Part shown: positions 1 through 64,000 of the stretch, in pieces
Layout: each line of letters opens with the position of its first letter
Position numbering within the stretch: position 1 is the first letter of the stretch
Assembly: GCA_002150815.3 (NCBI GenBank)
Contig: NDFF03000043.1
Span: 558,001 to 622,000 of the forward strand
DNA from: Grammothele lineata
Taxonomy: Eukaryota > Basidiomycota > Agaricomycetes > Polyporales > Polyporaceae
Direction: 5' to 3'
DNA length: 64,000 nt
Translations under genes and position numbers: made by a program
Notes under the pieces: model-generated
What the model saw: only the letters and a program-made list of their open reading frames with translations
The model's database searches: none
What the model was told of the DNA's origin: nothing

Positions 1-867
1 AGAGTTACAAGGCAAGAAGGAAACGTTCTGAAGATCCGTTCGTACCTAGGTAGACCCTTCTCACGTAGAATCTGAGAATAGATTCAGTTGACTTCTAAGT
101 CAAAGAGGTGAACAGCGACATACATTTGTGCAAGGGTTATAACGGCGGCCTACTACCACATAAGTCGACCGCGTACCAGAGCAGCAGGTGGTGGATTCAA
201 AACTGAGGCTTACAGATGTTGGAATTGTGCACTGAGATTGCACTATGAATATTTACTCAGGGTAGCGACAACTCGTGAGGTCACACGTACCCGGATTGAC
301 CTGAAAGGATGAAGGTTATGACTTTCTTGAAGCGCGCTAAGACATAAATTCGTACCATTCGGCCTGCATCAACGCCAGAGGATTGAAATAGTTTGTGACG
401 AGATAATGATAGCTGCAAGCAATGAAATGATCGTATGGTGGTTTCAACAGGCAATATACGAACCAGAAATGTATAGAGATGATGCTGTGAAACGTATTTG
501 CAAGGCTGCAAACGTTACGGGTCAGACTAAAGCGGCGGCGGTAGGACAAGCCTCAATGCGCACAACAGGAGTAGAACCTGTTCGGGGGTTAACGTACAGC
601 GAATCTGGGGAGGAGTACGTCGTGCTCACCAACGCCCTGAGAAGAGGGACATCCCGCTGATACGTACGGAAGTAGTGGTATACTTGGAGAATGCAGACTC
701 CGTAAAGTCTGCGAAACTGAGCTGCGAGCTGATCGAAACGGTGGGCGGAGTCTGAAGACGTACATAAGTCCGACAAATGTTGCGAGCAGTAACGCTCCCA
801 CGGTATTGTCGAGGGCTGGCAATGCAGGGTATACAGGTAAGGACTCCGAGGGCACTTCGTCTTCCAT
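1..867 (-). CDS. DUF6534-family membrane protein, copy 1 (3' end beyond window)
   Basis: The ATG is at 867 and the gene runs off the left edge. Exon 1 carries the family N-terminal signature ALDNTVGALLLATFVGLM and ends at a GTACGT donor. Exon 2 (about 705-625) encodes LYGVCILQVYHYF. A later exon near 410-350 encodes YHYLVTNYFNPLALMQAEW, and the last visible one encodes FYVRRVYL. Introns are short and the joins keep frame. DUF6534 proteins are basidiomycete multi-pass membrane proteins of unknown function. Family assignment rests on shared motifs with eight other copies in this window. The exact junctions of the middle exons are less certain than the motif exons. Confidence 0.72.
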
Positions 868-2130
868 GCTTGAGATGAAAAGGGCGCTCAGTAATCCCGT
901 ATGAAACTGACGGGGACAATCGGCAGAGGGAGGAGGGAAAGCGTCAAGCTTCCAAGTTCTCCTGCAGTTATATCATACATATGATGTTCTTTTTGATACC
1001 ATCTCCGAGTAGTTCTAAGTCTGGGTACGAATACACTGAAGAATTGTGTGCTGCACTCATCCCTGATCACTCACAAACATGATGATGATACGGCGTTCAT
1101 GATAAGGTTGAGCGCGCAGATACATGATCCAAGGATTGTGAGCCGCGTTTCCTTCTTCTGGGCTCTAACTCTTTCCCATCAAATTCCGCGGTCGGGGACT
1201 CCTGAGTCTGTCTTTAACACGAGTAGTTGACCCTGGTCCCTGCGCAACTTTTTTCAAGGCCTAGCGCTAGCCTCACGTAAACACGGAGAGCCCGGTGAGA
1301 AGTTGAAGATGAACGCTGCTTCGACGGATACACATACCAAAGGACGTGACCAACACCGCCTCACGCCACCCACCGGAACCGACGCTGCCACAACGCGCGG
1401 CCACCTGTCGCGTTCACACTTGCAATACTTGGCGTGTGTACACTCATCGGAGAAGCGACCACAACCAGTACGTGAGAGAATCATGAAGCGTGATTCTTGT
1501 AAACGGGGTCAGGTACGCTCTCTCCCAAGCCATTCAGCTTGAAGCACAGAGACTTCCTTTATCAGACCTCTCAGCATAACGTCGCCGTAGGAGTGCGTTG
1601 CTTGTGGATAGGATTGATCGGAGGGCTTCTAGGGTATCCCATTCCCCATTCCCCATTCCCCTAAGACGCTAACGACCATGCTTCGAGAAGGAGATGGGAG
1701 TGCAGAAGGAAGATGGAACACTCACATCGAATGTGCGGTGGCGGCTGACACCCGCGCACATATCGAATCACATCGGGTTCCGAGTAGGTAGGCAATTTGA
1801 ATCATGTCAAGTCGCATCGTGTTGAATGCTATCAGGGTGATCAAACTCTGGCTGTATATTCCGCATGACCCAGCGATGACTGTCCAGATCATTCTTCGAT
1901 CCCTTTCATATCTTCCTACGCGTGGTGGTAGTCGAATCCGTCTCTACTGGACTGTGAGGCGAGGGATGGAGCTGTGGCATCCGAGATACATAAACCCTTT
2001 GAGATACAAGAGGACACATACAACAGTTTCCACGCGGGAAGACGACGGAGGTACACGCTGACAAGCACGGAACCTTCTCGGAATCCAAGCGAGAGATGGT
2101 ATCTCATCGGACAAGCTCCGCGCCCTCCTC
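868..2130. other. Intergenic region
   Basis: No supportable gene between two minus-strand DUF6534 genes. It holds a short tandem CCCCATT repeat around 1637-1663. Open frames here lack family motifs and convincing splice structure. The promoter of DUF6534 copy 1 should lie just above 867. Confidence 0.5.
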
Positions 2131-4129
2131 TCACTCGATTGCCACCTTGACGTCAATGGCCGACGTGGTCATGCCTTTTGGGAGCTGCCTACACGAATTT
2201 GGTGAGAAACGCGCTGACGCAGGGATCTTATTGGTAGAGAAAGGTGGCACACCTGTGAGACGTTTTCATTTCTTACTTGCGATCTGGGTTGGAAGCTCAC
2301 ACCAATCGACTCGCGACAATTACGCCTACCGTCCCTAAAGAGTGAGGTTCCCACTCCGGTAGCAAGGCGTCGGAGAGTACGTACACGCTAAGCAAAGTGA
2401 TCATCTCCACTAAAAGAATAACATCTGAGTCATGTATGGGACAGAGGCAGGAATCATAAATACGACGTACGTCTGGTAGATATAAGGAAGAACGCCGTCC
2501 AATACAGAGTCCTTTCAGGGGCTAATATCTGCAGCGGTGAAGCGTCAGCAAATGTATAATCACGAACTTTCACACTGAACGTACAAGGACGAAAGTGATG
2601 GCGTTGGCAGCCCTGGAGTCTCGTTAAACGTCAGTTTACAAAGTTATATAATCCCTGCTCGTACAGTACGAGTAGCCCTGGGTTTCGTCTCAGTCGTGGC
2701 CGAGAAATGCGCGAATATGACCGCGACGTACCCGTGTTTACGCCATAGTGCACAAAGAGGTCGACGCTTAACCGCATACTCGTGCTGCGGTCAACGTGAA
2801 TATGAAGAACGAACAGCGGTCGATAGCCACTCACAGGCGTTTTCCCTGACAGAAAACAGAACCGGTCAATAGGACGTTGGTGAGCAGGGCAAATCCGGCG
2901 ATCAGTTTCCCCAAGAACTGTCGCCAGGAGCAATGAGCGCACGTCTGAGGCTCCAAATGCTCTACGTACGCGCTCCTGCAGGAAAACGATGTTCGACTGT
3001 GTCTTGAACCTGAAATCGCTCGATGAGATAGGATTGAGACGAAGTGCCAAAAGGTATACCCTTTGACGGAGAAGACTGTAGGAAAGATCAAAATAAGCTG
3101 ATGATGAGCCCGACAACAGGAGGTTACCTCACCAATACTGCATGCTAGTTGTGGTCACGAGAATTAGCTAAGTTTGAGTAAATCGCAGTGGTCACGACGT
3201 ACCAACCGTCCCTATCACGCAGAGAGTCTACGGAAAGTGTCAAAGACGGGAGCGTAGCACCAAAGACGATCCACATACCCCCAGCCCTGCGAAGAGGTGA
3301 TACCTGCCGGAGACTGCCGAGGGTCAGTGACTTTCTATCGTCATGCACAATGAACTCCTACGCAAAGATACCCTCCGAGCAAAAAAACTGGAAAAGGGGT
3401 TAGTATTTATGTATTGATCATAGCGTCGATTCCTTACCATTGCGTCGTAGCAAATAGAAAGGCCTACGGCAAAGGATCATCATCTAAATACCGTGACACC
3501 AACATGAGGATACGTACTCCAATTGGTACCAAGAGCTGCGATTATGACAGGTTCAGGAGAAATATGAGCATGGGGGTATGATCATAGCGCATAGAGGCTC
3601 ACATTGAGTGACCTACAACAATTAAACACGTGTACTTTTGAGCAAGCGAAGGCGAACTCACCATACAGTTTGGGTAAGAACGCCAGGTTTAAAGTAGTTC
3701 GCAACAAAGTAATGATACCTAGAATTCCTTGTCACAGAGAGGTCAAGATATTGAGATTAACGCTCACCCGGCATGGATTGAGAGAACGACGTGGAACGTA
3801 TCGGCTATGCTACGCTTGGAATGAGACAGGTTCAGCTTGGAGATGTATAATACGCACAACGTTAGAGTGACCTATCGTTGTGGTAATGGATATGCATTGC
3901 AAGTTATCATTGCACGGCACTGTCAACGTACCGCGATAACGACCCGAGAGGAGTCCGAGTGACAGTTCCGAATGTAAGTACATCCTTGAAAGAAGGAGAC
4001 GCCATAGAGACTAGCGGAAGAAGTGAGCGTAGAATATGGCAACAGGAGACACGCTACCGACAATAGACTAAAGAATGCGCCGAGAAAGACAGCGCCGAAG
4101 GTGCTATCTAGAGCCGGAGGGGGTAACAT
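2131..4129 (-). CDS. DUF6534-family membrane protein, copy 2
   Basis: The first ATG in frame with the signature is at 4129; the frame stays open upstream but without another ATG. Exon 1 encodes LDSTFGAVFLGAFFSLL, exon 2 LYGVSFFQGCTYIRNC, and later exons YHYFVANYFKPGVLTQTVW and VDLFVHYGVNTG, the last matching the family block that usually reads YTINTG. The last exon ends TTSAIDVKVAIE followed by TGA at 2133-2131. The family arginine-rich block (RTGF) was not resolved as cleanly here as in copies 4-6, so the middle of this model is tentative. Function is unknown; the protein is predicted to be an integral membrane protein. Confidence 0.65.
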
Positions 4130-5431
4130 GGCCGACTGGAATCTTCTCAAGTGAGTGGTAGAGGTAGGAGAGTCTTCTATGTTACCGCGGGTACCGCCTT
4201 CTTCAACTAACGCCCCTGCCACGGGCTTATAGGGAAAGCGTTAACAGCCTGTGATTGATATACGCATATCGAACACCTATTGATAGGAGGGCGAAGCTAG
4301 ATAGCTGCGCGGCGCGCCCGTACTCATCCGAAATAGGAAGAATTGTGATGAGCACGCACACAGCTACAAGCGGAACTATCCAGTGCAAGGACACTCACAG
4401 CTGATGTTAAGATTCAGTTGATGAGCAGACGAGCGAAGACTTCCGGCGACGTGTATAAATAAGACATGAAGTCAACTCACGATGGATGAAGCATTATGTA
4501 CGCGGTATATGTATAGTGCTGTATGGCAATAATAGCGCACGGGTATCGGGAAACGAATACTAGACACCGCAGTGGGTGAGAGGCGTCGTTGAGGGAGCTG
4601 AACGTTCGAGATCTCGCACCCACAATTTGGCGCTCGGGTCGGCGTGACCAGGACCCCCGGTACCGCGTCAGACACCCGTCACCGCCAACCTGCGGCGTTT
4701 CGCCCGCTTGAATCTCCATGTGTCCACACTGCGGCCATCGTGTGCGTTTACATCAAGGACCTTGTTCAGCGAGAACTTCTTGCGCCCTGCTCTGGATTCG
4801 CTCTCAGCCGCATCTACTGAGGCATACGCTCATGAGTGCGATTTTGATGATATCGAGACGTATACACGTCGCGCTCGATACAGATCTGTTGGGGGCTCTG
4901 TTGATGCAGAAGAGAACACGAGAACATGTGCGGCGGCGCCAGAAAGATCCGACCGGTGGCACGAGGCGCGCAACGCAGTGAGTGTGCTCTTGAACACGAT
5001 GCTTGATGCGGCTCTTCATGATACATCTTTCCAGGTTTCCGACTCAAAGATTGCTCACGCTTCATGGAACTTCGCTTCTCCAATCTCCACATCTGTAGCC
5101 CGCAGCGATTCAGGTTCCCCTCGTATTTTCAGCGCATATGGCGACGTTTGCCTAGACTCTGCAGGAAGAGAGGAATACGTGTGGGTAAGTATTCCGTGAG
5201 TTTGATTGATATGTCCCGCCCAGGTAGGCCATCTCAGAATTCAAACTGATTGAACCTTATCTTTGCCGCGAAGACCTGCGGCCTTTCCTCATAAGCCGTG
5301 GTGCTTCCCATGGTGACTGGACGTACCTTGTTACCCTCCACATAAGGTCGCACGGGAAACGCTATTGTCTAGGACGCCACCGTTACTCTTCCGCTCACGC
5401 GTTCAAACGGTAGAACGTATCTACGCGTCAA
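4130..5431. other. Intergenic region between divergent DUF6534 genes
   Basis: About 1.3 kb separates two divergently transcribed family members and should hold both promoters. A 163-codon plus-strand frame (4708-5199) exists, but it has no recognisable domain, no splice partners and no similarity to anything I know, so I do not call it a gene. Confidence 0.45.
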
Positions 5432-7243
5432 ATGACTTCCGAGATCCCCGACATGGCGCCATTAGAGAACTCACTGGGCACAATCTATGTTGGAAGTTGC
5501 ATATCTCTGGTGTACGTCATCTGGAATAGAACACCACTGTCATTCTAAGGATCGAATTACAGGCTCTTTGGCTTCACCGTGAACCAGGCTGTCACGTACC
5601 TCTACACGTATCGTGATGACACGTTCATCCTGAAGTTGCTAGTGAGTTGGGTCGCGCACACTTTGTATGGACTGTTGATGACTTGACTTCAGGTGTGGAT
5701 TGCTCCGTACGTACCGCGAGTCTCTGATCGTTGTGTTGTATCACTCATACGACTCTTCCAAGGGTTTTCGACGCAATGACCTCCGGTCTCACGATACACG
5801 CATGGTACGTCTCGAGCGAGACGCAATTATGGATTCGGCTGACCGAAATGCTAGCTACTACTTTATTACGCCTGAATACGTCGATCCCGAAGCGTTGAAC
5901 GTTATGTTACGGTACGTCTTATTCAGCAATTTGACCACAATAGCAGCTAACGCTCTCATAGGACGCTGAAAGTGAGTTATAGCCGCGAGTACGGACGTAC
6001 TGAGGGCGAGACCGTGCTTACTCAGACATGGCTAGACATATGTCACCGCTTCAGTACGTACCTCTTTTCCTGACTAGGTGCATGCCGTGCTTATGACGTA
6101 TGAATAGGGCCTAGTGATTCTCGCAATGCAAAGGTTGTAACTCACTAATTATAATGCTAATGGAATGTCTGACACAGTGCTACAGCTTCTTTTTGCGGCG
6201 CGTCTTGAAGAGTACGTTCTAGACCCCCGAGTCTTCTCGATCACATCACGATCTCAACACTTCTGGGAACAGTGGGTTACGAATATCGTCCTGTTGTTAC
6301 TACTGCGGTATGGATTCCAGTCCAGTCGTCCAAGTCTCGCTCGTAACTGATCCACGATCAGGGTGCTTTTTCTCTATTCGTGCTTTGTAAGGACGACTCC
6401 CCTGTAGCCTCACTAGTGTTTCTGACCAGAGAATATCGTCAGATTTTATCCTCCGTGCGTATTATGTCCAAAGAGCGCTATGACGTGTAGATCTGATGTG
6501 GAGGTTTTAGCGACTACCTCAACCTTGTACGAAGGACAATGGACGCTCCGTGCAAGCGCATACTTTTCAGCCGCCATGGACGTTGTGATTGTGGCGGTTC
6601 TGATGTACGGATTTCACAGATCTCGGATCGGGGACAAATGGTACGCATGAGTCCCACGCGTCACGCTCAATATCTGACTCTCTTCTTCATCAGCGCCGAG
6701 TCAGCAATAGACGTGCTCATCGGATACGGAGTATCCACAGGTACGTAGTGCGCTATAGTCGCCTGAACTCGTCCTCATTGACTGTTACAGGCTTGATCAC
6801 CACGTTCGTGACCCCTTCACAATCCCATACGTACTCGCTGACACTCATGAGTAGTATTGCGAGCACCACTTACGGAGTACTTGTACGTCTCTTTCCATAT
6901 ACGCATACGAGTCGCGGAATAATCACGTCAAGTAGGCTGCGCTAAACCCTTCAGAAGAGATGTATACATGCTACGGGTTGTTTGCCTCTAAGGGTTCGTC
7001 AAGTACCTGTACCTTCTGAACCCGAGTTGATCTAACAAGAGAATATTCAGTTTACGTGTACAATCTGTTGGTAGGGTGAGTGTGTATTCACTACGTCGAA
7101 TCTACTCCAGACTTACACGTCACGCTAGCCTGAACTCCAGGAAGCTCATATTCTCGGAGTCCTCCTACAAGGTTCCCCAGGCTTCACAGAACAGCGCGCC
7201 TGGGGCGAGGCGCGCTCAGGTTCCCGTTTCTGTGACAAAATGA
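5432..7243 (+). CDS. DUF6534-family membrane protein, copy 3
   Basis: Start ATG 5432. Exon 1 contains LENSLGTIYVGSCISLV and ends at a GTACGT donor. Exon 2 encodes LFGFTVNQAVTYL, nearly the same as copy 8. Later exons encode YYFITPEYVDPEALNVMLR (about 5856-5911), a block ending FHRSRIG (about 6540-6640), AIDVLIGYGVSTG (about 6690-6741) and SIASTTYGVL. The last exon begins LNSRKLIF and runs to TGA at 7241-7243. An intron splits the LITT / SIAST exon at the same place as in copy 8, which supports common descent and correct splicing. This copy has lost the usual RTGF and TINTG spellings (RIG, GVSTG), so it is a diverged branch together with copy 8. Confidence 0.7.
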
Positions 7244-7897
7244 GATGGGTCAGCTTGAGACTTTGGGTATGGAAGAGTGGTGCTGCTAACTCGTGTAATG
7301 ACGACAGGCGGTATGAACAACTCTCGTCCCCTAGGCAAAGAGGAGACATGACGTGAGCGAGCAGAAAGGCGTAGTAGGATTGAGCGTCCGTCGTGCTTCT
7401 ATGTATCTTATGATCACGGAGAACTTGGTGATATCGTTGAATGTAATGTTGATGTTGTGTACCCTTTCCGGTTCTGAAAGAAGAGCTTCTGTGGATGGGG
7501 AATTGAATCTCATAACGGACAACAACTAAGACCGAGATAGTGCCCGTCGGAGGAGACTTCAGAACTTTCAGCGTGTTCTACCTGGCTCCACATGTTTGCG
7601 TCGAGACTGTGATTTGTTAACCAGGCCATCTGGTAGAGACCCGCAACCACGATTTCTGCATCGATTGTTGAGATAACATTGAATCAACTTGGTGTCGACA
7701 TCGTACGCTCAAACTCACGTAACGATCTTTGTACCACGCCTATACATAAGATGCAAATACTTTCCCTTCGTCTCGTGGAGCACGTCTGTCAACGAAACAC
7801 TTCCGTGTATACGTAGTTGAATAACGCGTCATAGCAAGTATCGTACACATCATCGTCTCGTCTCAGGATCCCCACATGCGTTTGCTCCGGAGTACAG
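7244..7897. other. Intergenic region between convergent DUF6534 genes
   Basis: Lies between the 3' ends of copy 3 (plus) and copy 4 (minus). No convincing gene; it is expected to hold both transcription ends. Nothing repetitive seen. Confidence 0.45.
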
Positions 7898-10229
7898 CTA
7901 CAGAACCTTTGAGTCCATGATATCTGACGCAGTTATGCTTGTCCTAGCGCTAGCTACGTCGTCTCCCATGGAGAGAAAGTTTGAGAAGTGGTGCTTGTCT
8001 CCTATTCTATGTGCTGTACCACGGGTCGCCTCATCGCGCTCGGCATGAGATCGTTGGCGGACTGTATCCTGTGTTCTCGGGGAGACTCCCGCAATTGCCT
8101 AAATGAAAGCGTTGTATCAAGCTCCTTTCTTTTTGCATTGCGTAGAAGAGACGTACCTCGGCGGGAGAGATCGGCTCTGCGTCGCGTTCTATGGACGGTA
8201 CCACGCCGCTCCGGAAATGAACGCTACTCTCCGGCTGCCGGCTGGACATTCCGAACGCGCCGAAGGCGAAGTCTGACGATTCGATATTGATCGTGTTGTT
8301 CGTGAGCGCTCTCCGAGTGTTTAGGCTGTAGTTGTACACAGGGTCGCTGTCAACCCTGCGTCATAGTAAGACAGAGAATAACGTACACAGCAAGTACAGA
8401 TATCACGTATGCTGTAGGATGTACGCGTTCATTGATTTTGAGCACGGAAATAGTTGGACTGGTACTCACATTTAGTCGCAGGGATGCTCAAGGCGTAATA
8501 TATCATCTCGTCAGGCTGCGCTAACGACTGTACGGAATGACGTTAGGCACGTATAGACGAGGGCATAACGCAACATACGAATATCATGTAGAGGAGACAC
8601 ATAGTGCTACAACATCTATGAGCTAAACAAAGGGACGCAGAGAAGAGACCGACGCACCTCGTGAGAAGTCCTGACGTACGCGTTGTCATATATGAGCTGA
8701 TCTCCGTGAACAAATGGCGCAGAAATACCTGTATTGATCGTGAACACGATAAGGATTCGTAGCAAAGAGTCCGTTCTGTTTGACTTGCCGTGAGCGATTA
8801 GTTGCGATACACAGACAGCATGAAGTTACCTCTTGACCCCGGTCCGACTCTTCGCCAAGAACGTTATCAAGCTCCCAGTGAGGATGACGTCCGTGGCAAA
8901 GGCACACGCGAAGCAAACTGAGGTAAGCCACTACCGGCGGACGCATACAAGCTATCAGCGAAGCCAGAGACAAAGACAGGGGAGAACTCTAGACCTACCG
9001 TGAAGTGGCGCCATTTCTCAAATGTGACAAGCTTGAACGTTTGGAACGTGGCGGCTAGCAGTACGATTAGCGTCTACGCAGTTCCGTCACGTAGGGAGGC
9101 ATACCAATGGAAAAAGCTGGGAAAAACATCGTTATAACTGAATGTACGATCTAGCCGCTGAGCGTCCTCACCAAACCCCCCAATCATGGGTAGACCCTGC
9201 GTGTGACGGGATATCGATCAAAACGTGCGACAGGTATGCAGCAAAATGGGCTTACTGAAACTAACGAGAGATGCTTGTACCACGATCCCACTAAAGGAGC
9301 AAGCACATGCTCAGCTCCAAGGACATAATAGTACCGCGAATGTACTCACGAAGGTACACGCGTCGCGCGAAGAATCTGCATCAACGAGATGAGGTTCGTA
9401 ACGCCTTCTGAGTACGTAGTACTCACATTTGTGCTATAGTGACGACGAGTGTCTACACCATCCCGAGGGGAGTCATCAGTACAATAGAAGCGTAAACTGT
9501 TAGAGCGACTCACTGATGCCGGGATATATAGCTGGATGCGCGGTATGCAGTTGAGCATACGATTACCACACCATATGGAAGGAAGGACTACGCACCCTCA
9601 CGGACCTGGACGGAGATCTTAGCACAGTCGAACTTGTAGTTAGACGAACACGATGGCTCACCATACGCCACTCAACAAGCTGTGAGGATCAAAGTAATGC
9701 ATGTCCAAGTAGTAGTTCCTGGACGGTGCGCTCAATGAGATCCTAGACGGACAATGGGGTAAAATGCGGCGCATGGGACGTACACTTGATGTATGCATAG
9801 CACCGAGTGAAAGGTATCTGTCACACTACAAGGACGTCAAAAGGTTACAACTGTCGATGGTGAGCCCAAACTTACAGCAACGCGACGACCTGAGAAAAAG
9901 TGTTGTTGATCAGTAGAATGCCATGAATACCTGAGCCCACTGAGCGAGGAAACGCACACATACCATAAACTTCAGTACGGGGAGGTCGCCCGGGTACAGG
10001 CGGAAGTAGCGATACGCCTGGTGTACGGAGGATCCGTAAAATCTACAAACGCATTCCTCAGCACTACTTCAGAGACGCCTTGGTACTAGTGGGCATACAT
10101 AAGGCCCATGCACGTGCCAAGGAAGATGGCGCCAAACGTGGGGGCGAGAGACGGGTGCTCTTCCGCGTTCCCGAGCGGCGACGCGTCAGAAAGGGCAGGA
10201 ACCACGTTGGGGCCGGAAGTGGGAGCCAT
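7898..10229 (-). CDS. DUF6534-family membrane protein, copy 4 (complete, about 20 exons)
   Basis: This is one of two copies traced from start (ATG 10229) to stop (TAG 7900-7898) in one consistent frame. In order it encodes LAPTFGAIFLGTCMGLM, FYGSSVHQAYRYFRLYPGD, NYYLDMHYFDPHSLLSGVW, LYIPAS, TLVVTIAQIFFARRVYL, LATFEKW-like sequence in the TFQTFKLVTFEKWRHFT exon, FLAKSRTGVKR, TDSLLRILIVFTINTG, LAQPDEMIYYALSIPATK, YVISVLAV and LNTRRALTNN. One exon is only 12 nt (9105-9116). Donors are mostly GTACGT, GTGAGT or GTATGT. The final exon adds about 55 hydrophilic residues, probably a cytosolic tail. It is predicted to be a polytopic membrane protein of unknown function and shows no sign of decay. Confidence 0.82.
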
Positions 10230-11254
10230 CTCAGTTTCCGCTACAGGGGATTCTGCGTCGTGCTCGAAGGATAAGTGCGCCCGGGGAACCTCGCTGGTAA
10301 ATATGATACCGCAGACCGCGGAGCGTCGAAGGGCGGGGAGGCCCCCGGACGTGAGAATAGGCGCGGCTTCTCAGGCTTGATATGATGGTGTACATAGAAG
10401 CGGTGTGCCGGGCGGATAAAGCCATCTGTCAGCGACGTCCGTGGTCAGTACAGCTCACTTGCGTCCACAAACAGAAGACGCGTTGTCCGGGCTCACGGAG
10501 GAGCAGCCCCCTAGGGCGGGGAGAGCGGTCCGTCGGTCGTCCAGTGTATTCTGATGGTATCTCTAGCTTGCGCCGCGATTGTCAAGACGGGGTCTCAAGT
10601 CAAGCATTGGGAGTCATGTGGACGTTTTGATGGCTGAGTGATTCCTCCATGTCGAGCCCACAATTCGAGTGCCACTAGAATTGTGGATCCACCCATGGCG
10701 GATGTGTTCAATTTCAGCGTGGTGGTCCATAGTCTGCCTCGAAATGAAATTACGCACGTAAAGATGCGAGACCCGACCGGAAATTTGCCTAGTCCCAATG
10801 AAGGTCTGCGGTCACTAGGCGGTGCTCATAGCACGAAATGGCTCCGCATGGTGTTCAATATGAGTAGGTTCTATGAAGGAGAACATGATAGAGTGTCAGT
10901 GCGTTGTGGAATAGTGCATGTGCTCACCATAGCGATATTTGCGGTGAAGCGTGGCTCGGTGGCGGTCAATTGGAAGGACGTCTATTAGAGGGAGCTTATT
11001 CCCTCGTGTTTACCACGGAAGCTGTAGCGCAGTGAGTCGTTCGAGTTACTCGTAATACGAATGATGATATAGTGTAGCATGTGGATTTTTTGTGATATCA
11101 GCGGGAGTCATTGAACACGCAACGACATGGATGCGAATGAAACACCACACGGAGTTCCCTGCAGTGTAAACGGTGATATATCATTTAAAACATACGTCCT
11201 GTCTCAAACATCCACCTCTTCGGGATATTTCCTAGAAAGAGCGTCCAAAATCCT
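10230..11254. other. Intergenic region with an unassigned open frame
   Basis: Separates DUF6534 copy 4 (whose promoter should be here) from the 3' end of the hydrolase gene. A plus-strand open frame of 116 codons (10638-10988) has no recognised motif. I list the region as intergenic rather than call that frame. Confidence 0.4.
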
Positions 11255-12677
11255 TCATAGCATCGAACGTATGCCCTTGGTACCAGATAGGAGTACATCA
11301 GCGATGGCCTCACCTAACCCGTCCGGGTTCTCTTGCAGAGTCTAGGATTTCGTTTGGAGATGGTTCAAAAAGCATAGTCAAATATAACACTCACGAAATG
11401 CCCCGAATCCGCTACGCGATGGATAGAAGCGGGAGGCCGGACCCCCATGACGGACTGTGGGATGTATTCCGGACTGCGTTCGAAGCCAGTCCAGTCGGCC
11501 ATCAGACGCAGCGTCCAAACGACGAGAAGAGAACCCACATGAGGTCAACCCGCTCTCCGAAGATGTAATGCACCGGAACGGCCGGGTCGAGCGTGCCCAA
11601 GCGGTCGACGACATCGTAGTAGATCTCGTCTTGGCGGTACGCCTGGCGCTCGTGGTCCTTGCTACAGTTCAACACCGTCTTCGTCTTCTTCACACCGCCC
11701 TCTTCAAGAATGACTTCGCGGAGCCCGTGGCGCTGCGCTATGCATTAGTGCATCCGCTCTTCCGAGACATCCAGACTAGCCGAAGCGAGGAAAAGTCGGA
11801 GGAACGGAGGGAGTGCACGCACCACGTACAGCTCGCGCACGCGCGGGTCCCACATCTGCCACGGGAAGCGGCTGTCGAAGTACGCGCGTGCCTCGTCGCG
11901 CGACGCCCAGGCGTCCTTGCGCTTCGCCACCGCGGCGTTCATCATCCGGAGCGCGCCCTCGCGCTCCTCGACGTTGGCGGTGAACACCGCGCGCGTGATG
12001 AGCGCGGGCTCGACGAGCACGATCGCCTCGTACGCGACGCCCGGCACGTCGTCTGTCACTGTCGTGAGCACGCTGTCGGGATTGATCGGTGGGCTGGCGG
12101 TGTCCGCAGGAGGCGAGGGAACACCTACAGAGAAGACGTTCCGAGCGAGTGCCCTATGCCCACGAGACGGTGGCCCCGAAAGGCCCCAGTGGCGTAAAAT
12201 GCCTTGAAGCCCTCGGCGCATTCTTCCACAGCTGGAATAGGGAAGATTAGTTGACGCCCACGTGCGCAGGCGAACTGCGTTCAGGCGAAATGAGCCCACT
12301 CAGTCCGGTCTTTCCTTCCTTGAGTACCGCCTCGTTTGCTGCAGCCGCTGCTCCGTGGTTCTGCATGTCGAAAGCCCAGGCCTCCCGCACGATAGGTCGG
12401 CGCTCGGCGCTCGACGAGTTCAGTTTGTTGAATATGTGCTGAATTGCGGGCTCCCATGCCTCTTTATCTGCGAAAGTATCGTCTTTGTGAGGCCTACGGA
12501 GCACTTTCTTTCAGTTATAGAGAAACACTCACGAGATCCCGCGCAGTGAAAGAACACGAGTGTAACGCCATTTGGCGCGGCGGTACGCGGGGTGTAGCAG
12601 TTCCCGATGAAGGCGAGGCCCTTCTTCGCCCACCGGGAGGTAAAGTTCGAGCGTACAGTCCTCGTAGAGTACTCCAT
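11255..12677 (-). CDS. Alpha/beta-hydrolase superfamily protein
   Basis: Seven exons join in one frame of 341 residues: 12677-12533, 12467-12300, 12231-12129, 12072-11823, 11732-11539, 11473-11395, 11341-11255. The summed length is 1,026 nt, an exact multiple of three, and every intron has GT-AG ends. The fold's features occur in order: an early strand and oxyanion segment (FFHCAGSHKEAW, about residues 43-54), the nucleophile elbow GHSLG (about residue 132, catalytic Ser), an Asp in FGERVDL (about residue 283) and the catalytic His in ADSGHF (about residue 311). The substrate cannot be told from sequence; related fungal proteins act as esterases, lipases or epoxide-hydrolase-like enzymes. No targeting peptide is evident. 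It could serve detoxification alongside the nearby P450s and transporters, but that is inference. Confidence 0.85.
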
Positions 12678-13491
12678 AGGAATAGCAACAGCCTACGCGT
12701 GAGAGGGAGGACGAGCAGAGGCAGCAGAACTCGGACGTCCGAAGTTCGAGCGTGCTTCACGACGCCGCGGCGGGCCGCGCACCGGATTGATCCTCGGTTC
12801 CCTGCCCAGCCATGAGGTGCCCGGTGAAGATGGGGCTCCAGCTTCCAGGACCAAGGAGGCTAGCTAGTACGCGGGGTCCCTCCGGCCAACGGAGGGGAGA
12901 GTGCCGGGTGCGGTCAGAGCGTAACAAGGGCGGCGCTAAACTTCCAGTTCTAGCTGGCACATGCCACATGGGGCCCGGGCACCGCGAAGCGCGGCCTTCC
13001 TCGCGGGTGGACGGGCGCTCTGATGAAAACGCACACAGAGAACCTCGATGTGGCTTCGGGCGCAGTCCCTTGACATCGCCCCGTCCACCCTATCTCCGGT
13101 GTAGACCGTGGTACTGTACGATGGATAATGTTGGGCCCATTGATATGCCGCGCGGACGGAAGTTCCGAAAGCACGGTGTGCGTACAATCAAGGCTACATA
13201 CAGGGAGCGTGGCAATGGCGTGGTATACGGGAGTACAACATGGCTAATAAGCTCTTCGGCAGCGAGAACAGGTGACACACGTAACAAGCACAGAGCGGTG
13301 GCGAAGATGCCATGAGCAAGTTCAAACACACTGGATCCCTCCCGGAGAACGCGGCGGAGGCGTGGAGTCCTGCAAGGCGGCGCTGCGCCTGCCTGCCTGC
13401 CCGTCGGTGATGGTCTCCGTAGTCACCTTAATGTCGATGAACGCGTCCTTTGATCGCTCGCTCTGTCATCGCAGGGAAACTCAAGTCAGGT
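12678..13491. other. Intergenic region
   Basis: GC-rich sequence between the start of the hydrolase gene and the stop codon of DUF6534 copy 5, both on the minus strand. A 167-codon plus-strand frame (12812-13315) is basic, low in hydrophobic blocks and shows no domain; it looks like a chance frame in GC-rich DNA. The hydrolase promoter should lie just above 12,677. Confidence 0.4.
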
Positions 13492-15595
13492 TTACTTCCA
13501 TGAGAGGGAGGGAGGAACGCTAGCCTCGGGTGTGGCCTGGCGTGGAGGTGGAGACACCACGAGGTCGATGGCTCGAGGCGTGACGGTTACTCGGGGGTCG
13601 ATGACTTTCAGCCCGAACGAGCCCGTTTCAAAGCCTTCTACGCCTCTATCGATGAGGGATCTGCGGGAATTGAGTCTAGAGTCTGAACGTTAGCGAGCGT
13701 GGCGGATTGCTCTTGGGCACGGGACGTACACGGCAAGCAGCGAGTTTGCGTACACTAGAAACCGCCGTCAGATTCGCAAAGCATGGGACAATGGTATTCG
13801 CACGTACTCTTCGTAGAGATAACTGTGAGCGCTGCCCAAATGAGTGTGGCCGGCAACTGGATGGCCTGTATGCACTCGTCAGATGGTAGTCGTAGACGAG
13901 AATGGATGTCATGACTTACGCAGATGAGGGAGGCGAGCGTGATGAGGCTATATGAAAGTGTGAGTACAGCAGCGCAAAACTATGGCGAGTCGCCCTACCC
14001 CGTGGACAACCCTAGAACGCAAGGTCAGACTTGACGACTGTGTTGGACGGATACTACTCACCTGTGTTAATCGTGTATACCATCATGATATCCACGATGG
14101 AGTCGGTCCTAGCGGAAGGCGGAAGGTATGAGCAAGTGGAAGGAAGAGGAAAAGATGGGCGGAAAACGACCTCTTGAACCCAGTTCGATTCTTTCGTAGG
14201 TAGTACGTCAGGCTGGCCGTTGCGACCAAGTCGACAAGGACGGCCGCCGACAGCACGACTAAAATCAACCACTTTAAGGGGAAGGCGGTTAGGGCACAGA
14301 AGGAGGGAGAGCGGTAGAATGATATCTGACCTGCAGTGGGATGAATTTAATGAAGCTGACTTGAATCCACCTAGAGTATGGTCGGTAAGCCAGAAGTGAG
14401 TCCTAACAGGTGTTACGTACGACTCGACAGTGGCCGCTGCACGTTATGACTGAAGTCAGAGATGCTACTCGTCAACACTATTTCAACAAGTAACATACCG
14501 ATGGAGAACGCTATAATGCTAATCAACAGCTGAACGAAAAGTACGAAAGGACAACACTCACATATCTCTACGAGAAGAAGGCAGGCCTGTAGTGTCCCTC
14601 TCAGTAACAAGTCGAACATTCTCGGGGTATGCACTCACGATCGCAAGCACCGGGAGAACTTTCGCATGACCAGTACCCACTATCAAGGATCGTTACATCA
14701 CCGTTCCAGCGTGGATTGCAGGAAACCTTGACTCACGCAGATATAGTCTTCGAGCGTAGAAGCTGGTTCATACCAAGGTCACCACCGTACGGTACGGGCG
14801 AGACGTGGCTTGACTTACCAGTGTGAAACGAGAATTACAAGACCCTATGACGGCGATGTTCAACGGACGATCGACGAGTGGTAAAGAGGGAGCTCACCGT
14901 CTCGACGATTCCCAGCTAGTACGGCGGTCGAGATCGAATGTCAGGGATCAGTACTATAGCCTATGAGTCGCGATGACGTACTCGAATGGACCTGAAGATG
15001 CTTGAGCACTCTAGGTAGCTGGAACTGTGTTCGAAGAAAGACGCACCATACACCATTCGCAAGCGCCTTGGGGTCAAAGTAGTTCGCCGCCAGATAATAG
15101 TAGCTAGAAGAATCGGTGAGTAGATGAGCGTAAGGAAGAGCTTTGCCGATTACCTGACGTGTATGCTCGTTACGGTGTGGAGAGTATCCAAGACTCTGCG
15201 CGAGTTAGTACGCCCGAATGAAGGCGTGCGACCCTGACACTCACAGGAGCGAGAGGACCTACAACGATTCTGATCAGTTATGGGCGCCGACGGCTACGTC
15301 GGCACTCATGGACACTCACAAGAGACTTCAGAGCGCCACCATCGCTCGGATAGAGACGGAAGTAGCGGTATGTCTGGTGAGTCGTCAAACCATACAGCCT
15401 GTGATGTCGGTCGGCAGAAAATGAGAAGTCTCTCAAACGCTGGAAGAGGCCCTGCGCTTACATGCACCCCAAGCACGTGCAGATAAGGTACGCCCCGAAC
15501 GTGTTCGCGAGGGAGGGAATCTGGGGAGGGACAGGAATCACGAGAGTTGTCCCGCTGGCAGCAGACCCCGAAGCATTGAAGGGAGAAGACGCCAT
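13492..15595 (-). CDS. DUF6534-family membrane protein, copy 5 (complete, about 21 exons)
   Basis: I traced the whole protein (roughly 330-350 residues) from ATG 15595 to TAA 13494-13492 with frame kept across about 20 introns. Blocks in order: SLANTFGAYLICTCLGCM, LYGLTTHQTYRYFRLYPSD, VLDTLHTVTSIHV, YYYLAANYFDPKALANGVW, GLVILVSH, FYARRLYL, ACLLLVEI, WIQVSFIKFIPLQ, YYLRKNRTGFKR, TDSIVDIMMVYTINTG, LITLASLIC, LPATLIWAALTVISTK, YANSLLAV and LNSRRSLIDRGVEGFETGSF. Two exons are tiny: 10 nt at 14982-14991 and 12 nt at 14499-14510. About seven hydrophobic segments can be seen. Closest relative here is copy 6, which shares the LNSRRSL-DRG-EGFE-GSFGL tail. Function unknown. Confidence 0.83.
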
Positions 15596-16602
15596 TGGGG
15601 ACGAAGTTCCACTGTTGCAGGCGTGCGGGCCGGGGGACGAAAGTGAGGACTTATAGTGTAGAGTTTGGTCCTGACGCACCTTGGGACGAACTAGCCATTG
15701 AACACTTGTCAGGCGATGGCCCCATCTTGATGATCTTCTTGGGATACAACAGCATCGAATCCAGTGAAGGCGGCGGCGCGGCGAAGTTGAGAGACTGACG
15801 CCTACACGGGCATGCAGCGTGCCTACAGTGGGCGCCTGGGCGAGGCGCGTCCTGAAATGATCGGCCGGGGTGGATGGCACAGCGCTGCGGTGGCTCAGCA
15901 GAGGCTGTGAGTTGCGTCTAAAGTGAACGTCATCGCGGTACATGCACGTTCTGTCGGACGTCACAACAGAGTTCGCGTTGTCGGTTTGTCTCCGGGCTGC
16001 GGGCCGAGCTCGTCGGGTAAGCACGTTTTTGCTCCCGGGGTTCGCCGGATATCGGGATAGCCGCCGAAGCCCTGTGACGGAAGCTTGTCCCCGCTCCGTT
16101 CTCGATGGACAGTTCTGCCTTCAGCTGTCTGTGTTTCCTCTGCGACCAGCTCCGGACCTTCCTGCTTGCCCAGTGTGCTTAATACACCTCCGGGCCTGTC
16201 CCGCCGCTGCCCCGCCACCGCCGAATCACTCCAGAGCTTCTCCCGATGCCCGAAACCACAAACTTCTCACAGTACGCCCACAAACATGCCAGCTGACAAC
16301 AGTCGCAGCCAACCGATTGCAGACGGCTCACATCAGCGGGATCACTCTGCATGTGCTTGTCGTGACGAACTATCACCGGGCTGGGGTCGCGCTGCCGCTC
16401 CGTGCTGTACCCGGTGGCTTCTAACTTCGGCAGCTTCTGTGCTCTTCGAGCTTCCCCGCGACCAGGGCGAGGCGCGGGGCGGCGGAGGCAGCGACTGCTC
16501 TTCACGCGTGCCCGAGCGAACCTAATGCGTGTATAACGTTCGGTACGCACGCGCACGTCCCTTCCTTCCGTCTCCCAGGCTCCTTCTCCCGCACGCAACG
16601 CC
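15596..16602. other. Bidirectional intergenic region
   Basis: Divergent promoters of DUF6534 copy 5 (minus) and the MFS transporter (plus). Several overlapping open frames on both strands are GC-driven shadows. The last 100 bases before 16,603 are rich in C and T, as is common in front of fungal start codons. Confidence 0.45.
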
Positions 16603-18766
16603 ATGTCCTCCTCCCCCGCCCCGCGCCCGCCCCCCGCGGGGAAGCGCGCGTCCAAGGGCTCCGCATTCTGGCTCTCCTTCCTCGCCATCGTCGTCTGCAA
16701 CGTCCTCAGCGCGCTCGACGTCACTGCCGTCTCTACTGCCCTGCCCACGATCATCAACGACCTCAATGGCACGGACGACTTTGTCTGGGTCGGCGCCGCC
16801 TACGGCCTCGCGAGCACGGCTATGTTGCCCTTCTGCGGCCGTCTGGCGGACGTGTTTGGGAGGCGGCCGGTCATGCTCGGTTCCCTTGCGTTCTTCTTCC
16901 TGGGCAGCGCGCTCGCGGGGTCGGCGCAGAATATGGACTGGTTGATCGCTGCAAGGAGTGAGTCTGGTTTTTTGATGCTATATGCGCGTCCCTGGTCCTC
17001 CTTTCGCTCACGCGGAGGATACCAGCCATCCAGGGTGTCGGCGGAGGTGGTATCATCAATCTGACGTCCATCATCGTCTCCGACCTTGTCCCCCTTGTCG
17101 AACGCGGCACATACCAGGGAATGGTAGTGTTCGCGTGGGCGTTCGCCGCCGCTATTGGGCCAGTCATTGTACGTGTTTTTCCTTTGCAATTTTCATGCTT
17201 GTATGCGCGCCGACACTGAGCGGTGGCGCTCTACCAGGGTGGTTCATTTGCGCAAAAGGCGTCATGGAGGTGGTTGTTTTGTGAGCGAAGTTCTCGTATC
17301 CTCCGTCAACCCGCTGACAATTGGAGCGTTCCAGACCTTAACTTACCTCTCGCCGGCATTGCGTTCGTTCTGGTGGCGGTATTCTTGCGGGTGCGCACGC
17401 CTCCCGGCACCTTCAGGGAGAAGATGGCGCGCGTGGACTGGCTGTAAGCGTCCTTGGCTCATTATGTTTAGTCCTGGGCCGCGACTAACTCTTCGATTTC
17501 CAGAGGAAACTCAATCATCATAGCTGGGACAACGCTCGCCCTGGTCGCGCTCACCTGGGGCGGTATACGCTTTGCCTGGGACGACGCACACGTTCTCGCG
17601 CCTCTCATTCTGGGCTTTATACTCATTGCGGCCTTCTTCCTCTACGAAGCGTTCGTACCTTCCGAACCGACCCTTCCTTTGGACGTGATGCGGAACCGTT
17701 CCAGTCTTGGCGGGTGAATACAACTCGTGTTTGTGGCGGGTATCGAGACTGACATTCACGCGCAGGTATCTGGCGACCTTCTTCCACGGTATTGTCAGCG
17801 TCTCCGCGATCTGTGAGTTGTCTCTCTTACGTCGTGCTTCGCGGTACCTGACGCATCGGTCTTCAGTCTACTTCCCAGTCTACTTCCAAGCTTGTCTCTT
17901 GTCCGATCCAATCGAGTCGAGTGTCAAGATCCTCCCGACCGCGATTGTCTCTCCGACCTTCTCTCTTCTCTCTGGTATCGTTGTGAAGAAAATGAACAAG
18001 TACCGGCCCGTGAATGTTTTCGGGTGGTCGTTTTGTATCATCGGCTTTGGTCTCCTTACGCTCCTAAAGTTCGATTCGCCCGCGAGTATGTGGGGCGCGT
18101 TCCAAGCCCTGCAGGCGGCGGGGTCAGGTACCATCGTGAGTGCATGCACGCTCTAATGGGTGCTCGTACTCACCGTTCCCAATAGTGGGCAGGAACGATC
18201 TTCCCCATCCTCGCGCCCTTACCCGTCACTCGCACCGCCTCTGCCCTAGCGTTCTACAACTTCATCCGTACCTTCGCTCAGGTACGTCGTCCCCGGCTCG
18301 AGCTCCCTCGTCCACACATATCCTGACGCGTCCTCGAACCTCGCAGACATGGGGCGTGACCATCTCCGCCGCGATCCTCCAGAACGAGCTCAAGACCCGC
18401 CTCCCCGCCGCGTTCCTCACCGAGTTCCCGCAGGGCGTCGAGATCGCATACGCCGCGATCCCCGTCGTGCGCACGCTCCGCGAGCCGCTCCGGACGCAGG
18501 TCCGCGCCGCGTTCGCGGAGAGCATGGCGACCGTGTGGAAGGCACTCGCGGGCTTCTCCGCCGCGGGCTTCGTCACGCTCGCGCTCCTGCAGGAGGTGCC
18601 GATGCAGACGTACACGGACGACACGTACGGCCTGCGCGATGCGGCGTCGGGCTCGGGATCGGGCGAGGACGCGGCGGGGGTCGCGGAGGATGGGGAGAGC
18701 GGGTTGATCGCGCTCAAGGAGACGAATGGGGTTGAGGTCGACGAGGAGGGGGTGCCCCGCGTGTAG
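16603..18766 (+). CDS. Major facilitator superfamily transporter, DHA2-type (14-TM drug/H+ antiporter family)
   Basis: A transporter of about 560 residues in at least nine exons (first junctions: 16603-16957, 17026-17168, 17238-17280, 17335-17443, 17504-17713). MFS motif A reads GRLADVFGRRPVML after the second membrane segment, and the antiporter motif C reads FAAAIGPVIGGSFAQKASW. WLFYLNLPLAGIAF and the TLALVALTWGGIRFAWDD segment are typical of DHA2 proteins, which have 14 membrane spans. It would sit in the plasma or vacuolar membrane and export small molecules using the proton gradient; the substrate is unknown. The C-terminus is acidic and Gly/Ser-rich. A broken near-copy lies at 45.2-45.9 kb and a diverged intact paralogue at 37.4 kb. 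Confidence 0.9.
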
Positions 18767-20644
18767 CTCGCCGTCGTCGCCGTTCTCGTCGTGTTGCCGT
18801 TTGGTTCTTGGTTTCCCCGCCCCGCCCCGTTCTCTCCGCTGTTGGACGGTCCCATGCTATCACGACGTTTGAGATATTGTATTCGCGTTGGTCATGCGGC
18901 GGCTGCGTGCTACTCGCGAGGACCCCTTGAATTCGCGCACGAAGTCAGACGTTTACAATGTTGTGAGAGTTTGAGCGCTCGAGGGTGACGAGTCTCTATT
19001 GAAAGCGCGACTGACTGTATGCAGATTGGGTTGGGTGGATAGAAGGAGAGCCTTCTGGACCCTAGTTCGACTCAAAACGAGAACGGGCTCTCATCGCAGA
19101 CGAATTCACGTCTTCTGCTCCCATCGATCGCAGCGCGCACTTGAGACATCTGCTCTCGACCCCGACGAATCGCACCAGATCGTAGCCAGCTCAAACTTGA
19201 CTGCTCAGATCTCTCGATAGTTACCGGAGCGCGAGACGACGTCTGACGCCGCGTTATTTCACCGGGGCCACACTGGCGCGGCCTCTAGAGCCCAGACAGG
19301 TCGCAGCTCGTCGCCTGACGCCATTAGTCGGCCGGTGTCTGGCAAGTGTGGTCGCTCGTGTCTCATGTTCGCCGGGCACCCCGTTGGGAGAGATCTCAGG
19401 ATCCGGCATCTTCATAGCCCACCGGGGGAGGTATGAGTAATAAGGTTGGCAGGGGCGCTGCGGCGGCGTGTTGCGGCCCCTGGGTTCGGATGCGCCGTGG
19501 TACGAGCCTGAAGCCTGGGGGTTCGACGTGTTCATTCGCGTGGCAGATCTAAGGTGTACCTGTGGTGCAATCTGTGTTGTGGCTACATGTTGGCGTACGT
19601 TGTTGCAGGAAACTGTCACTACGTGCCGGCGGTGTTGCTGGACGCTCTCTATGGACGCATGTACGATGCACGGCGCCGGATCGCACGGCGTGCGCTGCTC
19701 CCCGGTAAAAGCCTGGACACGAGCCTCGCACGGATAGACCGTATGCCCACAGAGCGGTGGCTGCCCGCTTCCCCCTTAGGACCGGGGTTCCCGCGGCGTC
19801 CGAACGAGGTCGGAGGAAGGCGCGTTCCATTCGATCGAGTCTTCATTTGGCGGCCGCTGCTCGGGTTAGTGGCCGCCTCGTCCTTCTTCTATCTGGAATC
19901 GGATATCCGTGTGTGCGTATCGCGCAAAGCGGTGACCTCGGGTATTCGACGGGTTCGTGATGGGCTCAGTCACTCCGCGACGCAGTTGAGGGTAAGCCGA
20001 GCTAGGAGCGCCTTTGCCCGGCCTTGGAGTCTGCTTCGTGGAGGCGATGTCTTTCTGCGATTCGCAAGCTTGAGGGTTGCTGGTGCCACAGAAGGGAGTT
20101 ATGAAAGGCGCCGCAGCGCACTGAGCCCAGCCTGGTTCTCCGGTATCTGTTTACGTTCTAGCGGAGGAGCGAGGCCGCAGTACTGGCCACAAGCGACGTC
20201 ACCGCGTCATAGAACATGAAGACTGCTGGACAGAAAACAGCTTGTCCTTTGGAAATTGGCGACCGCGTCAACGGCAGTCGCGTGCTGCGTGTGTGCGCAC
20301 ACGTGGAACGCATCCCACATGCACGTCAGCTCTCCTGCATCCTCAGGGAACGGCCGGCGTAGAAGACCCAGCTGCTCGGGGGGTTCCTTGGATTCTGCAT
20401 GTACCAGGTACGTCGCGGCTCACTCATATCCTATTCTCATCTCCGACGCCCGGCGATATTGTGTCCGACAGTTCAGGTCACGCCGTGTGGACTGATGACT
20501 CGCTCGTCCAACAGGGTTAACAAGCCTTCAAAGGGGGCACACAGGCTATCTGGGTGCTGCTAGAAACCTCCCACTTCCTTTAAACGGGCTTTCGTGCTCT
20601 TTGGTCTCTTTCATTGAAGATTGCAGAACAGCTCCGCAAGTCGT
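18767..20644. other. Intergenic region
   Basis: About 1.9 kb between the MFS gene and DUF6534 copy 6. A 221-codon plus-strand frame (19554-20219) is arginine-rich, has no membrane or catalytic motif that I recognise and no clear splice partners; it is probably a chance frame. The promoter of copy 6 should be just before 20,645. Confidence 0.4.
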
Positions 20645-22919
20645 ATGGCGTCTCTCGGTTTACCCTTCGCGTCCCCTCCGTCACTTGAAGACACCTTCGG
20701 GGTCTATCTAGTTTGCACGTGTCTAGGATGCATGTACGTGAGACATCCTTACGGCCACTTACCTGTTGACCCTCTAACGGCATACCCAAGGCTATATGGG
20801 CTCACTGTCCATCAAACCTATCGATACTTCCGGCTGTATACATCCGATGAAAAGAAGCTACGGGCGCTGGCGAGTCCACTAGCGTTGAGCTGTAATAATG
20901 GGTCGTGCTGAACAGGACGCGGACGACTAGGTGGTCGTTATCTTGTAAGTTGAATATTTTCTGTATTTAAGAGCTCTTCAGCTTATCGCAACACCCAGCG
21001 CGCTTGACACGGCTCACACTATCACAGTCATCAATGTCTGGTACGTGGTTTGTCCTGCAAGGCGCGTTGTACACTAACACAAGATTTAGCTACTACTACC
21101 TTGCTGCACACTACGTAGATTATCCTACACTTTTGGAAAGTACATGGTGAGCCTTCAGACTATTCTACACAGATCAAAATTAAATGGAGGGCACGAAGGT
21201 CTATACGGGTACGTTTGACAAATCCTGCGATCGATACTTTGGTTCTTGACGACGAGAAAGTAGGTCGGGATCCTAGAAACGGTGAGCGTTTATTCGTACT
21301 GCGTGCCGAGCGGTTATTGATTGTTTTCAGGGGCTGGTGATTCTTGTTGCGCATTCGTGAGTGAACAAATGGATGACGACTATACATAGAAAGTTAACGA
21401 GCCATACGTTCCAGTTTCTATGCTCGTCGGCTGTATAGACGTGAGACACGTTCACTCAGCTCTCTGTTTTTCAATATCTCTGACATTTTCTGTCAGTGGG
21501 GAATGGGCAGTTATTTCCGGTTGCTGTCATCGTATGTGATCCTTCCTGATTACCTTGGACACGGCATCCTGACATTGAGCAAGGCGATTCTTCTTCTGGC
21601 GGAGATAGGTGAGTCAGATATATCATACACGTCGTCATATAATGAGAGTGGAGCGCCTCTCAGCATTTTGCATCGGTACGCCATTGGTCTGGCTCTCCCT
21701 TCACACACTACGCTCACGTTTAATCGAACAGCTTCAACAATAGAATGGTAAGCGTCGGCTTTACTCCCAATGCCGTCGTCGGGAGGTATGACTATCCGCA
21801 GGTTCCATCAAGGCAGTTTCTCGCGGTTCTTCCCATATACGGTACGGCGCGAGGTCCCTCGATCACGAACGACTTCGTACTGAGCTATTAGGAGCGTAGT
21901 GGACTGTATGGGCCGTGCTTCTCGTCGCGGTGCTCGTTGACATTGTGGCTACGACGTGCCTCATCTACTACCTGCGACAGAGTCGGACTGGGTTCACGAA
22001 GTAAGCGAGGTCCTGCATATGAGAGCGTTTATTGACAACCTGGACCTCCTTAGGACGGACTCTATGGTCGACGTTTTGATGCTGTATACCATCAATACAG
22101 GTTTGTCCCGTTCGTGAATGTACATGCATAATACTCATCTCAAGTTCATCTCAGGACTCTCTACGGGGTATGAAGGACGCCTCCGTAGGTGGAAATCCTG
22201 GCGCTGACATGTCCTCGTGCAGTGTCATCACTTTCGCAGCTCTCATCTCCGTGAGCATCATCCACCAACTCAGAGAATACTCATTGACTTCGGGGACAAA
22301 AGGCTCTCGTGCGACCGCACTCGTTAATATCGGCAGCCCTCACCATCGTATGCACAAAACGTGCGTGTAGACCAGCTTTCTTCGTCAATGCACGCGCTCA
22401 TCCCTCTGCAGTTTACGTGAACTCTCTCCTCGCGGTGTACGTTATATCCTATCGCAAACCTTCCAGATATACAGTCAACTGATCTATCTCTCTCATAGAC
22501 TGAACTCCCGCAGGTCACTCCTAGACCGCGGAAGAGAGGGCTTCGAGTCGGGCTCGTTCGGCCTGCAAGTCGGCGCTCCCGTCAGCCCCACCATGAGGTC
22601 CCGACTGATTCACATAGCTCCGCGAGGGCCGCGGGTTTACAGACAGGTAAGCCCCCTCGCCGTGTAGATAATGGGGGGTTTGATGACGGGGTGCTCGTTT
22701 TCTCATCCGTACTCGCACGCACACGCACACGCACTCCCTTTCGCACTCCCATTCCCATTCGCACTCGTTCTCTAGGAGCAGCCCACAGAGGAAGTACGGT
22801 TCGCCGTCCCGAGCGAGGACGCAATCGAGCTCAAGCCTATCGCGTTCGACGCGGTCCCGGGAGGGGCGAGCCGGCGCGGGGCGGGGCGGCACGTCTCCCA
22901 GCCGAGCGACGCGTGCTGA
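20645..22919 (+). CDS. DUF6534-family membrane protein, copy 6
   Basis: ATG 20645 was chosen because the protein then opens MASLGL, like its siblings; an in-frame ATG at 20621 is the alternative. Exons encode LEDTFGVYLVCTCLGCM, LYGLTVHQTYRYFRLYTSD, FALDTAHTITVINV, YYYLAAHYVDYPTLLESTW, FYARRLYRR, FHQGSFSRFFPYT, YYLRQSRTGFTK, TDSMVDVLMLYTINTG, YVNSLLAV and LNSRRSLLDRGREGFESGSF. The last intron (22652-22777) contains a CA/CG-rich repeat and a strong pyrimidine tract, and the last exon ends at TGA 22917-22919. The second intron starts with GC instead of GT (20870). Frame is kept in the exons I checked. Function unknown. Confidence 0.8.
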
Positions 22920-25219
22920 CCTACGACTAGCGACCCTTTTGGCCTCCCGGGGAAAGGGAGGAACATACATGGGTACTGCGGCAGACGTTGTACGCGTGCT
23001 CCCCACGCCCACAGAACGCTGGCTTCCTGGTTGTGTGTGACTTACCATGAACGTGAAATTTAGATACCCCGGCCTCCGCCTCCGCCGCCGCCGACGAGCC
23101 ATCCACTCCACGTCCCGCGCTCCGTGCGCGCGCCTCACGCTTTCCCCAACGACTTATTGTACTTTCGCATCGCCGTCTCCCACCGCGGTGGGCGTCGAGG
23201 GGCGCCCCCTCCATCACCCGTCACCCGCCGTGCGAACGCACCTCGCCCATTGACCGTCGCGGAGGCTCTCCCAGTGGGTGGGGTCGGCAGGGAATGTGCA
23301 TATCCCCGCCCGCGCGCGAGGTTCTCCCGCGCGTTCGAGTGCACTTGTGGGCGCACATGAGAGTTGATAGTGATGGCCCCGAGCGGGCGCGGCATCGCTT
23401 ACCCCGTGATGGCCTAGTGCGGGTCGCTGGCCCCGGTGGCTCTGCGCGTGCGATTCGGATATGTGATCGTCGGAGTGTCTTCCGAGTCGGGCCTCCGCCT
23501 CCATGTCTCGCGCTTCCCGGCCTACATATGAGTGTACGCGTATGCAGTCCTGCTTGGAGGCTGCAGCGCCCTAGTGACGCGCAAGAGGCGGAGATATGGT
23601 AACTCGCGCGTTCCCCGTGGCTAGAGCGCTAGAGAGCGCTTCTAGCGCGGGACTGCCAGCTCGGACGGTTCGGATCGGGAGTTACGTACCCGTAGTACTG
23701 AGCGTCTGGGTAACACGGGCGGGCTCCCACCGTCCGCCCACAGGAGCACGCCGTCCAGCCGCATAGGGGAACGCGCTGTATTGTTGTGCACGTCTAGCCT
23801 GGCGCGATGGACGGATCTCAGGGGGGGGCCGTTATTGTCAGCCGGGAGCGCGATTGGAGCTCCTCGCACGAGAGGAGGCGGCGAAAGAAGGAGGGCTGTG
23901 TAGGAGAGGCGCGAGGGAACCCCAAGTGCCGGAAGGAAGTAGCCTCTGGTGCGCGCGGAAGCACTTGAGGCGCGCTCCTGGGCACGTTGCGACAGGTTCT
24001 TGGGCGCGAGGGGTACCGAAAGTGAGTTCATTGTACTCCCCGGTCGTCTGATGGAAACTGGGACACGGACAGATTAGAGCAGCGCAACGGCTAATGCGGG
24101 TGACAGATGTCCACACCTCAGGAGGATACGGTGTCGGAGAACTGAAATCTCCGTACGGACTGACATGGGGACGCGCGGAAATGGGATCTCAAGTGCTCAG
24201 GAACGATGTATCGCATCTTTGGCTTGAAGGCAAAGTGACGAATGAGCATGGAATAGGAGAACGTCAGTTTACCAATGGGAAGAACCGTATACAACACCTA
24301 TTGAAGTGGCCGACGGAGATTGAGAACATTAAAGCCACGTGACGTCAGCCAGACGCGGTGGTCACATGATTCTCCGGTTTGAGCGCTGGATGCCTTTCAA
24401 CTTGTACTGCTGGTGTTCAACATGTCCTCCTTCCGCGCTGCTTAGATATCCTGCTGGGCATCACTTCTATCTTCTGGTCCCGATCGTCTCTCTATACGCT
24501 CGCGTTAGAGGGTATCTGCTTTTCAGCTTCCACCAAGCAAGACCTCCGAAGTGGTCGGCTCAGATCACGGCTCATGACGTGCCTGGAGCTGACGCAGATT
24601 GTCGCCGATACGGACAATGACGATCCGTTATGTTGACAAGTTACTGAGGCTTCAGCATTCCTTGCGTTAACGCGGACACCGACAGGGCACCTCCATTTCG
24701 CGTAACGTTAGCGTGGGGATTGTCACTTTGGGGCTCTACGTCAGGCACAGAGATACTAGGTTCTGTCTACAAGAATCCCCCCATGAGAAACTCACCGTTT
24801 CATTCTACTCTGGGGAAACGAACGTGCTAGTGCGGCCACGGCAGATAGCAATAGCTCAAACGAGCCTCCCACTCCATGGGGTTGGCACATTATGCAATCG
24901 CCGACGACATGCCCCTATACCACTGGCATGCTCATTGTCGGCTTCAGACGTGTATCACATGCATACCTGCGGAGATCGTCGGCGAAGGAGGTTCGAAGCA
25001 TCTGGATTGGAGGAAAGTCAGCATGCCGGACGGATATAATGCATGACGCGACGGTGGAAGCATTGATTCCCGCCGCGGCGCTTCCGAGTTGCTCGCGTCC
25101 GCACGAACCGCGTGATAACAGCTTCCGCCTGTCTCCTGCCACGCTCACTCCTCGCACCTCCTTCCCCTCATCCACCTCGCCCAGTATTCCCTCGCCAAAG
25201 TCCACGCAGGATTTGCGGG
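22920..25219. other. Intergenic region
   Basis: 2.3 kb of GC-rich then more balanced sequence with no recognisable gene. Overlapping open frames at 22.9-24.0 kb lie mostly opposite each other in GC-rich DNA. Frames at 24094-24342 and 24379-24636 have no known domain. The promoter of the downstream P450 is expected close to 25,220. Confidence 0.4.
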
Positions 25220-27313
25220 ATGTTCTCTCTCGAGGGTCTCACTGACGTCAATGAGGGCGCACTCATTCGGGGTGCCGCGTGGCTGGCCACGGCTTCTCTA
25301 GGCGCGCTGATGGTATACCGTCTCCTGTTCTCCCCGCTCGCAGGTATCCCGGGTCCCTGGTACGCCGCCATCTCAGACGTCTGGCTCCTTCTTCAATCGG
25401 CGAAGTTCAAGAAGTGCGTCTCAATCCACGCTCTCTTCGAGCAGTACGGGCCCGTGGTTCGAGTAGGACCCCGGCGAGTCCTCTTTCGCGACAAGGACGC
25501 CATGAAGGACGTCTACCGTGTCAAGAAATTTAGTAAAAGCAGGTTCTACAGGAAGCTTGTGGTGTGAGTATTGATGATGGTTGTCTCTGGCGTGACTGAC
25601 ATGATCGCCGAACATTCGATAGAAACAACCGCGATCACTCGTGAGTCCGCTCAAGAACCACTGGTTGCCTCAGACACCCACATTCTTCTTAAGGGTTACA
25701 ATGAAGGGGGAACGCGAGCACGCTGATCGGAGAAAGAAGTATGCCAGCCTCTATTCGCCGTTACGTGTTCCGCTCCTGCAGGCGGACGTTCAGGCTTGCG
25801 TGAGCCAGCTCCTCAACGTGAGTATTTACCACGTGCGCAAGCTCTACGTGCATTACTGAATAGGATGTAATCAGGCATTAGCGTCATCGCGCCCAGGGGA
25901 CTCGGTGGATTGCATTCACCTTCTCCGCCATGTCTTTCTCGACGTGTTCCGTATTACCATCATGGGGCTCGAACCGTCAGCTTTGCAACATTGGATCAAC
26001 AGAACGCACGACGGGATATGCTCGGCGGTCCGAGACGCCCCAATGAGGGTAGTACTGGTAAATCACCAAATCTTGTTTGGGAGAGCTCGCACCATGTCTC
26101 ATTTACCAACCTAATTGCTAGCGTGGCGCGGTACCCCGGCCAATCTTCAGAGTCCTACGATATGTGCCCTATGCTCGGATACGAGAGATTTGGCAGTCTG
26201 AAGAGGTTCTATCCGAGGTAGGTTTTAATGGTCTTTCACGTCGTTCTTACTACAACGTATTGCTTCTACGTCAGTTCGTTCGACGGCGCATGGCTGAGCT
26301 CCGCGTAGAGAAGTCTACTGTCGATCCTGATAGGGATACCAAGGGTATACCACTCCTCCATCGGCTGATCAGTGAAGGTCCTGGAGGAATGTCTGACGAG
26401 GATATTGTGTGCGAGTGTGTTTCTCATATGTACGTGACGTCTGATTTCCCCGTCTTTAACCTCCTCTGACTTGGTGTTAATCAGCGTGGCTGGGGTCGAC
26501 GCATCAACTGCTACGATTGGATACTTTCTCTGGGAGCTTGCACGGCGTCCAGATATAATGATCAAGCTCAGACGGGAGCTGGAGGCAACGGTCTTTGACA
26601 GGAAGGCTATCCCAGACGATGATGCGCTCCGGAAGCTAGAGTACCTCTCCGCGTTTATAAGCGAAGGTGCGTTGACGTGCACGCACAACTATTACATAAC
26701 GTGTTCACTTCGCACTACCCCATTCTCAGGCTTCCGCATGTACGCAGCCGTCTCATCTACCCTGGAGCGAGTCGTTCCCGAAAATACCGAAGCACATGCT
26801 TCCGAATTACCGTCTGCGCCATTCGACTTGTTAGGTTATGCGCTGCCCCCGGGGACTATCGTCGGAACATTAGCTTACAGCGTGCACCGCGATCAAGATG
26901 TCTTCCCGAACCCGGAGTTCTTCAGTCCGGAACGCTGGCTTCCAGATCCCACGGTGGCGGTCGCGGACGAAGAGCGGCGGTTGGCAAGGTGCGTCTCGTC
27001 TGTCCGCGCTCATGTACAACTGTCCCCTGTCTCGCTGCGTCAACTTCGCACAGCCAGCGTATCCGCGCTGTCGTCAACCTACAGTAGTATGCTGATTATG
27101 GTTGCTCACGCACACGATAGGATGGCGCAGCACATGATGCCGTTCGGGGCGGGCACGCGCGCGTGCCCGGGGCGATACCAGGCGCAGCTTGTCTTTCGCG
27201 CGACGATCGCCGCGCTTGTGCTCAACTTCGACCTATCGATGGATCCGAGCCAGACAAATGAGCAAACGATGGCGCCCATGGACACCTTTGTGAGCACCGC
27301 TTCGATCTCATAG
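25220..27313 (+). CDS. Cytochrome P450 monooxygenase
   Basis: A complete-looking P450 in about nine exons. The N-terminus has a membrane anchor (residues about 15-38) followed by the proline hinge AGIPGPWY. Exon 2 carries NNRDHS, then a join restores the segment before RRKKYASLYSP. The I-helix reads AGVDAST, the K-helix ExxR is EGFR (split by an intron at 26,667), the PERF-like motif is SPERW, and the heme loop is FGAGTRACPG with the axial Cys. It would sit on the ER membrane and oxidise an unknown substrate with a P450 reductase partner. The oxygen-activating Thr motif is AST rather than the commoner TT or TS. No frame breaks were seen. Confidence 0.88.
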
Positions 27314-28033
27314 ACGCATGATCTAGTATGCTAACGAGTGGTTCCGTAACCCTGTGTTCTCGTTACGTTCGACGAGTGATCAGGCGATACGTCCGAGAGC
27401 GATGGAGTGTAAACTGATATTCACGCCGCGCGACGAGTAGGGTGTTGGTTCACGTCTTCCAGAAGGACGTGCACATCCTATAGACAATGTCACTTCTTTC
27501 TCCTTAACACCCTCTTTCCTATTATCTTGTTGTTCTTGATTATGTTACATCTCGCGTAGTGGTCATTCTGTGACCGTTTCCCTGACTTGTACATGTGTAG
27601 ATGCATGCGATGTTTTATAGTAGTGTGCACAACCGATAGTCAAAGGTTTCTCGCCATGACGAACCGACCTGTAGGCCGCCCCCTACTCTCTGTGGAGCCA
27701 CCAGCCTGCGCTACGCTGACTTGGGGACCGTGTGCGAAGGGCGACTACAGTTAGATTCAAGACTATCGCCCGCGCGCGTGGTTCTCCGGTATCGATACAC
27801 TTAGTGTATAGAATTTTGTTCGGAGCCCGCCGCGCGGCAACCGGTCGCGGTGCTCCCGTTCGACAAGGTACTTGCCTAGTGTCACATTAGGGGTGCCGTT
27901 GACTCAGTCGCGACGAATGTGTCCCCAAGATAGATATCTCACCAACCCCAACCCAACAAGACTAATGGTACAAATACCACAATATATACAACCGAGTTCA
28001 TCTGTGCACTATGGAACTTCCTGGTCCTCTCAG
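27314..28033. other. Intergenic region between convergent genes
   Basis: The 3' flank of the P450 (plus) and of DUF6534 copy 8 (minus). A T- and C-rich stretch around 27,490-27,550 follows the P450 stop codon and may be its 3' UTR. No gene seen. Confidence 0.45.
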
Positions 28034-30097
28034 CTATAGATTGATGTCGTACACTTTATCATCTACAAGGACGGGAGCCCTGTATGCCACCTGTAGCAGC
28101 TCTTGGTCAGATCGTATACACACGCGTTTGTACTGGACCCTTAACTGGAGTCCTTCGAGCTCTGGTGCCGGAAGTATCACCGGTGGATGTGGATGTCTTG
28201 GAAGTACCCTGAGACTTGTTTCCAGCGAACGGCGAGAGCTCGTAGGTGCACTCCGCAAATATGTACTTCCTAGAGTTTAGCCTACATAGGTGTGTTAGTA
28301 CCGTGTACGAGTGGAATGTGCGATACAGTTACTTACGCGGCCAGCAGAGTGTTTGCATACACTATTCAACGAGTTTAAATGACGCCGTCACTGCATAATG
28401 TTCAATTGCAACATACCCTTCGAAGAGAACAGTCCTACGCCAATGTATATCTCGTTGGACGGAAGTGCCGCCGCCTGTCTCGTAGGTGTGTCTCCTATAT
28501 GATTTCATAAATGGCAGAGGACATACCATAACCCCGTAGGCTGTACTAGCTATCCTGCTCGTATTTGTAAGCACAGGCAAGGGACAGTATGGCGAATAAC
28601 GAACGTGGTGGCTAGGCCTGCGAGCCAAACGTGAATAGAGTAATGAGGACGTCTAACAGATTCCGCACCTGTAGATACTCCGTATGCTATGAGAACATCG
28701 ATCGCTGAATCGGTTCTAAGGGAAGAAAATTAATAATGAAGCGAAATGTCCGGGAACGTTCATACCGCTTGATTCCAGTCCTCGACTTATGGAGGGCGTG
28801 GATTAATACTGCTGTTATCATGCAATCCGCCAAAGCTGCAGAAGAAGCCCCAGCACATAGCATCCACTGTTGCAGCGTATCACAAGAGTAAATTTCAGCT
28901 TCACAGAAGGATGAGCTGTGTCACATGCTCACCGTATACTTTGAGAATTCTTCGAACGATTGGTCGATAAAACTGAGTAGAAATCAGACAATGATGGGAT
29001 GAATTTGTAGCGCTAATATCGACTTACGCGATTGCAGTGGCGGCTGAAGTTCCTGCATGAGATCAGAAGATCACGATCGCTCTACAGGAAGTGCTTACCT
29101 CCCAGGAAGCCTGTAATTCTCGGAGGTTAATACAATCACACTCTGGAAGGGATCTCACTTACTCAGCTCAACAACATACAAGATACCCTGTACAGCGTTT
29201 CGTCAACTGGCGAGGACAGTAGAAGTCGGGAACATACGGCGGCTACAACAACGATTCGAAACTTCACGCCAACTAGAATTGTAGTCGTTACAACGGCAGT
29301 CAGTGGAAAGCGTAATATACGTACGCAGAAAGACGCGTCGAACAAAGAAGCTGTATATCACCGTCAAACCTGTTGAGCGGAATATATTAACTGGTTGACT
29401 ACCTTTGCGTTAATATAATTAGGACTCCCTATGTAGCTAATGAGTTATATTCCCAAGGTAAGAACAAACGGTACGAACTGCAATTGTGAGATATACCTGA
29501 GGGTATATGAGTGAGTGCTATGGTGCGCGTGTATCTCGTAGCCGCACCTACTTCAATTGACCTGCATAATTCTCAGTTATGCTCTCTCTTATGCGGTGAA
29601 AATCTGCCTACCATACGCCTACTTTCAACGCTTCAACATGGAGGTACTTGGTCACGAAGTAATAATAGCTGACGACTGGTTTGGCGATGACGAGATTGAT
29701 AGTGATCTCAGAGACTCACCATGTGTGGATCGATAGACCAGAAGTTGTAGCGTCAAATACTCTTCGATGATCCGTGTGAGCACGCCAAGACGCTCTGGGA
29801 TCTATAACTGCATAACCCACAAGACCACACAGATCTACTTTGAGATGAGTCAAACGAAACGGAATACGCAAGTTCATACTCACCAGCCACCTCAAGAGTA
29901 TCGAGTCATTGTGATATGTGCGAAGATACGTAACCGCTTGGTTTAGAGTGAAACCAAAGAGCCTGCCCCTGAACGTTGTAGAATGGCGGTGTATGTTTCG
30001 ATCAACGTACTCACACTAGCGAAACGCATGTTCCAAGATATACTGCCCCAAGAGAATTGTCTAGGGCCGGTAGTTGTGGTAATTGGGGCACTTCCAT
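28034..30097 (-). CDS. DUF6534-family membrane protein, copy 8
   Basis: ATG 30097, stop TAG 28036-28034. Exon 1 encodes LDNSLGAVYLGTCVSLV, exon 2 LFGFTLNQAVTYLRTYHND, a later exon YYYFVTKYLHVEALKVGVW, and another LATT / RIASTAYGVM split by a 46-nt intron at the same site as in copy 3. The last exon begins with an SRRSLE block and ends in a polar tail of about 50 residues. It is most like copy 3 (shared LFGFT-NQAVTYL), so the two form a subgroup. Low GC compared with the metabolic genes. I did not trace every middle exon. Confidence 0.68.
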
Positions 30098-31386
30098 GTG
30101 AACTGAGAAAGCTCTGTGAGCGTACTTGGCTAGTTCGACCTGGACCTAGACAACGAGATCTAAGGTACGAATGGTATTCCGCGCGTGTACTGTTATTATA
30201 CCCATTCATCAGAAAACAGCTTCAGTTCATCTGTAAGAAGCCGATGATGTTGCCTGCGGTCGGGATCTATCAGCGGCGCTGTGATATGGCAGATTGGGAA
30301 GCCTTCTTCGGCCTCCAGAATCTGCCGACTCGTCGGTATGTCGACCTGAGAGCGCCCTCCAGCATGACCAATAAGTAATTGCTGCGAGAGTATAGAAGTG
30401 GGTTGAAGTGGTCCATACGTGTTGACGGTCCTTCGCAAACGATTTAGGAGGAAGTAACCGACCAACAGACAGCTCGATCCTCTGCAACAGCTGAGAGACG
30501 TTCTGTATACAGTCGAACGTACTTCCAACGTGACCGATGGGTAGCAGTGCCTTCCAGAGTCCATCGTGATTAGATTAGATTCATCATCGTTATATCAACT
30601 GAGCTTTATCCCCAAAGCTCAACTGTTGGGCGTAGATAACTCAACGTGAGAAGATGCGTAAATGAACTAGCAGACCGAGAACCCCTTAGGCTCGTTTGAC
30701 ACTTTGAGTGCGAGGCTAAATTTACCTTGTAGTGGAGCACGATGTAAGAAGTGAGAAGCAAGCACGCTGAGAGACGACGAGGAGAGCGTCGCGATACTAG
30801 ACGCTCTTGGCAGACGCCGGTGGTCGGTGCGGCGTGACCGGAGGGGCGGCGCGGATCCAGGCCGAAGTTCCGAGTTACGACCAAGTTGCGGCCACGCCAA
30901 CCTCCGACTCGTGTTCACTCACCCTGGCTTTCTTGCCACCTCTGATCCATAGCGTCAGCGAAACAAAATGCTCTCCATATACTTGCCTCTGAAATGTTTT
31001 ATTGAGGTCACGTCCTCCTACAAGGTCTGTCCCATATCGTAGTCCAGCCCGGCATGATGTTCGCAGTTTTCGAGTCAGAGGGATATTTTCGCATTTCTGG
31101 AATGAGATCGAGACAAACGACGGGTCATTATCTATGTCATCGCTTGCTCACACTCTTGGAATCCATGCGGCTGTCATGCATTATCTCACCGCCATGACAT
31201 CGTGCTGTCCACATCAGTGACACATGTATGAAGGTTTCTGACCGCGCTTCCCTCCCTTCGTAATCTGACAGAGCAGAAGCTACTTTTCCCTTCTGGTGGG
31301 CTATTATATCCCCCGAACGGGGCGAATGTTCTGCCTTCTTGGTACCCTCACGCAACCTACCTTCGTTTTCAGGCATCCTCGTCGAT
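30098..31386. other. Bidirectional intergenic region
   Basis: Lies between divergent DUF6534 copies 8 (minus) and 7 (plus) and should hold both promoters. Open frames on both strands (for example 29983-30378 plus and 30196-30564 minus) overlap each other and lack family motifs. Confidence 0.45.
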
Positions 31387-33643
31387 ATGTCGGCCACACA
31401 GTCAATGGATACACTCCCACAACTGCTCGAGCTTCCACCGCTTGACAACACGTTTGGCGCCTTGTTTATTGGGGTTATGCTGAGCACAATGTATGCCCCC
31501 TACGTGTTGCGTCATCGCCTCTCTCATAGTTCTCGTCAGCCTCTACGGAATTGCTGCACTACAAGCATACTCATACTTCACCACCAAGTCCGGCGACACG
31601 TTGTTCTTACGTATTCTTGTGCGTGATAATCCTCGCTCGTCATGATACATGGTTCAAACTGCTCGTAGGTGTTGACCATGTTGTGAGCACGTCGTGTAGA
31701 AGGAAGACATTTTATACGCTTACAGAGAACCGCATCAGCATTATGAACTCCCTTCAGTCGGTATTGTTGATAGTGACCACGTCAGCAGTCCTCTTCTACT
31801 CATTTAGCGAAATGCACTGAAGCTCATCGACAGCTATCACTATCATGTCACGAACTTCTTCAAACCCTTGGCTCTTAAAGAGGCTACTTGGTATGTTCCA
31901 ATTACTATTCTAGTCTACGCTCTCAACAGTGACCGTACAATTAGGACGTTTAACGTACGTTTTGAATGCCATTCTTCCCCGATCAGCTGACGGTATATGC
32001 TCAATCATATTGAATTGAATAGCTTACCCCTCTCGTCGGAGTGAGTACACCTATGTCGTCCTTGGGATTCAGACTGACGTTGTATGATCCAGGCGGTGAT
32101 TACCACGGGATGCCAGATGTACGCCTAATGTCAAGCACCATTTACAAATCACTCATGATCTGTTGTAGGTTTTTTATTCGCAGGTTGTCTCTAAGTAGAT
32201 TACCACGTTCCTTCCTACTGCATGTAAAGCGTGCTAACATGGGACGACCTCAGTATCGTTCCGGCACAAGGTCATCTCTGTCGTCGCAGTACGTGTACCC
32301 TCTGCTGTTTTCTGAGGTTCGGCATAACGCTGACTGAGAAGTAGGCGATGCTGTGTGCAGCAAAGATAGGTACGTGTTTATGTCGGGGTGTATTTCAGCC
32401 CCGTTAAACGAGCAATCCTGTTCTCGTAGCATTCGCCACAGGTGATGATAATCGTTTATTCTTCGTAAACTCCCATCTAATCAACGTTTGCTTCACAGCC
32501 GTTGCAATCGAAGGGTGTGTCATCTACAACTTACTGTTGTAGCGAACACATTGCATGAACATTTTATCTTCAGATTCGTCACTCGGTCAGCAGAGAAGTT
32601 TTCCAAGTTTCCTGTAGGTTACTTCTTTCCCTGATTATCTTCTCAGTATTCACTTCTTTCCAGGGATATTCTTTAGGTGCATCTATATCGGGAGTGCTGG
32701 TACATTTAATACTTTCCGTCGCTCTCATAAGAGTACTACGTGCCAGCCGAAGGGATCGACCTAAGTATGTCTGCAGCAAGCGCAATGCACGCTGAAGCGT
32801 CGTCTTATGATCTGTTCTATAGCGAGAAATCGTTGATTGAACTCTTCATGGTCTATGTAGTGAACACCGGTACGCAACGCAGAGATTTTTGAACGAGAAA
32901 CAGCGCTCTTACCATATTATACAGGGTTTATCAGTTTGTGCGTTCATAGCCTCAAATATCCACCGTCATGCTCACAACGTGCTACATATAGAATACTTGA
33001 GATCTTGGGTCTCGTCCTGGTGCGTGTCTCAAACCTGTGATCCACGATCTGGCGTTGATATCAGAATCCACAGATGGCGTCCTTGCCAGGACAGCTGTGG
33101 TGGACAATTCTGTACTTCATCGGTATCAGAGGTGCGAGTTGCTCTCGTACGCCGCACGGAGCTCCGCTCACCTCCGTCCCTTCACAGTGGAGGTGAACAG
33201 CCTCATGAGCGTGTAAGTGGCTCATGAGTCGCCCGCCCACGCCGCAATGCGCTTCGTTCCGCGCCACTCACACGCCACGCCGAGGCTAGGCTCAACTCCA
33301 GGGAGCTCTTCATCAGCACGAACATTAACGCGGTCGATGCGGGGAAGTACGGCCGACGCATCATCGCGCGTGCGAACCACCTCGCCAAGGCTGAGCGCTG
33401 GAACGTACCCCAGGTACGCCGCTTCCCCAGAGCAGCCAATGTGGCGGTGACGAAAATTGAACGTGACATTTGCAGGTTCCTACGGCGACGCCGCCGGAGA
33501 TGATTGACATCAAGGTTACTACGGAGGTCGAGGACGACGTGCGGGGCGGCGCAGGCTCGCACACGAGCACGAGCTCTTACGAGCGTGGGACACCACTCAA
33601 GTCGGTGTTGCCGATGACGAAAATGGACTCCGAGGAGCTGTGA
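31387..33643 (+). CDS. DUF6534-family membrane protein, copy 7
   Basis: ATG 31387. Exon 1 encodes LDNTFGALFIGVMLSTM, the most canonical form of the family signature here. Exon 2 gives LYGIAALQAYSYFTTKSGD, then YHYHVTNFFKPLALKEATW, a split AVITTGCQM / FFIRRLSL, EKSLIELFMVYVVNTG, PGQLWWTILYFIG, VEVNSLMSV and LNSRELFIST. The penultimate exon (33,294-33,420) is followed by one encoding PPEMIDIKVTTEVEDDV and a Ser/Gly-rich tail to TGA 33641-33643. Splice donors include GTATGT, GTACGC and GTAAGT. It is a membrane protein of unknown function; the long acidic tail differs from all other copies. Confidence 0.77.
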
Positions 33644-33958
33644 AGTGCCACTCGGAAGGGGGAGGCTGTGGACGGGAAGGGAAGCCCGGTGTCGTAAGAT
33701 CGTGCAGCTGTAACTACACGGATAGGAGGCATGATGTGTTGATATTCTTCGCACAAAGGTTTCGGCACACATAATTTATTCCCCACATCTTATACACACG
33801 AGAAAGCACAATGAATGAGGAGCGAGAGGGATCTAGACCAGCCTACACAACAAAATCGGATATACAAGAGAAACAGAGTCAGGGAACGACATCGATCTCA
33901 TCAGCGATAGAACATTCATAACATACACTCAGAGTTCGTCCACCCCCACACCTGACGC
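33644..33958. other. Short convergent intergenic region
   Basis: About 315 bases between the stop codons of DUF6534 copy 7 and the minus-strand P450. AT-rich sequence around 33,770-33,920 probably forms the 3' UTRs. No gene seen. Confidence 0.5.
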
Positions 33959-36245
33959 CTACGACGCCTTCCACCTCCACACAAGCAGCGGCATCTGACT
34001 TCCTTCATCCGGTGCGCTACGCAAGACGGGCCTCTGGACAACTGCCCACTTCTTCTGGACGTCCTCCGGAGGGACGGCGAGCGCGAACTCGAACGCACGA
34101 ACGAGAGTGTATATTAGCGCTTTCATCCTACGCGTCCCGAAGAAAACGCAAATAATCAGTACCCGGAAGGTCAAACCGGGCTGCGTGAAGGCACGTACTC
34201 GGTGAGCGCGAACCGGTACCCGATGCACGCGCGCGGCCCGCCGAGGAAGGACATCGTGTGTGCCCACACGCCGGGGATGCTGGCGATTGCCTCTGGGGGG
34301 TTCTCCCATCGCTCAGGCCTGCACCGACGGTTCAGTGAACTGCCTGTACGAAGTACGAACTAGGATAAATCCGGGATTACAATTACTCACTTAAACTCGT
34401 AACTGTCTTCTCCCCAGATATGCTTCGCGCGGTTCAGAGATAGAAGAGGAACAACGATGGTCGTGCCTGCCGCAATCCTGCCAAGGACACATCCGTGTCA
34501 GAGAAGATAGACCGCGGTCGTCGAGAGGGAAACGCTCACTTGATGCCCTCGTGGCTCTTCCCGTGCCTGTCAATGACAGGTTCGGCGAGAGGGATGACGT
34601 CATCCTTGGTCGCGACGCGGTGTGTCGACGGGACGGGCGCGTGGAGACGCAGGACTTCGCGGACGACCATGTCGAGATAGGGGAGGCTGGAGAGCTCGTC
34701 CATTGTTGGTGTATCTGTGTCGAGCGCGAGCACTTCCGCGCGGAGCTTGTCTTGGACTGCGGGAGCCTGCGCGAGCGCGAAGAGGCCCCACATGGTCGCG
34801 GTACTGCTGGTCTCGTATCCAGCTACGAGGAAGCTAGGTGGGATCATCAGTTACGTTCATCAATGTAACTTCTAGAATGCGCACGTTGGAACCTCTAGAG
34901 GAAATGTAAGCTACAGCCGAAATAGAGACTTCTCAGTGACTCACGCGCGAGGATAGTCTCGTCAGAGAGCCGCTGGCTCTCTTGAAGATCAGAAGACATG
35001 TTCGATCTGACGAGAAGCGTGAGGAGGTCGCGCCTCGCGGTATGAACAGCGGGCATCACGGCGTTCTTCCTTTCCTGCATCTCGCGCTGGACCAGTTCTT
35101 TTCTTTCTTTGACCAACTCTAGCGCGATACGGCGAATGGCTTTCTGCGCACGTGCAGCCCTTCGCGCTCTCTCGTCGGACTGAAAGGGGGATGAAATATG
35201 GGACGCGTAAGTAATTCGTTTCCAACTCGCAACCTCAGGAAATGACGTACAATAAAACCGATAATCGGGAAGAACACCTTGATTACTGAGAACGCAGTGA
35301 GACGCATCGCGCTCGGATCGAACATGTCGACGAGGGCCGTGCTGAGCTCGCTTGCGTTTCCTTCTGCGTGAAGGGAGTTCAACTGGTAGTTGAAACCTGC
35401 TAGCCCAATGACGTCCAAAGTGATCTTTCCGAGCCAATGCAAGACGTCCATGCGTACAGGCTCCTTGCTCTCCGCGAGTTCGAGCTCCCATGCTTCCCGT
35501 AGCTGCAATGATAGCTTCAATACGAGATTAGTTCCGAGAAGAAGAGCGGCCACGAACCTCGAGCGCCTTTGTAACAAAAATGTCAGTGAGCTCTCTAATT
35601 TGAGGCAGCCCAAACGCGGGGTTCTAAGCGCGTTTCCTTCAGTGTTCCGAGCTCGACAGCGATGAACAGACGAACGTACCATAATTTTTCGCTTCATTAT
35701 GACATGTCTATTTGAGACTGGTATCAATAATACGGATAATTGTACGAACCTGTTGCCGATGCATATCCCCTGCGCTCGATTATATGAACAGGGATGCAGA
35801 TGCGCCACCGTGCTCGAGACACACCTTCTGCGCAGACCAGCCCGTCACCAACGAGCTCTCCAAGACTCCTGCGCGCAAGTGCAGACTTCTGATATTGAAC
35901 AGGATGCGTCAAAATATAGTTGACTGCGCGAAGGTCCACCGTCCAAAGGCGGTCCATCTACTGCGCATCAGTCGTTGTGACGAAAGAAGCACATCGAGAA
36001 TCACGTACATTGAAGAACCCCTGGTATACAATAGTGTTCGAGCCGCATTGCCTGCTCCATCTCTCCTGAGGCTCGGAGTCCTCGCTCTCCAGAACTTCTC
36101 TGGCGTTTCCGAAGATCCAGCTCGGACTAGGAGGACCAGGAAGATGCCGAAGCGGGGAGTAGCGAATTTTGATGATAATGTTGTACGCCTTCCATAGCGC
36201 AAAAGCGCAAAGGAGGAAGACCGCAGTTGTTACGACTGGGGGCAT
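33959..36245 (-). CDS. Cytochrome P450 monooxygenase
   Basis: A complete P450 in many exons on the minus strand. ATG 36245 begins a hydrophobic anchor, followed by the hinge [10 protein letters not shown]. Successive exons encode [19 protein letters not shown] and [16 protein letters not shown], the usual C-helix region. The I-helix reads AGYETSST, the ExxR motif is EVLR, PERW follows, and the heme loop is [10 protein letters not shown]. The last exon ends in VWRWKAS and TAG at 33961-33959. An exon of only 12 nt (RKIM) lies near 35,680. It belongs to a different subfamily from the 25-kb P450 (different hinge, I-helix and heme loop). ER-bound, substrate unknown. Confidence 0.87.
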
Positions 36246-37408
36246 GGAGGGTGTGGGGGCGATGAGAGGCCTGTCTGCCCTGAATGGTGGCGAGCGAGGT
36301 GGTAGTAGTTGAAGTTCAGGGACTCGACCGTCGACCGCAGCCCGGGGACCGTCTGCGCGACGTCAGATCGAGACAGGGACTGGCCATTTCGATGGCCCTG
36401 CACGCATGCAACCTGTCTCGTCTCGGGTGCAGCAGCGAAGACTTCTGCAGGCTTCTCCGAGGCCGCTCCCTGGAATGGCGTGTCACTAAGAAGTGGCGGC
36501 GTTCTCGAGATTCGAACCCGCGACGCGCCGTTCTCCGAACCGGAGCGGCAAGCCGGTCAAGCGCCCACATGGCCACGTCACGTAATGTCCGGTGGCACCT
36601 CGCGGCTCGCTTCATCATCTTCCACATACTACTTCAAGTTCCTGCTCGCCCTCTGAGTCTCGTGTGGATGAGTTCATGGCACACGGCTTCTTCTTTGTAA
36701 GTTCGGGATAATGCTCGCACGATGGCTCGGAATAAAGCTGGGCTGTGCTGAAGTTCTGGTCTTCGCCGTGCTCGTCGGTCACGTTCAGAACAAGGGGCCG
36801 CCGCGGACGCCTGTGTAACAGCTGCGAAGATGGATGGATCCGAGACGCCAACTTTGAAGCATAAGAAGGTGATACTTCATGTAATTATCTCCAGTGCTCT
36901 ATATCTGATACTGCTCCTCTGGTCTAAGGCCGGCACAGCCAGCCCTTGTTACGATCTATCGATACCGCTCATTGTAGCCATTCCACGCCACGTGAAGAAT
37001 GAATACCTGAGTGCATCATTTCTGCACAGCGTGCTAAGCGGGGAGGTGCCACCAAGTGCTCCCGCCGCCCACTCACACGGTTAATGTTCGGCATCGCTGA
37101 CGCCCCGGACATCGGGGTCTTACCAAGACGCCCGGCCACACGGGCTGTGGTCTTCTGTTCCCCGCGTCGATGTCATTCTCGGAGCCTTTCACATATGTGA
37201 AGGCCAAGGGGCAGATTGCCCTGAGGAAAGCGCCTGCCCATACCTGTCTATCAAAGCGTCCACCCTAGACAACGGTCTAGGGCAGCAATACGGTTGGGGC
37301 CTGCCATGCACGAGACGGGCGAAGAGACAGGGTACGTGGGGTTTCACGACTCCCCCATTCCCGCCTCTACTTACGCTCCTCCCAAGTAGCTCAACGGACT
37401 CAGCGACC
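36246..37408. other. Bidirectional intergenic region with a tRNA-like segment
   Basis: Between the P450 (minus) and the MFS transporter (plus). Apart from the tRNA-like segment at 36.49-36.58 kb no gene is convincing. The MFS promoter should lie just before 37,409. Confidence 0.45.
36490..36577 (-). tRNA. tRNA-like sequence, possibly a decayed tRNA-Arg(CCG)
   Basis: On the minus strand the segment has a good T-arm loop (GGTTCGAATC) and an anticodon arm that would read CCG with a small intron (stem GCCG/CGGC). However, a matching 5' acceptor strand cannot be found and the D-arm loop is too long. Its translations give the RDSNPR-type peptide often produced by mistranslated tRNA genes. I judge it a tRNA relic or tRNA-derived sequence, not a safe gene. 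Confidence 0.3.
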
Positions 37409-39523
37409 ATGGGCGTGACGGACGGCGACGCTACCCATGAACGTGGACTCGACTTTTGGATGGTCTTTGTGTCTAACTTGGTAATTGATATGTTATCTGT
37501 CCTCGACGTCGTAAGTCCTGTCTTCTGTTAATCCACCACTTCGTCGCGCTATGCTCACGTGGCACTCCAGATGGCTGTATCGACGGCTCTCCCCACAATC
37601 GTTGATCACCTGCACGGTACGGACTTCATCTGGGTCGGGAGCGCGTTCACCATCGCATCTACCGCAATCATCCCCTTCGTCGGGGACCTCGTCTCCGGGT
37701 TCGGCCGCAAACCAGTCCTTCTTGCATTTATCCTCATTTTTGCTGTCGGCTCGGCGATATGTGGTGGCGCGCAAAACATGAACATGCTTATAGCCGGTCG
37801 TGGTAAGCCTGATTGTTTGTCGTGCGTTCGAAGGTTGGCTGACGTTCGCTGCAGTGGTGCAAGGTTTTGGTGGCGGCGGATGCATATCCATCACGGAAAT
37901 TATCTATGCTGACCTCGTCCCTCTGCCCGAGCGCGGAAAGTTCCAGGGCATCGTCGCCTCGTAAGTATGCGTTTCTTCGAGAAAGTGGATAATCCACTCA
38001 CTAGGCCCTCCATAGCATATGGGCTCTCGGATGGTACGCGAAGCTTCTGCAAGCCCATGACCTCTAATCTCACGTCGTCTCAGCGCGATCGGCCCACCGA
38101 TTGGCGGGGCGCTCGCTAACGTCGGAGGCTGGCGATGGCTGTTCTTCCTCAACTTACCTCTATGCGGGATCGCCATCCTTCTCACAACGATCTTCCTTCG
38201 CGTGAACACGCCGAAGTTCGAGCTCAAGAAGACCGCCGCGCGAATGGATTGGACGTATGTTCTCCCCGCGTTTCTTCGTGCTTGTCTTCGAGACTTCTGA
38301 CCCCCACGGCGTATACAGTGGGATTATCATCATCGTCGGGAGCACAGTCTCCATCCTCATAGGGTTGACGTGGGGCGGACTGCAGTTTGCGTGGGACTCC
38401 GGTCAGGTCTTGGCGCCGTTGATCGTTGGGGGCGTTGGAGTAGGCGTCTTCTTCATATACGAGAGAGTCTGGTCTGGACACACAGTGAGTTGTGCTTTAT
38501 TCCTCCTGTGTTTTCCCGGCTGAACTGGTGGCCCCCAGGTACCCTTGACGTTCTTTACTAGTCGTACGGCGTTCTCCGGGTATACACGTTTTGCGTCCAA
38601 CGCTCTGGAGCCATCGCTAATACTGGGCTAGATACGTATGCACGTTCTGTCACGGAATTGTCTCCCTCGGAGCTATATGTGAGCGATCGCTATTCGCGCT
38701 CCAAGTTGAGCCCGTGTTAAATTCACATTCAGACTATCTTCCCGTATACTTCCAAGCCGTGCAAGACGCATCGCCCATACGGTCCGGCGTGGACATCTTC
38801 CCGCTCACCCTCGTCATCCCCTTCTCCGCCATCATCGCCGGCGGATCCGTCAAAGCCCTGAAGCGTTACCGCCCCCAGAACCACATCGGGTGGGCGATCA
38901 CCCTCATCGGCTTCGGCGTCATGTCTATTATCACCGAGAAGAGCTCGCGTGCGGCGTACCTCGGCTCGCAGATCCCAGCGGGGATTGGCATGGGCATCGT
39001 CTGGGTCGTGACGCAGTTCCCGGTGCTCGCGCCCCTCCCGGTCTCGAACAGCGCACACGGGCTCGCATTTTACACGTTCCTCAGGAGACTCGCGCAGGTT
39101 CGTCGCTCCGCCCACCACCTCTTCCGAGCCTGACTTCTGACGCTGTTTTGGACACGGTAGAGCTTCGGCATCGCGATCGGGGGCACGATCGTCCAGAACG
39201 TCCTCCTGCGCGATCTCCCCTCCTCCTTCGTCTCCACGCTCCCTCAAGGCGTCGAGATTGCCTACGCGATCATCCCCACAGTCCGTGGTCTGCAGGAACC
39301 GGACAAAGAAGCGGTCCGGCGCGCATTCGCGAACGCGATCCGAGTCGTGTGGCGCGTCATGCTCGGGATATCCGTGGCGGGGTTCTTGGCGTCGTTGGCT
39401 ATGAGGGAGGAGGAGTTGAGGACGGACATGGACGAGAAGTGGGCGTTGCAGGAGCGTAAGAAGGATGGCGAGGGATCTGTGGGGAGCGAGAAGTCGAAGG
39501 ATGTTGAGAGCGGGTCGACGTGA
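37409..39523 (+). CDS. Major facilitator superfamily transporter, DHA2-type, second paralogue
   Basis: An intact transporter of about 550 residues in about nine exons, ATG 37409 to TGA 39521-39523. Exon 1 ends LSVLDV before a GTAAGT donor and exon 2 resumes MAVSTALPTI. Motif A is GDLVSGFGRKPVLL and motif C is AIGPPIGGALANVGGW, followed by RWLFFLNLPLCG. The later half includes HGIVSLGAI, DYLPVYFQAVQDASP and a conserved QNVLLRDLP. It has the same intron layout as the 16.6-kb gene, so the two arose by duplication, but they differ enough to suggest separate substrates. It is predicted to export small molecules by proton antiport. The basic and acidic C-terminal tail is cytosolic by prediction. 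Confidence 0.9.
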
Positions 39524-40060
39524 GGTGCCCAGTTGGGTCTCCCTTCTGTGCGATCGGAATTCATTTGTGTACCGCGCGTAGTATGGAATGATGTAACCTA
39601 TTTAGCTCGCGAATAATCTGGGACGGTAGAGAGCGAAGGGATTAGAGAGTTCGGCACCTTGCGTCTCTGGGATTTTCCCTTCAGCTGTATTCAACGCTTG
39701 CGCTAATGACGCATGTCCATCTTTACCGCCTCAGAAAGATTGTTCCAACTCCTCAGCTACCTGCCGGTCTCGTAACAGCCGTATCGGAGTGGACTGTCGA
39801 TGCGCGACCTTGGCCGCAACGCACGTTTACAGAGAACACTCGTCTTAATCTTGCCGTGGCGACTGCGCTAACAAAAGTAGCGAGTGGCTTTTTTCCGGTG
39901 CAAGATAATCAACACGGCTCGCATACAACACGACTCAGCAAATTACTACTCTCTACGCGTAAATCACATAGCCCATGCATGCGTCCCAGCCCTCCTGCAT
40001 TCGTTCTAACCATAACCATGAGCTGGGGTACGAGGAAGTTTTATAGTGTGGAGGCAATAG
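39524..40060. other. Convergent intergenic region
   Basis: The 3' flanks of the MFS gene and of the small unknown gene on the minus strand. No gene seen. Confidence 0.45.
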
Positions 40061-40826
40061 TTAGGTCTGTGTGGTGGTGGTTGTTGTTGTGGTGGCGGCG
40101 GCGGGGTAGCGGAACGTAGGCTGGATGCTGCCCTGAGTCACCCACTTGACCTCAGCGAGGATGAGCGACTCAAAAGGAACTTGAACGCCGTTTACCAGCA
40201 AAGGCTGTTGACGCTGTTAGGTAGCTTACAGCACTGATAGGTGCCTGATACGTACCGTTCGTTGCTTGACCTGATCAGCGATCAGTTTAGCGAGGTCGCT
40301 ACGGGACATGATAACCCTCCGGATGCGTAGGTTAACTTGTGGTTTCTCAGGCTCGAGCTCCCGAATCTACATAAGTGTGTAAGTTTTGATCAGCTTACAT
40401 GACGCAGCGTGAATGGAATTGGAGCTACACCCACCCCGTAACGAATCGAGACTTTATCATGTTTCTTCCCGTCCTCTCCATCGAGCTCAAAACAGGGTGC
40501 GTTCGGGTCCCAGACCTGACCGCGCTCCGCATCCGTCAACAGAGTGTTGAAGATCGCAGGAACCTCCGTTGGAGGTCGACCACGGTTGCCTCCAGACGTG
40601 TATGGCTCATGTGGCATAACCTGAAGCGGCTAGTTTGTACGGGGCTTCATCAAAATGGAGAGGATGAAATTGGCGTAGTACGTACAGCTTGGTTGGTCCC
40701 GTCGTCAAAGGTACTATTGTGTGCGATAACCTGGTTCTCAGGTTGTTCCTAAGATTGGTACAACGTATGTGTGAGTGACGAGTAGGCTAAAACATTGAAG
40801 TCGTATCAACTTACCCAAGAGAACAT
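40061..40826 (-). CDS. Unknown small protein, five exons
   Basis: A plausible gene that I do not recognise, about 180 residues. Exon 1 is short (MFSW, ATG 40826). Later exons encode a segment with VMPHEPYTSGGNRGRPP, then a charged stretch ending PIPFTLRH, then RIRRVIMSRSDLAKLIADQV, and finally PLLVNGVQVPFESLILAEV with a poly-threonine tail to TAA at 40063-40061. All joins are in phase zero with GT-AG ends, which is hard to get by chance. No signal peptide or membrane segment. The Thr tract comes from a GGT/TGT-rich repeat. A TCTAG acceptor-like sequence directly before the ATG leaves open that exon 1 is really internal and that the transposon just upstream has separated it from earlier exons. 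Confidence 0.6.
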
Positions 40827-40858
40827 ACTAGAAGGAGGATCAATGCATAGTATCATGC

Positions 40859-40882
40859 GCCGATTGACCGAGGTTCGATTTT
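40859..40882 (+). repeat. Left terminal inverted repeat of the 3.0-kb element
   Basis: Perfect inverted match over 24 bases to 43843-43866. Followed by three tandem GATTTTT units. Confidence 0.8.
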
Positions 40883-42486
40883 TGATTTTTGATTTTTGGC
40901 GCTGGCCCTCATTGTTCATTTGAGCGCCCATGTGGCACACGTGATGCTTACACCTATGTACGTAGTGGCTCTATCTGGTCGTCTGGCTGCTCGACGACCG
41001 CGACGATTATGTCGACAGACATCTAGCATTGGCGAAAAGAAGACCGTGCAGGGCAAGCCTGCCTTCTCTCCACAAGTGCTGTAGCGTGACTGTATCGTCG
41101 GGAGGCGAATTCGCGAGTGCGTGTTATGTCGTATCAGATCGGGATATGCGCTTACCCGCGATGCAGGTAATGTCAGGGCTACCTTAAGTTGTGTTCGCCC
41201 CAAGAGAAGGCCCCCGTGCCATTCTTGCAGGCTGAGTGGGAGCGGCACAAGATCGAGGACAAGCGCAGGCAGCACGAGGAGGAGAGACGCCGATGGGAAG
41301 TGAGGCACGGCGCAAAGCGCAAGCGCGATGAGAGATGAGCGCAGGCGGCATGCGTACGTGAACGAGGTTGCTGCCGCGTGCTTGCACAGAGAAAGCCAAC
41401 TGCTCGGCTTCAAAAGCAACACAGCAGATGTCCAGCCAGCGGGACCGCGAGCGCAGCCAGCTAGAACCCCAGGCATTTGGCGGGTCGTATTCGCGCGGCG
41501 TTCGATCCCTGCAGGATGCGTGCCCCGGAACAATCGCCGTCCCGTCAGAACTCCGGGGCTTAGTGCTGGGACTGCCCAGGCAGTTGAAGCCGCAGGGCGG
41601 AGGGTCCGCATCGGGCTACTAGGCTCGGGTTTTCTGGTGGACTCGCGCCCGAACAGCGCATACGGCTCGGGCTCTGGTACCAGCTGACGCCCGCCATTGA
41701 TGTACTCGGCCTTGTCACCACGAGATGATGCCGGGTTGGAGTTGGGTTGGAGGTCGCAGTTGCGCGTACATCAGCGATGTCGATGGTCAGGTCATGTTTA
41801 CCGTTTACAGTCAGTATTGTGGGTCGCAGAGAGGAGTCGCGGGCTGCCGGTCGTACTAATGATCACCGTGACGGGTTGAGATCGATATCACCGTCGCTGT
41901 GTGCATCGTTACATATACATACTGGCCGCGTGCCATGCACATTGACTGCATGCTTGCCTCATGCACGTACATTAGGTGAGATTAGGTGTCGAAGTCGCGG
42001 CTGCACGCCAGCTTTGAGATCGCCTCGATACATAAATTGTAGTCATTGTAAAAGCATAAGGCATGTCCCGGTAGGAGGGTGCAGTCTTGCACAAGGTAGA
42101 ACTTGAAGCCTCGGGTAGTAGAACTCCACTCGCAGCGTGGACCGAGCACATGCCAATGAACTGGGGCAACACCTAAGTTTAAAACCAATTTCCATGGGTT
42201 CTAAATGTGTGCCAAGTTTGCATTAACCAATCACCAAGGGAGTCTTCTAACTGGAAGCCAGCAAATAATTGTCCAAGTGCTTGTAAGTCGTCATGCTTGC
42301 ATTACAGGCACCGGTGCACAACTGCGATGACGCCCGTCTAACGGCCCTGCGACTGCGACGAACTTGAATCCGACAGCATACCTTACACTGCAAGTTCGAG
42401 CACTAACGCCGCTGCTTGCCCGGGCCGCCGCGTGTATCCGAGTCGCCCTTGATTTCTTCCATGTCCACTGATCAGGAAAAGTGCAG

Positions 42487-42530
42487 GCGTCTACAGGTCT
42501 ACCGGCCGGGCCGGTAGACCTTGTAGACGC
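42487..42530. repeat. Long near-perfect hairpin inside the 3.0-kb element
   Basis: Arms of about 21 bases (left arm begins GCGTCTACAGGTCTACCGGC) pair with one bulged base around a very short loop. GTCTAC units recur at 43,620-43,692 in the same element. It could form a cruciform or an RNA hairpin. Confidence 0.7.
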
Positions 42531-43842
42531 AGCCACCATGTGAGGCACTTGCATCCTCTCCCTCGGCCTCGTCGATTCGAGCCCTCACCACTCCCCCTCG
42601 TCGTCCTGAGCCTCTATACTCTAGGTTTTCTTGTCTATGAACAGCTTAGATCCCATTCATTACGCTCCGACACTTCATGGACAGGAGAATGATGTATTCA
42701 AATCAGCTCGGCGTTCAAGCCTCAGAAATCACATTCAAGGCGAGTTTGCGCAACGGGGCGAGGGACAGCGACGTGTAGCGGAATGCGGACGGTAGTAGAG
42801 ATGACTTTACATGCGCTAGTAAGTTCATATCAAGTTTCATCTGTGTAGCTGAACAATTCGTGTTGGGACAGCATTGTCAATGCGCCCTACTTCTGGCTCT
42901 CGCAGCTGAGCATGAGCTCTTGACGAAGATTTCGGCGTGCAAGGTTGCATCCCTCCCCCCACCCTCTGTACGATCCGCTAACATTAAAATAGACTAATTA
43001 GATGCCTCCTGGCATGTCTCAAGCGCACCCAGACATGATCAACATACCCAGGGGCGGTGGGGAGGCTGCAAAGGGCGTGATAGTTGGCGAGCGGGCTGAA
43101 AACGTCGCATTGGGCTATGGGCGTAAAATCGATCATTTAAAACACTTGTGGTAAGTTCTACTATGTCCTCCTACCCCCTTTGTACTGCAAGCACCGAGGA
43201 ACGGCCGGGAGTGAAGCTCTGTTGCATGTGGCAATCGCCTCACTGCCTCCAGTGGTAAGTACTGCTTCTCCCGTCTCGTCTCCGGCTCTGCGCCTTCCCT
43301 GTCCCGCTTGAGCGCATCAAATATGGCACTTTTACATCTCTACAATTCGCTGGCGCTTTTGCTGCTATGTGCGCGTTGTCCATGGTCTGCTGTCTCGCAT
43401 GGACAGTTGAACATCCTCGGCATCCATAGTACACTTGTACTCTCATCGTACGGATATCTCTCGGCTATCCTGCCCTGATTTGTCCCGTATATCTACATAG
43501 GTACCTATACATATATTATAAATACTCGTCAATGCCATATTCCATCGAGAGACTGAAACTCGCGCACAAGGCCCGGGGTGTGCTCTCGTCACGGAATAGG
43601 CGCCGATCTCGACGAGGCCTGTCTACAGAGCGGTCTACCGCACCTAGGGGTCTATCGGGGTCTAAAAGGATCTAACAGAGTCTACTGACTCCGTTAGGCC
43701 GGCGCATGTTTTTCTGATGCACTGGTACTATGTCGAGCTCGCAGTGTCCGTCGCGGTGCGCAGTGGTCGGCCCCGGCCAGACAAGTAAGTCAAAAGTGCC
43801 GGCCCGGCGGGCGTCAAAACAGGGCGTCAAAAAACAATTGAC

Positions 43843-43866
43843 AAAATCGAACCTCGGTCAATCGGC
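43843..43866 (-). repeat. Right terminal inverted repeat of the 3.0-kb element
   Basis: Reverse complement of 40859-40882, identical over 24 bases. GCATAG follows 8 bases further out. Confidence 0.8.
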
Positions 43867-44301
43867 CGACCTTAGCATAGCCAGTGGTCGTTGCTTTTAA
43901 CGTATTGGAGTTTGGATTCAAAACGAGCAATGCTGCCGACCGGAAACTCTTCGACCTGATGAACGTGGTCAGTTAGACTCTCAGTGGTAGGTGTGTATCA
44001 GGTGTGCACGGCTCACGTCCTGTCCCTCCAGTAGAGATCCGCCACTGTTAACCCACCCCTCTTGCGTCTTGTAATAGGCCATAATTACCGAACTATGTTC
44101 AAATGTTACCACGGTACCCTCAGGGAGCTATGAGAAACTGTAGTCAGCAATGATATACCGCTACTGAATGATCTAGCGTACCGAGGCGGTGTCCAGTATG
44201 AGGGGGATTGTAGGGTCCATGTCGGATAGAGTACTTATGACTGCTGGAGAACGAGAGAAGGAGATCATGTTGCAAGACACCATATGTGTGAGATAAAATC
44301 T

Positions 44302-44866
44302 TTATAGCTTGTACTCGGACGGATGGATAGCTTTTTCACTTGGAGCCTTGGATGGATGTGGTCTCAGAGCGTGTATGATATCCCAGAACGATAAATGTGC
44401 GCGCAAGGTCGGCACCAGTACTGATTGTACTATAGCTACAACCAGCAGCTCTAGTCAAACTTCAGCGCATTATGGATTGTCAATGATTTATCAACTCACT
44501 CAATGTATAACCGCCGAGGGTGGTAGAGAAAAACACACTCAGAGCGACTACGTCGAGCTGTTTTGGATGAAATCCAGAAAGGCAGATGGCTTCAAAGACC
44601 GCCGACATGAAGTACATGCTATTCAGATATTTCCATCACCGTATATCCAGAGATACCGCGCTTTTAATTTGCACTCACACATGTTCATAGAGACGCCAGA
44701 AGGTATCGAGGGAGAAGGGCCGGTACGCACTCTGACCAACCAATTTTGGCAAGCATGGTCCTTCAGACGCGATAGTACCCGCGAGGACTTCACCGTTACC
44801 GCTCGAGGAAGACGATGTAGTACTGTGTCCCTGGGACTCAACCACCTGTTGTGATGTCGGACGCAT
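44302..44866 (-). CDS. Unknown small membrane protein
   Basis: Three exons give about 150 residues. The first ends in PFSLDTFWRLYEHV at a GTGAGT donor, the second contains MSAVFEAICLSGFHPKQLDV and VFFSTTLGGYTL, and the third begins KLLVVAIVQSVLVPTLRAHL and ends at TAA 44304-44302. ATG 44866 is the first in the frame. The last two exons hold about two or three hydrophobic segments, so it is predicted to be a membrane protein. I do not recognise the family. A 181-codon plus-strand frame overlaps it but is a shadow. It lies just outside the 3.0-kb transposon. Confidence 0.5.
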
Positions 44867-45219
44867 CGGACTCGTCAGTAGATGTAGGCGCAATTCTCGC
44901 GCAATGGTTTGCTTAGTCACTCCCCGGTTCCTATCGTATTCCGGTCTCAGTTCACCATGTGGTTTGTCTAGAGTACCGTACTAGTCACTCCTTTATATAC
45001 CCTGTATCTCTACCTACTCAATGTGAGCTTCTTTTACCGCTCTCGCGCTCGTGACCGTTCACACCACCTTCATCCAAAGAAGCAGATAACTTTCACATGC
45101 ATCTTCACGGTGAGCGGCAGTGTCGCGCGCACCTGTGGCAGGAAATGACTGTACCGCGGATTGCATCCAGACATCCAGCCAACGCGCTCCCCTAGCCGTC
45201 ACGTGAATCTCTATCCACG

Positions 45220-45853
45220 ATCTCAGTAAACGCGCACGATAATGGGACTAGCTGCAGCAGCAAACGCTCACATGAACATAATCATGCCTTGGTATGCTCC
45301 GCGTTGAACGAGAGGGACAAGGTCGGACACGATGATGGACGTCCTATTGATAATCCCGCCAGCACCGACTCCTTGAATGGCTAAGAGTACTCGCGTGAGC
45401 AAAAGATGTTGACGCGGTGCGCAAGAGAAACGGGTAGATGAAACTCACTACTCGCCGCTATAGATTAATTCATGCCCTGCGTTGATGCGGCGAACGCGCT
45501 CCCTAGCAAGCAAAATGCAAACACGTCGAACATCATTGGACGTCTCCCGGACACGTCGCAAGACAACCGTAAAAGGGCAGTACCGCGGTTCCCGCAAGCC
45601 CGCAAGCAGTACCAACCCAAACAAAGTTATCCGTGCCACGGACATCGTGGACAATTGTCGGGGGCCTGGTCGAGACAGCGGTAACGTTTAGCGCACTTAG
45701 GACACCGAAGAGGACCATGGACAGGAAGGAGAACCCCTCAGAACCGGAAGTCTGTGACGACAGCCGAACAGGAAAGGCGAACATAGCGTCGTACATGGAA
45801 GATAGCTTGAAAGGTGGAAGCGGTGCATGTGCATACGGAATATTATACAGCAA
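45220..45853 (-). pseudogene. Broken copy of the DHA2-type MFS transporter
   Basis: Closely resembles the 5' third of the 16.6-kb transporter: GVLSALNVTAVSTRPPTIV, GTDNFVWVGTACGLAGTAVL, then GVGAGGIINRTSIIVSDLVP. A one-base deletion just before the motif A region shifts the frame, a TAA stops it (after QGMN), and the copy breaks off shortly after FAAAASPI. No remaining exons follow. It is non-functional as a transporter and shows that this gene family has been duplicating in the region. Confidence 0.8.
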
Positions 45854-46282
45854 GAATATTCACTCTTGTAAAGGCGTAGCGTAGTTACTACATCTGCCGT
45901 TCAACCATGAAGGAAGCGAAGTTGTCGGTTTACAGCTCATCACGAGGCGAGAACACATTTCGAGCACCAGCAGTCGTTATCAGCCAGTATGTTTGTGGGC
46001 GTCGTGGTCTTCAAAACTTTTTAGATCGATCTTGGATCGATCGGCGTTCAAGATGTCGTTCAGTGTTCAGCAGCAAAGCCGAACGCAAGACAAGCATATA
46101 GATTGGAGGAAAAGGAGAGTAGTGAGCGGAAAACAAGACGCATCAATGTTGGACCATCGATGTTAGTCGCAGCGATGGGGAAAGGCTCGAGAGCAAGTTG
46201 TCGCGGGTGACGGTGCACTCGGGCGACCGCGGGCCGGTTATCCCGGCATCCGGCGTTTTCCGGCTCGAGAGGAATCCACGTG
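45854..46282. other. Intergenic flank of the 11.7-kb element
   Basis: No gene seen. Contains the sequence immediately left of the target-site duplication at 46283-46288. Confidence 0.4.
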
Positions 46283-46288
46283 CGTCAG

Positions 46289-46350
46289 TACTGCAAGCAA
46301 GACGGGTCAGCTCGGCTGCAGGACGGGTCAGCTTCAAGAAAGGCAACTGG
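46289..46350 (+). repeat. Left terminal inverted repeat of the 11.7-kb element
   Basis: Perfect 24-bp inverted match (46289-46312) with 57991-58014, then a looser match to about 60 bp. Two copies of GACGGGTCAGCT 21 bases apart. Preceded directly by CGTCAG. Confidence 0.88.
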
Positions 46351-47383
46351 GGATGATTGACGCTGAATGTCGCACATGGACCCCGGTCACTGCACACAAA
46401 TATTCAGAGAGGGAGGACAATATTGGGCTACCCACTGGGAACCGTGCGCAACGGCGCGAGCACACTGCTCCGACCCCCACGGGATCATCCATCATTGCTC
46501 ACCGTACCCCTTGCGACCTGTCCTGTCCAGCACTTTCGAGCTTGGAGGGATATGTTTTCTCTTTAGTTGCCTATCTCTGTCCTACTATCTTACCTGCCAC
46601 TCATGATATATGTATGTTATGTCTGTTCGGTTGTGCTCCACCCGAGTATCATCAACAACCCTCGCCTCGCTCCCAGCCCGGGTGACCTCAGCACGCGCAT
46701 TGAGGCCCTTGAGAGCAAGCTCAAGTTCCTGCCCAAGCATCTGTATGAGATGAATGCGTAGAAGTGGAGCTGGCAGTCAAATTCTTCGGTCTTCCCTAGG
46801 TATGTTTGGCTCTGTGACAGTCTGTGTCAACCTTGTGTGGCGGCAACTCAGCTCTAACTATGTGCATACCACAGAGAAAACACATCGTCCTCCTTGATGC
46901 ACTCATCAACCAAGCCATGCTGGATAGTCCTGTATAGTGCCCAACACCAAGTGTGCACTCAAGATGTATTCGTATTCCGCTGTCTTCGCGCTCGGCGTTC
47001 AAGTTCATCCTTGGCTACTCCACTATATCACGTGAGTGCCCAGGCACAGCTAGTCTCCAATCATGAGCGACTTACTATCCCAACGCCAGGTTGTTTATCC
47101 TATCAAATGGGTGTGCTCGAGGTTGTTAGCAAACGTCTGGCCGACTCGAATCTAAATCCGGGTTCCGTGAGCCAATCAAATTGCGAGAGCGTTCGTGCGT
47201 TTCGTGCGTTTTGCCGTTGCGGCTCTCCCTTCTATCCCATACCATCCTCCTCGTCCCTACCAAGCTCCCCTAATCTCTTCCCTGTGGCATTCCTCATTCC
47301 ACTCATTTGAACGTTCCCCTCTTTTACCTGCTATTTCTTGATTAATCTTCACCTCAGTCTAATCGTTCTTCTAATCGTCTCTA
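46351..47383. other. Left non-coding part of the 11.7-kb element
   Basis: No clear gene. A 64-codon frame at 46567-46761 has a hydrophobic start and a coiled-coil-like end (RIEALESKLKFLPKHLYEMN) and may be a remnant exon. Pyrimidine-rich sequence at 47,220-47,380 looks like the promoter of the alpha-kinase gene. Confidence 0.4.
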
Positions 47384-50300
47384 ATGGCTTCTCAAGGCCT
47401 CCTCCCTCACGGTGCTCTCTTCACTTCACAAATCCCTCACAACTGTCAACGATGCAATTCCCCTGGCCCGCTCACTTATGCCAAGTCGGAGGGTGGAGGA
47501 TCTGGAAAGCACCTGTGTACCGACTGTGTCCGGTATTATGCTGAAAAGCGCCAAAAGTTTCTCGGAGCAGGTATGTTATTATCGTTCTTGTTCACTTGTG
47601 CATATCGCAGTAATATTCTGTTGTGCTGGTAGGAGTCGAAGTTTCGTACACCAGTCAGGCTCAGGCTGGAGGACAGCAGCTTCAATCTCGGCAAATTCAA
47701 GACAACTCGACGGCAGCATATCGTGCAGAGATAGGGCATAATGTTGCAGCTGCTCAGCGAGGCAGTGAGTTGCAATTCTCCGGTTAACCATGTGTGTCTT
47801 TTGTAATGTTTTCTAGCCTCTACTGCAGCAATAGTTCCCGTTGGCGGCGGTCGCTCGGCCTTCTCGCTTGGCCCAGCGTCAAATGATCGCGTACCGCCGA
47901 ACAGATTCACTTCAATGGCACCACCTCCTATCCCACCGTCGATCTTCCCCCCACATATTCTTGGCCAAGGTGCTTCTGCATCAGGTCCTCTCATCTATGT
48001 TCCTGGCTCCAAGTTACTCCAAGACCTGTGCGCTGAAACGCAGAACGTCATGCTTCAGAAGCAGGGCACCAAGACCGGCTACTCAAACATTCACAATGAG
48101 TACCTCAAGGTTCGGGAGACTCTCCAGCATCAAGCATACTACGTGCATACCGAAATAGTCATCATCAAGGCCCGCATGATGGTGGAGGATATTCGTGGCT
48201 CTCGTTCAGCTTATTCGCCTGTGGCGGTACGTTTGCTCTACTCTCCTTGGTTCTCCCCCCTCCCCTCTATCTCACGTCTCTATTCAACATACTTTAGAAT
48301 GTCCTTGAATCCATTCCTGCTATTCCTGTGCGCATCGGTGCTAGGGAGCTGAAAGTTATGGTCTTCTGTGCGCTCATCAAGCCGTACATGAATTGGTCAC
48401 AGAACTATCCTCTGCCTAACTTTGCTGAGTGTTCTCTTCGCATGAAGTCTGGAGTTGAGCTGCTCCCGCTTGATCCAGACGTCGGCTGCATCGCTCAACA
48501 ATTCATCAAGGAAAAAAAAGGTCCGGGTGGCAAGGGTCCAGTGATTCAGGTCAAAAAGTCGGAACCTCCCTTGGAGATATGGCTTCAAATTCCTCGTAGA
48601 CACTTCGATGCTGTCCTGGATCACTTGGAACGAGTTGAGCCCACCGGCAACACCCTCGTGCGTTTCTTTCACCATTTGTGAACACGTTTCAGCACCCGCT
48701 TACACAACTTGCGACTTACCCACCGGGTCCCAATATCATAAAGGACGAGGTTCTAGGTTCAGTCCCTCATCCTGCTCACCCAATCAATGCTGTTGGGGTC
48801 ACCAAACAGCTGAAGATCGACATCAAGAGGCCAGAGGATAAGCGCAACGTTGTACAGGTATGCATCAGTGCACGTGGTTTTAAGTCTGTGACGCCTAGAC
48901 TCACATATACACGCCTATCTGCACGCTCCATGGATATCATCCCCCTAGCGCACAGAGGCTCTTCAGTGTGCAAACCGAGTCAACATAGCTGCAGTTGAGC
49001 CGAAGCCCCCAAAACCTTCAGCTTCCCCTTCTTTTCCCTCTTCGCCTCGATCCCATCAGTCGCTCTCGTATGGCCGCGAAGAGTCTCAGAACATCCAAGC
49101 TCCAGATGTGCCACCGCCGGTTTCGCGTAAACGCGCTGCCACTGTGAGCCTAACATTTTTTCAATCCGCTAAAGTTCGCTCTTAGAATGTGTTGGTTGTC
49201 CACATGTCTAGGAGCGCTCACCTGGGAAACGGCTGGACTCTGACGTCGCTACCAAGCGCGCACGTACTCATGCCGAACCCCAGCAACTACCATCGATATC
49301 CCAGCAGGCCATCCTCACCGCTCTCAGTCGCCAGCGGGCTCCGTCTAAGCCTGCCGTTACAGCATTGTGTGAGTATAGACAGACCTTGGCTTTTACATAG
49401 TACTGACGCCGTGGCGAACTGACTGACAGTGAATTGCAAGATTGTCAATGTCCAGGTTCAGGTTTGCCCACAAGTTACCTTTGAGGACCTTGTTGTCAGA
49501 GGTAAGTTCACCGTTTTTAGTTACGTGTCTACCGAGTAGTGTCTACCAGGGTTAAGATCGCGCGTCGCTTGCAAGTGCCGGACAGTGGAACTCTAATGTG
49601 CCATTTACCACCACGGCAGTCACGTACACCCCGACTGTCAAGCCAATGAAGGGTGCATCCAAGGTCGCTTTCTTTGCTACGTGCAACCCCTCGCTTCCAG
49701 GGTTTGAGTCGATGACCTTGGTCTTGAAGCAAGCGTTCAGACCTAGCAGCCAAGCCACATCAACGTCTTCGCTTCGCCCCCAGTATCAGTTGCTCGAAAG
49801 CGGCTCACAGGTGTCATTTTTGACTCGTGAGATCCTCTGCCTGCAATGGGCCTCCGCTCTGATGCGTCTAGTATATGACTTCGTTGACGAACGAGAGCGC
49901 GCGTCCGATTTGATGCACTCAGACTCGGAGCCACTCTCTATCCCTCAGCTGCGCTTCGTCAAATGTGCGCTAGCTTTAGAAGCCGATATTACGGGGTCCG
50001 AACGTCAAGTGTTCTTATTGGAGGAGCGGATAGACAAGGAAACGCACGGGAAGTGGTGCAAGTATATCAATAACAACTCACCTCACCCAATCAAGGACAA
50101 CCTCACTACTCCGGAACGTCGGCACACTGCGGAATTTCTTGTCTTCTGCCAGCATGTTCAGTATCTCAAAACAATGGGTCTCGCTTTCGTCTCTGACTTC
50201 CAAGGTGTGTCATACAGGACGTCAGACGACTCAGATCGATGTGTCCTCACGCGAATTTCAGGTGGCAATACCCTGCTCTCTGACCCCCAGATCATGACAG

Positions 50301-50764
50301 ATGAGTAAGTAGCATTTTCCTGGATCACCCGTTTCTTCTAGTTGGCGGCCAGGTTTTGGCTGAAACGACATGTCTGTAGGAAAGTCGGGGACGTCTTCAG
50401 CACAGGAAACCTCTCTTCAGCTATCGTGAAGTTTCCTGTTGCGCATACGTGTTCAAAGTTCTGCAAGCACTATGGGATTGAGGGTGTGTGGGTATTAGAG
50501 CTGCTGAAGCCACTTGGCGATACCAAGGAGCAGGGATCGCAACGCAGTGCTATCTCAGGTTTGCAATTGAGACATCCATGATGCCTCCCCTTGTAACTTG
50601 TAACGCCAGACATCTGATATGTCTTTCTAGGAGCCCCAGCTGCAGCTGCACCGAACAATGAGCCGCCACCTGCAGGAGCAAGGGATGTTTCACGAAGCGC
50701 AACTAAGGACAAGGAGCGACTTCTCATGCTGGCAAATGTAGCAGAGACGAATAGACTTGCGTGA
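47384..50764 (+). CDS. Alpha-type (atypical) protein kinase with N-terminal zinc-ribbon-like segment
   Basis: About 12 exons give roughly 880 residues, ATG 47384 to TGA 50762-50764, all joins in frame where checked. The N-terminus has two CxxC pairs (CQRC and CTDC, residues about 20-50), probably a zinc ribbon. A long middle region is Ser/Pro-rich. The C-terminal quarter matches alpha-kinases: FVKCALALEADITGSERQVF, EERIDKETHGKWCKYINNN, the catalytic FVSDFQG (the QG of the family's LQG loop), LLSDPQI, FSTGNL, and the zinc-coordinating HTCSKFCK. The kinase would phosphorylate Ser or Thr in an unknown target. Alpha-kinases are numerous in agaricomycete genomes. Its place inside a transposon suggests cargo or a helper gene. 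Confidence 0.85.
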
Positions 50765-51624
50765 CCTGCCGCCGGCGGTTGCTGGTTACTGTCACGCTGT
50801 CAGTCCCTTCTGTAGTAAGTATACCGGTTCTTCTCGTCTCGACTTATTGCTGATCCTCTCATAACTGCTCTCCGATCTGGCATTTTAGGATACTCAGCAC
50901 AGCCTGCACTTACGTCCTTCGAACTATATTCCACATTGACATTTCACACACTCCTCCTTTGTTCCCTACGCATACTAGTTGCATCTCAGCTTTAGTATCG
51001 CAGCATGTTACTGTGCATGTAGCTATCCCTAGTACCTATCCTTCTATTACTTACACCCCAAGATACGAACGACTCCTAGTCCTACTAGTACTCAGCCGCC
51101 GTTTACTGGTTACCCCTTTTTTCTTAATATCACCCTTCATGTTAGGATGCCACGTTTAATGATTACTAGGAAGCTTTTGTGCACCCATTTCTCAAGCTCT
51201 ATGGGGGCGGCCTCTACAATCTGCATGGAAGTTTGAGTTGAAGCTCCGTAGCGGCCGCTGTGAGCGCCTATATATGGAGCGTCTTGGACTCGCCAAAAAC
51301 GATGGTCTATACGCTGCTACCGTGGACAGAGTTACAAAGTTTTGACTTCAAAAGGTCCACTACTACCATACACACAATGTATACCCTGTGCCAACCCTTA
51401 GTAATCTTCCCCAAGAACTCTGTACCTACTTTCCGTGCGTTCAACGCCTGGGCGCTTATTCGCTCCCAAACGCGAGTGGACGTACTCCGTCTGTGTCTGT
51501 CTTATCAAATCTATCTCTCCCCTGCCTGCCCCCACATACCACCTCTCTATATGCCGTTGGCTTTGTCAAGACATTCTACTGCTTCCATCGCTTGTGCTTC
51601 TGTACTCGAACTCCTCTACTTGTG
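50765..51624. other. Region between alpha-kinase and integrase genes
   Basis: The 3' UTR of the alpha-kinase gene and the promoter of the integrase-core gene. The promoter holds TATATA (51,270) and the block repeated at 57.6-57.8 kb. Confidence 0.5.
51270..51430 (+). repeat. Promoter-proximal repeat, copy A
   Basis: Contains AGAGTTACAAAGTTT (51328) and, exactly 67 bases later, CCCTTAGTAATC (51395). Both words, and the spacing, recur in the same orientation at 57663 and 57730. It lies about 200-350 bases before the integrase ATG, so it is probably promoter and leader sequence. Confidence 0.72.
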
Positions 51625-53712
51625 ATGGCAAACACTTCTTCGCACCTGCATAATCACCCAACTCCGGCCTTCTCTGACTCCGAGTCCGCTGAAAATGACC
51701 AGCCAAGGCGCGGAAATCAGCATAAGCCATTGCGTGCGTATGAAATTGGCTCAGACTAAGGCTTGCGTTATTGATTTCAACATTCAACCAGCCCCCGATT
51801 CCATTCTGCGTCCCCTTGTCAAACGGTATTATGCTTTTGGTCAGACTGATCGTGCAATCGCCGAGTCTGTCCAGAAGAATATTGATACTCAAGCCTACGG
51901 CATCAGGTGAGTCTCACACCAGTTCAAAACTGAGTTTGCTTGTGTGTAACAGCAGATATTTTCTCTCCTTGCTCTGTTCCGTACCACCCTTGGTGCTGGT
52001 GCGCATCAGCGAATCTTCTGTCAAGCGCCTTCGAAAGAAGTGGGATCTACTCAAAACACGTGCTCAGAATCACACAGTTGAGAGCATCCATATATACTGT
52101 CTGGAGGTCAAGAAGCGTTATCCCGACCGAGGAGTGGACAATCTTCAGAAGGCTTTACGGACTCAGTGGAATGTACGGGCTAGTCGGTGAGTCCATACGG
52201 AAATCAGAGGTACCTCCGGGTATCTCGACTGGCCAAGATGTAGTATGTGCAATGCTGATACTCATTGTTATGTTCATGTATCATTTGAAACCTTGGCAAT
52301 GACAGCGCTGTCATTACTGAGTGGTTGAAGACGATGGAGCCCGACGCAATGAAGGAACGTCGCTACAATCCTCGCAAACGATACCGTTTCTGGTGTGCCG
52401 GTGTTAACGATCTCTGGGCCTTCGATCAGCATGACAAGTGGGGCCCTCGATTTGGACTATGGCTTCATCTCGGCACCGAACCAATGTCTGGAGCGATCAA
52501 ATGGCTGAAGATCTGGTGGACGAACTCGAATCCCCGGTTGATTACTAGTTTCTATCTCGCAGCTGGGCGTGCTATAGCGGGTAGGTCCCGATATTACCTT
52601 CTAGCAGTCCAAGGGCTCACCAGTTGTTGAAATTGTTGCCCCCCTTCGGTGTGAATTGTCAATCTAGCCGTCCCTCTGATCACACAAAGTGATCCTGGTA
52701 GCGAAAACTTCGGCATTGCAAATGCACACACATTCATTCGCCATCGACTAGACCCCTCGCTCGAGGGTACTCTCCAACACCGGTGGATGCGAAAGAAGAT
52801 GAACATCAAGCCCGAGATCATGTGGTCACTTTTACGACGCGATTGGACCGGCTTTGAGGCAACGCTTCAGTTTGGAGTTGATCAGGGCTGGTATGATGTT
52901 AGCAATGCATTGCATTGGTGCGTAAATTATTAGCGTCTAGCTTCTCTTATAATTCAGTTTCTGTCACAGTCTTGTATTCCGGTGGTTGGCAATTCCTTGG
53001 CTCCAGACTGAACTGGATATATGGGCAAACCAGTTTAATTCAACCAAGCGACGGGCAAGCAAGAACAAAGTGCTACCGCAGGGTGTTCCCCTGCTGATAG
53101 CTGAGGACCCGAAGGCCTATGGCGTTGAGGATTTCAAGGTGTGCAGCCATAACTCAATCTTAAAACAATTGTTAACCTCTTCATGCTCATTTCCTGTGAT
53201 GCGTTCCACAGATTGGAGTGCCTGCTAGCCTCTTCGATGAAGCAGAGGAGCAGTGGGCACCTCCAGGTCATCCTGTATTCGAGCTGGTACCAGAGTTGTT
53301 CGCCCATCGTATCCAAGCCATCTACAATACGCTTGGGTCTCCTGAAGTCAACTTTGACTCCTTTTGGAATGTTTACCTGACGATCCTTGAACACTTCCTG
53401 CTTATCCCTCATGATAACGACGCCCTTGCAAATGTTATATCCACCAGCCTTGATGATGCAACGGCAATCTCGGAAGAGAGAGTTCCCCTTCTGCCTGGGC
53501 TTCGTCCGCTGCAGCATGTACCCCAAACTGGACAAGTACCGTCAAACGTACATATATTTCAGGCCAGAAGTAGTAGTCAGGGAGATGGAAATGTGGAGGT
53601 CAATGAGGTAGAAGGAGCGGGCGGTGAGGAACTTGACGGGCAGGATACAGTCTACGCTGCATTTACCTCCGATGAGGAGGAGCTAGATACTGAGGACCCT
53701 GGTTTATTGTAA
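51625..53712 (+). CDS. Integrase-core (retroviral-type DDE) protein, candidate transposase
   Basis: About seven exons, roughly 530 residues. The first 45 residues are polar. A helical region follows (KRLRKKWDLL and RGVDNLQKALRTQWNV) that may bind DNA as a helix-turn-helix. The core begins YRFWCAGVNDLWAFDQHDKW with the first catalytic Asp, continues FGLWLHLGTEPMSGAIKWLK, then QSDPGSENFGIANAHTF with the second Asp. A Glu 41 residues later (KPEIMW) is the best candidate for the third. IPWLQTELDIW and NKVLPQGVP close the domain. This resembles agaricomycete proteins annotated with an integrase core domain. It would cut and join the element ends. The stop (53710-53712) overlaps the end of the opposite frame by 9 bases. 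Confidence 0.85.
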
Positions 53713-54345
53713 CTCAATACACTCGCTCGAGTAACCAAGATCATCACCCGTCACCCTGGTCATGATGTCGGCCTGAACTGAAAAAAGGACCAAGCTAACA
53801 AGGCCTAGCAGCTTACTGAGAGAGCCCGGCGGGATCAAGCCACCAAAGCCGCCGAGTTGAGAGTCGAGCGCATGTGCGCAGTGTGAGGCGGATGGGGTAA
53901 AAATGCTCGCAGCCTTGAGGCAGAGGAGAAAGAAGAAGAGAGATACATAACTCACTTTCGCGTATGAGCACACACAGCAGACAGCGTTCACTACAAGGAA
54001 CGAAAAGAATGGAATAGAATTGTTTGTTACATGTCTCATCGTGCAAATGCTACATACTGCCCCACTGCTATTCGAGGCACCGTTGCCGGCCGCCTTGTCC
54101 TTGCCCTGTGCCGTCTCGTTGCCCGACGTGGTCGAGACGAAGGTCGAGAAGTGTTTCGAGGACGGCACGCGCGGGCGACCGGCCGCGCCCGCACCCGAGG
54201 GCGCCGCTCCTGGTCCCGCACCCGCGGTTGCAGCAGCCGCGCCCTGCGACGGTGCGGCGGCCGTCATGGTCGTGGTCTGTGAGGCCGTGTTCGAGTTGGC
54301 GAGGAAGCGGGACTGGAAGTGGTTCGAGAAGTAGCCGGCCATCAT
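53704..54345 (-). CDS. Unassigned open frame inside the element
   Basis: A single open frame of 213 codons from ATG 54345. The first half is GC-rich and starts MMAGYFSNHFQSRFLANS, then becomes Ala/Gly/Thr-rich; the second half is AT-richer with a hydrophobic stretch (SIPFFSFLVVNAVCCVCSY). The two halves differ in base composition, and a GTATGT at about 54,030 followed by an acceptor suggests that the true gene may be spliced. It could be the first exon of a captured host gene. I do not recognise it. Confidence 0.35.
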   Translation of the reverse strand: MMAGYFSNHFQSRFLANSNTASQTTTMTAAAPSQGAAAATAGAGPGAAPSGAGAAGRPRVPSSKHFSTFVSTTSGNETAQGKDKAAGNGASNSSGAVCSICTMRHVTNNSIPFFSFLVVNAVCCVCSYAKVSYVSLFFFLLCLKAASIFTPSASHCAHALDSQLGGFGGLIPPGSLSKLLGLVSLVLFSVQADIMTRVTGDDLGYSSECIELQ

Positions 54346-54897
54346 GCGGGCGAGAACGTGCGGGGACGGAGGCAGGTGCGGCGCTGGGGACACGGGACTG
54401 GGGCGGGCTTGGGGCGGGCTTGGGGCGGGTCTGATGGAGGTGAAAGGCTTCACTAGAAAGCAAATAAAAAGCAGAGACGGTGTCGGCGTTGGCAAGGAGG
54501 GTGCGGTGCGAGGAAGAGCGAGGAGGAGAGGCGTGAGATGGGCGTCGTCGGTCACGCTCAGTCGAGAGCTCAGGCAAATCTCGCGCCCGCACGGCCGCGG
54601 CAGACGGACTGGCAATCACCGCGACGGCCCACAGCGTCAAGTTGGCCTCATCTTTGTCCTCCCGACTTCCTCCATGGTTCGTTATTCTCTCGCTAGCTTT
54701 CGCTTGTCCTCCCTTGGCGCTGTGGAAGCAACCCCTCGCAAATAAGTTTTAAAAGATCGCAGCAGCGCCGGTGACTCGGGGAGGGTGACAGGAGCAGGGA
54801 TGAGGTGAAAGCTAACCCAGTAGTTCGAACATTCTGTACAGTGTAGCATTACAGTGTAGCATCGCAGCGTAATAAAGGAAAGTAGACTATGCTTCAA

Positions 54898-57467
54898 CTA
54901 AACCCCAAGAATGAGCATCTTGTCGGCATTCCGACGTTTCCTTTTAACCGGGGGAACAATCTGATCTGGAGCAACACAATCACTCAGGCTGCTCACAACC
55001 ACATTGCTGCCCAATGCTTCCCCTTCTAAGTCACCATGTCCATTTCCTGCTTCCTGCCTTCTCCGCTTATTCCCCCCGACACCACCGAGATTAGAACGTG
55101 GCCTCCATCCACCAGCGCCACTAGCATTCTTTGATGCTGCATGACTACTGCCAGACTTATTGCGATTATCCTTCTTCATCTGCGCATTTGCACGCTGACG
55201 ATTGCGGAACCACTCATCAAGGAGAGGGCTCTCGTCACATACAACAAGCCTGTGTCAGGAATCAGCTCGAGATCCGTTGATGCAAGACTGATAATGATAA
55301 CTCATACTGAAAGTTCTCTTTTCCAACTGGCCCAGCACGCACAACACGACGACCTATGGCGCAATATTCCAAGGGGCCAACAGCAACCCGCCGAGTCTCG
55401 ATGATCCTAACCAAAGTTTTCTCGTTCCGCACTGCGTTAGGTGCGAGTGAGAAAATCTCAGTGTCAGCGGCATCCGTTGGCACTGAAGGTACTCCATGGG
55501 GCGAAGGCGGAACCAGGCAATGAGGGAAAACGGGTGTTACCGTCCAAATGACCTTTTGAGACTTCTTAACCTCACATGTGTAGAGAAGAGTGTCGAGAAC
55601 GGCTGCGCGGCAGTCCTTTTCCGATAGGAAAAGAGTGGAGTCGGTGTATGCGTTGGCGCAAAGATACGTATGCGGTGTGCATGAGTCACTAATCACGCCT
55701 ATTTGGTCCATTAAGCAGTGGAACAGCATCGTGGGGCTAGAGCTAGGTAAGGCACATACTGAGATCTCTGTATGCTGCAGTTAAGGGATCGATATCTCCG
55801 CTGGAAGAGCCTAGAGCCTCAGGTGATGGATTGAGAAGCGCCCAGTCAGCACCGAAGATGAGGCGTCCAAGCTTGAAACGTTTGGCGGGTGACTCAAGAG
55901 CAGCTCGAATGAATGTTGGCTCGAAAATGTCGCATAGGCCGCAGGCTTCGTCACGAACAAGTACTGTATCCGTTTGAGAGTAGTGTTCTATGATCGTCTG
56001 GGGGGAATGAGAAGCGAAGACGAATGATGAGCGACAGCAAATATACACCGGCCAGTATAATGAGAGAAGTTGAAACGCACCGAGTACGCATTTTGCAGGC
56101 GTTTCATCCGAGATGGAACAGACACTCGCTGCTTCCCATGCACATAAAGCCGGTGAGAAAATTTGAGGCGGTGCGCATCCGTGGGTGCAAGGATAAAGCC
56201 AACATATGCAGGGCGCACGAATTCTCTGTTGGTTCAAAGTTCAGTGACATTCAGGATCTGGGAGAATGGAGTAAATGTGCTCACTGGAGCTCAGAATACG
56301 TTCGATCGGCGAATGTCCAGAAAGCCTCGCAAAAGCGAGCAAGTCGCGACGGCACACCAAACAGTTCACCTTCTGTGAGCCAAGGTGGCAAACCTAAATC
56401 GTGTGGTTCATACTCAGTCTCTCCAGCAAGAGTACAACAGTGGGCACGTACCTGACATGAAGAACAGTTCCGCAACTGTGTATGTGCCTACACCACCAAA
56501 AACTCGGCCGTAGTCCGCACGGATAGCGGTAGCTGCAAGTTGGCGACGTTTATGAAGGCCCTTTTTGAAGATAGTGCGGACGAGTATGCCAACCTCGGAG
56601 AGGAAGACGGCGTAGTCATCATGGACATCCAGATGCACGACAGGCGGCAACGATTGCTTAGTGACAAACCAGTGCGGCTGACATGGAAGGAATGAGGACT
56701 GCGAAAGGCGGGCTCCACGGAAATGTGCGCACCGTAAACACGTTGTCTGCAGTAAGAATTGCGAGCACATATTCCCCTAGGTCGAGCGCCATCCCAACTC
56801 GAAATCCACGACGCTGGGAGTAGTTCACGTATGAGGGTTTGTGGAGGTGTCTGTGCCAGGGGAAGGAGCGAGAACGTAAACGCACATTGTTTATACAAGT
56901 AACTTGAGCAATCTCTTCGTCCCATTGCGCCCGTGTATAAGGCTGGGCCATAGAATGCGTTAGGAGTTGGACCTGACAATAGGCAGCAGTAGAGTTAGAT
57001 AAAGAGATCACAAATGAGAGGGATAGACATAGGCGTTGATTGAAGGCCTCAAAGTAACCGTTTGGGACTCAAATATGGAGTTGGGGATAAAAGAGAGAGA
57101 AGAGCGTCATAGATTATCGTACCTGGAGACTCATCTCGCCAAAATTAAGAACAATCGTCCTGGGCGTGTGTTCTACCCCACACAACCGAAATCCATCCAA
57201 ACTCTGGAGGGGCTCCTGGTCTTGATGGGGCCAAACATCCTGCTGACTCTTGCGGGGCCCTCGCTTCACTGATGACGAAGGCAGAAGCTGATGGACTAAA
57301 CCCTGCGCTAGACGAGATTGCGGGTCCTTCTTCTTGGCTGCTTCAATGGCAGGTTTCGTCCCATCGGTCCAGATGCTAGAGAGAACTAGAGGTACCGAGT
57401 CTTTGACAGCCAAGAACCAAAGCCAGATAGTGAGATAGCATGCATAAACTTCGCTGATTTCGGGCAT
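54898..57467 (-). CDS. Unknown multi-exon protein of the 11.7-kb element
   Basis: ATG 57467 (MPEISEVYACYLTIW) to a stop at 54898, in about eight exons with frame kept at most joins checked. Recognisable stretches: THSMAQPYTRAQWDEEIAQV, HLHKPSYVNYSQRRGFRVGM, HLDVHDDYAVFLSEVGILVR, RLARFCEAFWTFADRTYSEL, EFVRPAYVGFILAPTDAHRL, LVRDEACGLCDIFEPTFIRA and EEVKKSQKVIWTV-like sequence. The C-terminus is a basic tail with PPVKRKRR, a likely nuclear localisation signal. I know no domain for it. It runs convergent to the integrase gene and fills the right third of the element, so it may be an accessory protein for transposition or a DNA-binding factor. Confidence 0.6.
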
Positions 57468-57990
57468 GAGCGCTGGATAGAGCAAGAAAACAAAGAAGGG
57501 GGTAGACGAGGGCAATCGAGTAGATGAACACTGGTATAGGTACGACGCGCGACCCGCGACGCGACGCGACGCGTCCGCGACGCGGTCATTGACGCCGGCC
57601 TAACAATCACGTGGACACTGAGCCTTGCCTTTGGACGCGCCCTGGAGCTCGCTATTGTGGCCAGAGTTACAAAGTTTCGGTGCATTGCGCATACATTGCT
57701 CTTTATATACAGCTTACTACCTTCCGTTACCCTTAGTAATCTCCCCCAAGGTCTCTAAGGCCGATTGAGCCACCCTACCATCTCTCTCGACGAGTGGGCG
57801 CCTGCGAGCAATCCAAGCGCCCAACGGGTACAGCCTTACCCTCATCCTCTACCGCGGGCTTTGCGCCCCGACTGCCCATCTTTTCCTGCGTAAACGTATA
57901 GCCCTCTTGGGGTGTCAGAGGCCCCATCAGGAAAACCGCGTGGTGAGCTGACATAAACCTTCCTTTTCTGAAGCTGACCCGTCCCGCAGA
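57468..57990. other. Right non-coding part of the 11.7-kb element
   Basis: The promoter of the minus-strand unknown gene, a GACGCGACGCG simple repeat (about 57,544-57,586) and the second copy of the promoter-proximal repeat. No gene. Confidence 0.5.
57610..57800 (+). repeat. Promoter-proximal repeat, copy B
   Basis: Direct, diverged copy of 51,270-51,430: AGAGTTACAAAGTTT at 57663 and CCCTTAGTAATC at 57730, again exactly 67 bases apart, plus TATATA between them. No coding sequence follows, so it may be the leftover 5' end of a second integrase gene. Confidence 0.68.
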
Positions 57991-58014
57991 AGCTGACCCG
58001 TCTTGCTTGCAGTA
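57955..58014 (-). repeat. Right terminal inverted repeat of the 11.7-kb element
   Basis: Inverted partner of 46289-46350, perfect over the outer 24 bases. CGTCAG follows at 58015-58020. Confidence 0.88.
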
Positions 58015-58020
58015 CGTCAG

Positions 58021-58815
58021 GCCTCAGTGGAGGGGTAAGCCAACCGTCTTGGGCCCGAACACGCTATGATACGTTCTGACCACTCACATGCGTTCTTTCT
58101 CAGGTCCGCGTTATCCATGAATGTTGGTTACCTAGCGCACCTTGGGGCAGTAATGCTCTGGGGACGAGGGAAAAATGCCTCTGAGTATGTTCCGGGTCCG
58201 AGGTTCGATTCCTAGATCTCCTAAAATTGGTTCGTACGTTTTCATCAGGACACCTCGTTGTGGTCGAACTCATTCCGGCGGTATTGCTCTAGCAGCCGCC
58301 ATACCTTCCGCCGACTCGGATAGCCCTCTATACGGTGCGTCCCGTCGATTTCTGACGCGCACCTCGGATGTCGCCTATTTGAGAGTTACCGTTGAACACG
58401 TTTACTCGCCGGTAGCGAACGCGTATTCCGTTCAAGGCCGTACTAACTGAGTTTGGATGAATCCGGTGATTCTCACCTGCCGGGGGCATATACGCACACA
58501 GAAGAGGCACGGCGGCCTCTTGGTGGTTCGGTCGGTGTGCGATGTCAAATTCGAAGCACGCCGGCGCTGAGAAGCACAGATACTAGAGCGTTTGATATAC
58601 CATCTCGCAGCATTCGCTTCTCCCCTCCGGGGCTATGGCTCTCCGCCGGGTGGTGCAGAACGGGTCGCGAGAGTGCGCCAGCGAGTTCTTGAGCAACCTC
58701 CGGTTGCTTTATACGTCTCGCTAGCGTATCGTACAAGTACATGCAGGTTCATGCACAAGGAGTATGCAATGACTCGTATGCTTACCACGAGAGTGAGGTG
58801 CAGATGGTCGCCGTC
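58021..58815. other. Intergenic flank right of the 11.7-kb element
   Basis: Lies between the target duplication and the stop codon of DUF6534 copy 9. No gene is convincing. A short T-arm-like sequence near 58,205 lacks the other tRNA arms. Confidence 0.4.
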
Positions 58816-61117
58816 TCAATCCTTCCGTGCGGAGAACACGGCCTCCCTTACGTTGCTCTCCCTTCCCTCAGTCCGCTCCTCTGAGCAAGATCCACCACGC
58901 TCCAGCGTATCCAGATCTGTAACATCTTGCATCTGAATGTTAATGACGAGGTCTGATACACGCTACATGAAAATTCAACGTTCAACGTAGTGTATAATAT
59001 AAACCCGTAGTACTACTTACCGGTGCGCGTAACATTACGGGGTCCCTGTTCCGGTTGCTGGTTCGCTGAAGCGCGCTCATACCGAACGTGCCAAAGTTCT
59101 CGGAACCCCACGTGGACGCCTTGAGCGCGCTACGTGAGTTGAGGCTACGAAGATAGCACATACGTCAAGGGACTGGTGATAACCTGCAAGAGGAACAATG
59201 ACGCACACTGCAAGAACAGAATTTGCGTAAGCTATGAATGATCGCTTGGTCAGTGTAAACCCCCAAGATATGCCATTCAAAACCTCACATTTCGTGGCCG
59301 GTATACTCAGCGCCGAGTACAGCAGAGAGTTTGGCTGAACAATTGCCTGAAATTTCCCCAATAGTTAGCGTTGCAACCTTCATGAGCGCATAGATTGGAC
59401 CTCACGAAGATCATGCAGATAGTGCTCAAAGTACTATGAAGATCGCGCTTAGTCGAAATCAATACCGCCTTAATATTCCTTGCTCTTTACCTAGTGAGAA
59501 GACCTGTACGGTGGATGAGCGACTGAGCGACGTGCCCACGATGCAATGTGGGTGGTACGTACCGGTATTGATGGTGTAGACAATTAGTACATTGAGGAGG
59601 TTGTCCGTGCTGACAGCACAAGTCAACCTCGACGTTCTGAGGGCAACGAGCCGTAATAAAAGTACTCACCGCCGCATGCCGGTTCGATTTCGCCTCAGGA
59701 AGATGATCAGACTCCCCGTGAGCACGACGTCGGTCGTGACGGCGCACGCAAACCCGGCTGACGTGAGCCACTAGGAATCGAGATAGAATCAGGACACCAT
59801 TGACATATACGCCACTCCTGTATGTAGCAGCGTGCTGTACTCACAGTAAAGCTTCCCCATTTCTCGAACGATACGCTCTTGAACCTATTTGCACCGTGAG
59901 TGTGCGGCTTGCAGTAGCGTACATGCGACGTACGTCTCAACAGTTGCCACTGCGATTGGTAACATGTTAGACACGTGCACTAAAGAGAGAGTGGTCAATC
60001 GTACCTATCTCAAACGCTATTGAGAAACGTCAGCGTTGGTCGTAAATGGTATAGCGTTTAAGAGGTCAACGTACATGCTGCACCCAACATGAACACCCCC
60101 TGAAGCGATATAAGTCTTCCATCTTACGCTATGAGCTACGTCAACTTACCGCGAAGATAGCACTGTACATGTATCGGCTCCGGACTAAGACGCACTCGCT
60201 CAGTGATAGGGTTCAAGGTCATGGAGGTGTTGAGGACGTACGGAGAAACACACGCCGTGCATAGAACCTGCGGTGTCAGAGTCAGTCGGATCAGATATCC
60301 GCGCAAGGAGCACATATGTACCTCACCCTTGGGAAAGCAGGATTATAGCAGTCTGCGGAGTACGGTCCATTGATTTCGATTAGATCTTCCTCTTCGGAAG
60401 GGTAATCACTGGGAAAGGGGCCTACCGTTACCGGTATACTGATCTTGAGACGTTAATGTCAGAGATTCATCGAGGGAAAAAGATGTGGGGGGAGAACATA
60501 CTCGTAATGACCTAGGGAAATACCGGAATGAGTTCGGACGAGGAAGAGATGACAGAAATGACAAAGACTCTCACTCACCAAACGCCGTCGATGAGTGCCA
60601 ATGGGTTCAGATAGTTCGATGCGAGATAGTAATAACTAGGAACGGGTAAGTATTATGATCGCAACACTGACAGCGATGTAACGCACTTCACATGGCAAAA
60701 TAATATCGAATGTGCCGTATCGAGAATGCTAGAAGCCCATCAGCGTTCAAGACTAAGTAAACGATGACCTAGTGGGCCAGCACTCACAACAAGATCGCCA
60801 CCTAACAGATCCAGTTATGGTCTGAGCTCTGCCATTCGGGGAGAACAATGGGACTCACCAGCGCTTTCAGCAGCAGGATATCCGTTTCATACATCACGAA
60901 GTATCGATAGGTCTGATGAACGGAGAGGCCGTACAATCTGTGAAGGGATGTGGCTGAGAAGGCGGGTCTCCACGCGGGCCGTCATGTAAAGCACTCACGC
61001 AAGCCCGAAGTACGTCCCAATCAGCTCAGCGCCAAACGTGTTGCTGAACGACGGTAATGGAGGGAGGAGCGACAGAGGAATGTCCGAGATGGAACTCCCG
61101 TCGAGGTTGGCTGCCAT
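58816..61117 (-). CDS. DUF6534-family membrane protein, copy 9
   Basis: ATG 61117, TGA 58818-58816. Blocks in order: FSNTFGAELIGTYFGLA, LYGLSVHQTYRYFVMYETD, ILDTAHSILFCH, YYYLASNYLNPLALIDGVW, ISIPVT, TAIILLSQ, FYARRVFLR, a TFQ-like KSVSFEKWGSFT block, FLRRNRTGMRR, STDNLLNVLIVYTINTG, QPNSLLYSALSIPATK and LNSRSALKASTWGSENFGTF. The final exon holds about 50 acidic and polar residues. It shares ALSIPATK and the FARRVYL-type blocks with copy 4, its closest relative here. Frame is kept throughout what I traced. Predicted polytopic membrane protein, function unknown. It is separated from the other copies by the 11.7-kb element and the metabolic genes. Confidence 0.8.
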
Positions 61118-62289
61118 GGCAGAGTGGTCGGGTTGGCAGTCGAAGACCCAAAGCAGCGGCAGTGAGTGCTCACATATACCGGCGACTCGAGACCCACGGA
61201 CCTAGGACCCCGAAGGCGGATACGTTCGCCACCCCAGCCTCAACACCCATGATGGACTCACACCGAAGAAGGTCGTCTACTGAACTTCTCCTGACGTTTG
61301 AGCGCATCAGTCATATCAGAGAATGTATCGATGGTCGCCCACATAGACACACTGCTATTGGAATTATTTGACGCTCTCCCCGAAGAAGCGAATACTTCGT
61401 AGCTCGTGCTACAGTCGTATCCCGCATGTCCGTTAAGACTATCTCAGTGCCTAGTCGCCGTCCACGCTGCGCTTGGTGGATGCAGCCAAACGGCCAGTGC
61501 GCTGTAATGAGACAACGTTCAGCCTGCATCCATAGAAGATTCTTAAAGTGCGCTCACCGCATTGTGGCACAGAACCTCCCCACGGCCTGCCCTGGAACAC
61601 GGTGCGGAAGATGTTCCCCGAACTACTTGGCTGTTCTCTGTTGAAGATGCTGTGTATAGTTTCGTGTTATCTAGCGCTGAAGGTAAGTTTTCATCGATAC
61701 GACCTATTTAGCTATCTCTCCCACTGTTTGTCACGGGGCTCGTGCTAGTAAAGATGTCCATGGGGGGACGCGTGATGATGCCGTGAAATGTCCCTGATGT
61801 CTCTCGTCTGCTACGTCCGAATAAGCTGTGGCACTGTGTGGTGCTTGTTCGGAACTTTGGTCAGAGCTATCTGAGGGCGACTAATACAGGTCCGCGAGCC
61901 CACCGAGCTATGTGAGCACGGACGATTCTTGCACAACACATGACTTGTGACGAACCGCTGTTGCGCGGCCGGCGAATCGGAAGTGCTTGGGGGATAGGCT
62001 CTGCAGGGCCAACTTCAAGCAGACGACATTGCCTCTATGACCCACAGTGGGTAGAAGTTGACGTCGCAGTCCTACAACCGACAATGCGGCACGTCGTTTG
62101 GTAGACGTTGCCCCGGGCCTCCGTGTGAGTAAACATGCCGTGGCTATGATGTTTGAGCATGGGGATGTGACCAATGGACAGGAGACTCCCCCGCCCGGGT
62201 AGCTCGCGACTCCTGGCGGTCATGACGCCACATAGCAAACAGGGCTAAACATGCACACGTGGACGCTTCCCTTGTCAGCGCCGCGCGCC
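61118..62289. other. Intergenic region
   Basis: The promoter side of DUF6534 copy 9, then 1 kb with no recognisable gene. Short open frames on both strands carry no motif. Confidence 0.4.
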
Positions 62290-62600
62290 TTCAACTCACC
62301 GCTTTCGACTCAACCAGCCTGCGATACGCGTAAACATCGCCTCCCCGTCGGCATCGCGGCATTCCCGTCGCGAGTACGACGATCTTCCCCTCTTTCTCCC
62401 CCGCAGCCCGCAGGTCGCTGGGGATCGGCACGTCCGGGAGAGTCGTGACGAGCTGGCCCTTCGCGCCGAGTTCGAGCTCCGAGTCGAGCGTCTCGTTCTC
62501 GGAGGTCGCGTCATATACGAACGTGAGGGGGTCCTTGTCTGCAAGGATCTCGCGCAGGGCTGCGAGGATTTGGGGTGGGGAAAGGAACTAGTCGGGCATA
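62290..62600 (-). pseudogene. Fragment of a medium-chain (zinc-type) alcohol dehydrogenase or enoyl reductase
   Basis: One exon-sized block reads LREILADKDPLTFVYDATSE, then ETLDSELELGAKGQLVTTLP and KEGKIVVLATG. This resembles the part after the Rossmann fold of fungal GroES-like (MDR) dehydrogenases. The N-terminal catalytic domain and the C-terminus are missing on both sides and the frame becomes meaningless after about 62,350. It looks like a relic. Confidence 0.5.
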
Positions 62601-63151
62601 AATGGCAGTCCGGTGAATCCGTTTGTCCCAGTTCGTATTACGTAATGAGCGCTGTTCTGCTCCCCTCCCAGCGCATCAGTACCGCCCTGTGTCCTACATT
62701 CATTCCGAATTCTGTAGTCGAGACTCAAGCGGCGCGCCCGAGTCATTCTGCTTCGGTGAAAGTTTCCTATGTGTCTGAGCACGGAAATGAGGAGGCTGCA
62801 CGTACGCGTACGTGGACCTTGTATCCTCGAAGCCACACTACAGTTGTGCCATTGGATGAGCCGCTGCAACTCGATCGGTATAGTTGGATCCATTGGAGTG
62901 TCAAGCCTTCATCTCCGTACGCCTCTTAAGTCGTCGTCTCCCCGCTTTTAACATCGGCTCCCCTTCCTCTCCACTCCGTCGCTTTCCGGCCACATACTTT
63001 ATCGTGAATGTGCGTAGAATATCTCCATCTTTCTATCCTTACCCCATTACCCATCCCTGAGGCCAATTCCGATCACGGGAGCCTCCCTTGATTGCAATAT
63101 AGACCAACTATTCCTTCTACGGCAGTGTATCAACGGCCAGCGCGAGACATC
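62601..63151. other. Intergenic region
   Basis: A 119-codon plus-strand frame (62570-62929) has no recognised motif. Pyrimidine-rich sequence at about 62,935-63,110 is probably the promoter of the next gene. Confidence 0.4.
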
Positions 63152-64000
63152 ATGAGCGAAGGCCAGGTCAGCGGAAACCTCTAATACAGCAACAACGCAT
63201 TCACCTTTATCTTTTTGCTTTGTAGCTTACGGATGAACAATATTGGCATTATCTACGTAGGCAACAAAATACTTTAGAGGATGAACATTGGGGGACACGC
63301 CCGGATTTCGAACAATACTGCCGCTTGGCAAGACAGTCAGGCTTGCCCACACAATACGGAGGACTTCTACACACGCTGTCGCAGGTACGGATATGAAGCC
63401 AATGAAAAAAGCATCTATTGATTGTCGCTGTTGCGGTTAAGGCCCACGCTTGCCTTCCCATGCGCCCCTACGGGAATGCAAGGCAAAGCGGTCTCTATGA
63501 CCAGACAATCATCTTCCGTATGAGGGATGGCAGCGAAGGGCTCCCGATAGCGTCGATATTGGGGCAAGACTCTCGCAGCTTCCTGGACGCCTTAGAACAT
63601 GGCGATGCCCCGAGCCTTCCGGAGGATGTCTCCGCCAAAATTTCTATCTGGGTATTGGTGAGGATCGATGGCTTCTCGTGTTACAGAAATTCCGCCTCTC
63701 TGACGGTTTTCGACAAGTTCGAAGGTTGTGGTGACTACACAAGGCAAATCAAGTCGAGGCGCTCAAGGTTTCGAGCGGAGCCCATTACTTACAAAGTATT
63801 GGCACAGAGGGTTGCACAAGAGGTTGAAAAAGCAATTGTATGTGTGTGATAGCATTGCATGACTTTGCACCATGACTGACGAATTCGGCCACGCAGATTC
63901 AGGAGAAACCCATGCTCAATGGCAGATCAATCACCCTTGGGGATCTTGTGCTTTGCGGGCTTCGCCGTGTTGGGCAAGGATCCTGGGTTCCTGAATTGAA
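63152..64000 (+). CDS. Unknown gene, 5' part (continues beyond window)
   Basis: Exon 1 is five codons (MSEGQ, ATG 63152). Exon 2 encodes LTDEQYWHYLRRQQNTLEDE and ends at GTACGG. Exon 3 (from 63,440) encodes AHACLPMRPYGNARQSGLYD, a region with RMRDGSEGLPIASILGQDSR, then KISIWVLVRIDGFSCYRNSA. Exon 4 starts after GCAG at 63,897 and contains NGRSITLGDLVLCGLRRVGQ. All joins keep frame. The protein is soluble by appearance and unknown to me; repeated use of aromatic residues and conserved-looking loops suggests a real protein family. Confidence 0.6.

Follow-up and report, generated by a model that had tools for sequence, protein, structure and literature searches.

IS3EU transposons have been described by their TA..TA termini, their usual 6-bp target-site duplications and a transposase that lacks an HHCC motif and carries its first catalytic D 100-300 residues from the N-terminus; they have been united with GingerRoot (PMC10045372). 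They have also been reported in the polypore genus Ganoderma (PMC8955403). According to an account of the TET-carrying IS3EU families, all of these hold a transposase gene together with an alpha-kinase gene, the hosts given are rusts (Pucciniales) and Tuber indicum, and the TET genes are proposed to relieve silencing (Kojima 2025, PMC12730594). Alpha-kinases are mentioned in another setting as a family that is highly expanded in rusts (PMC4469406).

Here we describe an element of 11,726 bp (positions 46289-58014) in a window of 64,000 bp, the whole stretch of Grammothele lineata contig NDFF03000043.1 that was analysed (Table 1). Its tips read TACTG..CAGTA. An exact inverted match joins 46288-46312 to 57991-58015; it is 25 nt long, one more than the repeat proper, because the last G and the first C of the target-site duplication also pair. 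The window has three exact inverted repeats of 16 nt or more, and two of them are the ends of this element. Each end contains the motif GACGGGTCAGCT exactly twice, spaced by 21 bp at the left and 19 bp at the right, and the motif has no further occurrence in the window. Random 6-mers at the element's spacing matched by chance in 44 of 200,000 cases in this window. The preliminary description of this DNA had reported inverted repeats of about 60 bp with 24 bp perfect, paired motifs at each end and an exact CGTCAG duplication, all of which were recovered. A search of this assembly for the empty site matched just the two flanks themselves.

Table 1. Features of the element, in window coordinates
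Feature	Position	Strand	Remarks
Left target-site duplication	46283..46288	no strand	CGTCAG, read directly
Left terminal inverted repeat	46289..46343	+	24 bp perfect (TACTGCAAGCAAGACGGGTCAGCT), extending to 55 bp at 89% identity
GACGGGTCAGCT motifs, left end	46301-46312 and 46322-46333	+
Alpha-kinase gene	47384..50764	+	Hand-spliced, 12 exons, 869 aa; N-terminal CxxC..CxxC segment, C-terminal alpha-kinase domain
IS3EU-type DDE transposase gene	51625..53712	+	Hand-spliced, 7 exons, 531 aa; triad D174/D234/E275
Captured host DNA	54071..54707	-	About 640 bp; 5' flank and coding start of an eIF4E-family gene on contig C52
Gene 3	54898..57467	-	Hand-spliced, 8 exons, 688 aa; five polypore homologues
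GACGGGTCAGCT motifs, right end	57972-57983 and 57991-58002	-
Right terminal inverted repeat	57962..58014	-
Right target-site duplication	58015..58020	no strand	CGTCAG, read directly

A search for further copies of the ends, which had been suggested in the preliminary description, was productive. When the 41.8 Mb genome (252 contigs) was scanned with the 24-base tip, allowing up to three mismatches, four sites were found, all of them with 0 mismatches, one pair in the window and the other on contig C1; a backwards control pattern gave one site in the same scan. A 72-base end query returned the same four sites. The pair on C1 delimits a second copy of 2,679 bp (C1:854560-857238), which has the exact 24-mer at both tips, the same TA..TA termini and its own exact 6-bp duplication, GCCCCG, on both sides. 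Both copies (2/2) therefore carry duplications of this length and, because these are exact at two unrelated sites, the ends have moved. The C1 copy and the element have only their ends in common, 79 bp at the left (92% identity) and 106 bp at the right (99%), with no similarity detectable between the interiors. No Pfam match at E<=0.01 was obtained for the six frames scanned in the C1 copy, out of seven of at least 90 aa (L008:2594-2896 was left out), and this copy looks non-autonomous. Seven other places show 67-78% identity to parts of its interior, over about 200-230 bp, and a repeat segment of approximately 226 bp within it (L008, about 2147-2372) matches four other contigs at 76-78%. The element in the window is the sole copy with coding genes, and the sole full-length copy, found in this genome.

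The integrase-core protein noted earlier in a transposon with a 6-bp duplication proved to be a DDE transposase (PF24764). Its catalytic triad is complete, with the first D at residue 174, and no HHCC motif was found in it. We assign the element to IS3EU/GingerRoot because the TA..TA termini, the 6-bp duplications and the lack of an HHCC motif fit that superfamily; placed by described features rather than by a tree, it is in all likelihood an apparently intact IS3EU/GingerRoot DNA transposon of a polypore-like mushroom. The agreement with the published description (PMC10045372) extends to the termini, the duplication, the HHCC-less DDE core and the position of the first D, whereas the element differs in its length of 11.7 kb, in two additional long genes and in the host DNA that it contains. 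An agaricomycete host agrees with the nearest relatives of the transposase. The predicted core of one close relative (P0001) resembles IstA, TnsB and retroviral integrases; the Foldseek TM-scores of the whole model were low (0.10-0.28 by query length among the 50 matches listed), and no IS3EU, IS3 or IS481 structure was named among these fold matches, an absence that is uninformative. An RNase H-type DDE core is common to the element's transposase, the transposases of IS21 (IstA), Tn7-like elements (TnsB) and IS481, and retroviral integrases. In contrast to these, the element's transposase is eukaryotic and intron-bearing and has other N- and C-terminal parts, and the likeness is one of fold or weak sequence alone. 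Among viral contigs, 49 pattern matches included no relative.

A retroviral-type integrase core might also point to another integrase-bearing class, namely Ginger1/2, a Polinton-like element or a retrotransposon remnant. Polintons are marked by a self-encoded DNA polymerase B and Starships by a tyrosine recombinase captain gene. Neither a DNA polymerase family nor such a captain was found among the frames scanned, a part of 76 frames, and a retrotransposon was rejected since these frames held no reverse transcriptase family either. Polintons likewise make 6-bp duplications, but those of Ginger1/2 measure 4-5 bp (PMC10045372). Ginger1/2 was rejected; Ginger1 is marked by an HHCC motif and a 4-bp duplication (PMC10045372), whereas here no HHCC motif was found and the duplication is 6 bp. 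The transposase without HHCC and an inverted repeat of just ~55 bp also argue against these integrase-bearing classes, and we consider any of them highly improbable.

Seven other PF24764 loci were found in the genome, by a search that failed to list the window's own intron-split gene and may have missed others too. Inspection for TA..TA termini flanked by 6-bp duplications turned up a single candidate, which lies on C2 and is weak; long inverted repeats alone were unconvincing. None of the seven matched the element's transposase at E<=0.01. Relatives of this transposase matched five of six fetched PF24764 regions, at about 24-38% over parts among the matches listed, and did not match the region on C119. 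On these sequence comparisons the seven loci are taken as other lineages. Another element, which has a distant PF24764 integrase core, is present in three copies on contigs C126 and C118 (L046-L049); the copies are 96-99% identical over 3.1-3.8 kb, and no inverted repeats were recognised at the borders of the match.

With manual splicing, the three coding frames of the element could be read free of stops through 27 exons and 24 introns, all GT..AG, which upholds the earlier impression of apparently intact multi-exon genes; all models are hand-made, and the acceptor before 48958 was picked to preserve the frame. The kinase and integrase-core genes listed previously stand, while gene 3 (minus strand, 57467-54898) and the captured eIF4E-family fragment had gone unmentioned. 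A transposon relic with dead genes would fit the single full-length copy in this assembly, the mild CpG deficit (observed/expected 0.85 in the element versus 1.04-1.13 in the rest of the window) and the heavily decayed gene 3 relative on C112 described below. However, all three long genes are readable as open, the catalytic residues are retained, the duplication is exact and the tips are perfect. A relic is thus rather improbable. The element is real and probably autonomous.

The alpha-kinase named in the preliminary description was identified by PF02816 at E 1.4e-12 (48.5 bits, the cut-off being 21.3). Matches to PDB sequences were weak (best E 4e-4), the relatives being 1ia9, eEF2K and MHCK A. 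The end of the domain aligns with 1ia9, a TRP-channel kinase, and with eEF2 kinase through the D-x-Q-G and DP motifs and a closing H-C-C cluster; we take these residues, and lysine 593, to have the functional roles known from the alpha-kinase family. This was the sole alpha-kinase found in the genome by a family search, whose exon-by-exon reading may miss others. No homologue was found among 7994 candidates scored, a list that low-complexity words probably filled, so that relatives may still exist.

The preliminary description knew of no published element with this combination of genes; this does not hold, because the published account puts an alpha-kinase alongside the transposase in all TET-carrying IS3EU (PMC12730594). 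The same comparison modifies the view of a large cargo element: the transposon stands, and the kinase is better read as a recurrent IS3EU partner gene than as arbitrary cargo. As described there, TET-carrying IS3EU likewise have TA-starting ends and transposase and alpha-kinase genes, and those of rusts have 6-bp duplications as here. In contrast, their transposase and kinase genes lie in opposite orientations with a TET/JBP gene between them, whereas here both are on the plus strand and adjacent; the rust termini read TAYGG rather than TACTG; and our element has a third gene, which has no TET match (PMC12730594). The host also differs, as the account gives no TET-carrying IS3EU for agaricomycetes. 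No TET/JBP family was found in Pfam scans of the three genes and the other scanned frames, nor in the gene 3 relatives. The pairing of transposase and alpha-kinase is therefore known from other fungi, and the co-orientation of the two, the third gene and the missing TET/JBP are differences from Kojima's account.

Five relatives of gene 3 passed, at 34-44% identity, from Daedaleopsis, Pilatotrama (two), Polyporus and Trametes; they were drawn from the 7996 candidates with the most common words, and five may be an undercount. Two of these genera were confirmed as Polyporales, to which the remaining ones presumably also belong. Four of the five proteins start with MPEY, and the start picked here reads MPE. 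One of the Pilatotrama proteins (P0122, 1172 aa) consists of gene 3 followed by this transposase, annotated as one protein. Be this a true fusion or an annotation that merged them, the two genes are neighbours in Pilatotrama, arranged head to tail, whereas in the element they converge. No Pfam match at E<=1 was obtained for gene 3 or four of its five relatives, the match of P0122 being its integrase part, and an identity as TET/JBP was rejected since no such match supports it. NCBIfam gave one chance-level match (E 0.23) for the relative P0121, whose AlphaFold model was unusable (mean pLDDT 36.3, 5 sequences), and no PDB sequence matched gene 3 at E<=10. The sole other gene 3 relative found in the genome is the relic on C112, with 79% identity over 1.04 kb. 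Of its 196 differences 142 are C>T or G>A, whereas 24 run the opposite way; it retains 3 of the element's 52 CpG sites.

The captured segment sits between the transposase and gene 3. Its alignment with C52 is 703 columns long, of which 579 are identities and 67 are gaps (82% identity, or 91% of ungapped columns), and the part of C52 that is matched consists of a start codon, the next 93 codons and the preceding flank. An IF4E domain (1.5e-32) follows on the same strand of C52, 261 bp beyond the end of the match, and from our reading of the frames the start region and the domain appear to form one gene. Because the element's copy stops short of the conserved domain that the C52 gene goes on to encode, transfer from host to transposon is the simpler direction; because the upstream flank is included, the fragment was probably copied from host DNA rather than RNA. 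On the minus strand, at 53704-54345, the captured segment retains a start codon and remains open, which gives a possible chimeric frame leading from the host N-terminus into other transposon sequence. An adjoining 228-bp piece (53721-53948) matches C231 and C142 at 73-77%. Pack-MULEs are Pack-type transposons that carry host gene fragments. Pack-type transposons and the gene-capturing Helitrons of Pleurotus (PMC4289320) likewise hold a host gene fragment inside a DNA transposon, but Pack-MULEs and these Helitrons belong to different superfamilies, and here a full transposase gene is also kept.

Since the element contains DNA common to a host gene, the kinase and gene 3 might themselves be passenger host genes between IS3EU ends, the transposase alone belonging to the element. 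The orientation unlike that of published IS3EU would fit such an origin, as would the lack of a coding sibling with the same gene set in this genome. However, by the wording of PMC12730594 an alpha-kinase gene is present in all TET-carrying IS3EU, and a single Pilatotrama protein (P0122) is annotated as comprising gene 3 and this transposase. Moreover, the genome yielded no other such kinase, and the decayed C112 relative was all that was recovered for gene 3. We therefore regard passenger genes as unlikely and favour the kinase and gene 3 as belonging to the transposon.

In the mechanism we propose, the transposase would bind the paired GACGGGTCAGCT motifs of each end, cut at the TA termini and insert with a 6-bp stagger, and it may mobilise the short ends-only copy in trans. 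The alpha-kinase and gene 3 would stand outside the catalytic machinery, most likely in a regulatory role. Possible substrates of the kinase are the transposase or a host factor of repair or silencing, and regulation by the two genes might work much as TET/JBP genes are thought to relieve silencing in related elements. Silencing pressure is plausible because the C112 relic suggests loss of CpG sites in old copies here, and our hypothesis is that the kinase answers this pressure. More speculatively, and with considerable doubt, mushroom IS3EU could be a distinct multi-gene lineage in which the alpha-kinase and a transposon-specific third protein form an accessory module that acts by phosphorylation on host chromatin, repair or the transposase, replacing the TET/JBP de-silencing proposed for rusts, while these elements would also move host promoters and exons about.

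It is unusual for a transposon to retain a kinase gene. If many fungal alpha-kinases ride on IS3EU, their expansions would reflect transposon biology and not host signalling. The window provides a seemingly intact agaricomycete IS3EU with defined ends, a third gene that also accompanies the transposase in another species, and indications that a host gene was captured, and the role of the kinase in transposition therefore becomes testable. Outside the element, the window contains a further exact 24-bp inverted repeat (40859-40882 and 43843-43866, separated by ~3 kb; its left arm reads GCCGATTGACCGAGGTTCGATTTT). No clear duplication was seen at its tips; the repeat extends to ~44 bp at 84% and perhaps marks a non-autonomous element.
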